Positions 1 through 64,000 of a DNA stretch of 64,000 bases are shown here, piece after piece. The notes beneath the pieces were generated by a model that did not search any database, was not told the origin of the DNA, and saw only the letters and a program-made list of their open reading frames with translations. Position 1 is the stretch's first letter; each line of letters opens with the position of its first letter. Origin of the DNA: Psychromonas antarctica (GTDB taxonomy: Bacteria; Pseudomonadota; Gammaproteobacteria; Enterobacterales; Psychromonadaceae); assembly GCF_022267535.1 (NCBI RefSeq), contig NZ_JAHNZV010000003.1:1-64000 (forward strand). Reading direction: 5' to 3'. The position numbers were made by a program, and so were the translations under genes.

Positions 1-6
1 AACAAT

Positions 7-81
7 TCCTCTTTAGCTCAGTTGGTAGAGCGATAGAGACACTGTTAATGTGATGTGTTCATTAACAGAAAAAAGAACAAT
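7..81 (+). pseudogene. Degenerate tRNA-Asn copy 1
   Basis: The first 25 bases match the intact tRNA-Asn, followed by the shared altered anticodon arm. The T-arm and 3' acceptor strand are not recoverable, although a T-loop-like GTTCA remains. A perfect inverted repeat, CTGTTAATG with CATTAACAG, overlaps the anticodon loop. Confidence 0.8.
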
Positions 82-156
82 TCCTCTTTAGCTCAGTTGG
101 TAGAGCGATAGAGACACTGTTAATGTGATGTGTTCATTAACAGAAAAAAGAACAAT
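82..156 (+). pseudogene. Degenerate tRNA-Asn copy 2
   Basis: This is essentially identical to copy 1 and follows it head to tail at 75 bases, which points to recent duplication. Confidence 0.8.
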
Positions 157-231
157 TCCTCTTTAGCTCAGTTGGTAGAGCGATAGAGACACTGTTAATG
201 TGTTATTCCATTAGTAGTAGAAAAGAACAAT
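157..231 (+). pseudogene. Degenerate tRNA-Asn copy 3
   Basis: It has the same 5' half as copies 1 and 2 but a different 3' segment (GTGTTATTCCATTAGTAG). It runs directly into the intact tRNA gene that starts at 232. Confidence 0.78.
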
Positions 232-307
232 TCCTCTTTAGCTCAGTTGGTAGAGCAACGGACTGTTAATCCGTGTGTCGCTGGTTCAAGTCCAGCAAGA
301 GGAGCCA
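232..307 (+). tRNA. tRNA-Asn (GUU)
   Basis: This is a complete 76-base cloverleaf. The acceptor strand TCCTCTT pairs with AAGAGGA and is followed by G and an encoded CCA. The D-stem is GCTC/GAGC, the anticodon stem ACGGA/TCCGT with loop CTGTTAA (anticodon GTT), and the T-stem GCTGG/CCAGC with loop TTCAAGT. It has no terminator of its own and is probably cut from a long precursor shared with its degenerate neighbours. Confidence 0.97.
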
Positions 308-371
308 CTTTTATTAAGTTTTGAGTATTTTGAAACTTAAGAGTGTGAAAACACTATAAACATTTGAATAT

Positions 372-460
372 TCCTCTTTAGCTCAGTTGGTAGAGCGATA
401 GAGACACTGTTAGTGTGATGTATCCATTAGCATGAAAATATTAAATTAGAAAAGAACAAT
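372..460 (+). pseudogene. Degenerate tRNA-Asn copy 4
   Basis: It has the shared altered anticodon arm, with GTTAGTG in place of GTTAATG. The unit is 89 bases to the next copy, longer than the 75-base form because of an AT-rich tail. A 64-base unrelated spacer separates it from the tRNA gene at 232-307. Confidence 0.75.
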
Positions 461-533
461 TCCTCTTTAGCTCAGTTGGTAGAGCGATAGAGACACTTTT
501 AATGTGATGTATTCATTAGCAGAAAAAGAATAT
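461..533 (+). pseudogene. Degenerate tRNA-Asn copy 5
   Basis: The unit is 73 bases. The D-arm is intact, but the anticodon loop has changed to CTTTTAA, so the Asn anticodon is lost here. Confidence 0.75.
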
Positions 534-622
534 TCTTCTTTAGCTCAGTTAATAGAGCGATAGAGACACTGTTAATGTGATGTATCCATTAGTATAAAAA
601 TGTTAGGTTAGAAAAGAACAAT
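534..622 (+). pseudogene. Degenerate tRNA-Asn copy 6
   Basis: This is the most decayed 5' end: TCTTCTT instead of TCCTCTT, and a D-loop changed to AGTTAATA. It is 89 bases long, with the same AT-rich tail type as copy 4. Confidence 0.72.
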
Positions 623-697
623 TCCTCTTTAGCTCTGTTGGTAGAGCGATAGAGACACTGTTAATGTGTTATTCCATTAGTAGTAAAAAAGAACAAT
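623..697 (+). pseudogene. Degenerate tRNA-Asn copy 7
   Basis: It has one change after the D-stem (GCTCTG for GCTCAG) and a 3' segment like that of copy 3. The length is 75 bases. Confidence 0.75.
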
Positions 698-772
698 TCC
701 TCTTTAGCTCAGTTGGTAGAGCGATAGAGACACTGTTAATGTGTTATTCCATTAGTAGTAAAAAAGAACAAT
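698..772 (+). pseudogene. Degenerate tRNA-Asn copy 8
   Basis: It is nearly identical to copy 7 and lies directly before the second intact tRNA. The copy 7-copy 8-tRNA trio mirrors the copy 3-tRNA arrangement upstream, which suggests block duplication. Confidence 0.75.
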
Positions 773-848
773 TCCTCTTTAGCTCAGTTGGTAGAGCAAC
801 GGACTGTTAATCCGTGTGTCGCTGGTTCAAGTCCAGCAAGAGGAGCCA
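773..848 (+). tRNA. tRNA-Asn (GUU), second intact copy
   Basis: The 76 bases are identical to the tRNA at 232-307, including the encoded CCA. It is the last unit of the array and lies five bases before a strong intrinsic terminator. Confidence 0.97.
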
Positions 849-852
849 CATT

Positions 853-886
853 AAAAACCCAGGTTTAATAACTTGGGTTTTTTTTT
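853..886 (+). terminator. Intrinsic terminator of the tRNA-Asn array
   Basis: A nine-base perfect stem (AAAAACCCA with TGGGTTTTT) is extended inward by four more pairs, has a short loop, and is followed by a run of T. It ends the tRNA transcript before moeA. Confidence 0.9.
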
Positions 887-1015
887 GCGCTTTTGAAAGA
901 GCCGAAAGAAGTTTTACTTCCACTGCTATTTTATCTTTGATCTCTTTGCGGTGCATTGAACTCTTGTTTAGAAAGCGTCACAATAAAATAACTTTATTAT
1001 CTGCAGGGGAAATAG

Positions 1016-2263
1016 ATGGGCTGTTGTGATGTGAAAGGATTAATGCCAATAGACTTAGCATTAACAAAAATGCAAGCAGAGCTAACTAATGTGTGTCAGT
1101 CAATAACATTGCCATTATCTCAGGCCTTGGGGGCTGTTTTGGCACAGGATATATTATCGCCGCTTAATGTTCCTCCTTTTAATAATTCGGCTATGGATGG
1201 TTATGCACTGTCTCATGCAGATTTGAACATATGCAGTTGTGAACAGCCGATTGTTTTGAAAGAGGTCGGTTGCGCCTTAGCGGGATCGCCTTATATTGGT
1301 GATATACCCAGAGGCTGTTGTGTACGTATTATGACTGGAGCCGTCTTGCCCACCGGCGTTGATACGGTGGTGATGCAGGAGCAAGTTTCAGTCAGCGAAG
1401 AACAGCTCACATTTACTCGTAGCCCTAAGTTTGGAGATAATGTGCGTTTGGTGGGTGAAGACGTCATGTTTGAGCAACGGGTGTTAAAGCAAGGACATCG
1501 ATTAACACCACGTGACATCCCTTTATTGGCTTCACTTGGGTTGGAAACGCTGCAAGTCTTTCGTAAACTGAAAGTAGCGGTACTTTCATCAGGAGATGAA
1601 CTTAAATCGCTTGGTGAGCCTCTGAATACAGGAGAGCTCTACGATAGCAATCGGTATAGCATGATTGCGCTGTTATCACGTTTGAATGTGGAGGTGATTG
1701 ATCTTGGCATTATCAAAGATGATAAAAGTGCGCTTAAAGAAGCCTTCATTAAAGCGGATCAACAAGCGGATGTGGTGATCAGTAGTGGTGGGGTTTCTGT
1801 AGGTGAAGCCGATTTTATTAAAGCGGTATTAGCCGAGCTAGGCACGATCAGTTTTTGGAAGCTTGCCATTAAACCCGGTAAACCCTTTGCATTTGGACAT
1901 TTACCAAATAGTGTGTTTTTTGGCCTGCCCGGTAATCCAGTTTCAGCGCTTGTCACTCTTTATCAGCTTGCGGTGCCTGCCATGGAAAAATTAAGTGGGA
2001 TGGCGGTTAAATCAGCTATGCGCTTTACTGCAATTATGCAGGACGATATCAGAAAAAAAGCGGGGCGAACGGATTTTCAACGAGGACTATATTTTGTTGA
2101 TAAAGCGGAGCAGATAGTTGTACAAAGTACAGGTAAACAAGGATCCGGAATTTTCAGTTCAATGTGTCAGTCCAACTGTTTTATTGTTCTTGAACAAGAT
2201 AGAGGCAATGTGATGGCTGGTGAACGTGTGACTATTGAACCTTACACGCATCTATTAGACTAA
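1016..2263 (+). CDS. moeA: Molybdopterin molybdenumtransferase MoeA
   Basis: MoeA inserts molybdate into adenylylated molybdopterin, the last step of molybdenum cofactor synthesis in the cytoplasm. At 415 residues it has the family's normal length and aligns with E. coli MoeA end to end. Visible signatures are NNSAMDGYA near residue 57, SSGGVSVGEADF near 255 in the MoCF-type domain, and GLPGNPVSA near 301. The start at 1016 has AGGGGA five bases upstream. A second ATG at 1043 lies closer to the usual family N-terminus and cannot be excluded. The gene precedes the moaA-E cluster but is separated from it by a riboswitch leader, so it is probably transcribed separately. Confidence 0.96.
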   Translation: MGCCDVKGLMPIDLALTKMQAELTNVCQSITLPLSQALGAVLAQDILSPLNVPPFNNSAMDGYALSHADLNICSCEQPIVLKEVGCALAGSPYIGDIPRGCCVRIMTGAVLPTGVDTVVMQEQVSVSEEQLTFTRSPKFGDNVRLVGEDVMFEQRVLKQGHRLTPRDIPLLASLGLETLQVFRKLKVAVLSSGDELKSLGEPLNTGELYDSNRYSMIALLSRLNVEVIDLGIIKDDKSALKEAFIKADQQADVVISSGGVSVGEADFIKAVLAELGTISFWKLAIKPGKPFAFGHLPNSVFFGLPGNPVSALVTLYQLAVPAMEKLSGMAVKSAMRFTAIMQDDIRKKAGRTDFQRGLYFVDKAEQIVVQSTGKQGSGIFSSMCQSNCFIVLEQDRGNVMAGERVTIEPYTHLLD

Positions 2264-2372
2264 TGACATGTTTTGGATCGTAGATAGTAATGATGACATA
2301 ACGTAATAAAATCGTCTTCTTAAAATAGCTCACTGTTTAACTTGGTTAATGATAATTTATAAATTAGATAAA

Positions 2373-2516
2373 TCACAATAGCGCCGAGCTTCGTGCCGCT
2401 AAGTTTATGCTCTCAACTATAAATAAGCGCACTTAGTCGCTTAACCAACCCATGTTGTTGGTTTAAGAAGGACAAAGCGAGAAATTACTTTGCCTCCCGT
2501 GTTTGGAAAGGAACTT
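2373..2516 (+). promoter_or_regulatory. Moco riboswitch (moaA leader)
   Basis: The leader ahead of moaA carries blocks typical of the Moco RNA motif: GCGCCGAGC, then CGTGCCGC, and near the 3' end GCCTCCCGT followed by GGAAAGGAA. The last block contains the moaA ribosome binding site. Ligand-bound folding could therefore hide the site and shut off moaA when cofactor is abundant, as known for E. coli moaA. The call rests on motif recognition; no covariance model was run. Confidence 0.8.
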
Positions 2517-2519
2517 AAG

Positions 2520-3503
2520 ATGCAACAGCAACTGGTTGATAACTTCAATAGGAAGTTTGAATACTTGCGTCTATCCATTACCGATGAGTGTAATTTTAAA
2601 TGTAATTATTGCCTTCCCGATGGATATCAGCGCACCCATAAAAAACAGTTTCTTAGTGAAAATGAAATAAAAAACTTAGTTTCAGCTTTTACTGAGCTTG
2701 GTACGAAAAAAGTGCGCATAACGGGCGGTGAGCCGAGTTTACGTAAAGATTTTGCTGCCATTATCTCCAGTATTTCGCGCATCCCGGGCATAGCCAAAGT
2801 AGCCACCACCACGAATGGATTTAGTCTTGAAAAAAATGCCCAAGATTGGTTTGATGCGGGTCTTAATGGTATTAATATCAGTGTCGATAGTCTCGATCCT
2901 AAAACTTTTCATTTAATTACCGGGAAAAATATTTTTCAAAAAGTGATGGATGGCGTAAGTGCAGCATCTGCGGCGGGTTTTCAACCCGTAAAAATCAATA
3001 GTGTGTTAATGAAAGGGCTTAATGATACGAATCTTGATCTCTTTATCCAGTGGATAAAGAAGCAACCGATACAACTACGTTTTATCGAGTTGATGCAGAC
3101 TGAAGATAACGGTAAATTTTTTAATAAATACCATATCTCCGGACAGGCGATTAAAGATAAATTGCTCAAGTCCGGTTGGATACAAAAAAAACCGCTCAGT
3201 CACGATGGTCCCGCTCAAGTGTTTACTCACAGAGACTATCAGGGTGAAGTGGGATTGATCATGCCCTACAGTAAAAATTTTTGTGATAGCTGTAATCGCC
3301 TACGCGTGTCCTCTTTGGGGCGATTACACTTGTGTTTGTTTGGTGAAGAGGGTATTGATTTACGCGACTTGTTAACCTCACCTGCTGATAAAGAAAAACT
3401 TAAAACCCGTATTGTAGCGGCACTTGCGGATAAAAAAATTAGCCACTATTTGGCCTTAGGGAAAATGGGTAGCACCCCACATTTAGCTTCGATTGGGGGG
3501 TAA
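2520..3503 (+). CDS. moaA: GTP 3',8-cyclase MoaA
   Basis: This radical SAM enzyme converts GTP to 3',8-cyclo-GTP, the first step of molybdopterin synthesis, together with MoaC. The N-terminal cluster motif CNFKCNYC places cysteines near residues 24, 28 and 31. The C-terminal cluster lies in NFCDSCNRLRVSSLG near residue 254 with a further Cys in LHLC. The protein ends in the conserved Gly-Gly tail and has 327 residues, the usual size. I chose ATG at 2520, with AAGGAA just upstream; an in-frame TTG at 2490 lies inside the riboswitch and is unlikely. Confidence 0.96.
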   Translation: MQQQLVDNFNRKFEYLRLSITDECNFKCNYCLPDGYQRTHKKQFLSENEIKNLVSAFTELGTKKVRITGGEPSLRKDFAAIISSISRIPGIAKVATTTNGFSLEKNAQDWFDAGLNGINISVDSLDPKTFHLITGKNIFQKVMDGVSAASAAGFQPVKINSVLMKGLNDTNLDLFIQWIKKQPIQLRFIELMQTEDNGKFFNKYHISGQAIKDKLLKSGWIQKKPLSHDGPAQVFTHRDYQGEVGLIMPYSKNFCDSCNRLRVSSLGRLHLCLFGEEGIDLRDLLTSPADKEKLKTRIVAALADKKISHYLALGKMGSTPHLASIGG

Positions 3504-3576
3504 TATGGACTGTCGGAAGTTGCTATGAATAAAAGACTATCTATTAGAGGCTTTGACTGCAAAAGATAAAAAATAG

Positions 3577-3732
3577 CGATCCATTTATCGCTTATTAAAA
3601 AGATGCAAAGCACAAGCGATCAGTTATCCTAAAGAACAGGATTTTCGTTTCCAAAATAGCAATACGCCTGAGCAGTGGGAATACTGTATCGCAACTTATA
3701 ATTGTTTAATACAGCATAAGGATAAAGTATGA
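3577..3732 (+). pseudogene. Possible coding remnant before moaB
   Basis: An open frame of 51 codons follows an in-frame TAG at 3574 and ends in a TGA that overlaps the moaB ATG. It has no usable start codon. Its composition is protein-like, with a stretch such as YPKEQDFRFQNSNTPEQW, and the frame continues upstream of the TAG for about a dozen codons. It could be the tail of a gene that decayed inside the moa operon. I do not recognise the family, and chance is possible. Confidence 0.3.
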
Positions 3733-4244
3733 GTTACCTTGCTAGTAAGATATTTAAAGTCACTAATATTGCCGTTTTAACGGTTTCAGATACTCGTAAT
3801 GAAGAAACTGATACATCAGGTCGTTATTTGGCTAGGGCTTTGACGGAAGCCGGCCATCAACTTGCGGATAAACAGATTGTGACTGATGATCCTTATAAAA
3901 TTCGTGCAATCGTTTCTACTTGGATAGCAGATCAAGAAATTGAAGCTATTTTGATCACCGGCGGCACCGGTTTTACCGAGCGCGATATCACGCCTGAAGC
4001 GGTGTCTGTTTTATTTGATAAACAGGTGGAAGGTTTTGGTGAGCTGTTCCGCCAACTTTCGTATTTGGAGATTGGTACCTCTACCATACAAAGTCGCGCC
4101 TTGGCTGGGTTTGCCAATAAAACTGTTATTTTTTGTATGCCGGGCTCAACGGGTGCTTGTAAAACTGCGTGGACAAAAATTATTGTTGAACAGTTAGATT
4201 CACAGCAGAAACCGTGTAATTTCATCCCTCATCTCAGCAAATAA
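3729..4244 (+). CDS. moaB: Molybdenum cofactor biosynthesis protein MoaB
   Basis: A MogA/MoaB-type MoCF domain protein of 171 residues, the E. coli MoaB length. The family binds molybdopterin and in some organisms adenylylates it; in E. coli, where MogA does this, MoaB's role is unclear. The signature [14 protein letters not shown] lies near residue 76 and a second conserved MPGSTGAC stretch near 138. AAGGA lies upstream of the ATG at 3729. No mogA is visible in the window, so this copy could carry the adenylylation step; that is inference. Confidence 0.93.
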
Positions 4245-4254
4245 AAGGATTTTC

Positions 4255-4734
4255 ATGAGCGAGCAATTTACCCATCTTAATCAAGATGGCCAAGCTAATA
4301 TGGTCGATGTCACAGATAAAGTTGTTACCGAGCGACAGGCTGTTGCCCAAGCTTATATTTTGATGTCGGCAGAAACACTTGAATTAATCGTCAGCGGGCA
4401 ACATGATAAAGGCGATGTGTTTGCTAGCGCACGTATTGCCGGCATTATGGCTGCAAAAAAAACCGCCGATCTGATCCCTTTATGTCACCCTTTGGCTTTA
4501 ACCAAGGTGCAGGTGGAGATCACTGCTGAGCCGGAATTTAATCGTGTGTGTATCATCAGTTTATGTAAATTGTCAGGAAAAACCGGTGTGGAGATGGAGG
4601 CTTTAACGGCAGCTTCTGTGGCAGCATTAACCATCTATGATATGTGTAAAGCGGTTCAGAAAGATATGATCATCTCAGAGGTGAAACTGCTGGAAAAAAC
4701 AGGTGGTAAATCAGGGCTGTTTAAGGCCGATTGA
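4255..4734 (+). CDS. moaC: Cyclic pyranopterin monophosphate synthase MoaC
   Basis: MoaC turns 3',8-cyclo-GTP into cyclic pyranopterin monophosphate. The 159 residues match the family throughout: MVDVTDK near the N-terminus, [10 protein letters not shown] with its active-site histidine, and [14 protein letters not shown]. Ten bases separate it from moaB and AAGGA precedes the ATG, consistent with one moaABCDE transcript. Confidence 0.96.
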
Positions 4735-4761
4735 AGGTGTTTGTTAAACTAGGATAATAAG

Positions 4762-5010
4762 ATGATCAAAGTACTTTTTTTTGCAAGCTTGCGTGATCAG
4801 CTAGGCATTAGTGAATTACAACTACCTTGTGAAGCGAACCCCGATACCAATAGTTTATTAGATAATTTAAAAGCACAAGATCAACACTGGTCGAAGGCGC
4901 TTAAACAGAAGCAGTTGATGGTGGCGGTCAATCAAACTATAGCGACGAGTAATTGTCTTTTGCAGGATGGTGATGAAGTCGCCTTTTTCCCACCCGTTAC
5001 CGGAGGCTGA
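4762..5010 (+). CDS. moaD: Molybdopterin synthase sulfur carrier subunit MoaD
   Basis: A ubiquitin-fold protein of 82 residues ending in the required PPVTGG tail. MoeB activates the terminal glycine, which carries the thiocarboxylate sulfur delivered to MoaE. It ends two bases before the moaE start codon, and the CGGAGG that encodes part of its tail also serves as the moaE ribosome binding site. Confidence 0.95.
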   Translation: MIKVLFFASLRDQLGISELQLPCEANPDTNSLLDNLKAQDQHWSKALKQKQLMVAVNQTIATSNCLLQDGDEVAFFPPVTGG

Positions 5011-5012
5011 TT

Positions 5013-5480
5013 TTGATTTGTGTTCAGAGCGAAGATTTTAATCTGCAAGTAGAGTATGACAAGCTGCGTCAGCAGTCTAATGTGGGTGCCGTTGTCACCT
5101 TTAGTGGCTTAGTGCGTGACTGTAATTTAGGAAAGTCTGTTTGTGCCTTAACACTTGAACATTATCCGGGCATGACCGAAAAAGCCTTAACGGAAATCGT
5201 CGAGCAGGCGAAGCAACGTTGGGATATTTTGGCGTGTACGGTGATTCATCGAGTGGGAAAACTGGCCTTACAGGATCAAATTGTTTTTGTGGGCATTGCC
5301 AGTTTACACCGCCAAGAAGCCTTTGCCTGTTGTGAGTTTATGATGGATTATCTGAAAACTAAAGCCCCTTTTTGGAAAAAAGAATGTATTAAGCCGGGCG
5401 AGAGTTATTGGGTGGATGCCCGTGAAAGCGATCATCAGGCGCTGTTTAAATGGACTGAACACTTAAATAATGCGGAATAA
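5013..5480 (+). CDS. moaE: Molybdopterin synthase catalytic subunit MoaE
   Basis: MoaE with MoaD converts cyclic pyranopterin monophosphate to molybdopterin. The 155 residues align with E. coli MoaE: GAVVTFSGLVRD near residue 25, LEHYPGMTEKAL, and MDYLKTKAPFWKKE with the catalytic lysines. I accept the TTG start at 5013 because CGGAGG sits six bases upstream and the N-terminal length fits. It is the last gene of the moa operon. Confidence 0.95.
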   Translation: MICVQSEDFNLQVEYDKLRQQSNVGAVVTFSGLVRDCNLGKSVCALTLEHYPGMTEKALTEIVEQAKQRWDILACTVIHRVGKLALQDQIVFVGIASLHRQEAFACCEFMMDYLKTKAPFWKKECIKPGESYWVDARESDHQALFKWTEHLNNAE

Positions 5481-5799
5481 CACAGTGTAGTAAGCGTCGA
5501 TAAAAATCACTAGTACTCCATTCTCTTAGCATTCAGTTGTTTAATTGAAATTAGTCTAAACATCTGGATTTTTAGGTTAATTAAAATAGAGAATACTTAC
5601 CTTGTAGGCGATCCTAATCATTACTCTTAACTATTTTTATATGCAGTCTCTGTGTATTTTATTCAAAATATGGGGTCAAGTAGATTAAAAATTACTGTAT
5701 AAAAATAATTTTAGTGGGTATCGAATGCCAGTTAAACAGGCATTCTTTGGTAGAGAGGTAAATTTAGCCATTTGGACTTAATTTTTCGGTTCAAAAATC
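5481..5799. other. Intergenic stretch after moaE
   Basis: AT-rich DNA with no credible gene on either strand. A seven-base hairpin (GAATGCC with GGCATTC, 5723-5745) lies between moaE and the transposase remnant. It may mark the outer end of the old insertion, but I found no matching terminal repeat. Confidence 0.5.
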
Positions 5800-5985
5800 G
5801 AACTTGATGAAGGAAAACACGGAGTCATCTGGAGCATTCTTGATATCAGTGAACGGTAGGGCTTGGTTTAATTCTGGGCGCTGACCTCTGCTGTAACCGC
5901 GCACCAATTTTAATCGTTTGCGTGTCATCGTCATGATTATCATAACGGCCATCGACATGCATACTGGTCGAATCTAAATTCCCCC
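5800..5985 (-). pseudogene. IS1634-type transposase remnant, middle part
   Basis: Reading the minus strand from 5985 downward gives WGNLDSTSMHVDGRY and then, after a frame change, VRGYSRGQRPELNQALPF. These match the first catalytic-aspartate region of IS1634/IS4-like DDE transposases (DUF4277 group). The coding stops near 5800, so the C-terminal half is missing. It is the continuation of the N-terminal fragment at 7640-8019; the IS3 element at 5988-7639 lies between them. Confidence 0.75.
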
Positions 5986-6056
5986 AGTGTCAGAATAGTT
6001 GCAATGATTACTTAAATGAGTTCTCATAATTACCAAAGAGGTTAAATAAGCAACGT

Positions 6057-6548
6057 ATGACACATTATTCTAAAGAGTTAAAACAGAAAGTTATTAATGA
6101 TATGAGTCCACCAAGCTCATTACCGATCCCTGAACTTGTCACAAAGTATAACGTCCCCAAACAAACGCTTTACAGTTGGCGCAAGAAAGCCGTTGAACAA
6201 GGCCAACTAGTCACGAACTCGAGTTATAGCAATAAATGGAGTAACGAAGTTAAGCTCGCTACTATTATTGAAACTTCTGTCATGACGCAAGCTGAAAAAG
6301 CCGAATACTGCCGCCATAAAGGCATCTATTTAGAACAGCTTGAACAATGGCGTGCTGCTTGTTTATCTGGCTTTAATACCTCGCCCGTATTAAATGCAAA
6401 ACAAAAAGCAGAGCAGATTCAGAAGGATAAACAGATCAAACAATTAAAAAAAGAGCTTAGTCGAAAAGAAAAGGCGTTAGCAGAGGCCGCTGCGTTAATG
6501 GTGCTATCAAAAAAGTACCGTCATCACTTTCAAGACGAGGAAAATTAA
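6057..6548 (+). CDS. IS3-family transposase OrfA
   Basis: A 163-residue DNA-binding subunit. A helix-turn-helix lies near residues 20-45 (VTKYNVPKQTLYSWRK), a second HTH-like region lies near 75-105, and a lysine/glutamate-rich coiled coil near 120-150 should mediate oligomerisation. A slippery heptamer A-AAA-AAG at 6509-6515, in the correct zero frame, allows ribosomes to shift -1 into orfB. Unshifted ribosomes stop at 6548 and make OrfA alone, the usual IS3 regulator of transposition. Confidence 0.88.
   Translation: MTHYSKELKQKVINDMSPPSSLPIPELVTKYNVPKQTLYSWRKKAVEQGQLVTNSSYSNKWSNEVKLATIIETSVMTQAEKAEYCRHKGIYLEQLEQWRAACLSGFNTSPVLNAKQKAEQIQKDKQIKQLKKELSRKEKALAEAAALMVLSKKYRHHFQDEEN
6509..6515 (+). 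promoter_or_regulatory. Programmed -1 frameshift site A-AAA-AAG
   Basis: The heptamer fits X-XXY-YYZ in the orfA frame (codons AAA then AAG), and the -1 frame beyond it is the orfB frame. Many IS3 elements use this site. Confidence 0.8.
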
Positions 6549-7609
6549 CCAATCTGAGCGAGCGAAAGACGATCGTTTTCGACATTAATATTGCTCATCA
6601 CAATGGCGCGTCGTTATACAAATGCTGTGAAGTAATTGGTATTAATGCATCGACCTATTATCGTTGGCATAAGTTCAATAAGGTTATTGATGACCGGCGG
6701 CCTACGGCTAAAAGGCAGGCACCTAAAAATAAGTTATCATGCACTGAAGTGCAAACAATACTCGAAGTTTGCTGCCAAAAAGAATATGCCGATTTACCAC
6801 CCACACAAATCGTTCCGCTACTTCTTGATAAAGGTATTTGGCATGGAAGTGAATCAACCTATTACCGTATGCTACGTCACTATAATATGCTGTCACATCG
6901 CGGTCATAGTGCGAAGCCTGTTAAACGTAACCCACCTAGATTAAAGGCCAGCAAGCCAAATGAAGTGTGGTGTTGGGATGTTTCATTATTGAAAACCAAA
7001 GTGCTTGGGCAGTTCTTTTACTTACATCTATTTTTAGATCTTTACAGCAGAAAAATAGTATTGGCGGAAGTATTACATTCAGAGAGTGCTGATAATGCAT
7101 CAATGCTCGCCAAGCAGGCGGTAGCAAGAGAAAAAGCGCTAAATGCTCAGATTCCACGTGTATTACACAGTGATAATGGTGGTCCAATGCGTAGCGCAAC
7201 ACTGCAAGGAACGCTGCAAAATTTAGGTATCACACGTTCATTTAATCGGCCTCATACGAGTAATGACAACGCGTTTGCAGAATCAATATTCAAAACATTA
7301 AAGTATTGTCCTAAGTACCCGGTATCAGGTTTTAATACAATAGAAGAAGCGCAGTCCTGGGTGTTGCAATTCACTCGTTGGTACAATAATGAGCACCTAC
7401 ACAGCGGCCTGAATTTTGTCACACCAAATCAACGACACAAGGGTAAAGATAAAGAGCAATTAAGGCAGCGGAAAATGGTGATCGAGTTAGCTAAATCAGA
7501 GCATCCAGAACGCTGGTCAGGAGACACAAGAAATTGCGATCCAATAGGTGATGTTTATATTAATAAACCATCGGAAGAAGGAACTGAGCAACTAAAATCG
7601 GCTGCTTGA
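6515..7609 (+). CDS. IS3-family transposase OrfB (by -1 frameshift)
   Basis: This is the catalytic half of the transposase. The frame is open from the frameshift site and has no ATG, GTG or TTG before 6749, so it is probably made only as an OrfAB fusion of about 517 residues. An HTH_21-like segment is followed by the rve integrase core. The DDE residues appear as CWDVSLLKT (first Asp), VLHSDNGGP (second Asp) and DNAFAESIFKTLK (Glu). No disruption is visible, so the element may be active. Confidence 0.88.
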   Translation, partial: VPSSLSRRGKLTNLSERKTIVFDINIAHHNGASLYKCCEVIGINASTYYRWHKFNKVIDDRRPTAKRQAPKNKLSCTEVQTILEVCCQKEYADLPPTQIVPLLLDKGIWHGSESTYYRMLRHYNMLSHRGHSAKPVKRNPPRLKASKPNEVWCWDVSLLKTKVLGQFFYLHLFLDLYSRKIVLAEVLHSESADNASMLAKQAVAREKALNAQIPRVLHSDNGGPMRSATLQGTLQNLGITRSFNRPHTSNDNAFAESIFKTLKYCPKYPVSGFNTIEEAQSWVLQFTRWYNNEHLHSGLNFVTPNQRHKGKDKEQLRQRKMVIELAKSEHPERWSGDTRNCDPIGDVYINKPSEEGTEQLKSAA

Positions 7610-7639
7610 TAACAACAAATCATCGCAACTATATTGACA

Positions 7640-8019
7640 GCGACCGAATTAAGGCAGTCTCAAAAGTTCAACAGCACGCACTGCTAATGTATGCTAAAGC
7701 GGCGAAACACCTGTTTCATAGAGCATGATCCATGCAACGTCCTAATGCATCATCATTCATTAATATGCTCAGCTTTTATTCCTTTCCCAATAAGGCTCTC
7801 AACAGGCTTGTCTGCAAAATATTCAAGATACATGTGTAATGTCCGGCCAACAAAACCAAGAGCGTTTAAAATCATAGCTTCAACGAGCTGACCATACGTT
7901 ACCTTTTTATCTTTACTTTGTTTGCGATGTGCTTGAACGATGATTTTTGCAATACCAATTTCTTTACACATGCCAGAGACCAGAACCAAATGGTCGATAT
8001 TTTTAATAGAATATGTCAT
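7640..8019 (-). pseudogene. IS1634-type transposase remnant, N-terminal part
   Basis: From ATG at 8019 the minus strand encodes 88 residues of the DUF4277 N-terminal domain of IS1634-type transposases, with LVEAMILNALGFVGRTLHMY and FADKPVESLIGKGI. It stops at 7753. Frameshifted continuations (DDALGRCMDHAL, LYETGVSPL, LAVRAVELLRLP) run to the right end of the IS3 element at 7639. The gene had therefore decayed or was split, and it resumes at 5985. Confidence 0.75.
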
Positions 8020-8089
8020 TGCTTATCCACCACCCAAAGATAAGTAATAGATAAAATGTGACGATCTACGTCAACTTATTTATTCTAAA

Positions 8090-8300
8090 TTAGGGGGACG
8101 CAATACTCAGTAAGTCCAAAGGTGAACAGTTTCTAAGTGTGAAGGTGATAACTAACGGGTTAAATCAAAACGTCACAACAACGAAGATGTTTGCCTCAGG
8201 GCTCTAGCTCGAAAATCAATCCTGTGGTGCAAGATTCAATAAGGGCTAAATCCTAGCGATAGAGGATTAACGCGGCGAAGTTCTCAAAAAGCCATCATGT
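8090..8300 (+). other. Structured-looking intergenic DNA, possible intron RNA fragment
   Basis: This stretch has no open frame but resembles structured RNA. It is purine-rich with GNRA-like turns (CGAAA, CGAAG) and short complementary arms such as AATCCT...AGGATT at 8250-8272. It looks like part of the 5' domain of a bacterial group II intron, without a reverse transcriptase. The resemblance is from memory and is weak. Confidence 0.25.
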
Positions 8301-8384
8301 TGTGCCTTGTCGTGATGTCTCAGCTAATGACTGATAAATGTATTTTGATTGGTAACGGGAATACTACTCAATCAAACTTGCGGA

Positions 8385-11300
8385 TTAATGATAAAAACTT
8401 ATCTTATCTCTCCCTTTACTTAGCCTATTGCTTTTACATTGTGGGCATTTTTGCTGCTGGAACATCAATTCTTTCTCGGAAGCAAAACCGCAAGTTAAAC
8501 ATTTTGTCCTTTTAGACTCATACATCGCATGATCAGCCATCTCTATAAGTTGATTGATTAGGTTCTCGATCAGATTTTTATAATCACTATTTTTGTCATT
8601 GCCACTATTTATTAGTGAAAGGATATTCTCGACTTGCAGCGCTTTGGAAATATATTGCAAATTGGAGGATAGTGTTACTATTCCGAAGCTAGATGTAACA
8701 TATAGCTTTTTATCGTTATGCAGAATATATTTGCTAGACAATGCATTCTTGACCTTTTGAGTCGCCAATAATGCCCCCTGAAGGTCTGTGTCAGGTAGTG
8801 TTATAATAAATTCTTCACCGCCATAACGTCCTATCAAATCACCAGTACGCAAGGTTTTTGTTAATGTTTCACCAACCAGTTTTAGTACCTCATCTCCCAC
8901 CTGATGTCCGTAGCTATCGTTAAAGTGTTTAAAATGGTCAATATCGAAAAAGACTAAAGAGATATCTTTAAGTGGCTTACGGTAGAGCGTGTCTTTTAAC
9001 ATGGTCAGGAACTGGCGTTTGTTGTATACGCCAGTTAACTCATCAATCATAGCGAATGCCAGTGTTTTCTTGTAGTTCATCTGCTTTTTGAGATTGACTT
9101 CGATGGTGATCAGAAATTCTTTGCGTTCGATTGGTTTTTTCAGATATTCGATTGCTCCCTCTTTTTTCCTTTCCAATATAAAATCAGCATCTGCTACGGC
9201 TGATAAAAAGATCAGTGGGATCATATTGAAAAGTTTGTTTTTGGCGACCTCTTTCTGGAACTCTTTACCATCCATATTGGGCATGTTGAAATCACAAATA
9301 ATCAAATCTGGAAGGTGTTCATACATAGCATTTAATCCTTGAATGCCATCCGTCGCTAACATAATGTTTTGATATCCAGCCAGTGTTAAGTATCTGTGAG
9401 TAATATCTCTGATCACTTTGTCATCATCAATAACCAAAATAATAGCATGCTTGCTAGTCAGGTTTTGTTCGTTTTCTTTATGATGATGAAAATGGATCGA
9501 GTAACCTGATTCTTCCTCCTGGCTACCTTCAAGCCCCAGTAGTTGGTGTAAATTCTTTTGTTTGGCTGCAATGTTTTCTCTTCTATCAAGTTCGTCAGCA
9601 GAAAACATCATTGTGCCTTTACTGAATTCAATAATGAATTTAGCACCTTTGCCTATTCCTTCTGATTCTGCCCATATTTGACCATGAAGAAATTCGATCG
9701 ATTGTTTGCAAAAAGCCAAACCTATACCAGTGCCGTGCACATTGGATTTTTCTCTACCCATTTTCGTTTGTTCAAAGCGATTAAAAATATTGGCTAAATT
9801 TTCTATCTCAATGCCTATCCCGTTATCTGTAATAGTAATTCTTAGGTAGTCTTGCGCATCTTCGCAGGAGACTGTGATGATGCCGCTGCCTTTTTTGACA
9901 AACTTAATCGCATTGGATAGGAGATTATTGAGTATCTGCTCTAGTTTTTGCGGGTCAGAATAAAAATTCGTGATATTGCAACTGTCCTGACTTAGTTGCA
10001 ATGTCACACCTTGTTTATCGGTGATCGGTTTGTAAAAGTTGAGTGTTTCCTGTAAAAAATCAGTCAGTGAAATTTCTTGGACATGCAGTTTTACGGCCTG
10101 TGCATCCATTTTTAAAAGATCTAGTAAACTATCAATAATATTATTCAGCTTCGTTCCTGATTGATAAATGCTGTTGAGATCCTGAATCAATGCTTCTTTG
10201 GGTTGATCATAATTAAGTGCAAGTTCAGCCAAATTCAAGACCACCATAAGAGGCGATCTGAAGTCATGAGTGATATTGGCAATGAAATCATTTTTTAATT
10301 TATTTAATCCTTGTAGTTGCTGATTTACAGTTTCTAACTCTTCGGTTCTTTGTTTAACTTTATGCTCAAGATTTTTATTCAGATCATCGAGCATTCGGTT
10401 ACTGTCTTCGATCTCTTTAAATAGACGGATGGTATCAAGATTTGTTCCTAGTTCCTCGCGAATAATTCTCAAGGGACGTTCGAGCATATTGTTTAGCTCG
10501 AATTTCGCTATAAAAAGACCGTAATGGCGATTGTTACAAATCAACGGGAAAACAATAAAAGTATTAGCATCACCAACAGGCCGGAGAGAGTCTGGAATGA
10601 GCTCATTAGCGGGATAAATAAGCCCCTCTTTTGGCAACTCTATCTTTTCATTATTGTAGGCATAGATCAGTTTCAACTGCTCTGTTGGAAGCTGCTCAAA
10701 TTGATAAGCGAATTGTTCCCCCTCATATAAGGCAAAATAAAAACATTTTAAGTTGCAAATGGCGGGTATTTTTTCTAATAGAGCCCCTTCAATCTCCTTC
10801 ATGCTGAACTTAGAAGAGATTATTTCCCTTATTACTTGGTTATCCCAATAGCTCTCTAATTGACCGCGATTAAAATATTCACTAAGCAGGAAAAAAACTT
10901 CATGGAAGGCTTTTTCTATTCGAGTGACGATCACCAGATCCTTATAGTCCTGTAGTAGGGCATCGTGGAGAAGGCGGCAAATTTTACGAATGCAAGTCAG
11001 ATCATCGAATTCTCTTCTCGCCCGACTAAAAATATTTTTAGAATAGTAGTCAAGCATCCCGGTCAGATTGTTGTTAAGCACGACATATTTTATAAAGGGA
11101 GGAACAACATCCGTAATGTTTCTTTGTTTGTTGCTCTCTTCTGTATTGTAGTATTTCAATTCATTGCTAATAAAAGTCGAATATTTAGTGATAATATCAT
11201 TTTCGCTGGTGTCGACTATCACCACTTTAGTACTGATCTTTTTAGTTTTATCATTACTAATGGCACTGCTGCATCCACATGATTTTCTTATTTGTAAGGT

Positions 11301-12137
11301 AGATGCAATAATTTGTCTTTCTTGCACAGTCTGTCCATGGTGTAGCTTGTATAAGGTTTCAATGCCTTGATAGGTTTGCAGATGAAAGGCTTGACTGGCA
11401 GTGGTTAGTGCAGGGTTCAAAAATTCAGCGCGTTCGATATCATCAAAGCCCGAAATTGCAATGTCACCGGGTACATTTATACCCCTCGCTTTTAACTCCG
11501 CTATTGCGGCGATTGCCATATCGTCATTCGCACAGACGATTGCATCAACCTTTATTTTTCTTTCATCCAAGAAAACACGGACAGCCTCTTTTGCGCAGCT
11601 GTGTGTGAAATTTCCCTCATAGTAGAGGTCTGCATTAAATTTTATATTGTGCAGAGCAAGTGCTTCTTTATAGCCCGCCAGTCTGGTTATGGCTTCATCA
11701 TGATTCTTAGGGCCGCCAAGATAAGCAATATTGGTGAATTTATGTTTACTAATAAAATGCGTGACGACGTCGATAATGCCCTGTTTGTTATCAATTTCAA
11801 TGCTGTGATAACCGGGTATGGAGATCGATAAACTGACTAGTGGAATATTAGTGAACGGTTCAAAAAATTTCTGCATCTGCTGATGTGTCTGGTACAGGCC
11901 AATCGATCCGGAAGCTACCATCAGTCCATCTAATTTATTAGAGTTGATCAGAGAGTAAATGACATTGTATTGACGTTCTTTGGGATTAGGGGAGTTTAGG
12001 TAAGATCCCGGATAAACGAAGAGGTCACTTTTAAGCTTTTCACACGATCGAATTGCACCGTGTAAGGACGATGAATAGTAATAGCCTTCTAAATTAATAT
12101 CATCTAAAACAAATCCAAAGGTGAGACGTTTTTTCAT
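8385..12137 (-). CDS. LacI-sensor hybrid histidine kinase / receiver / diguanylate cyclase
   Basis: A 1250-residue cytoplasmic protein with no signal peptide or membrane segment. In order it has: a LacI-type ligand-binding fold without the HTH (residues about 5-285, ending in the typical RKSCGC); a helical and GAF-like linker (to about 560); a coiled coil; HisKA with ITHDFRSP near 623; an HATPase with DNGIGI and GTGIGLAF; a receiver domain with aspartate near 948 in CDFNMPN; a GGDEF domain with RYGGEEF near 1105; and a C-terminal CxxC-x(n)-CxxC zinc-ribbon-like pair (CLTC near 1212, CPQC near 1231). The kinase and cyclase residues look intact. It probably couples a sugar-like ligand to phosphorylation and cyclic di-GMP. 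No ligand or partner is evident from its neighbours, and no strong ribosome site precedes the ATG. Confidence 0.9.
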   Translation of the reverse strand: MKKRLTFGFVLDDINLEGYYYSSSLHGAIRSCEKLKSDLFVYPGSYLNSPNPKERQYNVIYSLINSNKLDGLMVASGSIGLYQTHQQMQKFFEPFTNIPLVSLSISIPGYHSIEIDNKQGIIDVVTHFISKHKFTNIAYLGGPKNHDEAITRLAGYKEALALHNIKFNADLYYEGNFTHSCAKEAVRVFLDERKIKVDAIVCANDDMAIAAIAELKARGINVPGDIAISGFDDIERAEFLNPALTTASQAFHLQTYQGIETLYKLHHGQTVQERQIIASTLQIRKSCGCSSAISNDKTKKISTKVVIVDTSENDIITKYSTFISNELKYYNTEESNKQRNITDVVPPFIKYVVLNNNLTGMLDYYSKNIFSRARREFDDLTCIRKICRLLHDALLQDYKDLVIVTRIEKAFHEVFFLLSEYFNRGQLESYWDNQVIREIISSKFSMKEIEGALLEKIPAICNLKCFYFALYEGEQFAYQFEQLPTEQLKLIYAYNNEKIELPKEGLIYPANELIPDSLRPVGDANTFIVFPLICNNRHYGLFIAKFELNNMLERPLRIIREELGTNLDTIRLFKEIEDSNRMLDDLNKNLEHKVKQRTEELETVNQQLQGLNKLKNDFIANITHDFRSPLMVVLNLAELALNYDQPKEALIQDLNSIYQSGTKLNNIIDSLLDLLKMDAQAVKLHVQEISLTDFLQETLNFYKPITDKQGVTLQLSQDSCNITNFYSDPQKLEQILNNLLSNAIKFVKKGSGIITVSCEDAQDYLRITITDNGIGIEIENLANIFNRFEQTKMGREKSNVHGTGIGLAFCKQSIEFLHGQIWAESEGIGKGAKFIIEFSKGTMMFSADELDRRENIAAKQKNLHQLLGLEGSQEEESGYSIHFHHHKENEQNLTSKHAIILVIDDDKVIRDITHRYLTLAGYQNIMLATDGIQGLNAMYEHLPDLIICDFNMPNMDGKEFQKEVAKNKLFNMIPLIFLSAVADADFILERKKEGAIEYLKKPIERKEFLITIEVNLKKQMNYKKTLAFAMIDELTGVYNKRQFLTMLKDTLYRKPLKDISLVFFDIDHFKHFNDSYGHQVGDEVLKLVGETLTKTLRTGDLIGRYGGEEFIITLPDTDLQGALLATQKVKNALSSKYILHNDKKLYVTSSFGIVTLSSNLQYISKALQVENILSLINSGNDKNSDYKNLIENLINQLIEMADHAMYESKRTKCLTCGFASEKELMFQQQKCPQCKSNRLSKGRDKISFYH

Positions 12138-12752
12138 GTTGTACCAAACTTAGCCATATAAAATAGGGGGCTTGTGAAATTATAAATAAGGATATCCAGT
12201 TCTATCTTGTAATTATTGAATGCACCGGTGCAAGTATGTCTCTCATTTTTGCAAAAGCCATTTTGGAAAATATTCTTCGCTGTGAAATTCCAGATAACGT
12301 TTATTAATATACGCTTTAGGAAGTCGCTAATAAAAGTAAATTTAATCAATCGTATGAATCTAACAATTCCAAAGCTACACCGCTTTAATGTTATAAATAC
12401 CCTATCATCTTATTGAAATTAATATGCATTATAAGTTTAATGTCTATATTAAATTGTGAACTTGAGTAAAAATTGTGGATGTGGGGGCTCTCGTATTGCG
12501 GCTTTTTATATTTTTCCGAATGTGATCTAATGCACTGCCTACGTTAATATGGCAAATGAAGGTACACGTTTACTTGATTTATGGGAATAACGTTGGTGCT
12601 GTTTATCAAATTCGGATTAAGCTAAACCTGGTAGGTAGTTCTTAGCAGTATTAGTCACGCTCAATAACATGTAAATTAGCCGCAGTTTATTGAGCGTTTA
12701 GCTTTTAATTTAGCTATAATTGAGAGCATAAGTATTTAACGCTGAATTTATT
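12138..12752. other. Intergenic region between the hybrid kinase and lrgA
   Basis: About 615 bases without a credible gene, serving divergent promoters. Near 12609-12632 a segment ending in AAGCTAAAC resembles the arm of the repeat element at 28121-28328; the match is short. A strong inverted repeat at 12657-12697 is listed separately. Confidence 0.5.
12657..12697. promoter_or_regulatory. 11-base inverted repeat upstream of lrgA
   Basis: ACGCTCAATAA pairs perfectly with TTATTGAGCGT across a 19-base loop, ending 55 bases before the lrgA start. There is no T-run, so a protein-binding operator or a leader hairpin is more likely than a terminator. Confidence 0.5.
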
Positions 12753-13163
12753 ATGAAATTTATTAAGAAGAGCCTCAAGCAACTCCAAGGTTGCGATCTA
12801 TTCACTATAACGATTGAATTTTTGCGCGGATTTATAATTATTCTGCTTTTTCTCGTTTTCGGTAAGCTGATCAGCGCGTATTTACCTATCCCTTTCCCTG
12901 CCAGTATTATTGGTTTAATTCTACTCTTTAGCGCATTATCAACTTCGTTAGTTAAGGTTGAGTGGGTAATGATGTCAGGGCATTTTATTTTAAAATATAT
13001 GGCTTTGCTGTTTATTCCTATCGGGGTGGGCTTGCTTAATTATTTTGATCTTATTATTAGTCATTGGTCGGTTATTGTATTTTCTTTACTTTTTACCACG
13101 CTATTTATTATGCTTTTAGTGGGCCATTTTTATCAGCATATGAATAAACATAAGGAGAGCTGA
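12753..13163 (+). CDS. lrgA: CidA/LrgA family membrane protein
   Basis: A 136-residue protein of the CidA/LrgA holin-like family with four predicted membrane helices. Its PIPFPASIIGLILL segment (near residue 50) is the family signature. In other bacteria the LrgA/LrgB pair affects murein hydrolase activity and carries small organic acids such as pyruvate. It is one base from the next gene, so the two are an operon. The N-terminal 25 residues are hydrophilic and the ATG lacks a strong ribosome site. Confidence 0.88.
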   Translation: MKFIKKSLKQLQGCDLFTITIEFLRGFIIILLFLVFGKLISAYLPIPFPASIIGLILLFSALSTSLVKVEWVMMSGHFILKYMALLFIPIGVGLLNYFDLIISHWSVIVFSLLFTTLFIMLLVGHFYQHMNKHKES

Positions 13164-13164
13164 T

Positions 13165-13845
13165 TTGTTTTTCTACCTTGCTTTGCCGCTCACTATCGCT
13201 GTTTTCTTTGTCTGTAAATATCTCTATTCGGTCAAGCCATGGGCTATTTTAAACCCTGTCTTGTTGTCTATTTTGTTTTTGATATTGATCCATTATCTAT
13301 TTGGGCTTGACTATAGTCAGTATCAAAAAGGAACTTATCCATTAACGGCACTATTAGAGCCAGCCGTTGTTGCCTTAGCTGTGCCACTTTATTTACAACT
13401 TCACCTTCTTAAGTCAAAATTAAATTCGATTGTATTGGCTTGTCTACTGTCAGTAGTGACTGCTTTTTCTTGTGCCTTTTATATTATGCCGTTATTCGGT
13501 GCTGATCTTATTACCTCAGCTTCATTTGCCCCTCAGTCGGTAACAACTCCTATTGCTATGGCGATAAGTGAAAGTATGGGCGGTATTGTTTCTTTAACAG
13601 CTTCGATGGTGATCTTCGCGGGTATTATTGGCTCAAGTGTCGGTTTGGGCTTTTTAAATCGGGTTGGTGTGAAGGATAGGCAAGCACAGGGGGTTGCAAT
13701 AGGCTGTGCGTCTCACGCGTTAGGCACGGCCAAAGTCTTAGAAGTCGATAGTATTGCGGGAGCATTTTCCTCGGTTGCCTTGATACTCAGTGCTATTTTA
13801 TCAGCTCTATTAATGCCACTTTTTTATGCTTTTCTCTTTTCATAG
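13165..13845 (+). CDS. lrgB: CidB/LrgB family membrane protein
   Basis: A 226-residue integral membrane protein of the LrgB family with about six or seven helices. It carries the conserved FAPQSVTTPIAM segment near residue 122 and GCASHALGTAKV near 180. It starts with TTG at 13165 behind AGGAGAG, directly after lrgA. LrgA and LrgB probably form one membrane complex. The operon ends at a bidirectional terminator shared with purN. Confidence 0.9.
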   Translation: MFFYLALPLTIAVFFVCKYLYSVKPWAILNPVLLSILFLILIHYLFGLDYSQYQKGTYPLTALLEPAVVALAVPLYLQLHLLKSKLNSIVLACLLSVVTAFSCAFYIMPLFGADLITSASFAPQSVTTPIAMAISESMGGIVSLTASMVIFAGIIGSSVGLGFLNRVGVKDRQAQGVAIGCASHALGTAKVLEVDSIAGAFSSVALILSAILSALLMPLFYAFLFS

Positions 13846-13850
13846 AATAT

Positions 13851-13881
13851 AAAAAAGCCGAAGGGATACTTCGGCTTTTTT
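13851..13881. terminator. Bidirectional terminator between lrgB and purN
   Basis: A perfect stem (AAAAAGCCGAAG with CTTCGGCTTTTT) with a five-base loop and T-runs on both strands serves the convergent lrgAB and purMN transcripts. Confidence 0.9.
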
Positions 13882-13900
13882 CATCTATTACAGCTGATTG

Positions 13901-14566
13901 TTAATCCGCGGCATAACCATTTTTTGGTAATATTTCACCATCAAGTACTGCTTGGTTATTCACATTCATCAGTAAACGGCCGGATAAAAACCATTGCGCC
14001 GCTAGGGGGTAAATCAAATGCTCTTGGGTTAATACTCGCTCGACGAGATCATTCGCACTATCTTCTGCAAAAACAGGTACGTTTGCTTGTAGCACGGTTG
14101 GACCGCTATCTAACTCTGCAGTCACAAAGTGAACGCTTGCACCATGGTCGCTATCACCTGCATCAATAGCACGTTGATGTGTATTGATACCTTGATATTT
14201 AGGTAATAACGATGGGTGGATATTGAGTATTTTACCCTGATATTTATCAACAAATTGCGCACTTAAAATACGCATAAATCCAGCCATTAAAATAAGATCT
14301 GGCTGAAATTTATCAATGGCGGTGCTTAATAAAGTGCCGTACTGCTCGCGCGTACTAACTCCTTTGCTCAGCACAACCTGATTGGCAATTCCAGCGTCAA
14401 CAGCTCGTTGCAATCCATATGCATTTTCTGTATTACTTAATACAGCTGTAATCTCAATCTTATGGTTGTTAAGCTCTTTATTATGTAACTTATCAATAAG
14501 CGCTTGCAGGTTAGTGCCATTACCAGAGATAAGAACTACAATTTTTTTAATCGGTAAAATTGCCAT
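13901..14566 (-). CDS. purN: Phosphoribosylglycinamide formyltransferase PurN
   Basis: PurN transfers a formyl group from 10-formyltetrahydrofolate to GAR in purine synthesis. The N-terminal LISGNGTNLQALID is the phosphate-binding region. The catalytic Asn-His appear in NIHPSLLPKYQG and the Asp in TAELDSGPTVLQ. At 221 residues it is close to the E. coli enzyme (212). It lies six bases downstream of purM, forming the usual purMN operon. Confidence 0.96.
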   Translation of the reverse strand: MAILPIKKIVVLISGNGTNLQALIDKLHNKELNNHKIEITAVLSNTENAYGLQRAVDAGIANQVVLSKGVSTREQYGTLLSTAIDKFQPDLILMAGFMRILSAQFVDKYQGKILNIHPSLLPKYQGINTHQRAIDAGDSDHGASVHFVTAELDSGPTVLQANVPVFAEDSANDLVERVLTQEHLIYPLAAQWFLSGRLLMNVNNQAVLDGEILPKNGYAAD

Positions 14567-14572
14567 AAGCGC

Positions 14573-15613
14573 TTAGTTAATCTCTACTTGTGCTTCATTT
14601 TCAGTCGCATTTTCGATATGACCCAGTACCCAAGCGTTTTCTCCTTGTGCAGTCAAAATTTCAACCGCTCTTTCTTTTTCAGAAGCAGGTACAACGATCA
14701 TAAGACCTACACCACAGTTAAAAGTGCGGTACATCTCTTCAGTTTTGACATTACCATTTTCTTGTAGCCAGTTGAAAATAGCAGGCCATTGCCAACTTTT
14801 TCCATCAATAACAGCCTTACTGCCTTTCGGTAATACACGTGGGATATTTTCCCAGAAACCACCGCCTGTAATATGAGAAATAGCATGAACAGGACAGTTT
14901 TTAATTAATTCCAATGCTGATTTAACGTAAATTTTAGTTGGGATTAATAATGTTTCTCCCAGAGTTGAATCACCAAATGGAGCGTTTGTATCCGCTTTTG
15001 ATACTTCCAAAATTTTACGAACCAGTGAATAACCATTTGAGTGAGGGCCACTTGAGCCAACAGCAATCAGTGCGTCACCTGCGGCTACTTTAGAGCCATC
15101 AATAACATCTGCTTTTTCAACAACACCAACACAAAAACCTGCGATATCATAATCGTCGCCTTCATACATCCCTGGCATTTCAGCGGTTTCACCACCGATA
15201 AGTGAGCAGTTAGAAAGCTCACAACCGACACCGATACCTGTAACAACATCGACTGCGACATCTACGTCCAGTTTACCCGTGGCGTAGTAATCTAAGAAAA
15301 AGAGGGGTTCAGCGCCTTGAACGATAAGATCGTTAACGCACATTGCGACTAAATCAATACCAACAGTATCATGCTTTTTAAGGTCAATTGCCAAACGCAG
15401 CTTTGTACCGACACCGTCAGTACCTGCAACTAATAAAGGCTCTTTATATCCTGAAGGTAGTTGACATAATGCACCAAAACCACCTAAACCACCCATTACC
15501 TCAGGGCGTTTAGTACGTTTTGCTACACTTTTTATACGTTCAACTAATGCTGTGCCCGCATCAATATCAACGCCAGCATCTTTATAGCTTAAAGAGGTTT
15601 TTTCGTTGCTCAC
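14573..15613 (-). CDS. purM: Phosphoribosylformylglycinamidine cyclo-ligase PurM
   Basis: PurM closes the imidazole ring to make AIR, using ATP. The sequence aligns with E. coli PurM from [16 protein letters not shown] onward, including [12 protein letters not shown] and [12 protein letters not shown] chose the GTG at 15613: it yields the standard N-terminus, 346 residues, and GAGGA about seven bases upstream. An in-frame ATG at 15619 touches the ribosome site, and a TTG at 15628 is further out. It is the first gene of purMN. Confidence 0.95.
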
Positions 15614-15782
15614 TTGCATTCCTCGCAAAATTTAAAAGCGGTTGTCGCTTTTATTGAATTTATAACTGCACGTATTTTAGCATTTATACGAGCAGGATCT
15701 AATTATTTATGGGGTGATTTTAAATTTTAAGGTGAATATTCTATAAATTAATAGGGATATTGCATTTTAATGGAAATTAAGT

Positions 15783-15798
15783 GGCACTTCGTTTGCTC
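15783..15798. promoter_or_regulatory. Possible PurR-type site upstream of purM
   Basis: Read on the minus strand the site is GAGCAAACGAAGTGCC. Its left half GCAAACG matches the PurR consensus (ACGCAAACGTTTTCNT), but the right half is poor. The position 170 bases upstream of purM is rather far. Confidence 0.25.
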
Positions 15799-15898
15799 AA
15801 TTTGATGGGTTTAGCAACTTAATTGTCATTATCATCTTGCAATAGAATTAGATCTGCTTATGATCTAATTTTATTGTTGCAAATAGGTAGTTAAATTA

Positions 15899-16951
15899 AT
15901 GTCATTGGTTTTCTTCGCACGTAGTTTATTTATCTTGTTTTTTTCATTTAGCAGTTTGCTTTTTGCGGCGCAGTTCGATAATCCTTATCAGGGCAATATT
16001 ATTGCCGAGAAACAAAGCGAAAGTGAGTTAAAAGAGTTGGCATTGAAACAAGTGCTAGTTAAAGTCTCTGGAAATGTGAAAATTGCAGATCTTGTTGGTA
16101 CGGATCTACTTAATCAAACAAACAGTCTATTGTCTCAATATGGTTACCATGTTTTTCAAAATGATCGTTATTTTATGGCCGTATTTGATAGTCGAAAAAT
16201 TAATGAAGCATTACAATCTATGCAACAGCCGATTTGGGGCGATACAAGGCCAACGACTCTGGTGTGGTTAATTGAAGATAGTGGCAGTGATCGACAACTT
16301 CTTTCTGACAATATGGTTAACTTCAGCACGGATTCTGAATTATCTTCGGTACTTCAAGAAGAACAGCGCAGCCGGGGGATTGCATTGCAATTTCCAATAA
16401 TGGATTTAGAAGATAATTTAGCTTTATCTTTATCAGACATTTCAGGTCGCTTTTATGGACCAATAGCAACCGCCTCTCAGCGTTATGGAGCCAATCATTT
16501 CGTGATTGCTAATTTAAAACAAACTAATGCAGATATATGGTCTCTCGCTTGGGAGTTGGTTAAATATAATTCCCTTAGTAAGCAAACTGAAGTATTGTTT
16601 TCTAAGAATGCTAAGGGCAGCAAAACGATACTACTTTCTGCAATGGTCGGTGATACGGCTGATTATTATGCGAGCCAATATGCTATTTTAGAAAATCAAA
16701 CTGAAAATTTTTCGCAGACTATTTATGTTAGCGGTATTAACTCCTTAGTGCAGTTAACAGAGCTTAATAAAGTACTATCTAGCTTATTGGCAATTGCTTC
16801 ATTTGAAATCGCTGAAGCAGATGGTAGCCAAGTTACTGTCAATATTAAAATTAATGGTGGGTTGGCGAGTTTTAAAAATGGACTATTTGCACAGCCCAAT
16901 TTACAAGCCGATCTGTCTCAAAGTGACGAATTTCACTTTGACTGGCGCTAA
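15899..16951 (+). CDS. DUF2066 domain-containing exported protein
   Basis: A 350-residue protein starting with a signal peptide (hydrophobic residues about 5-22, cleavage near LLFAAQF). The rest matches DUF2066, a family of unknown function found next to hda in Shewanella and Vibrio relatives. The LALKQVLVKVSGN segment near residue 46 is typical. It lies 12 bases before hda, so the two are probably co-transcribed. The exported location makes a direct role with Hda unlikely. Confidence 0.85.
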   Translation: MSLVFFARSLFILFFSFSSLLFAAQFDNPYQGNIIAEKQSESELKELALKQVLVKVSGNVKIADLVGTDLLNQTNSLLSQYGYHVFQNDRYFMAVFDSRKINEALQSMQQPIWGDTRPTTLVWLIEDSGSDRQLLSDNMVNFSTDSELSSVLQEEQRSRGIALQFPIMDLEDNLALSLSDISGRFYGPIATASQRYGANHFVIANLKQTNADIWSLAWELVKYNSLSKQTEVLFSKNAKGSKTILLSAMVGDTADYYASQYAILENQTENFSQTIYVSGINSLVQLTELNKVLSSLLAIASFEIAEADGSQVTVNIKINGGLASFKNGLFAQPNLQADLSQSDEFHFDWR

Positions 16952-16963
16952 TTAAGGAGCCCC

Positions 16964-17692
16964 ATGCCACAGGATGAATTGCGCTTTCAATACCCATTAT
17001 TAGCACTCAAATTTCCAGATGATGAAACCTTTGCCAGTTTTTATCCAGGACAAAATGCTAGTTTACTGACCCAATTGAAAAATAGTGTTGTCGGCCTAGG
17101 TGAGCCCGTATTATATATGTGGGGTGAAGCTGGTAGTGGTCGCTCACACTTGTTGCATGCTTTGTGTTCTGAAGTAGATGAACGAGGGGAAAGCGTTGCT
17201 TATATTCCCTTGGATCATTATCAGGGGATGAGTTTAGATATTTTCGAAAATATGGAAACCGTTACCCTTGTCTGTATTGATAATATAGATGCTATTGCGG
17301 GTGATGAAATCTGGGAAAAAGCTCTGTTCGACTTTTATAATCGTTGGTTAGATAATAAAAGCAATCGTTTGCCAGGCGCAAGCTTAGTGCTCTGTGCAAG
17401 TGATCTTCCTAAGCTGTTAGGCATAAAACTTGATGACCTGGTTTCGCGATTTGAGTGGGGAGCTTGTTACCATTTAGCATCTCTCAATGATGAAGAAAAA
17501 CTTGGTGCATTGCAATTACGAGCAGAGCTCAAAGGGATGAAGTTACCGGTAGATGTTGGTCGCTTTCTATTAAATCGTTTATCTCGGGATATGGATACGT
17601 TGTTAAAAACCTTGGATCGCTTAGATAACGCCTCACTTGTTGCAAAACGTAAATTAACGATACCATTTGTAAAAGAGGTATTAGAGCTTTAA
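16964..17692 (+). CDS. hda: DnaA regulatory inactivator Hda
   Basis: Hda, bound to the DNA-loaded sliding clamp, stimulates hydrolysis of DnaA-bound ATP and so prevents re-initiation. The 242 residues align with E. coli Hda: PDDETFASFYPG, an AAA+ Walker A variant GEAGSGRSHLLHAL near residue 50, VCIDNID near 102, and a conserved C-terminus LTIPFVKE. The clamp-binding motif near the N-terminus is divergent: residues RFQYPLLALKFP stand where QLSLPLYLP occurs in E. coli. AAGGAG precedes the ATG. Confidence 0.95.
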   Translation: MPQDELRFQYPLLALKFPDDETFASFYPGQNASLLTQLKNSVVGLGEPVLYMWGEAGSGRSHLLHALCSEVDERGESVAYIPLDHYQGMSLDIFENMETVTLVCIDNIDAIAGDEIWEKALFDFYNRWLDNKSNRLPGASLVLCASDLPKLLGIKLDDLVSRFEWGACYHLASLNDEEKLGALQLRAELKGMKLPVDVGRFLLNRLSRDMDTLLKTLDRLDNASLVAKRKLTIPFVKEVLEL

Positions 17693-17706
17693 TTAGCTCT
17701 TGTTAT

Positions 17707-18087
17707 TTACTCACTTTTCTTCTTACGAATACTTAATCCCAACTCTCTTCCTCTATACTTGGCAAAGCCAATTCCTCCGGTTAGAAATAAAAGCGTAAAC
17801 ACTAATTCAACCGTTGCTAGGGCGGTTTCACTTTCTGAACTGAATAAAATAACGATGCTATGCATTAAATAAAACAACGCTAAAAATCCACTCCATGCAT
17901 AAGTATATGGATTGCTCTGCAGAATTCCTTTTAATGGAAATAAAAGTGGAATAAACCAAATACTGGTGACGAACCACGGGTTAATATCGAATGAGGCAGG
18001 TGATAGCCATAAATGCCAGATAGGGATCAAAAATATCAATCCAAAATAACCTGATTTTGCCAGCAACTGATAGTGGACGGTTTTCAT
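17707..18087 (-). CDS. DUF2069 membrane protein
   Basis: A 126-residue protein with four predicted membrane helices and a basic C-terminus (IRKKKSE). It matches DUF2069, an inner-membrane family of unknown function found in the hda/arsC neighbourhood of gammaproteobacteria. It converges on hda and is separated from arsC by about 60 bases, so it may be the last gene of the minus-strand run ycgN-arsC. Confidence 0.82.
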   Translation of the reverse strand: MKTVHYQLLAKSGYFGLIFLIPIWHLWLSPASFDINPWFVTSIWFIPLLFPLKGILQSNPYTYAWSGFLALFYLMHSIVILFSSESETALATVELVFTLLFLTGGIGFAKYRGRELGLSIRKKKSE

Positions 18088-18150
18088 ATAACTCTACTTT
18101 TCATATAAACCAGTATAGAAAGAAGAGTCATAATACTGACTCTTCCTTGA

Positions 18151-18501
18151 TCAAATAATAACAAGCACCGTTTCAGGGGGGCGACCAATAGCCGCTTTCC
18201 CATTGCTGACCACTATCGGACGTTCAATCAGCTTGGGGTTTTCAACCATCATTTTCAACAGCACTGCTTCATCATTTTCATTTTCCAGGGCGAGGGTTTT
18301 GTAGATTTCTTCTTTAGTGCGCATTAATTGACGCGCACTGCCAAAACCTAATAAGGCAACTATTTGCTGCAGTTTTTCAACACTCGGCGGTGTTGTTATA
18401 TAGTTAATGACAACCACACTGTCACTTTTAGTTTCAAGCAGGGCTAAAGTCTCACGACTTTTTGAGCAGCGTGGATTATGGTAGATAGTAATTTCGCTCA
18501 T
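18151..18501 (-). CDS. arsC: ArsC-family (YfgD-like) reductase
   Basis: A 116-residue ArsC/Spx-fold protein with the N-terminal ITIYHNPRCSKSRETL signature; the Cys at residue 12 is the expected catalytic residue of glutaredoxin-dependent arsenate reductases. Arsenate contacts would come from the KLIERPIVV segment near residue 90. The position next to hda matches E. coli yfgD, whose true substrate is not settled. No arsR or arsenite pump is nearby, so an arsenic role is uncertain. Confidence 0.88.
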   Translation of the reverse strand: MSEITIYHNPRCSKSRETLALLETKSDSVVVINYITTPPSVEKLQQIVALLGFGSARQLMRTKEEIYKTLALENENDEAVLLKMMVENPKLIERPIVVSNGKAAIGRPPETVLVII

Positions 18502-18540
18502 CTTTATTCCTTTTGACTGTTCATTTAGCGACCCAAGTGA

Positions 18541-18981
18541 CTACTCTGCTGGCCAAATGGCAATGTAATCTTCTAAATTGTCGAGATTTATTGCTGTTTC
18601 TGAAATTGTTTTACCGCGAATTGAGAATCCGCCTTTATGCATCGCTGATTGGCTGCCTGTGATTAACGGGTGCCATACAGGCAAAGGTTTCCCTTCAACC
18701 AACAAACGGTATGCACAACTTGCTGGCAACCAGTGGAATTGGTCGATATCGTCTAAAGAAACTTTGACACAATCTTTGACCAATTTGAAGCGTTGGTCAT
18801 ATTTTTTACACCTGCATGATTTAGTATGCAGTAAGTGACAAGCGACATTAGTAAAATGTAACGCCTCGGTGTCATCATCAATTATCTTGTTTAAGCAACA
18901 TTTCCCACAGCCATCACAAAGTGATTCCCACTCTTTATTGTCCATTTGCGAGAGCGTTTTTTCTTCCCAAAAATTAGCCAT
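18541..18981 (-). CDS. ycgN: YcgN family cysteine cluster protein
   Basis: A 146-residue protein of the UPF0260/YcgN family of unknown function. It is rich in cysteines likely to bind metal: CDGCGKCC near residue 22, then HLLHTKSCRCKKYDQR near 50, DCVKV and ASCAYRLL. It lies next to the transglycosylase and ycgL, the same neighbourhood as in E. coli upstream of minCDE. Confidence 0.9.
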   Translation of the reverse strand: MANFWEEKTLSQMDNKEWESLCDGCGKCCLNKIIDDDTEALHFTNVACHLLHTKSCRCKKYDQRFKLVKDCVKVSLDDIDQFHWLPASCAYRLLVEGKPLPVWHPLITGSQSAMHKGGFSIRGKTISETAINLDNLEDYIAIWPAE

Positions 18982-18987
18982 ATTACC

Positions 18988-20019
18988 CTATTCTGTTGGT
19001 GCGTTGATACGCGGATGATTGATTCGCTCAGACAGGTAACTGACTGCTGTGGCGAAATAATATGAACGATTCCAATGCATCAATACTTGGTAGTTATTAT
19101 ACGCAAGGTAGACACGACCGCTAGCATCATCGGGGATCACAACGGATGCATTAATATCGACCTTTGGTAGCGCCGAACCGTCAAAACGACGCACCCCTAA
19201 ATCTTGCCACTGCTGCAGTGTTTTTTGTTGCTTAAAACCGGCGAGTTGACTATCAAAATCATCGGGTAATAAGACTTGGCGGCCCCATGTTTCGTCATAG
19301 TCCCAACCTTCTGTTTTTAAATAATTAGCGGCAGAAGCAAAAACGTCTGCATAGTTATTCCAGATATCTTTTTTGCCATCACCATCATAATCAACTGCGT
19401 ATTTAAGGTATGAGGTTGGCATAAACTGAACCTGCCCCATTGCACCTGCCCATGAACCGATAAAATCGTCTTGTTTAATATGGCCTTCTTGTAAAATAGT
19501 TAATGCTGCAAATAACTGCTTCTTAAACAGCGCTTCACGCCGGCCGTCATATGCCATGGTCGTTAACGATGAAATAACATTATGGCGGCCAGTGAGTTTA
19601 CCGAAATTAGTTTCTATGCCCCAAAGCGCAACAATAAAACGTGGTTGAACACCGTATTCTTTACCAATTTGATGCAATAGGTGGTAATGCTTTTTATAGG
19701 CATCGCGTGCTTGCTCAATTTTCCAGTCAGGCACTGCGCGCGGGATATAGGTATCTAATGTTAATTTAAATTCAGGTTGTGCTTTATCGGACTTGACACT
19801 GCGTTGTAAAAATTCAACGTTGCTAAATGCACTATCAACAACTGCTGCATCTATTCCTTTAGCCTTGGCTTCTATTTTTATATTGTTAACATATTCGTTA
19901 AAAGGTATTTTTTGTGACTCATCAGCAAGGGCTGAATGTGCCAGTGCCAGGCTTGCTAAAATCAGCAAACCATTTCTTTTAAATAGGTTAGGGATAGACG
20001 CTTCTTTAGATGCTCTCAT
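18988..20019 (-). CDS. MltB-type lytic murein transglycosylase
   Basis: This enzyme cleaves peptidoglycan glycan strands with 1,6-anhydro ring formation. The catalytic Glu is in WGIETNFGKLTG near residue 137, followed by SWAGAMGQVQFMPTSYLKYA, both typical of the MltB/SLT_2 family. I chose ATG at 20019, which has AAGGAAA upstream and gives a normal signal peptide (GLLILASLALAHSALA). The start overlaps the ycgL stop as ATGA, indicating translational coupling. A longer frame to 20049 lies inside ycgL. Confidence 0.9.
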   Translation of the reverse strand: MRASKEASIPNLFKRNGLLILASLALAHSALADESQKIPFNEYVNNIKIEAKAKGIDAAVVDSAFSNVEFLQRSVKSDKAQPEFKLTLDTYIPRAVPDWKIEQARDAYKKHYHLLHQIGKEYGVQPRFIVALWGIETNFGKLTGRHNVISSLTTMAYDGRREALFKKQLFAALTILQEGHIKQDDFIGSWAGAMGQVQFMPTSYLKYAVDYDGDGKKDIWNNYADVFASAANYLKTEGWDYDETWGRQVLLPDDFDSQLAGFKQQKTLQQWQDLGVRRFDGSALPKVDINASVVIPDDASGRVYLAYNNYQVLMHWNRSYYFATAVSYLSERINHPRINAPTE

Positions 20020-20306
20020 AACGGTTTCCTTTTTTGCCTTTCTTGCCACTTCTTATGCTCTTTTAAGTGATCAATGGGAGGGGGGGGGAGCTGTAAATAA
20101 TAGCCCTCATTGGTTATGGCTGAAAGTACATTTTTAGCCTCGATAAGCGCGAGTTTTGTATCCTCTTTAATATTTAATAAAGAAACTAGCTGCGGTGGAC
20201 CAAATTGTACTAGTAGTGCATCAGGAACAGGCGAAAAATCATCTCTTTTAGCGATAAAAAGATACGTCTGTGATTTGCGAATACTTTTATATACAGCACA
20301 TAACAT
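20016..20306 (-). CDS. ycgL: YcgL family protein
   Basis: A 96-residue protein of the YcgL/UPF0745 group. From ATG at 20306 it reads MLCAVYKSIRKSQTYLFIAK, and then FYLQLPPPP-like YYLQLPPPPIDHLKEHKKW near the end, as in E. coli YcgL. The function is unknown; the family is linked to cell division by its fixed place next to minC. The open frame continues upstream to 20360, but the family start is at 20306. Confidence 0.9.
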   Translation of the reverse strand: MLCAVYKSIRKSQTYLFIAKRDDFSPVPDALLVQFGPPQLVSLLNIKEDTKLALIEAKNVLSAITNEGYYLQLPPPPIDHLKEHKKWQERQKRKPL

Positions 20307-20432
20307 AATACTAATGCAGCCCTTTGCTTGCCTATTGTGATAGCAAACTATAACATGCATATAGGTTTAATTTTGATAGAAAATCACTGATTTTTAAATC
20401 AATTAATTAAAATTTAAAAAGATAGGATGATT

Positions 20433-21143
20433 ATGACATTGAAATCGTTGAATTTCACCTTGTTGGTGGTCAATATTGATAGTGATGAGCTCTCTCTTCT
20501 TTCGGAGGAGCTCAATAAAAAACGGATGATGGCACCTGACTTTTTTAGTGATGCGCCTGTTGTTGTTAAGGTAGAAAGTGAAACGCTAAATTTAGATTAT
20601 TTGCAATTAAAACAGAGAGTGAACGATCAAGGATTTATTTTGCTGGGCATTACCGGTGATTTGTCTGACTTACAAAAAGAACAAATTAAGGCACAAAAAA
20701 TTGCCATATTAAAAAGTTCAAAACGCGTTGTTGCGCGAAATAAAGTTGAAATTGATTCTGCAAATAAGACGGTAGAAGTAGAACGGCGTGCTTTTGTTCC
20801 CGTTGAGGTTAAAACCAAAATTCATACTGGCCGGGTCAGATCGGGTCAACAGATCTATGCCAAAGAGTGTGATCTCGTTATCAATGGGGATGTTGGTGCG
20901 GGCGCTGAAGTGATTGCTGATGGTAATATCCATATTTATGGTGCGTTACGTGGTAAAGCATTGGCGGGGGCGATGGGAGAAAAAAGTGCCTGTATCTTCT
21001 GCCAATCTCTAAGCTCTGAGCTGGTATCTATTGCAGGAGTTTATAAACTAAGCGATGATTTAGCTGCTGATTTTGTAGGAAAGGGCTGTATTGTTTCACT
21101 ACAAGACGAACAGATTGTATTATCCAATTTAAGTCGGGTTTAA
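20433..21143 (+). CDS. minC: Septum site-determining protein MinC
   Basis: MinC inhibits FtsZ polymerisation at the poles when recruited by MinD. The N-terminal FtsZ-interacting domain is followed by the C-terminal beta-helix with IHTGRVRSGQQIYAKECDLV and GDVGAGAEVIADGNIHIYG. At 236 residues it has the normal size. I prefer ATG at 20433 because TAGGA sits five bases upstream; an ATG at 20427 is too close to that site. It leads the minCDE operon. Confidence 0.95.
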   Translation: MTLKSLNFTLLVVNIDSDELSLLSEELNKKRMMAPDFFSDAPVVVKVESETLNLDYLQLKQRVNDQGFILLGITGDLSDLQKEQIKAQKIAILKSSKRVVARNKVEIDSANKTVEVERRAFVPVEVKTKIHTGRVRSGQQIYAKECDLVINGDVGAGAEVIADGNIHIYGALRGKALAGAMGEKSACIFCQSLSSELVSIAGVYKLSDDLAADFVGKGCIVSLQDEQIVLSNLSRV

Positions 21144-21161
21144 TTATGTTAAGGAATAATG

Positions 21162-21974
21162 ATGGCAAAAGTAATTGTCGTAACATCAGGTAAAGGCGGT
21201 GTTGGCAAAACAACAAGCAGTGCCGCAATTGGTTGTGGCCTTGCAATGAGTGGTGCAAAAACAGTTATTATCGATTTTGATATCGGTTTGCGTAATCTCG
21301 ATTTGATTATGGGCTGTGAACGGCGTGTTGTTTATGATTTAATTAATGTGATTAACGGTGAAGCCAACCTGCAGCAAGCGTTAGTAAAAGATAAGCGCAT
21401 AAGTACTCTGTTTATTTTACCTGCTTCGCAAACTAGAGATAAAGAAGCGCTGACTAAAGTCGGTGTTGAGAAAGTCATCGCGGATTTAAAAGCGGATGGT
21501 TTTGAGTATATCATTTGTGATTCACCTGCCGGTATAGAACAAGGCGCAATGATGGCGCTCTATTATGCAGACGAGGCGATAGTAACAACCAATCCCGAAG
21601 TTTCATCTGTGCGCGATTCAGACCGGATTACGGGGATGTTATCAAGCAAATCTCACCGCGCAGAGTTACAACTTAGTCCAATCCGAGTGCATCTTTTGAT
21701 CACCCGCTATTGTCCTGAGCGTGTTGAAAAAGAAGAAATGTTAAGTATTGAAGATATCGATGATCTATTAGGCATCGAGCTGTTGGGGGTGATACCTGAA
21801 TCTCAAGATGTATTAAATGCATCTAACTTAGGTGAGCCCGTTATTTTGAATCAAGATTGTGATGCAGGAAAAGCATATCAAGATGCTGTAGACCGTTTGT
21901 TGGGTATTGATCGAGAGTTTCGTTTTGTTACCTATCGGAAGAAAGGTTTTTTAAGCCGAATATTTGGAGGTTAA
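21162..21974 (+). CDS. minD: Septum site-determining protein MinD
   Basis: A membrane-associated ATPase that oscillates between the cell poles and carries MinC. The deviant Walker A SGKGGVGKTT starts near residue 9, the switch sequences IDFDIGLRNLD and CDSPAGIE follow, and an amphipathic membrane-targeting helix ends the protein (KKGFLSRIFGG). ATG codons at 21159 and 21162 are both possible; AAGGA spacing favours 21162. Confidence 0.96.
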   Translation: MAKVIVVTSGKGGVGKTTSSAAIGCGLAMSGAKTVIIDFDIGLRNLDLIMGCERRVVYDLINVINGEANLQQALVKDKRISTLFILPASQTRDKEALTKVGVEKVIADLKADGFEYIICDSPAGIEQGAMMALYYADEAIVTTNPEVSSVRDSDRITGMLSSKSHRAELQLSPIRVHLLITRYCPERVEKEEMLSIEDIDDLLGIELLGVIPESQDVLNASNLGEPVILNQDCDAGKAYQDAVDRLLGIDREFRFVTYRKKGFLSRIFGG

Positions 21975-21975
21975 G

Positions 21976-22242
21976 ATGGGACTATTAAAATATTTTAGAC
22001 AGGAAAAACCCAAAAAAGGTAGCGCAAGGCTTGCCAAAGATCGTTTGCAGATTATTGTTGCACACGAGCATTCATTTGCGGCAAGACCTTCCTATTTAGC
22101 TGAAATGCAGCAAGAGATTGTTGCTGTTATTCGTAAATATATGGATATTTCTAGCGATGATGTAAAGTGTGAGTTCAGTGATAAAGCGGAAGATGACATG
22201 TCCGTATTAGAAGTGAATGTCGCATTACCGAAGCACAAGTAA
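21976..22242 (+). CDS. minE: Cell division topological specificity factor MinE
   Basis: MinE displaces MinC and stimulates MinD ATPase to place the septum at mid-cell. The 88 residues include the N-terminal helix (MGLLKYFRQEKP), the MinD-binding AKDRLQIIVAHE segment and the dimerisation region. GGAGG lies six bases before the ATG. The gene begins one base after the minD stop. Confidence 0.95.
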   Translation: MGLLKYFRQEKPKKGSARLAKDRLQIIVAHEHSFAARPSYLAEMQQEIVAVIRKYMDISSDDVKCEFSDKAEDDMSVLEVNVALPKHK

Positions 22243-22244
22243 AC

Positions 22245-22285
22245 TACATACCCTAGTCGTTTTATTACGCTAGGTTATGTTTTCA
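22245..22285 (+). terminator. Probable terminator after minE
   Basis: ACATACCCTAG pairs with CTAGGTTATGT with one mismatch across a 13-base loop and is followed by TTTT. The stem is only moderately stable. Confidence 0.5.
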
Positions 22286-22845
22286 TCAAAAAATATATCA
22301 CTGGGTTAAGTAGCAAAAGTACTTAACTAGTGAATGCACTTATGCGCTCCTCTCCCGTGCAAACGTATTAAAATAAAAAGCTGATCGCTCTAAATTGTTA
22401 GAAATAGATGCTACTTACGTCATAAGTTTGATGTTGAACATCCTGTTATTCATCTCCTTGGGTCAGCTAAAACCATTCAAAATCATTCCATGGGATGTTG
22501 CGAATAGAGAACAGCTATCTCCTGCAACTTATCTCTTGTTAGTGAAAATTTCCCTCCTGCGCAATATTTGCTCACTTTATTAATTAATTTGTTGTAACAG
22601 TGATATCACTGAGGTATGCGATGAGGAGTAGCGAAGGGGAGGGTAGTTGTATAATACCAAATCGACTGATTATCTGTTTATTTATGCTTGTTGAAATGAC
22701 TGCTAGCTAAACGCAAGTGAACTTTTTTTAATTTTGCAATCAGTATAAATAGTAAATTAAATCAATGTGTTGCCTGTAATTAGTCTTGTTTTTAAAATGA
22801 TTGTTGGATAAACGCCAATGTATGGCACTGGCGTTATCTGAATGT
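22286..22845. other. Intergenic region after minE
   Basis: About 560 bases without a credible gene. A purine-rich patch (GATGAGGAGTAGCGAAGGGG near 22620) precedes a degenerate dispersed repeat, which is listed separately. A 62-codon open frame at 22395 has no ribosome site or recognisable content. Confidence 0.5.
22655..22783 (+). repeat. Degenerate dispersed repeat A, copy 1
   Basis: About 130 bases align with 34526-34672. The best block is TTTATGCTTGT followed by AAATG and TAGCTAAACGCAA, with only transitions between copies. Weaker similarity continues through TTTTGCAATCAG and AATCAATG. Neither copy has a reading frame. It is probably a decayed mobile or intergenic repeat of the species. 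Confidence 0.65.
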
Positions 22846-23397
22846 TTATTTTATTTCACTGCCATGCAAAGTAATACTATTGATGGTAACCGCTTGTACG
22901 GGTCTATCTGCGCCACGTGTTTTAACGGTCGCAATGCTATCTACAATTGTCATGCCTTGGGTGACTTTACCAAAAACTGCATAACCCCAGTTGCCATTTT
23001 TTGCATCTAAAAATGTATTATCTTTTTGATTGATAAAGAACTGTCGAGTAGCAGAATGGGGGAAAGAGGTTCTTGCCATTGCAAGTGTACCGCGTTCATT
23101 GCTTAACCCATTTCGTGATTCATTTTCGATCGCTGTCAAGCTATCAAATTTTTTCCCTGATTCATTCTCCCCTCCACCTTGGATCATAAATCCATTAATC
23201 ACACGATGAAATATGGTCTGTTTAAAACCATCTTTTTGGACATAAGCTAAAAAGTTAGCGACAGATTTTGGTGCCAGATCAGGAAACAGTTCCACGGTGA
23301 TTTGTCCCTTTGAGGTGTCTATAATAACGCTTGGATTATTTGCGGCAAACGTTGTGCTGCTAATCAAAAGCAGAAAAAAAGATAATAACTGTTTCAT
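22846..23397 (-). CDS. ppiA: Periplasmic peptidyl-prolyl cis-trans isomerase (cyclophilin, PpiA-like)
   Basis: A cyclophilin that speeds proline isomerisation during folding of exported proteins. A signal peptide (MKQLLSFFLLLISSTTFA) precedes the domain, which has FHRVINGFMIQGG near residue 66, ESRNGLSNERGTLAMAR, and QFFINQKDN. The export signal points to the PpiA class. I chose ATG at 23397; another at 23406 abuts the ribosome site GAGGA. Confidence 0.92.
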   Translation of the reverse strand: MKQLLSFFLLLISSTTFAANNPSVIIDTSKGQITVELFPDLAPKSVANFLAYVQKDGFKQTIFHRVINGFMIQGGGENESGKKFDSLTAIENESRNGLSNERGTLAMARTSFPHSATRQFFINQKDNTFLDAKNGNWGYAVFGKVTQGMTIVDSIATVKTRGADRPVQAVTINSITLHGSEIK

Positions 23398-23430
23398 GGG
23401 GGTCATTCCTCAACTATAAATGGTGTAATT

Positions 23431-24024
23431 TTAAAATTGATGCAGTTTAGCGTTAAGTTCTGAATCTTGAACTATTTCATTTAAGAGTTGTGATAGCTGA
23501 TCATTTAATTGTTTCGTCACGGTTTGTTCGCTGACTCTAAAGACACCCTCCTGTCCATAATGAGATTTGAATGTTTTATTAAATATTTTGTTTTCAGCGG
23601 TTAATTTTACTTCGATAACTATATTGGCATCGGTTTTGTAAGTAAGACTGTTTTGCTCTACTTTTGCTAGTAACTTAATCAGCTGAATATTAATTGTATT
23701 TTTACTCGTTGCTTGCAATGCGATGCCTTGTTCTGCCCACTGCTCATGTAAAAGATTCTCAATCGTTAAGCGACTGCTTTGTGATTCATTAATTAGGCTA
23801 GCCGCGTTATCTCCTCGTGTGACTTCAATAAGGTAGTGTGCAATGCGTTGATCTTGGCTACTAATTTTCCACATTAACGCGCTTTGCTGTATTTCCCCCG
23901 TTTGTTTAAATGATATTTCTGGTTGAAGTTGCACACTTGTAGGTGGCGTGCTGCAAGCGACTAATAAAATAGCACTCATCACGAGCATTGTTTTGTGAGC
24001 ATTCTTTAATATTAAATGAAGCAT
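23431..24024 (-). CDS. yajG: YajG family lipoprotein
   Basis: A 197-residue lipoprotein with signal and lipobox LLVACS; the lipidated Cys is near residue 24. The remainder resembles the YajG family of outer-membrane lipoproteins of unknown function, with NIVIEVKLTAENKIFNKTFK near residue 135. It lies 34 bases upstream of the cyclophilin gene on the same strand, so they may share a transcript. Confidence 0.8.
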   Translation of the reverse strand: MLHLILKNAHKTMLVMSAILLVACSTPPTSVQLQPEISFKQTGEIQQSALMWKISSQDQRIAHYLIEVTRGDNAASLINESQSSRLTIENLLHEQWAEQGIALQATSKNTINIQLIKLLAKVEQNSLTYKTDANIVIEVKLTAENKIFNKTFKSHYGQEGVFRVSEQTVTKQLNDQLSQLLNEIVQDSELNAKLHQF

Positions 24025-24173
24025 GATTGCTTTCCTTTAGGTAGAGAGTGGCAGAGATCATAGCAAATAAATTTGATTCGTATTTTTATTTCACTTCAGC
24101 TACAGAGAAATAAATAATAACTCCCTTTAATATCAAAGTTAATGCTTTATATCATACAGTGTTGATGGGGTTT

Positions 24174-24271
24174 TATCCTGTAAGGCGATTCAGTATCACC
24201 ATAGCCAGCGACTTCACGGAGTCAATGCCGGATACAGGATAATAGCGGTACTGCTTCCCCATAACCGCTGT
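24174..24271. repeat. Compound inverted-repeat element
   Basis: TTATCCTGTA (24174-24183) pairs perfectly with TACAGGATAA (24234-24243), enclosing 50 bases that hold a small GACT/AGTC hairpin. A second hairpin, AGCGGT with ACCGCT, follows at once at 24245-24270. It is more G+C-rich than its surroundings. It could be an intergenic repeat or an unrecognised structured RNA. Confidence 0.5.
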
Positions 24272-24520
24272 TATTTAAGCTGCATATATGAACGTTTTGT
24301 AAGCGTTATAAAGATTAAAGGTTAAATAGTTGCTAATAAATGGTTAATTTAGATCTGATTTCCTTGATTATTTGTGTATTGCGTATCACCGCTCTTATTT
24401 ATCTGTTTTTCTGTTTTTTTGTATAAAATATGATCAACTTATAAAAAATTTATTGAGAGCGATATGACAAAATTTATTGTGAATAGACTGTAGCGCCTAT
24501 GCTCTCTAGCGCTAACGCGG

Positions 24521-24543
24521 TTATCCACTTTTTCTGTGGATAA
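24521..24543. promoter_or_regulatory. Pair of inverted DnaA boxes
   Basis: TTATCCACT (one mismatch) faces TGTGGATAA (a perfect box on the minus strand) five bases apart. CTCTGTGGG follows at 24544-24552 as a partial box. DnaA boxes near uvrB are known in E. coli. Few GATC sites occur, so this is not a typical oriC. Confidence 0.6.
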
Positions 24544-25270
24544 CTCTGTGGGAACTTTTATTAAAACCGTCTGCAAGCCTTATTGTCACTTACTTTGTTG
24601 CACATTGCAGTAAAAATAAACAATGCGGAATTGTCTTTTAAAACAACAACTTAACAATGTCAAGTGGGGTTCTGTTGTTTCTGTTCTATTGTTTTTTGTA
24701 AAATTTTTTTTATTTAGAAGTCAACAATTTTATGTGAGTTATTTAAATTTAATTTTCAGAAAAGTTATTGACAATTCTAAATTAATAGCGATTTTTATCG
24801 TTTATTATATAAACGTCGGGTAATGCTGATTGGTAGTAAAAAGACTTCTTGTTTTTATACGCACCCAATTGATACTTATTATATTTTATAATAAAAGGAC
24901 AGGGAAAGGCCATTTATCTCGAAGCTAACTACTTAAAAAGTGCATTTGATTAAAATACAAAGGGTAACTATCTATTTATACCTAGTTTGTTTTTATAGAG
25001 AAGAAAAGATGCTTCATCTGTTATAGAAGAAAGCCTTACTATTAGGGGGACAGAGCGTATCAATAGAGAGTAAGCAAGCCAATTGACAGTAATTCTTATA
25101 TGCTTCTTACCTCTGGATGCTCATTTTATATCTTGAGGTAAGCGGGGGGGGATAAGCCGCACGTTTAGAATAAGATTGTGGATAGCTAACAGTTTGGTAA
25201 ACTTAGATGCTAGGCAGTGCGAATTCCTTTGGATTTTCCAATAGGTTATAGATAAGTATTGAGGTTTATG

Positions 25271-27283
25271 ATGAAAAAACAGTTTCAATTATCATCTGCA
25301 TTTTTACCCGCTGGCGATCAACCTCAAGCGATTGAAAAGTTGGTGGAAGGGATTGAATCTGGATTGGCCTATCAGACACTATTAGGTGTGACGGGGTCAG
25401 GTAAAACCTTTACCTTGGCTAATGCCATTGCGCAGTTAAATCGACCGACATTAATTCTTGCACCAAATAAGACCTTAGCAGCGCAACTCTATGGTGAAAT
25501 GAAGGAATTTTTTCCACATAACGCCGTTGAATACTTTGTTTCCTATTACGATTATTATCAGCCGGAAGCTTATGTACCCAGCTCAGATTCTTTTATAGAA
25601 AAAGATGCGGCAGTGAATGCGCATATTGAGCAGATGCGTTTGTCCGCTACCAAAGCGTTATTAGAACGTGAAGATGTGGTATTAGTTGCTTCTGTTTCTG
25701 CCATTTATGGCCTGGGCGATCCAGATGCCTATTTAAAGATGATGTTGCATCTAACCATCGGGGAAATCATTTCCAGTCGTGACATTTTGCAGCGTCTGGT
25801 TAATCTGCAATATAACCGCAATGAAACCGAACTGAGTCGTGGGACTTTTCGGGTACGTGGTGAAGTGATCGATATTTTTCCTGCTGATTCTGAAAAAGAA
25901 GCATTACGCATCGAACTCTTTGATGATGAAGTTGAGAAGATCTCGGTCTTTGATCCTTTAACTGGCCAGCAACTCGATAAACTGACCCGAGTGACTATCT
26001 ACCCCAAGACCCATTATGTGACTCCGCGAGAGCAAATACTTAAAGCCGTTGATAGTATTAAAGTCGAACTCAATGAACGTAAAAAAGAGTTTTTAGCGGA
26101 AAATAAGCTCGTGGAAGAGCAGCGTATTTCGCAGCGCACCTTATACGATATAGAAATGATGAATGAGCTGGGTTATTGCTCAGGCATTGAAAACTATTCA
26201 CGCTATTTATCTGGACGCGGACCAGGAGAAGCGCCGCCGACTTTATTTGATTATCTCCCCAAAAACGGCTTACTGATTATTGATGAAAGCCATGTTACCG
26301 TGCCGCAAATCGGGGCTATGTATAAAGGCGATCGATCTCGTAAAGAAAATTTAGTTAATTATGGTTTCCGTTTACCCTCTGCATTAGATAATCGTCCTTT
26401 AAAGTTTGAAGAATTTGAGAAACTTGCGCCGCAAACTATTTATGTATCAGCCACACCCAGTGATTATGAAATTGAAAAGTCTCAAGGGGATGTCATCCGC
26501 CAAGTTATAAGGCCGACGGGATTACTTGATCCGGAAATAGAAGTACGACCAGTGGCGACGCAGGTTGACGATTTGCTGTCTGAAATTAATATTAGAGTCC
26601 CCCTTAAAGAACGTGTATTAGTGACCACCTTAACGAAAAGAATGGCGGAAGACCTGACCGATTATCTTAATGATCATGGTATTAAAGTGCGCTATTTGCA
26701 CTCTGATGTTGATACGGTTGAGCGGGTTGAAATTATACGTGATCTGCGTTTAGGTGTTTTCGATGTGTTAATCGGGATCAACTTATTACGTGAAGGGTTA
26801 GATATTCCTGAAGTGTCACTAGTGGCGATACTCGATGCCGATAAAGAGGGATTTTTACGCTCAGAGCGATCGCTTATTCAAACCATGGGGCGCGCTGCGC
26901 GTCATTTAAAAGGTAAAGCCATTTTATATGCCGCTAGGGTAACCGGCTCAATGCAGAAGGCGATAAAAGTGACAGAAGATCGTCGTATCATGCAAGATCA
27001 ATTTAATAAAGCCAATGGTATCATCCCGCAGGGCCTCAATAAGCAAGTTAATGATGTGATGCAACTCGGGCAACGCAATCTTAAAAAAGGTAATTCAAAG
27101 TTGGATAAAGTGGCAGAGTACAAAGCCAATTATCACTTTAGAAGCGAGCAAGAGGTCCTTAAACAGATAGCAAAACTAGAAAAAGAGATGTTTGCTTTTG
27201 CTAAAGATCTTGAATTTGAAAAAGCTGCACAGTTACGAGATGAAGTCTCTAAATTGCATGAGCAATTAGTTTCTATGGGCTAG
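25271..27283 (+). CDS. uvrB: Excinuclease ABC subunit B
   Basis: UvrB verifies DNA damage delivered by UvrA and recruits UvrC for incision in nucleotide excision repair. The helicase motif [11 protein letters not shown] is near residue 40, the beta-hairpin is [21 protein letters not shown] is in [15 protein letters not shown], and a UvrC-binding UVR domain lies at the C-terminus ([13 protein letters not shown]). With 670 residues it has the normal size. ATG at 25271 has GAGG six bases upstream. No SOS box is visible in the leader. Confidence 0.97.
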
Positions 27284-27297
27284 AAAGGAGAGCGAAG

Positions 27298-27349
27298 AGT
27301 ACGGCCGTACTGAAAGATGTGAATTCAGAGCCCAGTTCAGGCGCCTGAA
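27298..27349. repeat. Two perfect 14-base palindromes after uvrB
   Basis: AGTACGGCCGTACT (27298-27311) and TTCAGGCGCCTGAA (27336-27349) lie 24 bases apart, directly after the uvrB stop. Neither is followed by a T-run, so they are not classic terminators. Confidence 0.5.
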
Positions 27350-27771
27350 GAGGATAATCTACAAAAGCCTCCTTTAGCCCATTTTCTTTATAAACATCTA
27401 AGCGCGTTGTGGGTTTTAGCGCTGACTTCTATTTCAGGCAGATCTCCAATCGGAGAGTTCAAGAACCAGCCGTTTTAGGTTTTATCTATTTTATTGCAAC
27501 TCCCATCAATAACCTCCCTGATTTTTATCTTTGACTTGTCACTTCAAGTGAATTGCTAATGATCTTTACTCCTTAAATGAAAAGAAAGTATCTCTTGTTG
27601 ATAAAGTTAGTGGAGAGGAGTTTGTTTTTTCAAAAAAGCTAATGGTATACAGAGATTTTAAACTCTTTGAAACTAAAACTTTATTTAATTTCTCACTCTC
27701 ATGCTCAGCTATAAATACTCGATCTAAATATTCATTGCTATCAAAACTTTACAAATAAAAGGATTTAACCG

Positions 27772-27840
27772 TGACATATATAACAACGAGTGATGTAAAA
27801 AACGTCAGTGATTATGCTTTATTAGCAAATGCGGTTTAAA
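27772..27840 (+). pseudogene. Possible start of a broken gene
   Basis: AAAGGA is followed by a GTG start and 22 codons reading MTYITTSDVKNVSDYALLAN before a stop. The phrase resembles the N-terminus of secreted lipase-like or RTX proteins, but the frame does not resume clearly. It may be a decayed gene or chance. Confidence 0.25.
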
Positions 27841-28120
27841 CCTATAAAGCTAATGGGTGACCCTATTGGTTTTGCGGTAGCTCTCTCTATATGGCAGGGC
27901 TGACTTTTAGCGAAAAATGCATGTCAACCTGAGATTCTTTGCGGGCTAATGGAAGCCTTATTTCGGTAAGCATCCGCTGATAATTTACATTATGATTGTA
28001 TTGAGCAGACATATTGCAAAAATAGGTGAATGATTGCCTTGGGATTTAACAATGAGAGTAATCCAGTAAACACGTTCACTGGACTATTCTTCCATCTATC
28101 TGCGATTAGCTGTCTTCTGC

Positions 28121-28328
28121 ATTATTTAACCTCAATTCTGGATAAGCTAAACGATACAGTACCGTTATTTACGCGTATTTCTGCGTTAAATCATCTGCCA
28201 ATAACCAGTTATTGCTGCGATGATTCGCCTTGAACTACGCAAAACTAACAGCACTGTATAATATGTTTTTTAACTTGTTGATATTTAATCTAATTTCGCT
28301 TCCATTATCCAGAACTGAGGTTATTTAA
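28121..28328. repeat. Dispersed repeat B with terminal inverted repeats
   Basis: The left arm TTAACCTCAATTCTGGATAA (28126-28145) and the right arm TTATCCAGAACTGAGGTTA (28305-28323) are inverted copies with one mismatch over 19 bases, enclosing about 160 bases without a gene. The inner sequence next to the left arm recurs in inverted orientation at 52460-52530. This looks like a small non-autonomous mobile element. The right arm contains the stop codon of the small oxidase gene. Confidence 0.6.
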
Positions 28329-28425
28329 TAACAAAACGAAGTAAGTATGCAAATATAGTCAGTGCGAGAACACTTCCTCCCCAAAGTATAATCATCCAAC
28401 CCCACTGTTTAATTAATCGTTTCAT
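28321..28425 (-). CDS. DUF2474 small subunit of the bd-type oxidase (CydX-like)
   Basis: A 34-residue protein with one membrane helix, starting MKRLIKQWGWMIILWGGSVL. It matches the DUF2474 pattern (basic N-terminus, GW, one helix, basic end), a family found after cyanide-insensitive oxidase cydAB genes. Its ATG overlaps the cydB stop as TAATG, so it is coupled to cydB translation. By analogy with CydX it probably stabilises the oxidase. Confidence 0.8.
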   Translation of the reverse strand: MKRLIKQWGWMIILWGGSVLALTIFAYLLRFVIK

Positions 28426-29423
28426 TAGTGATACCCCTCTTCATGTTTTAATTTCCCTCTGAACACCCAATAGGCATAGGCGCTATAGGCGATCACCATT
28501 GGTAATAAAAAGGCGGTACCGGCAAGTAAAAATTTCAAACTACTGTCCGGCGCGGCTGCATCGGAATAAGTGACTGCAAAAGGAACAATGTATGGAAATG
28601 TACTCACAGAAAATCCGATTGCGGACACTAAGAACAGGCCAATGGCAAATAAATAAGCTCGTACAGCTCGGTGATTATTTAAGGATTTAAACAACTGCCA
28701 GATACAAATTACGGCCATCACGGGCACCGTAAAATACAGTATTGAATTAGGCAGATTGAACCATCGTTGAGAAACTATTTGCTGACTGAGTGGCAACCAA
28801 GCACTGACAATGACAATACAAAAAACTAATGCCAAGCCCCAACGTTTAGCCACACCATAGTATCTTTCAGCTAACTCATTGGGTAGTTTGATAACCAACC
28901 AACATGCACCTAGTAGTGCGTATGCACAAATGGTTGCAAATCCACAGAACAAAGTGAATGGCGTTAACCAATCAAACCAACCACCGGCATAACTTCGCCC
29001 CTCTATTTCGATACCTTGTAACATAGCACCGAGCATGATCCCTTGCATTGCAGCGGCAGCAAGAGAGCCAACAAAAAAAGAAGTATCCCAGATAAATTTT
29101 CCGCGTTTAGTTCTGAATCGGTATTCAAATGAAACACCTCTTAACACTAACCCCAGTAACATAATCATTAATGGCGCATAAAGTGCAGGCATAACAATGG
29201 AATAGGCGAGTGGAAATACCGCAAATAATCCCCCTCCACCGAGTACCAACCAAGTTTCATTACCATCCCAAACAGGCGCAATACTATTCATCATTAAGTC
29301 ACGTTCTGACTCCTCTGTAGCTTTGGGGAAAAGAATGCCTATCCCCAAATCAAATCCATCGAGAACAACATAAATTAACACCGCTAAACCAATCAGCCCG
29401 TACCAAATTAATGCGTAATCCAT
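28425..29423 (-). CDS. cydB: Cytochrome bd-type (cyanide-insensitive) oxidase subunit II
   Basis: Subunit II of a bd-type quinol oxidase in the inner membrane; it pairs with CydA to reduce oxygen to water. The 332 residues hold about eight or nine helices, with the conserved N-terminal YVVLDGFDLGIGILFP near residue 20 and WDGNETWLVLGGGGLFAVFP near 53. The length and the DUF2474 partner fit the CioB group. Confidence 0.94.
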   Translation of the reverse strand: MDYALIWYGLIGLAVLIYVVLDGFDLGIGILFPKATEESERDLMMNSIAPVWDGNETWLVLGGGGLFAVFPLAYSIVMPALYAPLMIMLLGLVLRGVSFEYRFRTKRGKFIWDTSFFVGSLAAAAMQGIMLGAMLQGIEIEGRSYAGGWFDWLTPFTLFCGFATICAYALLGACWLVIKLPNELAERYYGVAKRWGLALVFCIVIVSAWLPLSQQIVSQRWFNLPNSILYFTVPVMAVICIWQLFKSLNNHRAVRAYLFAIGLFLVSAIGFSVSTFPYIVPFAVTYSDAAAPDSSLKFLLAGTAFLLPMVIAYSAYAYWVFRGKLKHEEGYH

Positions 29424-29435
29424 ATGTTGTTACCT

Positions 29436-30824
29436 CTAAGTTAATCGATTAGGGTGAGAAGCGGGTGGTACTTGGGCACCGTCTGCAAGTCGAGGATCTA
29501 AAGACTTTTCATATCGCGTAGGGGACTTACGCATTAGTCGAATAAGATAAAAGAATCCCGCACCAAAAACACAAAGATAAACAACCACAAAGGCAGCTAG
29601 CGAGAAACTGATCGCTAGCGCATCGATTGGCGATGCAGAATCGACGGTCCTTAATAATCCATAAACGGTGAACGGTTGTCTGCCAACTTCAGTGGTGATC
29701 CAGCCTGAGAGTACCGCGACAAAACCAGCGGGGCCAAATACAATGCAAACCCGATGAAAAAGTGGCATATCATAAAGCCTGCCTTTTTTTCGCAACCATA
29801 AGCTGAAGAGACCAATCATTAACATAGCAAAGCCAATTCCGACCATCACCCTAAAGCTCCAAAATACGATTGAAACAGGTGGATGATCGCTTTCAGGAAA
29901 TGCATCAAGTCCTTCCACTCTGCCGTTAAGGTCATGGGTTAAAATAAGGCTGCCAAGCTTCGGGATGGCGACCTGATACCTCATCTCTTTTGCTTGGTCA
30001 TCGGGAATACCAAATAGAATGAGTGGGGCACCATCGTGAGACTGGTAATGCCCCTCCATTGCTGCAACTTTTGCGGGTTGATACTGTAGGGTGTTTAAGC
30101 CATGCAGGTCTCCGGCAATAATTTGAATCGGGGTAACAATGGTGATCATCCACAGCGCCATGGAAAACATGGTTTTTGCTAAAGGATTGTGAGGCGCTTT
30201 GATTAAATGATAAGCCCCTACTGCGGAAACAACCAAGGCGGTGGTTAAATAAGACGCTAATAACATGTGCACTAATCGGTAGGGAAACGAAGGGTTAAAA
30301 ATAATCGCGAACCAATCATCGGGAATAAATTGCCCGACTTCATTGATAGCATAGCCGGCTGGGGTCTGCATCCAACTGTTGACTGAAAGTATCCAAAAAG
30401 CCGACAGAAAAGTACCAAATGCGACAACACAAGTAGATGCAAAGTGTAGTTTTTTACCCACTCGTTGCATACCAAATAACATCACCCCCAGAAATCCTGC
30501 TTCTAAAAAGAAGGCTGTTAAAATTTCATATCCCATTAGTGGCCCAAGAATAGGACCCGTCTTGTCTGAGAATACACTCCAGTTGGTGCCAAATTGATAG
30601 CTCAGTACAATCCCACTGACAACCCCCATACCAAAACTGACGGCGAATATTTTCAGCCAATATTTATATAGCTGAATATATTTTTCATTGTTTGTTTTCA
30701 GCCAGAGGCCTTCTAACACCGCCAAATAGGATGCCAGTCCAATGGTAAAGGATGGGAAAATAATATGAAAAGCCACGGTAAATGCAAATTGAAACCGTGC
30801 TAAATCTAATGCCAACGTATCCAT
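29436..30824 (-). CDS. cydA: Cytochrome bd-type (cyanide-insensitive) oxidase subunit I
   Basis: Subunit I binds the hemes and oxidises quinol. The expected N-terminal heme ligand is His20 in FAFTVAFHIIFPSF. Other marks are GRQPFTVYGLLRT near residue 383 and a conserved VSGWITTEVG. At 462 residues it is about 60 shorter than E. coli CydA and has a short Q-loop, typical of the CioA group, which resists cyanide and sulfide. It leads the minus-strand operon cydA-cydB-DUF2474. Confidence 0.94.
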   Translation of the reverse strand: MDTLALDLARFQFAFTVAFHIIFPSFTIGLASYLAVLEGLWLKTNNEKYIQLYKYWLKIFAVSFGMGVVSGIVLSYQFGTNWSVFSDKTGPILGPLMGYEILTAFFLEAGFLGVMLFGMQRVGKKLHFASTCVVAFGTFLSAFWILSVNSWMQTPAGYAINEVGQFIPDDWFAIIFNPSFPYRLVHMLLASYLTTALVVSAVGAYHLIKAPHNPLAKTMFSMALWMITIVTPIQIIAGDLHGLNTLQYQPAKVAAMEGHYQSHDGAPLILFGIPDDQAKEMRYQVAIPKLGSLILTHDLNGRVEGLDAFPESDHPPVSIVFWSFRVMVGIGFAMLMIGLFSLWLRKKGRLYDMPLFHRVCIVFGPAGFVAVLSGWITTEVGRQPFTVYGLLRTVDSASPIDALAISFSLAAFVVVYLCVFGAGFFYLIRLMRKSPTRYEKSLDPRLADGAQVPPASHPNRLT

Positions 30825-31047
30825 AGTTGCTCCAAAAAGTTATCTACAGAGATTTACGTGTTGGACATTAAAAAAGATCAGTTTGCCATTAAAAAACTAA
30901 TAACTATTAAACAAAAACAGGCGAATTTATTGGTGTGGCAGATTTAACTTAATAGCGGTTACTGACTGCTATTTATCGAGGCTATTAGAAAAAAATGTCT
31001 TTAAACTAATAATTGAGGAGGGACTAAAGGAAACAACTCGGTCAGCT

Positions 31048-31085
31048 AAGCCTTTTTAAAATTTGGATTGATAAAAAGGCTTTTT
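31048..31085. terminator. Stem-loop between maf and cydA
   Basis: AAGCCTTTTT pairs with AAAAAGGCTT and is followed by TTT on the plus strand. It lies just after the maf stop. On the minus strand no T-run follows the stem beyond its own bases, so its strength for maf is unclear. Confidence 0.5.
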
Positions 31086-31105
31086 ATGGTTTGCTATTAA
31101 CGTGT

Positions 31106-31687
31106 TTAGATTACCGCAACACCCTCATTCTCTAACATTGTAATCAAAGATATTAATGGTAGACCAACCAAGCTATTGGGATCTTTACCTTCAAAACTGT
31201 CAAACAAGGCGATGCCATAACCTTCACTTTTAAAGCTACCCGCACAATTATAAGGCTGCTCTTTTTCAAGGTAAGCACGGATCATTGTATCGCTTAATGT
31301 TCGAAATTGTACTACGTAAGGTTCAACCAGAGACTGGATTTTTCCTGTTTCACTGTTCACTAAAGCCAATCCCGTATAAAAAGTAATGCGTTTACCACTA
31401 GCGGCTTTTAATTGTTTGAAGGCATTTTCAAAGTCACCCGGTTTACCCAGGATTTCACCATTATTCACGCACACTTGATCTGAACCTATCACCAGTGCAT
31501 TCGGGTATGTAGGACAGATAGCTTGTGCTTTGCCTATGGCTAAACGTTCAACTAATAGCATGGCTGTTTCACCCGCAAGTGGCGTTTCATCGACGTTTGG
31601 TTTAGCGGTTAAAAAGGGCTGATGAAGTTTTTCTAGCAGCGCTTTTCTGAAGGGGGAAGTGGAGGCTAAAACAAGTTGTTGTGGCAT
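31106..31687 (-). CDS. yceF: Maf-family nucleotide pyrophosphatase (YceF-like)
   Basis: A house-cleaning nucleotide pyrophosphatase of 193 residues. The N-terminal [15 protein letters not shown] is the Maf signature, and [19 protein letters not shown] near residue 67 carries the catalytic Asp. The position divergent from yceD-rpmF-plsX matches E. coli yceF, which hydrolyses 7-methyl-GTP; the exact substrate here is inferred from that. Confidence 0.93.
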
Positions 31688-31775
31688 AATTTGCCCTGTG
31701 TTTATTGAATTATTAGCCTATTTTATGGGCTGTGAAATAATAAAGCGATAACTTAATAAAAATATCCCTTTTCCT

Positions 31776-31804
31776 TTGACTATGGCGACAGCAATCTATA
31801 TTAT
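31776..31804 (+). promoter_or_regulatory. Sigma-70 promoter of yceD-rpmF
   Basis: TTGACT (31776-31781) and TATTAT (31799-31804) are 17 bases apart. The -10 box ends eight bases before the yceD ATG, so the predicted start of transcription falls within a base or two of the start codon. Confidence 0.65.
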
Positions 31805-31812
31805 TCGCGACC

Positions 31813-32334
31813 ATGCAAAAGATTAAACTACCGGTTAGCGTTGATCCTGTTCGCGCTGCTCAAAAGGGTTTGGAACTTGAAGGTCGAATTCCAAAAGAAC
31901 TAATGAGTAGATTAGCAGAGTCAACAATCAGTGTTCATTCTGATATCGACGCAGTTTTCTCATTTGATATTGATAAGCAAAAGCTTAGAATATTTCATGG
32001 TAAAGCAAGTGTCGCTGTAGAGCTGATTTGTCAACGGTGCAATGAGCCTATGCTTTATCAGTGTGAAGCTGAATTTACGTATTGTCCCGTTCATAACCAA
32101 GAACAGGAAAATAATTTACCAGACGCCTACGAATCCATTTATTACGATGAAAATGGAGAGGTAAATCTTCATCAGGTTGTTGAAGACGAACTGATATTGG
32201 TACTTCCGCAAATTGCAAAACATGCAATTAACGAGTGTCAACAAAGTGAGTATGAAATCACCTTTGGTGAAATTGATGAAGACGAACAGCGTCCCAACCC
32301 ATTTGATGCTCTAGCTCAGCTAAAGCGCAAATAA
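31813..32334 (+). CDS. yceD: YceD family protein (DUF177, 23S rRNA accumulation)
   Basis: A 173-residue protein of the DUF177/YceD family, linked to 23S rRNA accumulation and always next to rpmF. It carries a Cys pair in [10 protein letters not shown] near residue 72 and the family ending [12 protein letters not shown]. The start [17 protein letters not shown] matches E. coli YceD, so ATG at 31813 is firm. No Shine-Dalgarno is present and a promoter sits immediately upstream, so the main transcript may be leaderless. Confidence 0.93.
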
Positions 32335-32351
32335 CAAGCAGGAATTTTAAA

Positions 32352-32525
32352 ATGGCAGTACAAAAAAGTCGTAAGACTCCTTCAAAACGCGGCATGCGTC
32401 GTTCACATGATGCATTAAGTGCTCCAGCGCAACTTACTGTTGATGCTACTTCTGGTGAAACTCACCGTCGTCATCACATGACTGCTGATGGTTTCTACAA
32501 AGGCAAAAAAGTAATCGAATTGTAG
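32352..32525 (+). CDS. rpmF: Ribosomal protein bL32
   Basis: A 57-residue ribosomal protein of the large subunit. It begins [20 protein letters not shown], and [19 protein letters not shown] closes it. It sits 17 bases after yceD and eight before plsX, in the conserved yceD-rpmF-plsX order that couples ribosome and lipid synthesis. It lacks the zinc-binding cysteines found in some L32 variants. Confidence 0.97.
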
Positions 32526-32532
32526 GATTACT

Positions 32533-33573
32533 TTGCGTAAACTAACCCTTGCGCTTGATGTCATGGGGGGCGATCTTGGCCCCCATATTCCTCTTTTAGG
32601 TGCAGCAAAATCACTCCTTTTACATCCTGAATTATTCCTTCTTATAGTCGGAAATCAATCTCAACTGTTACCGTTACTCAAAAAATATAAGCTTCTTGAG
32701 CACCCTCGTCTGAGTTTTATCCATGCTGAACATTTCATCTCGATGGAAGATAATCCTATTTATGCTTTGCGTCATACGTCAGGCTCATCGATGCATATTG
32801 CTTTAGATCTTGTTGCGCAAGGACAAGCGGATGCTTGTGTGAGTTCGGGTAATACAGGTGCGTTGATGTTACTTGCAAAAAAATCACTTAAAATGATTAA
32901 TGGGATTTCTCGTCCGGCATTGGTCGCGGGCTTACCGAATAATGAAGCGGGCCATACCTACTTACTTGATTTAGGTGCTAATTTGCACTGTGACAGTGAT
33001 ACTTTGTTTAATTTTGCCATTATGGGTAGTGTGCTTTGCGAAAAGGTAGAGCAATTAAAAACGCCTGCAGTTGCGCTACTTAATGTAGGTAAAGAAAATA
33101 ATAAAGGCAACGATGTTATTAAACGTTGTGCGGATCTGTTAAAACAGACAAAACAGATCAATTATATTGGTTTTGTCGAAGCTAATGAGCTTTTCTATTG
33201 CCAAGCGGATGTGATTGTAACCGATGGTTTTAGTGGCAATATTGCGCTAAAAAGTTATGAAGGTATGGGGCGAGTATTTTTAGAGCAGTTAGATAAAGTA
33301 TTTAATATAAATCTATATAGTAAGCTGCTTGGTAAATTATTAAAGCCATTTTTAAAAAAGCAGTTAAAACATTTACATCCGGATATGTATAATGGGGCCA
33401 GTTTAATTGGGTTACGCGGTATTGTTGTTAAAAGTCATGGGAGTGCAAATGAAGTTGCATTCTCCTCGGCTATCGAGCAAGCAATAAAAGAGATTAAGTG
33501 GCAGATTCCAGCAGGTATAGCAAAAAAGTTAGAAGCTGTTTTATTAGAGCGAGATTGTTTATCACATGAATAG
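32533..33573 (+). CDS. plsX: Phosphate acyltransferase PlsX
   Basis: PlsX makes acyl-phosphate from acyl-ACP for phospholipid synthesis. The 346 residues align with E. coli Pls[16 protein letters not shown] at the start, [12 protein letters not shown] near residue 97, and [20 protein letters not shown] near 285. The start is TTG at 32533 with AGGA upstream; no ATG fits the conserved N-terminus. Its end overlaps fabH by eight bases. Confidence 0.95.
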
Positions 33574-34525
33574 TAAAATTACAGGTACGGGGAGTTATTT
33601 ACCCGAAACAGTGCGTACAAACGCCGATTTAGAAAAAATGGTTGATACCAGCGATGAATGGATCACTGCGCGTACGGGAATTAAAGAGCGCCGCATTGCT
33701 AATAAGCAAGATACTATTGCTTATATGGGCAAAGAAGCCGCTGTTAAAGCACTGCAAGCTGCGAATTTAACTGCTCAAGATTTAGACTTGATTATTGTTG
33801 CCACAACGAGTAATCACAACGCATTTCCTTCGGCTGCTTGCGAAGTGCAACATTTATTGGGTATTTATGATATTCCGGCATTTGATGTGTCGGCTGCCTG
33901 TGCGGGTTTCACTTACGCATTAAGCATTGCTGATAATTTTATTAAAGCAGGTAGTGCCAAAAATATTCTGGTCATTGGTGCAGATAGTTTAGCAAATAGC
34001 TGTGATCCAACGGATCGCTCTACTATTATCATTTTTGGTGATGGTGCGGGTGCTGTGATTGTCAGTGCAACACAAGAGCAAGGGATTTTATCAACACATA
34101 TTAATGCAGATGGTCGATTTGGTGAGTTACTTAAATTGCCTTATGCTGAACGTGGTAATGAATTAACCATTAATAATTCCTATTTATCCATGGCGGGTAA
34201 TGATGTATTTAAAGTGGCGGTTAAAAAATTAAGCCAAGTGGTTGTTGATACACTGGCTGCCAATAATATTGAAAAAGAAGAATTGGACTGGTTAGTGCCG
34301 CATCAGGCAAATAAACGTATTATTAGTGCAACGGCCAAAAAGTTAGGCATATCAATGGATCAAGTCATTGTAACACTTGATAAACATGGTAATACGTCTG
34401 CTGGTTCTGTACCACTTGCTTTGGACGAAGGCATTCGCAGTGGTAAAATACAAACTGGGCAACTGGTTTTATTAGAAGCATTCGGTGGCGGATTTACATG
34501 GGGCAGTGCGTTAATTCGTATGTAA
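33566..34525 (+). CDS. fabH: 3-oxoacyl-ACP synthase III FabH
   Basis: FabH condenses acetyl-CoA with malonyl-ACP to start fatty acid synthesis. The catalytic triad is visible: Cys near residue 112 in [10 protein letters not shown], His in VPHQANKRI, and Asn in [10 protein letters not shown]. At 319 residues it has the usual size. It overlaps plsX and is followed by a 220-base gap with repeat A before fabD. Confidence 0.96.
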
Positions 34526-34672
34526 CAGCAAATCTAATGATTTTCTATATATTTATGCTTGTCAAAATGGCTGTTAGCTAAACGCAAATAATATTTGCGT
34601 TTTTGTTAGTGATTTTGTAATTAGAACAGCTAATTACGGTAATCAATGACTTGCTTGCAATCATTTTCTCGC
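34526..34672 (+). repeat. Degenerate dispersed repeat A, copy 2
   Basis: It matches copy 1 at 22655-22783, in the same orientation, and lies between fabH and fabD inside an otherwise tight operon. A local ACGCAAATAATATTTGCGT hairpin (34591-34609) is unique to this copy. Confidence 0.65.
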
Positions 34673-34747
34673 GCCTAAATAGAAAATTTAGTTAACGGAA
34701 TTGCTGTAACCCATTTAGATATTTATAAATATTAGGAATTTTCAAAT

Positions 34748-35689
34748 ATGACAAACTTTATTTTTGCTTTTCCTGGGCAAGGCTCGCAAAGTGTCGCAAT
34801 GTTAGCTGAACTGGCTGATGCGTTTCCTGTGGTTGTAGACACTTATAAAGAAGCAAGCGAAGCATTAGATTATGATTTATGGGCGCTTGTGCAACAAGGT
34901 CCTAGCGAAGTTTTAAACCAAACGGACAAAACACAGCCCGCTTTATTAGCCGCATCAGTGGCTATTTGGCGAGTCTGGTTGCAGCAAGGCGGCCAAAAAC
35001 CGACTGTGATCGCCGGTCATAGTTTAGGTGAATATTCAGCCCTTGTGTGCGCGGGTGTGATTGATTTTAAAGCGGCGATAAAACTGGTTGAGCTACGTGG
35101 TCAGTTAATGCAGCAAGCTGTTCCCGCAGGAACGGGCGCTATGTCTGCCATTATTGGTTTAGACAACGATAAAATTGCACAGTGTTGTACAGAGGCGGCA
35201 GAAGGACAAGTTGTTTCGCCAGTTAACTTTAACTCACCCGGACAGGTGGTGATTGCGGGTAATAAAGAAGCCGTTGAACGTGCGGGTGTTTTACTTAAAG
35301 CGGCTGGTGCGAAACGTGTTTTGCCGCTACCTGTTAGTGTACCTTCACATTGTGCATTGATGAAACCTGCCGCTGAAAAATTAGCGATTGCATTACAGCA
35401 GATAGAATTTAAAACACCTGAAATCACAGTGATTAATAATGTTGATGTGGTTGCGGAAACCGCTGCAGATAAAATCAAAGATGCGCTAGTACGCCAACTG
35501 TTTTGTCCGGTCCGTTGGACTGAGATCATTAAAAAAATGGCCGCTGACGGTATCACATTACAAATTGAAGCGGGTCCAGGTAAAGTATTAAGCGGTTTAG
35601 TTCGCCGTATCGATAAAAGTTTTACTGCTGAGTTTATCAATGACAGTGTCAGCTTAGAAAATGCATTAATTGCAGTTAAAGGAGAATAA
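34748..35689 (+). CDS. fabD: Malonyl CoA-ACP transacylase FabD
   Basis: FabD loads malonate onto acyl carrier protein. FPGQGSQ opens the protein, the nucleophilic Ser lies near residue 92 in GHSLGEYSALV, and the partner His is in SVPSHCALM near 199. With 313 residues it has the usual length. The stop overlaps the first of two candidate fabG start codons. Confidence 0.96.
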   Translation: MTNFIFAFPGQGSQSVAMLAELADAFPVVVDTYKEASEALDYDLWALVQQGPSEVLNQTDKTQPALLAASVAIWRVWLQQGGQKPTVIAGHSLGEYSALVCAGVIDFKAAIKLVELRGQLMQQAVPAGTGAMSAIIGLDNDKIAQCCTEAAEGQVVSPVNFNSPGQVVIAGNKEAVERAGVLLKAAGAKRVLPLPVSVPSHCALMKPAAEKLAIALQQIEFKTPEITVINNVDVVAETAADKIKDALVRQLFCPVRWTEIIKKMAADGITLQIEAGPGKVLSGLVRRIDKSFTAEFINDSVSLENALIAVKGE

Positions 35690-35691
35690 TG

Positions 35692-36426
35692 ATGAGTATG
35701 CAAGATAAAGTGGTATTAATTACTGGAGCAAGCCGCGGTATTGGCCGCGCAATTGCAGAAAGTTTTGCTGCATTAGGAGCCACCGTTTTAGGCACTGCAA
35801 CAAGTGAAACCGGCGCTGCTGCGATCAGTGATTATCTTGGTGAAGCGGGTAAAGGTTTTGTGCTAAATGTAACAGAAATCGATTCAATTAGTACACTTTT
35901 TGCTGATATCAAAGCACAATACGGTGTTGTCGATGTATTAGTTAATAATGCGGGTATTACACGCGATAATCTATTAATGCGCATGAAAGAAGATGAGTGG
36001 AATGACATCATCGAAACCAATCTAACGCCGATTTTTAGAATGAGCAAAGCAGCGCTTCGCCCTATGATGAAAAAACGTGCTGGACGCATTATTAATATCG
36101 GCTCTGTTGTTGGTACAATGGGCAATGCTGGCCAAGCTAACTATGCAGCGGCTAAAGCGGGGGTGATTGGTTTTACTAAATCACTTGCGCGTGAAGTGGC
36201 TAGTCGTGGTATCACAGTGAATACAGTGGCACCGGGTTTTATTGAAACAGATATGACTCAAGCATTAACTGCAGAGCAACGCGCAGCGACTTTATCTGCT
36301 GTACCTGCAGGGCGTTTAGGCTCAACAAAAGAGATAGCTGCGACGGTCGTATTTTTAGCATCTGAAGGTGCGGCTTACATTAATGGTGAAACTATTCACG
36401 TTAATGGCGGTATGTATATGGTCTAA
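35692..36426 (+). CDS. fabG: 3-oxoacyl-ACP reductase FabG
   Basis: An NADPH-dependent short-chain reductase that reduces beta-ketoacyl-ACP. The Rossmann motif ITGASRGIGRAI is near residue 9, NNAGITRDNL near 86, and the catalytic Tyr-Lys in YAAAKAG near 150. ATG codons at 35689 and 35692 are both usable; GGAG spacing favours 35692. Confidence 0.96.
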   Translation: MSMQDKVVLITGASRGIGRAIAESFAALGATVLGTATSETGAAAISDYLGEAGKGFVLNVTEIDSISTLFADIKAQYGVVDVLVNNAGITRDNLLMRMKEDEWNDIIETNLTPIFRMSKAALRPMMKKRAGRIINIGSVVGTMGNAGQANYAAAKAGVIGFTKSLAREVASRGITVNTVAPGFIETDMTQALTAEQRAATLSAVPAGRLGSTKEIAATVVFLASEGAAYINGETIHVNGGMYMV

Positions 36427-36589
36427 GTTAGGCCAGTAAAAAGAGAAAACAGTTGGAATTTACTCATTTATTGATTAAAATCCAAATAATTCTGGTCTAA
36501 CCAGTGATAGAATACTTGAATATTAAACGCGATAGCATAAACTACCGCCATTAATTAACGCAACAGCGTATCCACAAAGGAAAATAAAA

Positions 36590-36823
36590 ATGAGCAATAT
36601 CGAAGAACGCGTAAAAAACATCATCGTTGAGCAACTTGGTGTTCAACTAGACGAAGTAGTCAATAATGCTTCTTTCGTAGACGATCTAGGTGCTGATTCT
36701 TTAGATACAGTTGAACTTGTAATGGCGCTTGAAGAAGAATTCGATACAGAAATCCCTGATGAAGAAGCTGAAAAAATAACAACAGTTCAATCAGCGATTG
36801 ATTACATTCAGAAAAATGGTTAA
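36590..36823 (+). CDS. acpP: Acyl carrier protein
   Basis: A 77-residue acidic helical carrier. The phosphopantetheine Ser lies in [13 protein letters not shown] near residue 37. AAGGAAAA precedes the ATG. A 160-base leader separates it from fabG, so it may have its own promoter, and a strong terminator follows, in line with the high expression expected for acpP. Confidence 0.97.
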
Positions 36824-36852
36824 TCATTCATTTTAGAATGGATTTTAACTAT

Positions 36853-36882
36853 CAAAAGGCGGTCTTCAGACCGCCTTTTGTA
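36853..36882 (+). terminator. Terminator after acpP
   Basis: CAAAAGGCGGTCT pairs with AGACCGCCTTTTG, a 13-base perfect arm pair around a tight turn. It probably separates acpP from fabF. Confidence 0.85.
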
Positions 36883-36981
36883 TTTATAGACAGGCAAAAG
36901 TTAAACTAACTAAATCATTATACAAACAGATAAAAATATATTTATTTAGTCTAATTTAGTACGTATTTAGGAGAAGTCATA

Positions 36982-38223
36982 GTGTCAAAGCGTAGAGTTG
37001 TAATCACTGGTTTAGGAATGTTATCCCCAGTAGGAAATTCAGTAGAGCAATCTTGGCAGGCAGTACAAGCAGGACAAAGCGGGATCTCCAATATTGAGCA
37101 TTTTGATACTGAAAAATTTGCTTGTAAATTTGCCGGGTTAGTCAAAAATTTCAATGCTGAAGATTACATGCCTAAAAAAGAGGCACGTAAAATGGATACC
37201 TTTATCCAATACGGTGTTGCCGCCGCAGAGCAGGCATTTCAAGATTCGGGCCTTGTGGTAACAGAAGAAAATGCAGAGCGTATTGGTGTTGCCATTGGTT
37301 CGGGGATTGGTGGCATCACGACCATCGAAACAAATGTACAAAATTTCGAAAAAAGCGGTCCGCGTAAAATCAGCCCATTTTTTGTACCTGCAACAATTAT
37401 TAATATGATCTCCGGACATGTATCAATTAACAAAGGCTTAAAAGGTCCGAATATAGCTGTAACAACAGCCTGTACGACAGGTACGCACAGCATAGGACTG
37501 GCAGCTCGCATGATTCAATATGGCGATGCCGATGTCATGTTCGCTGGTGGTGCTGAAAAAGCATCGAGTCAATTGGGTATGGGTGGGTTTGCTTCAGCAC
37601 GCGCACTGTCAACGCGTAATGATTCACCACAAACTGCGAGCCGTCCATGGGATGAATCTCGCGATGGTTTCGTATTAGGTGACGGTGCTGGTGTTGTGGT
37701 GCTGGAAGAGTACGAACATGCAAAAGCGCGTGGAGCAAAAATCTACGCTGAATTTGTCGGTTTTGGTATGAGCGGAGATGCTTACCATATGACCGCGCCA
37801 CCAGAAAACGGTGCGGGTGCTGCATTATCAATGAAAAATGCGCTTAAGGATGCAAAAATCGCAGCGACTGATGTTCAATATATCAATGCGCATGGTACTT
37901 CAACACCGACTGGTGATATCGCAGAAACGCAAGCTGTAAAAGGCCTTTGGGGTGATAGAGCAAATGAAGTAATGATGAGTTCGACTAAATCGATGACGGG
38001 GCACCTATTAGGTGCTGCTGGTGCCATTGAAGCTATTTTTAGTGTCTTAGCACTACGTGATCAGGTTGCTCCACCGACGATTAACTTAGTTAATCCAAGC
38101 GAAGGTTGTGATTTAGATTATGTGGCGGGTAACAAAGCACGGCCAGCTAATATCGAATATGTACTGTCTAATTCATTTGGTTTTGGCGGTACAAACGGTA
38201 CATTAATCTTTAAACGTATCTAG
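36982..38223 (+). CDS. fabF: 3-oxoacyl-ACP synthase II FabF
   Basis: FabF elongates acyl-ACP and in E. coli adjusts membrane unsaturation at low temperature. The active-site Cys lies near residue 164 in [12 protein letters not shown], with the two histidines in [11 protein letters not shown] and [10 protein letters not shown]. It starts with GTG at 36982 behind TTAGGAG; the start gives [19 protein letters not shown], as expected. Confidence 0.96.
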
Positions 38224-38245
38224 TTTTATAAAATCAAGTTAGAAT

Positions 38246-38275
38246 AAAAACCCGATTTTATAATCGGGTTTTTTA
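38246..38275 (+). terminator. Terminator after fabF
   Basis: AAAAACCCGATT pairs with AATCGGGTTTTT around a short loop, with a T-run. It makes pabC-mltG depend on read-through or a separate promoter. Confidence 0.9.
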
Positions 38276-38445
38276 TGACTTAAATAAAATCATACTCATT
38301 TCACTTATCAAATGATCTGTTTAGGCGTAGGGTAAATGGATGAAAGCAATACATTTTTGCAACAACTCGTTGCTCTAATTGGAAAACAAATAACACAGCC
38401 AGCATACGTTTTAACAAGTATAAATGAGTAGATTTGGTATTAGAT

Positions 38446-39264
38446 ATGCTAATTAATGGAATAGAATCAACTGTTATTGCAGCCACTGATCGTGGCTTGG
38501 CTTATGGTGATGGATTATTTTCAACAATAAAAGTTGAACAGGGCGAATTGCAATTGTGGGCGTTTCACTTGCAACGCTTACAGCTCGGTGCGCAGCGTCT
38601 TTTTTTCCCCTCTGTGGACTGGGCATTATTGTGCACCGAAGTGATCACTGTCGCGCAAAGTCTGGCTGCACAGCCGCAAGCGGTGATTAAAGTGACACTA
38701 ACGCGTGGCAGCGGCGGACGTGGATACAGTATTCAAGGGTGTGACTCTCCGACACGTATTATTGCCAGTTATCCTTTTCCTGATTTTTACAATGCGTGGA
38801 AAACAGAAGGCATTAAAGTCATTTTATGTGAGCAAAAATTAGCGATTAACCCACAATTAGCAGGGATCAAAACATTAAACCGCTTAGAGCAAATCTTAAT
38901 AAAACATGAATTAGAAAATCAGCAAGCGCTTGAGGGGATCGTTTGTGATAATCAAGGGGATGTGATTGAAGCCTGCAGCGCTAATCTTTTTATCTACTTA
39001 GATAATCATTGGTTAACGCCTAAAATTGATGGTTGCGGTGTGGCCGGGGTTAAACGCCGGGAAGTGATCAGATGCGCAAAAAATGCAGGAATAGTTATCC
39101 CTGAGGTCAGAATTAAACCTGCAGATCTGTTTAATGCGCAAGCATTATGCTTAACTAATTCCCTGATGGGGGTCGTGCCAGTTAAACAGCTGCAATCGCA
39201 TTATTACCCACTATCGGGTTTCTCTTTTATTCACCGATTACAATCACTATTACAAGAGGTCTAA
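38446..39264 (+). CDS. pabC: Aminodeoxychorismate lyase PabC
   Basis: A PLP enzyme that releases pyruvate to form 4-aminobenzoate for folate. It matches E. coli PabC: DRGLAYGDGLFSTIKV near residue 15, TRGSGGRGYS near 92, and the PLP lysine in GIKTLNRLEQ near 143. ATG at 38446 gives the family N-terminus but lacks a good ribosome site; an in-frame TTG at 38434 is the alternative. Its start is therefore uncertain. Confidence 0.92.
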   Translation: MLINGIESTVIAATDRGLAYGDGLFSTIKVEQGELQLWAFHLQRLQLGAQRLFFPSVDWALLCTEVITVAQSLAAQPQAVIKVTLTRGSGGRGYSIQGCDSPTRIIASYPFPDFYNAWKTEGIKVILCEQKLAINPQLAGIKTLNRLEQILIKHELENQQALEGIVCDNQGDVIEACSANLFIYLDNHWLTPKIDGCGVAGVKRREVIRCAKNAGIVIPEVRIKPADLFNAQALCLTNSLMGVVPVKQLQSHYYPLSGFSFIHRLQSLLQEV

Positions 39265-39271
39265 CTGTAAA

Positions 39272-40270
39272 ATGACGATCAAGAAAATATCAATAGCGAT
39301 ATTAATATTACTAGGTTTGATATTTACGAGCATTTTTTTCGTACAGGAAAAAATAGAAAATTATCTGACTATTTCTCGTATCGATAAAACCATGTTATTT
39401 ACCGTCAGCGCTGGTAGTAATTTTTATTTATTAGGCGATCAGCTTGAAGAACAGGCAATTGTTAATGATCTCACCTGGTGGAAAATCGTCGCTAAATTGC
39501 ATCCTGAATTTACAAAAATAAAATCAGGCACTTATCAGTTTCAAGAGGGGGCCAATCTCGAAGATATGTTCACCATTTTGAATCAAGGTATTGAATATCA
39601 GTTTAAAGTGACTTTTGTTGAAGGCAGTACATTTAGGGAGTGGCTTGCAACGCTCGCTAATGCTGAGGCGCTCGCCCCTTTAGTGAATAGCGAAAAAGAA
39701 ATATTACAACAGCTGGGTAGTCCACATTCTAAACTGGAAGGGTTGTTACTTCCTGAAACTTATCATTACCACGCGCAGATGAGTGCATTTAAAATTATTG
39801 AAAGAGCTTATCTACAACAGTTACAGACTTTAGATGCATTGTGGGCTGAACGTGATAAAAATCTGCCATTAAAGACCCCCTATGAAGTGCTAATTTTGGC
39901 TTCTATTATTGAAAAAGAGAGCAGTATCTCTGTGGATCGTGACAAAATTGCCTCGGTGTTTATTAACCGTTTGCGAAAAGGCATTCGTTTACAAACCGAT
40001 CCGACGGTTATTTATGGAATGGGAGATAATTACCAAGGGCGCATCCGCACTAAGGATCTACGTGAGAAAACTGCTTATAATACTTATCGGATTAATGGCT
40101 TGCCGCCAACACCTATTTGCATGCCTAGCGAAGCCGCGCTCTATGCGACGTTGCATCCAGCTAAAACTGACTATCTCTATTTTGTCAGCAAAGGTGATGG
40201 GAGTTCTTATTTTTCCAAAAATTTAGTCGAACATAATCGCGCCGTGCAAAAATATATTTTAGGAAAGTAA
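39272..40270 (+). CDS. mltG: Endolytic transglycosylase MltG
   Basis: A membrane-anchored enzyme that cuts nascent peptidoglycan strands. One N-terminal helix (residues 6-25) is followed by a LysM-like region and the YceG domain, with the catalytic Glu in LASIIEKES near residue 216 and RLQTDPTVIYG near 243. At 332 residues it has normal size. It lies seven bases after pabC. Confidence 0.95.
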   Translation: MTIKKISIAILILLGLIFTSIFFVQEKIENYLTISRIDKTMLFTVSAGSNFYLLGDQLEEQAIVNDLTWWKIVAKLHPEFTKIKSGTYQFQEGANLEDMFTILNQGIEYQFKVTFVEGSTFREWLATLANAEALAPLVNSEKEILQQLGSPHSKLEGLLLPETYHYHAQMSAFKIIERAYLQQLQTLDALWAERDKNLPLKTPYEVLILASIIEKESSISVDRDKIASVFINRLRKGIRLQTDPTVIYGMGDNYQGRIRTKDLREKTAYNTYRINGLPPTPICMPSEAALYATLHPAKTDYLYFVSKGDGSSYFSKNLVEHNRAVQKYILGK

Positions 40271-40285
40271 CTTCCTATTTATTTT

Positions 40286-40324
40286 AAGAGGCACATTATC
40301 AATAAGCGTTAATGCGCCTTTTAA
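40286..40324. terminator. Terminator between convergent mltG and GH4 gene
   Basis: AAGAGGCACATT pairs with AATGCGCCTTTT with one mismatch and one wobble pair, flanked by T-rich sequence on one side and A-rich on the other. Confidence 0.65.
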
Positions 40325-40327
40325 ATT

Positions 40328-41650
40328 TTATTTTAGTATGTGTGCAAACTGCGGCATTAATTCAATATTCTCGCGCACAGTTTCTCGCAGCGCACGATCC
40401 AAAATAGTGCCGGTGTTTACCAGTGGATTTAAAATAAGTGCACGTTTAGCTTTATTCAGATCGCCGCTAACGGCAGCTTCAACGGTCAGTGTTTCAAACT
40501 CTTTCATGAGCTGCAGTAGACGTAAAGTGTCGCTTGGAAATGGCGCAACATTAAGCGCTAATGGACCACTTTTAGTTATTATTGAACTTACTTCCACTAC
40601 GCAGTCATCGGGCAGACCGGCAATCGCGCCATCATTACGTATATTGACATGCATAATAGTGCGTTTGTCGTTATAAATAGACGTCATTAATTCACAGGCG
40701 GCTTCAGAATAATATTGCCCCCCGCGTTTTTCTAGTTCTTTGGGCTTAGTATTGACTTGCGGATCACTATAAATATCAAATAGCCGTTTTTCCATTGCTT
40801 TAACGACTTCACCGCGTGTTCCTTCGCCTTCTGCCTCGACTAACTCTTGCTCGAGAATATCTTGACTCATATAGTAATAACGTAAATAAGCACAAGGGAT
40901 CATGCCCATATTTTTTAATAACTCAGCCGGCCAAGAAAAAGCAGGAATATTACTTGGAACAAGCTGATCGTTACCGGCAATAATCTTATCGACAATTTTT
41001 TCGAGTTTGTTTTCACCGTTATGTAATACTTGCCGTGCCCAGATAAAGTGATTGATCCCCGCAACCTGCATAATAATATCTTTTTCATCGCTATCAAGCA
41101 TTGCAGCCATCCCTTTCTGCATAATAACCGGGATGTTACATAAGCCAATCGCTTTTACTTTACTATGTTTTAAAATAGCTTCAGTGACCATCCCTGATGG
41201 GTTCGTGAAGTTGAGTAGCCAAGCATTTGGGCATAACTCTTCAATTTCTTTACATATTTCAAGTGCGATAGGAATGGTACGACAGGCATTGGCAAAGCCG
41301 CCTAGGCCATTAGTTTCTTGTCCAATCATGCCGTATTTTAGAGAGATGCGTTCATCTTTGACACGAGCATCAAGGCAACCAGCGCGAAATTGTGAACAAA
41401 TAAAATCAGCATCTTGCAAAGCAAGGCGGCGATCTAAAGTAACTTCAACTTTGATCTTAACGCCTTCTTTTTTAATCATTCGCCTAGCAAGAGCGGCAAT
41501 AATATCAACTTTCTTTTTGCCTTCTTCGATATCAACCAGCCATAGTTCACTGATTGGTAATTCATCTTTTCTTTTTAACAGTCCTTCAATCAGTTCGGGA
41601 GTGTAGCTAGAGCCTGCACCGATAACTGCAATCTTTAATCCGTTTTTCAT
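40328..41650 (-). CDS. GH4 family 6-phospho-beta-glucosidase
   Basis: A NAD- and metal-dependent glycosidase of family 4, expected to hydrolyse phosphorylated beta-glucosides such as cellobiose or chitobiose 6-phosphate. The NAD-binding AVIGAGSSYTPELIEGL is at residue 8, the phosphate/metal site FTNPSGM near 146, the metal-binding Cys in GLCNIPV near 170, and GINHFIW near 198. At 440 residues it has the usual length. GAGGAGG precedes the ATG, with a CRP-like site just upstream. No PTS genes are adjacent, so the phosphorylated sugar must come from elsewhere. Confidence 0.9.
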   Translation of the reverse strand: MKNGLKIAVIGAGSSYTPELIEGLLKRKDELPISELWLVDIEEGKKKVDIIAALARRMIKKEGVKIKVEVTLDRRLALQDADFICSQFRAGCLDARVKDERISLKYGMIGQETNGLGGFANACRTIPIALEICKEIEELCPNAWLLNFTNPSGMVTEAILKHSKVKAIGLCNIPVIMQKGMAAMLDSDEKDIIMQVAGINHFIWARQVLHNGENKLEKIVDKIIAGNDQLVPSNIPAFSWPAELLKNMGMIPCAYLRYYYMSQDILEQELVEAEGEGTRGEVVKAMEKRLFDIYSDPQVNTKPKELEKRGGQYYSEAACELMTSIYNDKRTIMHVNIRNDGAIAGLPDDCVVEVSSIITKSGPLALNVAPFPSDTLRLLQLMKEFETLTVEAAVSGDLNKAKRALILNPLVNTGTILDRALRETVRENIELMPQFAHILK

Positions 41651-41664
41651 AATAACCTCCTCGT

Positions 41665-41680
41665 TGTGTGTTAACTCACA
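41665..41680. promoter_or_regulatory. CRP-like site between the GH4 gene and lysR
   Basis: TGTGTGTTAACTCACA matches TGTGA-N6-TCACA with one mismatch. It lies 15 bases before the GH4 start codon and about 130 before the lysR start, so activation of lysR or repression of the GH4 gene is easier to picture than the reverse. Confidence 0.55.
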
Positions 41681-41807
41681 TCTATTACATGCGCAATAAA
41701 GTCGTCAGGCAAACGAAATAAAAAACACTATCTATTAAAAATTTTAATGTATATTCTGATATTAAGTAGATTTGTACTTTGCTGCTTTATACAAAAAGGA
41801 GGGGCGG

Positions 41808-42725
41808 ATGGATAATAAACAGGCATTGTTGGCCAATATGCATACTTTCAGTGTCGTGGCGCGTTTTCTCAGTTTTACCAAAGCGGGTGAAGAATTGTGT
41901 TTAACGCAAGGGGCGGTGAGTCATAGGATTAAAAATCTTGAAAAACATCTCGGTTTTTTAGTGTTTGTGCGTCTAACGCGTCGTTTAGAGTTAACCATTG
42001 AAGGTGCGCGTTTATTAGCCACATTAAATGACTCTTTTGCACAAATTTTTTCGGAATTGGATGATATCCGTTTTAATGAATTACGTGGTGAGTTGTATAT
42101 TGGTGCATCTCCTAACTTCGCTCTTGCATGGCTGATGCCGCGACTGCCTAGTTTTCAACAGCAATACCCCAATCTAAATGTAAAAATCAGAATAAAAGCC
42201 AGCAAACTCGATTTTAAGTATGAGCCGGTTGATTTGGCTATTTATTATGGTAATGAATTTAATCCCGACCTGCATTGCCTACGTCTTTTTTCAGAAAGAT
42301 TAGTGCCTGTTTGTACTCCTTTGTATGCCCAAAAATTTGCTTTAATGGACGGTATTGAGCAATTAAAAGAAGTAACATTTATTCATTGTATTGAGTCGCT
42401 TGAAACTATTTCTCCTGCACATGAATGGTCTGTTTGGCTGAAAGCGAATGAAATTGATCTCGATACACAGCAGAAGCAGTATGTCTTTAATCATGGTGAA
42501 ATGGCAATTACAGCCGCTAGGCAAGGGATGGGGGTTGCCATTGGACGTGTTGAACTTATTCAATCTTATCTTCAATCTGGTGAACTGATTACCCCTTTTG
42601 CTTCTGTTAAAGCGGGGCTGGGTTATGATTTGATGTGCTCAAAAGGACAGGAGGTTCGGCCGAAGTATCAAGCCTTTTTAAATTGGATTTTGGCGCAGAA
42701 TAATAATCGCGGTCATTATGAATAA
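41808..42725 (+). CDS. LysR family transcriptional regulator (DsdC-like)
   Basis: A 305-residue LysR regulator. The N-terminal winged HTH (SFTKAGEELCLTQGAVSHRI near residue 23) is followed by a periplasmic-binding-type ligand domain. The overall sequence is close to the DsdC/GcvA branch, with MHTFSVVARFLSFTKAGEEL. ATG at 41808 has AGGAGGGG upstream. It is divergent from the GH4 gene and probably controls it; the ligand is not known. Confidence 0.88.
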   Translation: MDNKQALLANMHTFSVVARFLSFTKAGEELCLTQGAVSHRIKNLEKHLGFLVFVRLTRRLELTIEGARLLATLNDSFAQIFSELDDIRFNELRGELYIGASPNFALAWLMPRLPSFQQQYPNLNVKIRIKASKLDFKYEPVDLAIYYGNEFNPDLHCLRLFSERLVPVCTPLYAQKFALMDGIEQLKEVTFIHCIESLETISPAHEWSVWLKANEIDLDTQQKQYVFNHGEMAITAARQGMGVAIGRVELIQSYLQSGELITPFASVKAGLGYDLMCSKGQEVRPKYQAFLNWILAQNNNRGHYE

Positions 42726-42822
42726 TGCAGAATGTAATCGTTCTTCTTTAGGTGTGTTGTTTCCCTCTTCTTTTAAATGCGTATAATTGCGCTGTGATAA
42801 TTGTATTTTAGGAAAGTAATCC

Positions 42823-43479
42823 ATGTCAGCTTTAAAAAAATTAGCAAATAAATTTATTGTTATTGAAGGACTCGAAGGCGCGGGTAAAAGTACCGCCATC
42901 TCCTATATCGATAAATGGCTGGCATTACAAAATATGCCCGCTGAAAAAATTGTTTATACAAGAGAGCCTGGTGGTACCGAGCTGGCTGAAAGAATCCGAG
43001 ATATTGTAAAAATGGAGGTGCAGGGTGAGACGTTGCAAGATAAAGCGGAGCTTCTGCTAATGTACGCCGCACGCGTGCAGCTTGTTGAACATATTATTAA
43101 ACCTGCTTTAGCCGACGGCAAAGTCGTGATCGGCGATCGTCATAATTATTCTTCGCTTGCTTATCAAGGAGGAGGCCGCGGTATTGATATGGCCCTTATT
43201 GAAGGGCTTAAACAACTTTCACTGGGGGATTTTACAGCTGATCTGACACTCTATTTAGATATTGAGCCTGAGCTGGGGTTGAGTCGTGCAAGAGGGCGGG
43301 GGGAGTTAGACCGTATTGAGCGTCAAGCTATTAGTTTTTTTCAACGAACACGTGCGGTGTTTCTGGATTTGGTTGCCAAGGATCAAAATGCTTTTACTAT
43401 TGACGCTTCACAAACGCCATTGCTTGTTGAAAAAGCGATTTTTACACAATTAGATAACTGGCTAGCGAGTTTAAATTGA
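42823..43479 (+). CDS. tmk: Thymidylate kinase
   Basis: Tmk phosphorylates dTMP to dTDP. Walker A is GLEGAGKST near residue 16, followed by TREPGGTELAE, the DRHNYSSLAYQGGGRGID region and a LID with RARGRGELDRIE. At 218 residues it has normal size. AGGAAAG precedes the ATG. It opens the tmk-holB-tatD operon, which normally follows mltG directly. Confidence 0.96.
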   Translation: MSALKKLANKFIVIEGLEGAGKSTAISYIDKWLALQNMPAEKIVYTREPGGTELAERIRDIVKMEVQGETLQDKAELLLMYAARVQLVEHIIKPALADGKVVIGDRHNYSSLAYQGGGRGIDMALIEGLKQLSLGDFTADLTLYLDIEPELGLSRARGRGELDRIERQAISFFQRTRAVFLDLVAKDQNAFTIDASQTPLLVEKAIFTQLDNWLASLN

Positions 43480-43481
43480 TA

Positions 43482-44516
43482 ATGGATGTGGATATGAATA
43501 ATCAATTTTCTGATGTTTCCACCCCGTGGTTAACGCCTATTTTTGAACATTTAGTGGCCACCTATCAGACGGGACGATTTGCTCATGGTTTATTACTAAC
43601 GGGCAGTACCGGCATTGGAATATTTAAGCAAGCACAAAAGATTGCGCAATATCTGTTGTGCAGTAATAAGCAAGCAGATGGACCTTGTTATCACTGCCAT
43701 TCTTGTAACTTGTTTCTCGCGCATAACCATTTAGATTTTCACTTTTTGGAAAATGAAGTAAATAAAACAATCGGTATTGAGCAGGTGCGGAGTTTAATAG
43801 CAATACTCAATGAGCGCCCGAACTTGGGTGATAATAAAGTAGTGATTATAAAAAATGCACAGTTGTTAACTGTTCCTGCTGCAAATGCGCTACTTAAAAC
43901 TTTAGAAGAGCCACAAGGTAATAGTTATATTATTTTATTGGCCCGTACCCATCATCAATTGATGCCGACTATGCTAAGTCGAGTGCAACATACCCATCTT
44001 CATACTCCGGAAGATTCAGTCTTATTAGCTTGGCTTGCTGATTTGGGTTTTGTTGTTGAAGATAAAGGTCTGTTGCGCTTATATCAAAATAGTCCACTCG
44101 CCTTGTTAAACCATCTGAAAAATGTGCAGCAAGGAAGTGAACAGGATGAGCGGAAAAACTGTGTTGAAGGGCTTTTTACTCTTCTATATATGCCTGAAAC
44201 TTTGTTTACTTTTAGCCATTTTTTAGCAGAGTCAGTAGAAAAACGGTTACAGCTACTTTTTCATCTGCTCCACGATTTACATAAATTAAAACTATCGGAT
44301 GATGCGATTGATAACGATGCTATTTATACCTTTGCATTGCCACAATTAAAAATTTGGCAGTCGCAGGTAACCTTGAAAAGTTTACGTTATTTGTGCTCCG
44401 AACTACTGCATACGCGTACCTTACTAATTGATCATTCGGGGCTAAAAAAAGAGTTGTTAATTAATGCTCTACTTATCAAAATAAAAAATGAATTTAAGGA
44501 AAATACAACATGTTAG
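43482..44516 (+). CDS. holB: DNA polymerase III subunit delta'
   Basis: Delta' is the stator of the clamp loader. It has an AAA+ fold with a degenerate P-loop (TGSTGIGIFKQ, without the usual GK-S/T), as in E. coli, and a zinc module (CSNKQADGPCYHCHSC near residue 53). ANALLKTLEEP near 130 carries the SRC-adjacent helix. Start codons at 43482 (ATG), 43488 (GTG) and 43494 (ATG) are all possible; none has a strong ribosome site. It overlaps tatD by seven bases. Confidence 0.93.
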   Translation: MDVDMNNQFSDVSTPWLTPIFEHLVATYQTGRFAHGLLLTGSTGIGIFKQAQKIAQYLLCSNKQADGPCYHCHSCNLFLAHNHLDFHFLENEVNKTIGIEQVRSLIAILNERPNLGDNKVVIIKNAQLLTVPAANALLKTLEEPQGNSYIILLARTHHQLMPTMLSRVQHTHLHTPEDSVLLAWLADLGFVVEDKGLLRLYQNSPLALLNHLKNVQQGSEQDERKNCVEGLFTLLYMPETLFTFSHFLAESVEKRLQLLFHLLHDLHKLKLSDDAIDNDAIYTFALPQLKIWQSQVTLKSLRYLCSELLHTRTLLIDHSGLKKELLINALLIKIKNEFKENTTC

Positions 44517-45286
44517 TAGACTCGCATTGCCATCTTGATGGCCTAGATTATAAAAATAGACATAAAGATTTAGCGGATGTTGTGAGTAAAGCCGCACAGC
44601 AAGGAATCAATTATTTACTTAGCGTTTGCGTAGAATTAAAAAAATATCCTGCCATGGCGCAACTTATTGCCCCTTTCCCACAAATATTCTCTTCCGTTGG
44701 CATGCATCCTCTATATCAGGATGAAGCGGTTGATTCAGCTTTATTACTGGAATATGCACAGCATAAAAATGTGGTCGCCGTTGGCGAGACGGGGCTTGAT
44801 TTTTTCTATTCTCCTGATAATAAAGCGCAGCAAGAAGCCTCTTTTCGCGCACAAGTTCGTGTTGCTAAATTGGTTAATAAACCGCTGATAGTCCATACCC
44901 GCGATGCGCGAGAAGAAACATTGACTATTTTGCGTGAAGAGGGGGCTGAGCAGGTGGGTGGTGTTTTACACTGTTTTACTGAATCTTTAGAGATGGCGCA
45001 GGCGGCAATGGAGATGGGTTTTTATATCTCGGTTTCCGGTATCGTCACTTTCAAAAATGCCAAAGCGCTGCAAGCGGTGATTAAAGCCATTCCGTTGAAT
45101 CGTTTATTAGTTGAAACAGATTCACCCTATTTAGCGCCGGTGCCCCATCGCGGTCAGGAAAATGAACCTGCTTACACGCGTGATGTCGCGCAGTTTGTTG
45201 CCGATTTAAAAGGGGTTTCATTCGCGGAGTTGGAAAAAACAACCACGGAAAACTTTTTCAACTTGTTTACGCAAGCTAAAAAATAA
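44510..45286 (+). CDS. tatD: TatD family metal-dependent hydrolase (YcfH-like)
   Basis: A TIM-barrel metal hydrolase of 258 residues, probably a DNA exonuclease or D-aminoacyl-tRNA deacylase type as known for TatD/YcfH. Metal ligands are visible in DSHCHLDGLD at the start, VGETGLDFFY near 92, VHTRDARE near 128, HCFTES near 153 and ETDSPYLAP near 203. Its place after holB matches E. coli ycfH. Confidence 0.94.
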   Translation: MLVDSHCHLDGLDYKNRHKDLADVVSKAAQQGINYLLSVCVELKKYPAMAQLIAPFPQIFSSVGMHPLYQDEAVDSALLLEYAQHKNVVAVGETGLDFFYSPDNKAQQEASFRAQVRVAKLVNKPLIVHTRDAREETLTILREEGAEQVGGVLHCFTESLEMAQAAMEMGFYISVSGIVTFKNAKALQAVIKAIPLNRLLVETDSPYLAPVPHRGQENEPAYTRDVAQFVADLKGVSFAELEKTTTENFFNLFTQAKK

Positions 45287-45366
45287 GCTCCACGATTAAA
45301 AGATGCCTGCTTATTGTGGCCATTGACTTTTTTATTCCCTTAGCCATTTATACTCTTGTTGCTTTA

Positions 45367-45399
45367 AAGTACACAATCAGCAAGACAAATTGTGTACTT
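45367..45399. repeat. Perfect 11-base inverted repeat after tatD
   Basis: AAGTACACAAT pairs with ATTGTGTACTT across 11 bases. There is no T-run, so it may be an RNA hairpin or a binding site rather than a terminator. Confidence 0.5.
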
Positions 45400-45482
45400 A
45401 GGTGATAGGAATAAAATTGAAGTATCGTGTTTCAAGATTGACATTTTATAACAGCGCAGAGGAGTCGAATTTGGGCTTACCT

Positions 45483-45545
45483 AGAAAGCCCTTTACTGAA
45501 CACCTCGCTGAGTCCTGATACAGCGCGTTGAAGTGTTATGGGTGC
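45483..45545 (+). repeat. Possible dispersed repeat C, copy 1
   Basis: The segment GCTGAGTCCTGATACAGCGC and its continuation TTGAAGTGTTATG align with GCTAGTGCCTGATAAAGCCG and TTGAGGTGACATG near 55940-55975, about 26 of 34 positions. The similarity is short and could be chance. Confidence 0.35.
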
Positions 45546-46006
45546 ATAATATTAATAGAGGTTAAACATTTAACCTCTTCCATTACCACGTAAGTTCGTG
45601 ACTCCTTTATATTCGGCAGTGCAAGCAAGGTTTGACTGAGCACTTTGCGATATGCGGACATATCGGCTACCCGCGTTTTTAATAAATAATCAAAATCACC
45701 TGAAACCAAATGACACTCTAAAATTTCATCCAGTTGGTTGGCTGCTTTGTTAAAGCGTTCAAAGACATCTGGATTAGCACGCTTCAGCGTGATTTCAATA
45801 TAAACTAACAGTGATGCATTTAAGTAATGAGGATCAAGTAATGCTGTATAAGATTTAATAACCGCATTTTTTTCCAGGCGTTTAACCCTTTCTAAACAAG
45901 GTGTTGGGCTTAACCCGACTCTTTTAGATAATTCAACATTAGAGATCCGCCCCTGTTTTTGCAGTTCCTGTAATATATTACGATCTATTCTGTCTAGTGA
46001 GATCAA
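45536..46006 (-). CDS. lrp: Leucine-responsive regulatory protein Lrp
   Basis: A 156-residue Lrp/AsnC regulator: an N-terminal HTH (RISNVELSKRVGLSPTPCLER near residue 20) and a C-terminal RAM domain, ending TYVVMEEVK close to E. coli Lrp. It is divergent from ald. Lrp-family proteins commonly control alanine dehydrogenase, so ald is the likely target. The intergenic DNA carries an AT-rich palindrome. Confidence 0.92.
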   Translation of the reverse strand: MISLDRIDRNILQELQKQGRISNVELSKRVGLSPTPCLERVKRLEKNAVIKSYTALLDPHYLNASLLVYIEITLKRANPDVFERFNKAANQLDEILECHLVSGDFDYLLKTRVADMSAYRKVLSQTLLALPNIKESRTYVVMEEVKCLTSINIMHP

Positions 46007-46071
46007 CTTGCTATCCTTTCGCGTGTAGTTTTATCATCTAAATTAATGCATTAAACAGAATTATAAACTAA

Positions 46072-46087
46072 GTTTTGTATGCAAAAC
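46072..46087. promoter_or_regulatory. Palindrome between lrp and ald
   Basis: GTTTTGTATGCAAAAC has perfect six-base arms. Further AT-rich sequence (TAGCAAATATTTTATAC, 46112-46128) partly fits the Lrp consensus. Both are candidates for Lrp binding. Confidence 0.4.
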
Positions 46088-46200
46088 AGAAAAATAGTGG
46101 CAAAAAAACTGTAGCAAATATTTTATACTTTATCCACTAAATGGGTATTTAGTCACAAACGTCTAATCAACAACTAATGATCAATTTAAGGGAAATAATT

Positions 46201-47325
46201 ATGCTTATCGGTGTACCTAAAGAAATTAAAAATCACGAATATCGTGTTGGTATGGTCCCTGCGAGTGTCCGTGAACTAGTGCAAAACGGTCATGATATTA
46301 TTGTTGAAACAAATGCCGGAATGGGGATTGGTTTTAATGATCAAGACTATATTACAGCCGGCGCGAGTATTGAAAATGAAGCTGCAACTATTTTTGCTAA
46401 AGCGGAAATGATTGTTAAAGTGAAAGAACCACAAGCGACAGAACGTGCAATGTTGCGTGAAGGACAAATTTTATTTACTTACTTACACTTGGCACCTGAT
46501 TTGCCACAAACACAGGATCTGATTGATTCTAAAGCTGTGTGTATTGCCTATGAAACAGTAACAGATGCTAAGGGCGGATTGCCGCTATTAGCACCGATGT
46601 CTGAGGTTGCTGGGCGAATGGCCATTCAAGCGGGAGCGCGAGCATTAGAAAAGTCAAATCAAGGCAGTGGTATGTTATTAGGCGGCGTCCCCGGTGTTGA
46701 GCCTGCTAAAGTTGTTATTGTTGGTGGTGGCATGGTGGGTAATAATGCGGCGCAAATGGCTGTTGGTCTCGGTGCTGATGTCACTATTTTAGATCGTAGT
46801 ATTGATACATTACGCAGCCTAAATATTCAATTTGCTAACACTGCTAAAGTGCTTTATTCAACAGCTGATGTGTTGGAAAAAGAAGTAATAGCCGCCGATT
46901 TAGTTATTGGTGCGGTGCTTATTCCGGGGGCTGCAGCACCGAAACTAATCACTAAAGCGCATATCGCAAAAATGAGAGCTGGCTCAGCAATTGTCGATGT
47001 TGCGATTGACCAAGGTGGTTGCTTTGAAACCTCGCATGCAACGACTCACCAAGATCCAACCTACATTGTCGATGAAGTGGTTCATTATTGTGTCGCTAAT
47101 ATGCCGGGTGCAGTTGCGCGTACTTCAACTTTCGCACTTAATAATGCAACGTTGCCTTATATCATTAAACTAGCAAATCTAGGTTACCTAGCTGCGCTAT
47201 TAAATGATCAAGGTTTATTAAACGGCCTTAATGTGATTAACGGAAAGTTGACATGTGAAAGTGTCGCCGTCGCACATCATATGGAATTTGTTGCACCAGA
47301 AGTTGCACTTGTTGAACATGCTTGA
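46201..47325 (+). CDS. ald: Alanine dehydrogenase
   Basis: Ald interconverts alanine and pyruvate with NAD and ammonia. The start MLIGVPKEIKNHEYRVGMVP is typical; VKVKEPQ near residue 71 holds a substrate lysine, TYLHLAPD the catalytic His, and VIVGGGMVGNNAAQMAVG near 170 the NAD fold. With 374 residues it has the usual length. ATG at 46201 has AGGGAA upstream; an in-frame start at 46177 is less likely. Confidence 0.96.
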   Translation: MLIGVPKEIKNHEYRVGMVPASVRELVQNGHDIIVETNAGMGIGFNDQDYITAGASIENEAATIFAKAEMIVKVKEPQATERAMLREGQILFTYLHLAPDLPQTQDLIDSKAVCIAYETVTDAKGGLPLLAPMSEVAGRMAIQAGARALEKSNQGSGMLLGGVPGVEPAKVVIVGGGMVGNNAAQMAVGLGADVTILDRSIDTLRSLNIQFANTAKVLYSTADVLEKEVIAADLVIGAVLIPGAAAPKLITKAHIAKMRAGSAIVDVAIDQGGCFETSHATTHQDPTYIVDEVVHYCVANMPGAVARTSTFALNNATLPYIIKLANLGYLAALLNDQGLLNGLNVINGKLTCESVAVAHHMEFVAPEVALVEHA

Positions 47326-47442
47326 TTCGCTAGTATTGAAGCCTATGGCTGCGATGGCTATCGTAACTCTCTAGACGGCAAATAATAATCCTTATTCTTA
47401 ACTTAGATTGAGGGTTATTTTTCTCTACCCGCGTTATAACGC

Positions 47443-48183
47443 TTATTCTAAGAATATTTCCACACCTTGTGTACGTAAAACGTCAATATCATGCTGTGGG
47501 GCATCTTTATTGGTAACCAGCACTGAAATTTCCTGACCATTCCCTAAGCTCGTTGGAAAAATTTGACCAAATTTACTGGCGTCGGTGAGCACAATATTAC
47601 GTCTTTTTTTAGCTAATATGGCTTTGGCAACATCAGCGCGCATCATGTCTCGACTGGTAAATCCCGTATCTTGATGGTAGCCATCGATACCTAAAAATGC
47701 ACTGCTGAAATGGATATGTTCAATACATAAAGTGGTCAGCGATCCCACTAAACTTTCTCCCTGATGCTGATAAACACCGCCGAGTAGAATGATATTGGCT
47801 TTTGAATGGCGAATGAGATGTGCAATATAGGCACTTGGTGTGATAATAGTGACATCACCGCGTGCTGCTAATACCTGTGCTAATAAAGCGTTCGCACTGC
47901 CACCTTCAATGATCACGGTTTCAGCGAACTTAACCAGTTGCGCGGCGCGTTCCGCTAGCTTTTGTTTAGCATCAAAACGTACCGCCATGCGGTCACGGAG
48001 ATCATCACTTTGTAATGACATAGCAGCACCATGCACCCGTTTTAGGTAACCCTCTTTTTCCAGTTGATTGAGATCCTGACGAATAGTGACCTCTGATACG
48101 CCCGTATAAACAGAAAGCTCTGAGACCATCACGCGCTTTTGTTGATTGACTAACTGTACTATTTCGCTGTGTCTGGGGTTCAT
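47443..48183 (-). CDS. DeoR/GlpR family regulator (YciT-like)
   Basis: A 246-residue DeoR regulator with an N-terminal HTH (VMVSELSVYTGVSEVTIRQD near residue 18) and a sugar-phosphate sensor domain. It is close to E. coli YciT: GGSANALLAQVLA, DVTIITPSAYIAHL and TGFTSRDMMRADV. ATG at 48183 has AGGA six bases upstream. It is the last gene of the minus-strand activase/glycyl-radical/regulator run and probably controls it; matching GAAAC-type sites lie before this gene and before the activase. Confidence 0.9.
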   Translation of the reverse strand: MNPRHSEIVQLVNQQKRVMVSELSVYTGVSEVTIRQDLNQLEKEGYLKRVHGAAMSLQSDDLRDRMAVRFDAKQKLAERAAQLVKFAETVIIEGGSANALLAQVLAARGDVTIITPSAYIAHLIRHSKANIILLGGVYQHQGESLVGSLTTLCIEHIHFSSAFLGIDGYHQDTGFTSRDMMRADVAKAILAKKRRNIVLTDASKFGQIFPTSLGNGQEISVLVTNKDAPQHDIDVLRTQGVEIFLE

Positions 48184-48216
48184 AAACAATCCTGTGATGA
48201 ATAGGCTTTCAGCTTG

Positions 48217-48230
48217 GTTTCAGGTGAAAC
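48217..48230. promoter_or_regulatory. GTTTCA-GG-TGAAAC operator before the DeoR gene
   Basis: A perfect inverted repeat with the same half-site (TGAAAC) as the palindrome before the activase gene. It lies 34 bases upstream of the regulator's start codon, in the gap after the glycyl radical enzyme gene, and fits autoregulation. Confidence 0.5.
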
Positions 48231-48250
48231 TGCAGTGAAAGCCTGACATC

Positions 48251-50677
48251 TTACAAGTTATGCTCAGTGCGAGCAATAATATCGTCTTGTGCATCGGGTG
48301 ATAATGCCGTGAAAAAGGCTGAGTATCCCGCCACCCTGACCACCAAATCACGATACAATTCTGGATTCGCTTTAGCGGCTAGCAGGGTCTCTCGTGAGAC
48401 TATATTATACTGCACATGCCAACCTTTATGGTGATTAAAGAATGTGCGAATGAGCATCGATAACTTCAGCATATCGCCTTCACTTTCAATGGTAGCGGGG
48501 GTCAGTTTTTGATTAAGCAGTACGCCTCCGAGGATCTTATTTACCGGCATTTTGGCAACGGAATTATACACCGCTGTTGGCCCTAATCTGTCCGAACCCG
48601 AAGCGGGACTTGCGCCTTCAGCTAATGGTGAGGCTGCTTTACGCCCATCGGGAGTGGCCATTGTCGCTGCGCCAAAGGGCACATTTGCAGAGATACTCGA
48701 TGTACCCGCATAGTATTTACCGCCTATCGGGCCGCGTCCATAACGGGTATTGTGGAATTTTGACAACTCATCAATGTAGGCGTTATAGGCAATAGTGATA
48801 AGTTGATCCACCGCGTCATCATCATTGCCGTATTTCGGCGCAAAATTTAATAAACGCTGACGTAGTCGCTCACCTTCAGATGTTGCGTAATTGTTCGCTA
48901 ATGCCTGCGCTAATTCTGGTTGGGTAATTTTAGGGTGATCAAAAACGAGATGCTTAATCGCTACTAGGCTGTTGCCCAAATTGGCAATGCCGACCTGTAA
49001 ACCGGATACCCAATCATATTTTGCCCCGCCTTCTTTAGCCGTTTTACCACGGCTTAAGCAATCATCTACCAAGGAAGAGCAGAATATATCCTGTACTTGT
49101 TGCTCGAGCACAGAATCGACTACGCAATCAATCTCAATAGATTTACGCGTGAAGTAACTAATCTGCTCGGTCCATGCTGCCATGATTTGCTCAAAGTCTG
49201 TAAAATTACCTTTTGCTAATGACTTTTCTGATGCCAAGAAAACCTTGCCTGATGTTGCATCACGACCTTCATCTAGTGCCGCTAATAAAATACGTGCAAA
49301 ATTGATAAAACTCATGCCTGTGCAGCGGTATCCCCATTTACCCGGCACCGCTGTTTCAATACAGCCAATCGCAGAGTAGTTATAAGCGTCTTGTTTTTCA
49401 ACGCCTAATTTAATGAATTCGGGGATCACAATCTGATCGTTATTAAATGCAGGCATACCAAATCCACATTTAATCACTTCAATGCAGGCCATTAAGAACG
49501 GCTGATCTAAGCCTTCATGGTAACGCACGCTTAAGTTGGGTTGGGTTGAGCGTAATTGCCCACAAGATTCAAGAATTGCCCAAGATAACGAGTTTACCGC
49601 ATCGCAAGGGGTGCCATCCTGCGCTAATTTTTGCCCGCCAATAGTGACGTTTTGGTAAAGTGGACTGCCTGCGGAGGCTTTTGAATGGGCACCAGAGCGG
49701 ATCTTATTCACTTCCAGTAATTTCAACCAACAGCTTTGTAACAGTTCAAGTGCAAACGCTCTAGTGATTGTTTTATCTGTTTCAACGTCTTGCTGATAGA
49801 AACTGTGCAGGTATTGATCCATTCGCCCAAATGAAACTGAATGTCCATTTGATTCAATTTGCAATATAAGCTGCACAAAATAACATAACTGCAAAGCCTG
49901 CCAAAAAGACTCGGGTTTATTAAATGCAATTAAACGGCAATTAGCGGCCATAGTTTGCAGCTCTTTAACTCGCTCTGGACGTGTCTCTTGCGTCGCCATT
50001 GTATCTGCAAGGTTGGCATAATCAATAATATGTTGTTGTACGGCTAAGAGCACAATTTCAACCGATTTTAAAAATTGTTCACGTTTTAAATCTTCATAAT
50101 CGGCAAGATCGATATTGGCGCGGTGTGCACGCACTTCATCAATTAAACCAGTAAGACCAATACGTAATATTTTTTCATTATCCACCGCTAGGTGTGCGTC
50201 GCCAGAGGTCATATTGCCCTCTGCTTTGATAATGGTTGATGCGAGCAGCGCTTGTTGTTCATCAGTAAACAAACCGTAACAACGATCCTGCACCGTTTTA
50301 CCTCGCCAGTATGGCGCCAGTTGATGGATGTTTTTTTTATCCTCTTCGCTTACTGAAAATCCAGCTCCCGGCCGCTCCGCTAAATCATCAATTTCCGCAT
50401 CAAGCCAACGTACTGTGTATTCAGGGAAAATAGGTGCAGCACGGACTTTACTGGCTTGATTACCGATAATCAACTCGTCATGCTTTATCCAAAGGGTGCG
50501 TGTTTGTAAATGTGCTTGTAATGCAAAAGCGCGCTGCACAATCACCGGTTTATCTTCATGTTGTTGATAAATATGGGTATAGGCCTGCGCCCGCTCAGTA
50601 CAAATTGGCGGTGTAAGGATATTAATCAGCTGAAGCTTATGAGCACTAATACGTTTTGCTAAGTAATTAAGATTCAT
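48251..50677 (-). CDS. YbiW/PflD-type glycyl radical enzyme
   Basis: An 808-residue anaerobic glycyl radical enzyme. The radical Gly lies in the C-terminal VRVAGYSAFF near residue 787. The thiyl Cys lies in YSAIGCIETAVPG near 435; true pyruvate formate-lyase has Cys-Cys at this place, so this one belongs to the glycerol/diol dehydratase-like branch shared by E. coli YbiW. The substrate is unknown. It follows its activase by five bases and GAGGTT precedes the ATG. Confidence 0.9.
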   Translation of the reverse strand: MNLNYLAKRISAHKLQLINILTPPICTERAQAYTHIYQQHEDKPVIVQRAFALQAHLQTRTLWIKHDELIIGNQASKVRAAPIFPEYTVRWLDAEIDDLAERPGAGFSVSEEDKKNIHQLAPYWRGKTVQDRCYGLFTDEQQALLASTIIKAEGNMTSGDAHLAVDNEKILRIGLTGLIDEVRAHRANIDLADYEDLKREQFLKSVEIVLLAVQQHIIDYANLADTMATQETRPERVKELQTMAANCRLIAFNKPESFWQALQLCYFVQLILQIESNGHSVSFGRMDQYLHSFYQQDVETDKTITRAFALELLQSCWLKLLEVNKIRSGAHSKASAGSPLYQNVTIGGQKLAQDGTPCDAVNSLSWAILESCGQLRSTQPNLSVRYHEGLDQPFLMACIEVIKCGFGMPAFNNDQIVIPEFIKLGVEKQDAYNYSAIGCIETAVPGKWGYRCTGMSFINFARILLAALDEGRDATSGKVFLASEKSLAKGNFTDFEQIMAAWTEQISYFTRKSIEIDCVVDSVLEQQVQDIFCSSLVDDCLSRGKTAKEGGAKYDWVSGLQVGIANLGNSLVAIKHLVFDHPKITQPELAQALANNYATSEGERLRQRLLNFAPKYGNDDDAVDQLITIAYNAYIDELSKFHNTRYGRGPIGGKYYAGTSSISANVPFGAATMATPDGRKAASPLAEGASPASGSDRLGPTAVYNSVAKMPVNKILGGVLLNQKLTPATIESEGDMLKLSMLIRTFFNHHKGWHVQYNIVSRETLLAAKANPELYRDLVVRVAGYSAFFTALSPDAQDDIIARTEHNL

Positions 50678-50682
50678 TTTGG

Positions 50683-51597
50683 TTAACCTCTAATAGTAAC
50701 GGTAAGCTTTTGCACACTCTGTGGATGGTTTTGTGCATATTCTTGTGCATTGATAAGTAATACAGGGTTGTCTAATGGCTTGTCGGCACAGTGATAAGGC
50801 ATATCAAGTAAGTCATATTTATTGATGCCTAACGTGTGATAGGGCAATAGATGAAGTTCACAGCAAGCTTTAAGTGAAACTGCAAAATCAATGATCGCGT
50901 GTAATTCTTGCTCCGTATCATTAAAACCTGGCACGATAGGAATGCGGATCACAATGCGTTTAGCGTGTAATGCGAGTTGTTGAAAGTTCTTTTGTATACG
51001 GGATAGAGAGCCTTTTGCCCACTCTTGAAATTTTTGTTGATCGGTGTGTTTTAAGTCCGTTAACCAGCAATCAATATACGGGAGAACCCGTTCAATATTT
51101 TTCCATGGCACATGCATACAGGTTTCAATGGCCGTATTGATTCCTTGTTGATGCATTCTTTTGGCTATATTCTCAACCAATTCTGGCTGCATTAGCGGTT
51201 CCCCACCTGAAAATGTTACACCACCACCACTTTGAATATAAAAGGCTTTGTCTTTTAATAGCGTCTCAAAGAGAATATCTTGTTGTGTCTCTTTTCCGCA
51301 AACAGAGAGCGCTTGTGTTGGGCAGCATTGCGTTAAGCTGTCTAATACTTTTTCATCAATAGCTAAACGATCGATGACTATCAGACCTTCTTTATTGCGG
51401 GTAATTGTATTTGTCTCTTTTTGGCATGCTTGGCAGTCTTGTAAGCAGAGACGCTGATCGAATAATAATGAACGCTTTTCACTGCGGCTTTCTGGATTTT
51501 GACACCATGGGCAGGCAAGGCTACATCCCTTCAAAAACAAGATAGAACGGATGCCATCACCATCATGGGTAGAAAATCGTTGAATATCAAAATACAT
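50683..51597 (-). CDS. Glycyl radical enzyme activating protein (YbiY/PflC-type)
   Basis: A radical SAM activase of 304 residues that installs the glycyl radical. The cluster motif CSLACPWCQNPES gives Cys near residues 26, 30 and 33. A ferredoxin-like insert with further Cys groups (CLQDCQACQ and CCPTQALSVCG) follows, as in YbiY and PflC. The SAM motif is FSGGEPLMQPE. I chose ATG at 51597, preceded by GAGGTG; the frame runs further up without a ribosome site. Confidence 0.92.
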   Translation of the reverse strand: MYFDIQRFSTHDGDGIRSILFLKGCSLACPWCQNPESRSEKRSLLFDQRLCLQDCQACQKETNTITRNKEGLIVIDRLAIDEKVLDSLTQCCPTQALSVCGKETQQDILFETLLKDKAFYIQSGGGVTFSGGEPLMQPELVENIAKRMHQQGINTAIETCMHVPWKNIERVLPYIDCWLTDLKHTDQQKFQEWAKGSLSRIQKNFQQLALHAKRIVIRIPIVPGFNDTEQELHAIIDFAVSLKACCELHLLPYHTLGINKYDLLDMPYHCADKPLDNPVLLINAQEYAQNHPQSVQKLTVTIRG

Positions 51598-51610
51598 GGT
51601 CACCTCAAAT

Positions 51611-51659
51611 GAAACTTTAAAGTTTCGATAAGTGAAACAATAATACTTACATACGAAAC
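51611..51659. promoter_or_regulatory. GAAAC operator cluster before the activase gene
   Basis: A perfect 16-base palindrome GAAACTTTAAAGTTTC (51611-51626) is followed by further GAAAC half-sites at 51634 and 51655, about two helical turns apart. TGAAAC-type half-sites recur before the DeoR gene, so the DeoR protein is the likely ligand. Confidence 0.6.
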
Positions 51660-51664
51660 CTGCT

Positions 51665-51678
51665 TTGATATAGATCAA
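51665..51678. promoter_or_regulatory. FNR box between activase and fsa
   Basis: TTGATATAGATCAA matches the FNR consensus TTGAT-N4-ATCAA exactly. It lies between the divergent activase and aldolase genes, about 68-74 bases from each start, and fits anaerobic induction of an oxygen-sensitive enzyme. Confidence 0.75.
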
Positions 51679-51739
51679 GTGGTAGGTGCTTTTTAATCGT
51701 TATAGTTTTGCTACCTCATAAACCCACGGAGTAATAACG

Positions 51740-52414
51740 ATGATTGAACTGTATCTTGATACCGCAGATATCGAACAAGTAGCTCGATTCAAGCAATGCC
51801 TACCATTAAAAGGAGTGACTACTAATCCGACTATTCTTGCCAAGTCTCTCACCGGTCTGAGAGATCTACTTGCTTCATTAGCAGAGATAATGGGGCCCAA
51901 TGCGCGTTTTTTTGCGCAGGTAGTCAGTACCACTGTTGAAGGCATGGTTGAGGAAGCTAAAAAAATCAATCAGTTGCCTTATGACATGGTTGTTAAAGTG
52001 CCCGCGACTGAGGTTGGCTTAGCTGCTATTAAGCAAATAAAACAAGAGGGGATTGTCGTGCTTGCAACAGCGATATATTCTGCTCAACAAGGTTTTCTGG
52101 CTGCATTATGCGGGGCTGATTACCTTGCTCCCTATGTCAATCGTATTGATACAATGGGCGCCGATGGTGTTGGCGTTGTTGCTGATCTACAGCATTTGAT
52201 AAATCAACATCGGTTACCGACTAAGATATTAGCGGCAAGTTTTAAAAACACCCAGCAAGCGTTGGAGGTTATGAAGCTGGGGATCGGCGCAATTACACTG
52301 CCTGTCGAAGTGGCCGCACAGATGTTTGCCCATCCGGCAGTACAACCTGCAGTTGATCAGTTCAGCAAGGACTGGCATGGCGCTTTCGCTGATAAACTTT
52401 CATTTGAAAGTTAA
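51740..52414 (+). CDS. fsa: Fructose-6-phosphate aldolase (transaldolase-like)
   Basis: A TIM-barrel aldolase of 224 residues. The start MIELYLDTADIEQV and KGVTTNPTILAKS are typical of FSA/TalC. The Schiff-base Lys lies in VVKVPATEVGL near residue 87. E. coli fsaA likewise lies next to ybiW and ybiY, although here it is divergent. FsaA cleaves fructose 6-phosphate to dihydroxyacetone and glyceraldehyde 3-phosphate, so dihydroxyacetone metabolism may link it to the glycyl radical enzyme. Confidence 0.92.
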   Translation: MIELYLDTADIEQVARFKQCLPLKGVTTNPTILAKSLTGLRDLLASLAEIMGPNARFFAQVVSTTVEGMVEEAKKINQLPYDMVVKVPATEVGLAAIKQIKQEGIVVLATAIYSAQQGFLAALCGADYLAPYVNRIDTMGADGVGVVADLQHLINQHRLPTKILAASFKNTQQALEVMKLGIGAITLPVEVAAQMFAHPAVQPAVDQFSKDWHGAFADKLSFES

Positions 52415-52459
52415 TAAAGAGGGGGGTAATCAGATCATTCGCCCCTTCTTGAAACGTAA

Positions 52460-52530
52460 TGCTTTAGCGCAGAAGTACACGGGAATAGCTGTACGATATC
52501 GATTTGCTAACCCCGAACTGAGGTTACTTA
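52460..52530 (+). repeat. Dispersed repeat B, partial inverted copy
   Basis: Compared with the reverse complement of 28126-28195, the segment matches through GCGCAGAA, TAC, AATA, GTAC, TATCG and ends in GAACTGAGGTTACTTAA, roughly 40 of 55 positions. It ends at the stop codon of the cotransporter gene, much as the full copy ends at a gene stop at 28321. Confidence 0.55.
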
Positions 52531-55095
52531 ACTTTCTTTGTTGTCTTCTCCGTTTGCAGTCTTTTTAATGTCACCATTAGTGAGGTGACATTGTTTTTGT
52601 AATCGTTCGAGTTGTTGCTTATATAATTCTTGCTTTGTTTCTGCTTTAGCGGAGCGGCGAGTTGCACTATCTAGTTTTTGGCGGATCTTCGCTAACTGAG
52701 CATAGATAGTATTCCGATCTTCATCGTCGCCATGCAGTGGTGTTTTTAGTAGCGCTTTTAGGCTTGCTTCGATGGCTATATTTTCATTCTTTACCTCCTC
52801 TTCTGCTTGTTTAGCGCTTGTGTGTGCTGCATTTAATTTGTCCTGCGCCTCTGCCAGTAAACCGGCAATACCTTGCTCCGGTTCAGCATCGAGATCAATC
52901 TTTTGCACAGCGATAACCAGAGCGACAAGAGGAAGCTCTGCAAGGAGATCTGCTACCGGGAGCCCTGAGCAGTCTACAAGCTGCTCGGCTTGTAGTGTTA
53001 ATGGCAATAAAACTAAGCTGGCATCCTTCGAATAATGGCGGATAGTAGCGCGGCTAAAATCTTTAACAATCATCGCTTGTGCATCAATGCGGCTCTCCTC
53101 TAACTCATCTTGCAAGGCCTGTAACGCGCCTTTATTATTGCCATGAGGGGCACTCAGTACCCGTAAATCAGCTTGATCCCAAAAAGGGGCTCGGGTAATC
53201 AGGTGGGCCTGTAGCAGCATCAGTGAACCGCTGTTTCCGGGGATATACCAGATATCAATGCGACGTTGATCAGCTGGCTGTAGCTCAAGTTGATGCCACT
53301 CATCTTCCTTGGCATCGAGGATGACTATATTATAACCAAGGCGTAATGCGGCATGCAGATTTTTGCCAAAGCTTTTCAGCTGTTGGCTAAAAAAGTGTTG
53401 GGCATAGGTACCTAGATAATTGATTAAGATGGTATTTGCTTTTAATGGACCAACACCAAAAGATTGTAGTAATAATTCACTGCCGATCGCAAGAGACGGT
53501 GCATTGACCACCAGTGGAAAAGCTTGTACACCGCTGGCGGCTATGTCCTCGTAAAGCTCATTTTCTGCTGCGACTTTTTCTGATTTTCTCTTTTCCAATA
53601 TATGTACCAGGGTTGTCAGGCCACTACCTGCTACGAGCCAAGAAGAAAATTTGAGTAGTCGCTCTCGCCGCTCTTTACTACTCGAAAAAGCGAGTATTTG
53701 TGGCCGCCAATCGCGGGGATGCTCTAATTCTAGTGAAATCTGTAGTAGATGCTCGCGCACTTGTTGCAAGTGGTAAGAGCGGCGACCATCGGCCCACCGA
53801 CTTTGCTTAACGGTGCGTTGTAGATATTGGTAAAGGCCAAAAATCAAAGCAACGGCCAGTGCGCCCGATTCCCAGTTAATAGCTAACATGGCGAGTAAGC
53901 AGATAATCGCGCCTGCTAGGCTGGCATATTTATGAAACCATTTAAAACGGGGACGAAAAGAGGGACTGGCTGATCGGGCTTCAAAATAGGTAGCGTAATT
54001 AAGCAGCCCATAGGAAATAAGAAAGAACATAGCGACAATACTCGCTATCAAGTTTAGATTGCCTAGGGCAACAGTAAGTAATGCTATAGCGGCAGCCAAT
54101 AATACCCCTCGTTGGGGGTTATTGGAAAGGCCAGCCCCTTTAGCAAACGGTGTTAACAGTGGAAAAATTTTATCACTGGCCAATGATTGTAGAATACGTG
54201 GAGCCCCCAGAAAAGAGGCCATCGCAGAAGATAAAGTGGCAGCACAGACGCCAGCAAAAATAAAGTTAGGTAGCCAAGCGACTCGATTCATTGCCGAATA
54301 ATCACTGACTAATAATGGTTGCGGTAGGCTTGCAGCAAAAAATAGTGCCGCGAGCAAATAGATAAGTAGCGAAATACTCACCGCAAGAAAGGTCCCTCGT
54401 GGCAAGCTTTGACTTGGCGAACGCAGGTCGCCAGACATACTGACTCCTTGAGTGAATCCGGTAACGGCGGGGAAAAAAAGTGCAAATAGTAGCCAGAAAG
54501 GCGGACTTTCTGATCTGGAGAGTAAATTTTCCTGTAGCAGTGTACTATCCCAATGTTGTAGCCCCCCGATAAAAAAGGAGATCAGCGCTAAACAGAGGAT
54601 CGTCATGACAGCATACTGAAAACGGGTAGCCCAATCCGCGCCTCGCCATGCTAAGAAAAATAATACAGCAATAGCAGCAAGCGCGATGATCTGCGCCATC
54701 CCGTGGGCTATCGGGAACATTCCTGCAACCACTTCGCCAAAACCGATGCAGTAAAAACCGATTGAGATTGATTGTGCAAAAAATAGTACTAGGCCCAGAG
54801 CGCCACCAAATTCTATCCCCAATGTTCGTGATATTAGATAATAATCTCCCCCACCGCGGACTTTTAGATTGGTGGCGATCGCCGATAGTGAGATGCTAGT
54901 CAATATTGTGATCGTGTAAGCAATCAAAATAATTAGTAATGTCTGTAGTAAGCCCCCAGAGCCAACCAGGTAACCGAGACGTAGAAATAGAATTATGCCG
55001 AGTATGGTTAAAATGCTCGGCGTAAAGACACCTGCGAAAGTACCGAGCTTATTTTGATCGCTTTGCACAGCGGTCTGCTTGCTCCGTTTAGGCAT
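52528..55095 (-). CDS. Cation-chloride cotransporter family permease (SLC12-like)
   Basis: An 855-residue membrane protein of the APC superfamily, cation-chloride cotransporter group. Residues about 15-430 hold 12 helices, beginning GTFAGVFTPSILTILGIILF, the CCC helix 1 signature. A large cytoplasmic domain follows (to about 740), and a charged coiled coil with KQAEEEVKNE and QLAKIRQKLD closes it. Eukaryotic relatives move K, Na and Cl together; the substrate here is unproven. ATG at 55095 has AGGAAAG upstream. The LETM1-like gene upstream on the same strand suggests a role in potassium or volume control. Confidence 0.85.
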   Translation of the reverse strand: MPKRSKQTAVQSDQNKLGTFAGVFTPSILTILGIILFLRLGYLVGSGGLLQTLLIILIAYTITILTSISLSAIATNLKVRGGGDYYLISRTLGIEFGGALGLVLFFAQSISIGFYCIGFGEVVAGMFPIAHGMAQIIALAAIAVLFFLAWRGADWATRFQYAVMTILCLALISFFIGGLQHWDSTLLQENLLSRSESPPFWLLFALFFPAVTGFTQGVSMSGDLRSPSQSLPRGTFLAVSISLLIYLLAALFFAASLPQPLLVSDYSAMNRVAWLPNFIFAGVCAATLSSAMASFLGAPRILQSLASDKIFPLLTPFAKGAGLSNNPQRGVLLAAAIALLTVALGNLNLIASIVAMFFLISYGLLNYATYFEARSASPSFRPRFKWFHKYASLAGAIICLLAMLAINWESGALAVALIFGLYQYLQRTVKQSRWADGRRSYHLQQVREHLLQISLELEHPRDWRPQILAFSSSKERRERLLKFSSWLVAGSGLTTLVHILEKRKSEKVAAENELYEDIAASGVQAFPLVVNAPSLAIGSELLLQSFGVGPLKANTILINYLGTYAQHFFSQQLKSFGKNLHAALRLGYNIVILDAKEDEWHQLELQPADQRRIDIWYIPGNSGSLMLLQAHLITRAPFWDQADLRVLSAPHGNNKGALQALQDELEESRIDAQAMIVKDFSRATIRHYSKDASLVLLPLTLQAEQLVDCSGLPVADLLAELPLVALVIAVQKIDLDAEPEQGIAGLLAEAQDKLNAAHTSAKQAEEEVKNENIAIEASLKALLKTPLHGDDEDRNTIYAQLAKIRQKLDSATRRSAKAETKQELYKQQLERLQKQCHLTNGDIKKTANGEDNKES

Positions 55096-55269
55096 TTTCT
55101 CTTTCCTCAGTACAATTTTTAGCAAACTACAGAGCGACTTTTTGCATGGGTATGACAAGCATAGCGTAATATTTTTTAGATCTTACGATCGTCGGTGGCT
55201 GAAAAGTGATCATAGTATAAATAGGATAATAAAATTTGTAGGTAAAGGGTGTTACAGGGTGGGGGGTAA

Positions 55270-55647
55270 TTAATCTTTATCTTTTTTTTCTGTTTTTGTC
55301 GAACCTGCGTTAAATGCGCTGGGCAGCACATCTACACCGACGACTTTACCGAGCCAGACGATTAACGGTATCGTGATAGGGGCTAAAGGTAAAATAGCAA
55401 ACATACCTAATCCGAGTCCTTTCAATATGTCCGCAAATTGTTTATTCGCTTCGCGAAGCTCCTCGGCGCTTGCCTGCTTTTTCGTATAACGTTTGTAGAT
55501 GGCCAGCATCTCTTTGGTTTCTTGTTTTTCCTGTGTCAATGCACTTTTTAAAATCAGCAATTCACGTCTTACGCGCAGCCAAAAACGTCGTCTGCTGATA
55601 CGCAGAACACGAACCGGCGCTTTATGTATTCGGGTATATATTCTCAT
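55270..55647 (-). CDS. LETM1-like domain protein
   Basis: A 125-residue protein with a basic N-terminus, one or two membrane helices near residues 75-100 (MFAILPLAPITIPLIVWL) and a charged end. The segment from KQFADILKGLGLG to LPSAFNAG matches the LETM1-like family; mitochondrial LETM1 works in K/H exchange and ribosome binding. It is upstream of the cotransporter gene on the same strand. The start is odd: GGAGG touches the ATG at 55647 with no spacing, and no better start is in frame. Confidence 0.75.
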   Translation of the reverse strand: MRIYTRIHKAPVRVLRISRRRFWLRVRRELLILKSALTQEKQETKEMLAIYKRYTKKQASAEELREANKQFADILKGLGLGMFAILPLAPITIPLIVWLGKVVGVDVLPSAFNAGSTKTEKKDKD

Positions 55648-56065
55648 CCTCCGATTATCTCATAGGGATAGAAAAAGCGGTATATTTAAAATTATAGATT
55701 GTTCATAATTTTTCCTTTTTTCCTTTTTTCCTTTTTTCGTTTTGGATGTAATTAACAACACCTTGTTTTTATAGGGTTATATCACTAATGTTGTGCCGCT
55801 TAATGGTATGAATACGATACTCTTTTTACCCAATATAAATTTATCTTGTTAAGGCGTTGCCATCGCAATCATAGGTGGGAGGGATTACTATCTTTAAAAT
55901 TAAAACCTATACTCATGTTACGCCTTATTCTAGGATCCGAGCTAGTGCCTGATAAAGCCGCTTGAGGTGACATGTGATTGCAGTACCCACATTGTTGGCG
56001 CGCCCTTAAAAAAATAAAGATCTACCTTATCGGTTAGTGAATTTAATTATAGAGAGAGTGTGAAG
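55648..56065. other. Intergenic region with a pyrimidine repeat
   Basis: About 420 bases with no credible gene. A tandem TTTTTTCC-type run (four units, 55708-55741) lies near the LETM1-like gene, and a possible copy of repeat C lies near 55930-55975. The rest is featureless. Confidence 0.5.
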
Positions 56066-56284
56066 ATGGAAAACCCAAAAATAGAAGCATGTGTGTATAT
56101 ATTAACCGCTTTGTTACAGCGTTTAGAGCGAGAAAAAACCGGCCTTATTGAAGATATCATTAAGGGGGTAGAAGCGGATCAAAACGCATTACCGGACAAC
56201 ATAGCTAATACCGACAAGATAGATGCTATTTTTTGTGAAGCATTGAAAATTCTCAATTTAGCGGGTGGCAGCAGCGCTAAATAA
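56066..56284 (+). CDS. Small hypothetical protein
   Basis: A 72-residue, probably soluble and all-helical protein beginning MENPKIEACVYILTALLQRL. I do not recognise the family. A ribosome-site-like GAGAGAGTGTGAAG precedes ATG at 56066; a GTG at 56060 would add two residues. It stands alone between two long gaps and is not clearly linked to trhO. Confidence 0.6.
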   Translation: MENPKIEACVYILTALLQRLEREKTGLIEDIIKGVEADQNALPDNIANTDKIDAIFCEALKILNLAGGSSAK

Positions 56285-56537
56285 TGACTGCAGTTCAAAA
56301 GCATGCTGCTATTTCGAGTTGATCAAATCAGCTGGGGATTGTAGCGGGCTTGCGCCTTGAAAATAAAGCCGCGAGTAGTAACTGTCACTTATCTTTATTT
56401 ACTTCTGAATCTCCACTAATCGCATGTTAAATTTTTGTTAAAAATATTGATTGCGACCTTTATTTAGCTTCGTATAATACCCCCTCGATTAATAGTAGCG
56501 CTGGATTTACGTTTCAGTTAGCTCAGAGGAAAAAAAC

Positions 56538-57533
56538 ATGTCAAATACAGTTGTCTGCGCGTTATACCGCTTTGTTACATTAAACAACTACTTAGAAATT
56601 CAGCCGCAGTTACTCCGCGTGATGCAAGCCAATAATATTAAAGGGACGTTATTACTCGCCAGTGAAGGGATCAACGGCACGGTCGCCGGTAGTCGGGAGG
56701 AAGTCGATAATCTAATTGCTTGGTTAAAATCCAATCCACTATTAAGTGCTTTAACTAGCAAAGAATCATTTACTCCGGAAAATCCCTTTTATCGTACTAA
56801 AGTGAAACTTAAAAAAGAGATTGTCACCATGGGGATCGAGGGGATAGATCCACAAAAAGTGGTCGGCAGTTATGTGAAAGCAAAAGACTGGAATGCATTA
56901 ATTAGCGATCCAGAGGTGTTATTAGTTGATACGCGTAATGATTATGAGGTAAGCATTGGCACTTTTAAAAATGCAGTGAATCCTCATACAACGAATTTCA
57001 GAGAGTTTCCGCAATATGTGAAAGACCATCTCGACCCTGAAAAACATAAAAAAGTAGCGATGTTTTGTACCGGAGGGATTCGCTGCGAAAAATCGACGGC
57101 ATATCTTAAAGAGCAAGGATTTGATGAGGTTTATCATCTTCAGGGAGGCGTACTTAAATACCTTGAAGAGGTGCCTGAAGAGGACACTCTGTGGCAAGGA
57201 GAATGCTTTGTTTTTGACAATCGGGTTTCCCTAAACCATCAGTTGGAAAAGGGCTTGTACGACCAATGTCACGGTTGCCGTTTACCGATTACCGAGCAAG
57301 ATAAGCGCTCAGAAAAATATAGCGAGGGGATCGCGTGTCACCACTGTTACGATCAGCTGAGCGATTTGCAAAAGAGCCGTTTTGCACAACGTGAAAAGCA
57401 GATTCGCTTGGCCAGTGAGCGAGGTGAAGTGCATATTGGCTCAGATGTAATGACGCATCAGGAAAAAAATCGCAGCAAAAAACAAGCATTAAAAGCGGCA
57501 CAGCGCAGTAGTAAAGGTGCTGAAAAGTGCTAG
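56538..57533 (+). CDS. trhO: tRNA uridine(34) hydroxylase TrhO (rhodanese-like)
   Basis: TrhO hydroxylates U34 of certain tRNAs using oxygen, toward 5-methoxyuridine-type modification. An acylphosphatase-like N-terminal domain with [14 protein letters not shown] near residue 39 precedes the rhodanese domain, whose catalytic Cys is in [12 protein letters not shown] near 177. A Cys-rich tail follows (CHGCRLP and CHHC). At 331 residues it matches E. coli YceA. Confidence 0.95.
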
Positions 57534-57546
57534 TGTAAAAATAATC

Positions 57547-57586
57547 AGGAGAGCTTACATGTTGCTAAAAAGTGCTCTCCTTTTTT
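57547..57586 (+). terminator. Terminator after trhO
   Basis: AGGAGAGC pairs with GCTCTCCT across a 19-base loop and is followed by TTTTTT. Confidence 0.8.
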
Positions 57587-57819
57587 CCTTGTTATTAGAA
57601 TCGGTTATGACGCTAACTCGATTTTTGTCTGCGATTAAATCTCTCACTGCTCTGTCAATGGCGAAACACGTGTGGGCAATAGGGAAACTGAAATCATTAA
57701 TTTACTGTACAGAGGGGATCCCAGATCGTCTTGCTTCGTGTTAGAATGATGGAATCTATTTTGTTGTTATTGCCTGTCGCCTTAACTTTCCTTTATTTAT
57801 TATAAGCCAGAGATTTAAA

Positions 57820-59037
57820 ATGCCATTTTCCACCCTTGGATTAAGCGATCCGATTGTAAAAGCTGTAGCCGAACAGGGCTACCTGATCCCGACCCCTATT
57901 CAACAACAAGCGATCCCAGTCATTTTGGCAGGTAAGGATCTAATTGCTGCTGCGCAGACAGGGACAGGTAAAACAGCCAGTTTTGTGCTGCCTATTTTGC
58001 AAAATTTACTTGATGCGCCAGCAGTGCGTGCAAAACGGATCCGGGCATTGATTTTGACACCTACTCGCGAACTGGCAATACAGGTTGAAGCTAATGTCGC
58101 TCTTTATGGAAAACATGTGCATCTGACGTCGATGGCAATGTATGGTGGGGTTGATGGCGAGCCGCAAAAACAACGTCTCATAGAAGGCATTGATATTTTG
58201 GTAGCAACGCCCGGGCGATTATTGGATATGTATACCAGCAGAGCGATCCATTTTGACGAGTTAGAAGTACTGGTGATCGACGAAGCGGATCGCATGCTCG
58301 ATATGGGGTTTATTGCCGATATTAATAAAATTGTTGAACGTTTGCCACTGAAAAGACAGAACCTACTGTTTTCAGCGACGCTTTCCGATCAGGTGCGCTT
58401 TTTAGCGAGAACCGCAATTGAAAATGCGGTTGAAATTGCGATCGCACCCGATACAACCACTATGCCTAAAATAGATCAGTGGCTGGTGACTGTGGATAAA
58501 GAAAATAAATCTGCCTTGCTCAGTCATTTAATTAGCGGAAACCAGTGGCAGCAGGCGTTGATCTTTATCGAAACCAAACGTGGGGCGGCTAAGTTAGTCA
58601 GTCAACTGGAAAAGCGCGGTATTAAAGCGGAGGCTATTCATAGCGGCAGAAGTCAGGCTGTCCGTGCGCAACTATTAGACGATTTTAAGGCGGGCGAGCT
58701 TCACTTTATGGTGGCAACGGGTATTGCTGCACGGGGAATTGATATTGACGATTTGCAGCGGGTGGTTAACTACGATCTGCCCGACGATGCAGATGATTAT
58801 GTGCACCGAATTGGCCGTACTGGTCGTGCTGGTGCTTCTGGCGAAGCTATTTCATTTGTTTCTCGAGATGATTTTAAAAACCTTTGTGCGATTGAAAATC
58901 GTCTCGGTGAATTTATTACTCGAAAAGAGATTGCTGGATTTGCAGCAAAGCTCGAAGTACCCGCTTCTAATGCCGCTCACGCGCCCAAAAAAGCACAAGA
59001 TTCGCGCCGCAAGCGCATCAAAAGTAGCCGTTCATAA
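57820..59037 (+). CDS. rhlE: DEAD-box RNA helicase (RhlE-type)
   Basis: An ATP-dependent RNA helicase of 405 residues. Motifs in order: the Q motif with PTPIQQQAIP near residue 25, AQTGTGKT near 45, PTRELAIQ, VATPGRLLD, VIDEADRMLDMGF near 150, SATLS, and HRIGRTGRAG near 330. The C-terminus is short and basic (RRKRIKSSRS), like RhlE. Such helicases help ribosome assembly and RNA turnover, often in the cold. Confidence 0.92.
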   Translation: MPFSTLGLSDPIVKAVAEQGYLIPTPIQQQAIPVILAGKDLIAAAQTGTGKTASFVLPILQNLLDAPAVRAKRIRALILTPTRELAIQVEANVALYGKHVHLTSMAMYGGVDGEPQKQRLIEGIDILVATPGRLLDMYTSRAIHFDELEVLVIDEADRMLDMGFIADINKIVERLPLKRQNLLFSATLSDQVRFLARTAIENAVEIAIAPDTTTMPKIDQWLVTVDKENKSALLSHLISGNQWQQALIFIETKRGAAKLVSQLEKRGIKAEAIHSGRSQAVRAQLLDDFKAGELHFMVATGIAARGIDIDDLQRVVNYDLPDDADDYVHRIGRTGRAGASGEAISFVSRDDFKNLCAIENRLGEFITRKEIAGFAAKLEVPASNAAHAPKKAQDSRRKRIKSSRS

Positions 59038-59363
59038 GCGATAAAAAACGGCCCGTAAGTGGTCTCTATCCCCATCTTACTCAATGATGATAAAGCATAT
59101 TGAGGGAGCATGGCGATGAGTTGCCGCTTTGGTGATTTTATTAGTGCGCAGAAATTTTTAACAAAAGCTTAATTGAAAAATTATATTGCCAGTTAGGCTG
59201 ATCACCCATTAATTAATGACATACTGGATTTATCACATCAAAGGGAGTGGGTGTGCTAAACAATGAAAAGGATTGGTACAAGGATGACAAGCTGATCGAA
59301 ACGATAGCAGGGTGTCGGCGCAAGCGGGCACTTATTTTCGGTAACATCTATACGAGAATTTAT

Positions 59364-60164
59364 ATGTATAAAATTGTAGCATCCGATCTCGACGGCACAC
59401 TACTGACCTCAGATCACAAAATCACCCCTTTTACGAAGCAAGTATTAACACAACTGCATCAGCAGGGAACTGACTTTATTTTTGCCACTGGTCGTCATCA
59501 TATTGATGTGGCGAATATGCGTGAGAAGTTGGGTATTCCTGCTTTTATGATCACCTCAAATGGCGCGCATGTTCATAACAGTGACAATGAAATTATTTTC
59601 AAACAAAATCTTCCCGAAGATATCATTGCCACTATTATGGATATGCTCAAAGATGATATTGAAATCCATATCAATATCTATCGCAGTGATGACTGGCTAA
59701 TCAATAAAGAAGAGAGCAATAACGGATGTTGCCAGGGACACTTTCCATATAAAATATTCGATGTGAAAAATCCGCCATTAGAAGATGTCGCTAAAATATT
59801 TATTACCCGTGAAGATAAAGACCACGACAAGCTAGTGCTTTGGGAAGATAAAATTAAAGAAAACTTCTCAGATCGGGCCAATATCGCTTTTTCGACCCCT
59901 TACTGCCTTGAAATAATGGACCGCGGAGTTTCTAAGGGGCATGCGCTTGATGCGGTTGCTAAAATGAAGGGCTATGGGTTAAAAGACTGTATTGCATTTG
60001 GTGATGGCATGAATGACTTTGAAATGCTCTCTATGGCTGCTAAAGGGGTGGTGATGGGAACGGCGCATCATAAAGTGAAATCAGCGTTACCCGAGAATGA
60101 GGTTATCGGTAACTGTGATGACGAAGCGGTTGCGCATTATCTTGTTAAACACCTGCTTGATTAG
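59364..60164 (+). CDS. yigL: HAD superfamily phosphatase YigL
   Basis: A Cof-type HAD phosphatase of 266 residues, the same length as E. coli YigL and aligned along its whole length. DLDGTLL near residue 7 carries the catalytic Asp pair, FATGRHHIDV and SNGAHVH the substrate cap region, and AFGDGMNDFEMLSMA the magnesium site. YigL dephosphorylates pyridoxal phosphate and sugar phosphates. ATG at 59364 gives the family N-terminus; the open frame extends 39 codons upstream without support. Confidence 0.92.
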   Translation: MYKIVASDLDGTLLTSDHKITPFTKQVLTQLHQQGTDFIFATGRHHIDVANMREKLGIPAFMITSNGAHVHNSDNEIIFKQNLPEDIIATIMDMLKDDIEIHINIYRSDDWLINKEESNNGCCQGHFPYKIFDVKNPPLEDVAKIFITREDKDHDKLVLWEDKIKENFSDRANIAFSTPYCLEIMDRGVSKGHALDAVAKMKGYGLKDCIAFGDGMNDFEMLSMAAKGVVMGTAHHKVKSALPENEVIGNCDDEAVAHYLVKHLLD

Positions 60165-60195
60165 GCTGGTAAGGAATTCAGATCGGAGCCCTTGT

Positions 60196-60226
60196 ATTTA
60201 GCAGCGCTTATTAAACGCTGCTAAAT
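60196..60226. terminator. Bidirectional hairpin between yigL and lysR
   Basis: ATTTAGCAGCG pairs perfectly with CGCTGCTAAAT. It overlaps the stop codon of the minus-strand lysR gene. T-runs are short on both sides. Confidence 0.6.
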
Positions 60227-61099
60227 AGACTGTTCACCTAAATGGTCGCAGAGGTAATCTAACAGCAACGCTATCTTTGGTGAAAGATAACGGTTTTGCG
60301 GGTAAAGCGCCCAGATTCCCTCGGGGGGCTCTCGTTTATTATCGAGCACAGTGAGCAGCTGTCCTGAGTCTAAGTACGACTGAATATAATAGTCGGGTAA
60401 TTGGACGATACCAATATGCTTTAACGCAGCATCAACCAGTCCAACCCCACTGTTACAACGAATATTACCCTTTACACGAACGCTTTTTTGCCGCCCTTGT
60501 TCGTTAAAACGCCAATAATCTCGCGTGCCTAACAGACAATTGTGATTTTTTAATTCGCACAGAGAATGTGGCACTCCGAATTTTTCAATGTATTGTGGTG
60601 ATGCACATAGATAATTTACCCGTTCGCTGAGTTTTTTGGCTATTAAACTAGAGTCTTCAAGCTGGCCAAGGCGGATGGCTATATCAAAGCCACCTTCAAG
60701 CAAATCAACTCGGTGATTGCTTAAATCACTAATGATCTCAATATCCGGATATAACGTTACAAAATTATTGATTAATGGAATGATTTTTTGTTCGCCGTAG
60801 GTGATGGGGGCTGAGAGTTTAATCGTCCCTTGCGGCGTCGCCTGCAAATTTTTGAGCGCTTGCTCGGCGGCCTCTAAACTCTCGAGTAGATGACGGCAAT
60901 GTTGATAAAAGAGCTGCGCTTCTTGGGTTAATGATACATGGCGAGTAGTACGGTAAAAAAGTTTGATATTAAGGTGTTTTTCTAATGCACTGATTTGGCG
61001 GCTAACTTGCGCTGTGGAAATATTTAACTTTTTTGCCGCTAAGGTAAAGCTGTGCGTTTCTGCCACCGCCACAAATTCATTAATCCCTTCCCATCTCAT
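60221..61099 (-). CDS. LysR family regulator next to frmA
   Basis: A 292-residue LysR regulator with its HTH near residues 17-36 (HSFTLAAKKLNISTAQVSRQ) and a LysR ligand domain. It is divergent from frmA with a 109-base gap, an arrangement seen in marine gammaproteobacteria in place of the FrmR repressor of E. coli. It probably controls frmAB, possibly in response to formaldehyde or its adducts. ATG at 61099 gives the usual N-terminus MRWEGINEFVAVAE. Confidence 0.88.
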   Translation of the reverse strand: MRWEGINEFVAVAETHSFTLAAKKLNISTAQVSRQISALEKHLNIKLFYRTTRHVSLTQEAQLFYQHCRHLLESLEAAEQALKNLQATPQGTIKLSAPITYGEQKIIPLINNFVTLYPDIEIISDLSNHRVDLLEGGFDIAIRLGQLEDSSLIAKKLSERVNYLCASPQYIEKFGVPHSLCELKNHNCLLGTRDYWRFNEQGRQKSVRVKGNIRCNSGVGLVDAALKHIGIVQLPDYYIQSYLDSGQLLTVLDNKREPPEGIWALYPQNRYLSPKIALLLDYLCDHLGEQSI

Positions 61100-61181
61100 G
61101 ATTGTTACCATCTCGTAAAAGTGATTTACTGTTTACCTATATTATCATTCTATAAGAAATAAATATAATGGTGTAAAATAA

Positions 61182-62339
<1,158 letters not shown>

Positions 62340-62365
62340 CTTTCTACAATAAGTCGTTAACTGCC

Positions 62366-62391
62366 AGCCCTTTTTAGAAAAGGGCTGTTTT
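62366..62391 (+). terminator. Partial terminator between frmA and frmB
   Basis: AGCCCTTTT pairs with AAAAGGGCT around TAG, followed by GTTTT. It may lower frmB expression relative to frmA. Confidence 0.6.
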
Positions 62392-62410
62392 GCTATAAAA
62401 AGGAAACATA

Positions 62411-63271
62411 ATGGGCATCGAAAATATCAGTAATAATAAGGTCTTTGATGGTTGGCATAAGCAGTATAGCCATCACTCTGCAAAGCTTAACTGTCAAATG
62501 CGTTTTGCTATCTATTTACCCCCGCAGGCAAGTAGCAGCAACAGAGTTCCTGTTATGTACTGGTTATCGGGGCTGACTTGTAGTGATGAAAACTTCATGC
62601 AAAAAGCCGGGGCACTGCGTATCGCTGCATTGCTTGGTATTGCTATTGTCGCCCCTGATACTAGCCCGCGTGGCGAAGGTGTGGCGGATGATCGACAGCA
62701 AGCCTATGATTTAGGATTAGGTGCTGGCTTCTATGTTAATGCCACGCAAACGCCATGGGATAAACATTATCAGATGTACGATTATGTGGCTGATGAGTTA
62801 CCTAAATTGATTGAAAAGCATTTTCCGGTGAATGCGCAACGGGTAATTAGTGGTCACTCGATGGGCGGACATGGGGCATTAGTGATCGCATTACGCAATC
62901 CCACTCTCTACCAATCTGTTAGTGCCTTTAGCCCTATCTGCAATCCAATCAACTGTGCTTGGGGGAAAAAAGCATTTACAGCCTATTTAGGGGCAGATCA
63001 AGCTGCGTGGCGTTTATATGATGCCAGTGAGTTAATGGCAGCCGCCACGGCCAAAATTCCAGCGATGGTCGATCAGGGCAGCCATGATGATTTTTTAGAG
63101 GGGCAACTTAAACCTAATACTTTGCTTCTAGCAGCCAAAGAAAACCACTATCCGCTGATCTTTAATATGGCTGAAGGATATGATCATAGCTACTATTTTA
63201 TCAGCACCTTTATTGAACAGCATCTACGTTTTCATGCGCAACATTTAGGTTTGCTGAAACAGCTAGATTAA
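62411..63271 (+). CDS. frmB: S-formylglutathione hydrolase
   Basis: An esterase D-type alpha/beta hydrolase that splits S-formylglutathione into formate and glutathione, completing the FrmA pathway. The nucleophile is the Ser in SGHSMGGHGAL near residue 149; the Asp is expected in DQGSHDDFL near 219 and the His in GYDHSYYF near 257. At 286 residues it has normal size. AAGGAAAC precedes the ATG. Confidence 0.95.
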   Translation: MGIENISNNKVFDGWHKQYSHHSAKLNCQMRFAIYLPPQASSSNRVPVMYWLSGLTCSDENFMQKAGALRIAALLGIAIVAPDTSPRGEGVADDRQQAYDLGLGAGFYVNATQTPWDKHYQMYDYVADELPKLIEKHFPVNAQRVISGHSMGGHGALVIALRNPTLYQSVSAFSPICNPINCAWGKKAFTAYLGADQAAWRLYDASELMAAATAKIPAMVDQGSHDDFLEGQLKPNTLLLAAKENHYPLIFNMAEGYDHSYYFISTFIEQHLRFHAQHLGLLKQLD

Positions 63272-63335
63272 AAATTAATTGCACCCGACATGTTAGGGTC
63301 GAACTTTTATCTCTTCTGACTTTGCGATAGAGGTT

Positions 63336-63977
63336 ATGAAGAATTATAAAATAGTTTTGAAGGTAAATAATATAGTGCAAATTGACTCAGAAAACAGCCT
63401 AGACAACCCTCTTATCTGGCCATTACTGACCCTTCTGAGCGCATCACAGCAAAGCTGGAAAGTACATGTTCTAGCCAGTGAACTAGAAATTAAAGGGCTG
63501 TTGCCTGACTTAGATCAGGATGCCAATAAAGCCCTATTTAAACGTAATTTCTTGCTCATGAACGCCCTTTATCAACTGCAGGATATGCTCTTGCCCGATC
63601 ATTGGTTGCAGATTCAGGCCATGGATATTCAATTGTTGGCTCAGCTGCCCTCTAATATCGCTATTCTACTTAAACAAAACGATGCACTGCGCAATTATTA
63701 CCTTGACTGGTCTCACTTTGATACCAGTGCCGAGGGCATCGAAGCACTGCTTAATAGCTTTTGGGGCCGTTATAAGCATGATCTTGGTAAGCTTGAGCAA
63801 ATAATAGATAAAACGCAGGCTCTGCAGATTTTCGCGCTGGACGAGCGTGCATCCAATCAAGATATTCGTCGCCAATGGCGAAAACTAGCACTTAAATGGC
63901 ATCCAGACCGAACATCTGGCAATGTCGTAAAATTTCGCCAAGTCTGTGAGGCATGGCAAATATTAAGGGTAACTTGA
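63336..63977 (+). CDS. DnaJ-related protein with C-terminal J domain
   Basis: A 213-residue protein. The N-terminal two thirds match the DNA-J-related domain found in Vibrio and relatives (LDNPLIWPLLTLLSAS and FKRNFLLMNALYQLQDML). The C-terminal J domain keeps the DnaK-stimulating HPD in LALKWHPDRTSG near residue 187. It probably works as a DnaK co-chaperone. No substrate can be named. It ends 23 bases before the window does. Confidence 0.88.
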   Translation: MKNYKIVLKVNNIVQIDSENSLDNPLIWPLLTLLSASQQSWKVHVLASELEIKGLLPDLDQDANKALFKRNFLLMNALYQLQDMLLPDHWLQIQAMDIQLLAQLPSNIAILLKQNDALRNYYLDWSHFDTSAEGIEALLNSFWGRYKHDLGKLEQIIDKTQALQIFALDERASNQDIRRQWRKLALKWHPDRTSGNVVKFRQVCEAWQILRVT

Positions 63978-64000
63978 CCTTGCTTGTGTTTTTATTTTCT

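Follow-up and report, generated by a model that had tools for sequence, protein, structure and literature searches.

The closest described counterpart of the locus analyzed here is the tyrT (tyrTV)/RttR system of E. coli, a polycistronic tRNA operon whose spacers carry repeats copied from its own tRNA. These repeats consist of the last 19 nt of the tRNA (positions 67-85, the 3' end with CCA). When we checked E. coli K-12, one 19-nt copy lay between tyrT and tyrV and a second one 3' of tyrV, so that the comparison drawn in a preliminary description of our locus, that the tyrT repeats derive from the 3' end, was correct.

Partial tRNA genes that are miscalled as tRNAs have been described in prokaryotes, one example being a fragment in a CRISPR array (accessible part of PMC9897764); the name Psychromonas has no occurrence in the main text of that article. 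For the P. ingrahamii genome, 86 tRNA genes were reported, and the accessible part of the report makes no mention of degenerate copies (PMC2405808). The open-access literature contained no description of units such as those reported below, which is weak evidence of novelty since most subscription papers lay outside the search.

Tandem tRNA genes are common, and what stops neighbors in the same transcript from folding with one another is rarely asked. Here, we describe a tRNA-Asn operon at the start of a 64,000-nt stretch of DNA (the window) from the cold-loving genus Psychromonas; the operon contains many altered tRNA copies. We tentatively propose that the array consists of amplified tRNA copies kept structurally inert, as self-masking spacers, possibly with a role in processing.

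Anatomy of the array

Positions 1-886 of the window are part of one tRNA-Asn operon, and the array is already underway at the first base (Table 1). As the preliminary description stated, two intact tRNA-Asn(GUU) genes, both called by ARAGORN, stand among eight degenerate copies. These units are ~75 nt in size and follow one another at intervals of 73-89 nt within runs, the longest of which in the window has five units. Since Tandem Repeats Finder scores the array at 454 (positions 1-256) and 627 (positions 366-764), it is far beyond chance.

Each unit begins with a copy of tRNA positions 1-25, continues with a changed linker and then carries a copy of the anticodon loop, with homology to tRNA-Asn essentially confined to positions 1-25. 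All 25 nt are identical in six of the eight units; the match is weaker in the units at 534 and 623. The GUU anticodon is retained in seven of the eight, again as first described, the exception being the unit at 461, which reads CTTTTAA. The loop at 372 reads CTGTTAG, and the anticodon copy of unit 6 is unpaired in the lowest-energy fold.

Neither ARAGORN nor the Rfam tRNA model, at E values up to 1, calls any unit a tRNA. With a match that stops at position 25 and a different fold, the units lack the full cloverleaf, the T-arm and the 3' acceptor strand of a functional tRNA. Only the two intact tRNAs pass the Rfam gathering score within the array, and the sub-threshold matches listed lie off the units. 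We rejected membership in a known RNA family, as an Rfam search with E values of up to 1 returned nothing over the Asn units of either the window or locus L054; RtT likewise had no match in window positions 1-5000 at this limit. A coding repeat was also rejected. The longest forward frame ending within the array has 48 codons for amino acids and spans two units into a tRNA; because, in addition, unit spacing varies (71-89 nt), there is no conserved frame.

The terminator-like hairpin that closes the array is absent from the output of a simple pattern scan. An ORF at 1016-2263 comes after the tRNA operon, and a molybdenum cofactor riboswitch at 2370-2529 (RF01055, 63.9 bits) overlaps the start of an ORF at 2490-3503. 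The two ORFs are putative moaA and moeA genes.

Table 1. Features of the tRNA-Asn array in the window and related copies at other loci. R1, covariance model of the Asn unit
Feature	Position or locus	Strand	Evidence and remarks
Unit 1, degenerate tRNA-Asn	7..81	+	R1 86.3 bits; 5' strand, D-arm, changed linker, anticodon hairpin, A/T-rich tail
Unit 2, degenerate, same sequence as unit 1	82..156	+	Hairpin CUGUUAAUG/CAUUAACAG; R1 86.3 bits; fold z -2.72
Unit 3, degenerate, differing 3' arm CAUUAGUAG with two G-U pairs	157..231	+	R1 86.4 bits; fold z -1.85
First intact tRNA-Asn(GUU)	232..307	+	ARAGORN; Rfam RF00005 72.1 bits
Spacer 3' of first tRNA, two predicted hairpins	308..371	+	Fold z -2.28
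Unit 4, degenerate, longer tail	372..460 (model match 372-447)	+	R1 73.4 bits; fold z -1.97
Unit 5, degenerate, anticodon copy UUU	461..533	+	R1 72.8 bits
Unit 6, degenerate, most diverged of the window	534..622 (model match 534-609)	+	R1 64.9 bits
Unit 7, degenerate	623..697	+	R1 86.1 bits
Unit 8, degenerate	698..772	+	R1 88.6 bits
Intact tRNA-Asn(GUU), last gene of the array	773..848	+	ARAGORN; Rfam
Terminator-like hairpin and T run	853..886	+	Fold z -4.52, -15.6 kcal/mol
Own-tRNA copies of Gly, Gln, Asp and Pro	Window genome L043, L045, L040, L042, L050; G005 L080, L087, L088		
Altered tRNA-Asn (oriented coordinates)	L014 2029-2463; L012 near 1150-1240, 2030-2118; L013 near 1746-1824; L015 1747-1835; L023 2020-2655		

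Promoter, operon extent and layout

Contig C223, one of 300 in a draft genome, has its left end at the start of the window, which cuts the array at base 1. Its left part forms the right end of contig C34 (L009), where three whole units and one cut-off unit are found; the array thus continues leftward, and does not begin at base 1 as had been described. Upstream of the C34 units is a tRNA-type promoter, TTGACA-17-TATACT, that agrees with the consensus at 11 of 12 positions. Because shuffled sequence is expected to yield 1.7 promoter sites per region, support for the promoter comes from the sequence match and from its recurrence in relatives, not from the count. The pattern lies upstream in 18 of 22 loci, and three of the other four start inside the array. 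At the unit-free G004 locus there is no promoter pattern, though the upstream sequence reaches far enough.

Provided that the assembly is correct, the two tRNAs of the visible operon are accompanied by at least 12 units, including the one that is cut off. Since the contig breaks inside the array, the copy number in this genome is a lower bound. For the kind of array, an assembly artefact is unlikely because the one-contig genome G005 and the two-contig genome G019 carry it as well.

With U denoting a unit and N an intact tRNA-Asn, operon layouts include UNUN, UNNN, UNUNUNUN, NUUNUNUUN and UUNUNUNUUN, and the window genome has UUUU(gap)UUUNUUUUUN. A unit is the first element of the operon in 14 of the 16 unit-bearing genomes. 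Runs of units before the terminator are followed by an intact tRNA-Asn, cuts at contig ends such as that of C34 excepted; this statement leaves out G014's final U and the final two U of G018, which lie 3' of the terminator, as well as the third U of G020, in reality a tRNA start at a contig end, and partial matches dropped by the script. Promoter, terminator-like hairpin and layout are consistent with the earlier suggestion of units serving as spacers within a long precursor, and the whole operon is probably one transcript.

Units lie directly 5' of a tRNA or of another unit and share a similar, A/U-rich tail. RNase E prefers A/U-rich single strands. Two stable hairpins and the single-stranded tail might together set an RNase E-type cut and give RNase P a defined leader, which would make the unit a processing element. 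The position of the units, the likeness of their tails and the retention of the hairpins all fit such a role. However, the element would be dispensable, as seven of 23 genus genomes have no unit match and unit-free arrays of six and four intact tRNA-Asn genes exist in G010 and G022, respectively, and the tRNA origin of the spacer would be left unexplained. We consider it rather improbable that processing is what the units are for; in self-masking spacers, too, the tail may be a precursor cut site.

In several Psychromonas genomes, we also observed tRNA-Asn genes altered by an insertion at the anticodon loop, mostly downstream of the terminator and once, in L012, inside the operon (Table 1). 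CTGTCCTCTTTTGAAGGTATAGCG replaces CTGTTAATCCG in L012 and L014, and other variants occur elsewhere. L014 has three altered genes in tandem with terminator-like hairpins, and ARAGORN calls some of the altered genes tRNA-Gly(UCC) or unknown. A tRNA-Val in another family (L157) is similarly altered, with CCTCTTT, and lies 3' of a terminator-like hairpin.

Structure and covariation of the units

The linker after the D-arm is non-tRNA sequence, typically GAUAGAGACAC, or AGUUGAGGCAC in G005 and most G021 units. Its AGAG or GAGG pairs with CUCU or CCUC of the 5' acceptor strand, forming a short 4-bp stem that closes the D-arm. Downstream, CACUGUUAAU pairs with the 3' segment and buries the anticodon copy in a hairpin. 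The preliminary description had recognized this hairpin, which is one of two structures, and had missed the stem between acceptor strand and linker. Of the 54 distinct Asn units, 41 have a fully paired anticodon copy in the lowest-energy fold and 13 have one that is incompletely paired; among the 41, one pairs its copy upstream and not in the hairpin, and one has GAU there. The hairpin region has a mean shuffle z of -2.0. Across the 54 distinct rows, the pair after UUAAU is U-A in 16, G-C in nine, U-G in seven and C-G in one, with 20 unpaired and one gap.

Covariation of the stem, proposed earlier as a check, was examined in a model-fitted alignment (A3) of 57 units, 54 of them distinct, against 500 shuffles. 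Two-sided changes occupy 52 cells, compared to 19.5 +/- 3.6 in shuffles, and the covariation score is 0.190, compared to 0.107 +/- 0.008; no shuffle of the 500 reaches either value, in statistics for which units from one genome are non-independent. Slid versions of the pairing score at most 0.096, with 11 and 12 pairs showing two-sided change versus 11 and up to 43 cells versus 52. Further pair types in A3 show no excess over shuffles (75/500). On a MAFFT alignment that is not structure-fitted, and in which the G005 and G021 units are out of register, covariation is weak: the score is reached in 19 of 500 shuffles, seven pairs have two-sided change versus 6.7, and RNAalifold predicts two 5' stems and no hairpin. 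We also used an alignment-independent swap test with 53 units, one motif-less unit being skipped. The 5' and 3' halves of a genome's own hairpins pair better than between-genome mixes in 15 of 16 genomes (permutation P 0.001). Covariation of the hairpin is thus moderately supported by the fitted alignment and the swap test, and more weakly by the unfitted alignment. A candidate for exact compensation in the linker stem of G002 was dropped, as the fold of G002 uses another register.

Units are more alike within genomes (mean identity 0.84) than between them (0.70), and for 40 of 53 units the nearest neighbor is from the same genome. Together with the spread of the unit family over 16 of 23 genomes, this supports the earlier view that one variant was amplified, as opposed to random decay. 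Between genomes, the head (tRNA positions 1-26) is 86-90% identical, and the hairpin loop and 3' arm have a mean identity of 47%.

A neutral tandem repeat would arise if unequal crossing-over spread a dead tRNA fragment together with its neighbor, the hairpin being an inconsequential by-product. Partial homogenization within genomes and a copy order that differs between species would follow naturally, and the weak covariation on the unfitted alignment points the same way, as do the other-shaped own-tRNA copies described below, which occupy Asp, Gly, Gln, Pro and Lys spacers and three of the four other families sampled. Such a repeat would not, however, predict the swap test result, the two-sided changes or the recurrence of the anticodon-burying design in tRNA-Lys operons, and we regard it as unlikely.

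The uniform head bears on a further explanation, in which processed units are stable small RNAs that act in trans as sponges, tRNA mimics or antisense RNAs. In E. coli, leuZ provides a comparable case of a spacer-derived sponge. The two compact stems and the tRNA-type promoter would suit such RNAs. Nevertheless, recombination with the intact tRNA would likewise keep the head uniform, and the Asn units of the window and L054 have no counterpart in Rfam, making a trans-acting role very unlikely in our judgment.

Distribution across genomes

We built R1 from 44 units and scanned 295 genomes of the order using Infernal's stricter filters and a cut-off of 57 bits. Matches at or above the cut-off occur in 16 of 23 Psychromonas genomes and in none of the 272 other genomes. 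The 57 matches in these 16 genomes include the eight units of the window, which combine the linker stem, the D-arm and the anticodon-burying hairpin. The Asn unit is therefore limited to the genus Psychromonas. Weak matches (36.8-41.7 bits) were found in three genomes outside the genus, G024, G046 and G132, and those of G024 start at intact tRNA-Asn genes. Among the genus genomes with no match, G015 and G023 have a single tRNA-Asn at a contig end, where the locus may be truncated; the comparison of tRNA-Asn loci in these genomes was made without G016 and G017.

A search of named genome contigs with an exact linker pattern, one that misses the G005 form, returned 15 stretches, 14 titled Psychromonas and one from an uncultured Enterobacterales. 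All eight of the 15 that we examined adjoin tRNA-Asn or tRNA-Lys genes. A mobile or phage element is less likely, since this same pattern, which misses the G005 form, yielded no viral contigs and no dispersed unit, but a few short matches (31-43 nt) to the tRNA-like head are present on other contigs (G008:C25, G015:C59, G023:C19 and G066:C5).

tRNA-Lys units and other own-tRNA copies

Similar units copied from tRNA-Lys are found in tRNA-Lys operons of several other Psychromonas genomes and of one Enterobacterales MAG. They consist of a D-arm, a linker such as UAUUGAUACAC and then CACUUUUAAUUUAAAAGUG, with a hairpin that buries UUU. Eight loci gave 35 candidates, one of which, near 2691 in L071, is a genuine tRNA-Lys interrupted by Ns. 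UUU is fully paired in 27 of the 31 distinct candidates that have CUUUUA, a number that includes the N-cut tRNA-Lys. The tRNA-Lys copies in the window genome (L048 and L049) and in G005 (L082) have a different shape, in which the D-arm is broken. On the minus strand of L074, three weak matches to YrlA, a Y RNA-like family (22.4-24.6 bits; gathering 69), at 2192-2274, 2435-2564 and 2615-2744, lie over Lys units and the adjacent tRNA and are probably driven by the tRNA part.

That Asn and Lys units share a D-arm/anticodon-burying hairpin device could mean that they function as decoys or sensors. The hairpin would be opened by cold, by an RNA-binding protein or by a cleaving enzyme, which would expose the anticodon, and the opened unit would compete with or report on the real tRNA. 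The operon would then have built-in control of tRNA-Asn and tRNA-Lys supply. We give this idea very little credence.

Own-tRNA copies were also sought in selected tRNA clusters by local alignment against shuffled spacers, leaving out spacers of <20 or >700 nt or with N. Copies of a tRNA from the same cluster are present in 6 of 21 such spacers in the window genome, 6 of 42 in G005, 0 of 24 in G010 and 1 of 18 in G022; the values for G085, G024, G028 and G032 are 0 of 43, 1 of 31, 4 of 10 and 1 of 10, respectively. With copies in three of the four other families sampled, we rejected the idea that degenerate own-tRNA copies in general are specific to the genus. Copies thus arise in several families; what is special here is the structured and amplified Asn and Lys units. 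The other partial own-cluster copies (Lys in G028 of family f6, Val in G032 of family f10, Asn in G024 of family f2, and Asp, Gly, Gln and Pro in Psychromonas; Table 1) are broken differently, and the Asn model stays below 57 bits in all non-genus genomes.

Anticodon burial is not a property of all operons. The Asp copies retain an anticodon arm but lack the D and T arms, those of Gly retain the 3' half, and those of Pro and Gln carry insertions close to the anticodon. In the tRNA-Lys operon L154 of G028, degenerate tRNA-Lys copies with a recurrent shape occupy four spacers between the genes and seem to reflect a separate amplification in another family; ARAGORN calls one altered copy tRNA-Asp(ATC). 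In L151 of G024, the 160-nt spacer between the third and fourth tRNA-Asn carries a ~23-nt, fresh-looking 5' fragment of tRNA-Asn that ends in ATAAT immediately 5' of an intact tRNA-Asn. Possibly, this fragment represents a first step in the birth of a unit, through slippage between ATAAT repeats.

Calculated folding of the downstream tRNA

We envision that a 5' fragment of the tRNA-Asn gene was tandemly duplicated and then altered within one operon, and that the altered fragment was amplified as a ~75-77 nt unit that is immediately followed by an intact tRNA or a further unit. When one transcript carries an extra tRNA 5' half, this copy is in principle harmful, since it can base-pair with the 3' half of the genuine tRNA. 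Surviving units would be those that lock themselves. In the first lock, AGAG of the changed linker would capture the 5' acceptor strand, CUCU, around the D-arm; in the second, the 3' segment would pair with and hide the anticodon-loop copy. The outcome would be an inert, structured, A/U-tailed spacer that separates the tRNAs.

For 31 unit-tRNA pairs from 14 genomes, we calculated the acceptor-stem probability of the next tRNA at 37°C. With natural units, the mean is 0.60. It falls to 0.31 when the linker is shuffled (natural higher in 14 of 14 genomes), to 0.32 when the 3' arm is shuffled (13 of 14), to 0.26 when both are shuffled and to 0.03 when the 5' half of a real tRNA replaces that of the unit. 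In calculation, the duplicate is thus harmful and the two locks undo most of the harm; this protection may be the target of selection. Shuffling the 5' strand and D-arm alone gives 0.67, and shuffling the whole unit gives 0.735. Since the whole-unit shuffle exceeds the natural unit, the most that can be said for the units is that they do less harm, not that they help.

Some Asn units are poor protectors, with values of 0.04 in G001, 0.05 and 0.06 in G006, 0.12 in G003, and 0.12 and 0.14 in G014. The margin narrows at 8°C, which is closer to the growth temperature (0.39 versus 0.20; higher in 17/31). In the equilibrium fold of the 890-nt array at 37°C, the acceptor stem of the second tRNA has a probability of 0.02 and several units' anticodon copies pair beyond their own unit; such long equilibrium folds ignore co-transcriptional folding.

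In tRNA-Lys operons, protection comes about by another route. Among the Lys units directly 5' of tRNA-Lys, 13 of 17 deviate from the acceptor strand, one of them at just one base, and inserting the exact strand brings the calculated acceptor stem to 0.04 or less. The other four keep the strand and are predicted to interfere fully, the next tRNA having a calculated acceptor-stem probability of 0.00. As shuffling the 3' arm and tail of Lys units makes no change (0.72 to 0.74), the Lys hairpin is unexplained by acceptor protection. The Lys results, the poorly protecting Asn units, the smaller margin at 8°C and the failure of the second tRNA to fold in the full-length array are counter-evidence that keeps our confidence in self-masking spacers somewhat short of even.

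Discussion

If the locks are selected, these operons would provide evidence from nature that duplicated tRNAs can persist only after masking of their tRNA parts, which would be a testable rule for the evolution of tRNA operons. Selection of the locks would also account for some of the seeming junk in tRNA spacers, which tRNA-finding programs leave unreported.

How do the units compare with known systems? The miscalled fragments of PMC9897764 resemble them in being non-functional tRNA fragments and differ in origin, as far as the accessible part of that article goes. Like the tyrT repeats, the Asn units are own-tRNA copies in the spacers of a polycistronic operon. Unlike those repeats, they are not copies of the 3' end; each takes up the first 25 nt of the tRNA and the anticodon loop. 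In a further difference from tyrT, the anticodon is buried within the Psychromonas unit, and runs of as many as five units occur in the window. What is new relative to tyrT is that the Psychromonas units copy the opposite end of the tRNA and add a masking structure.
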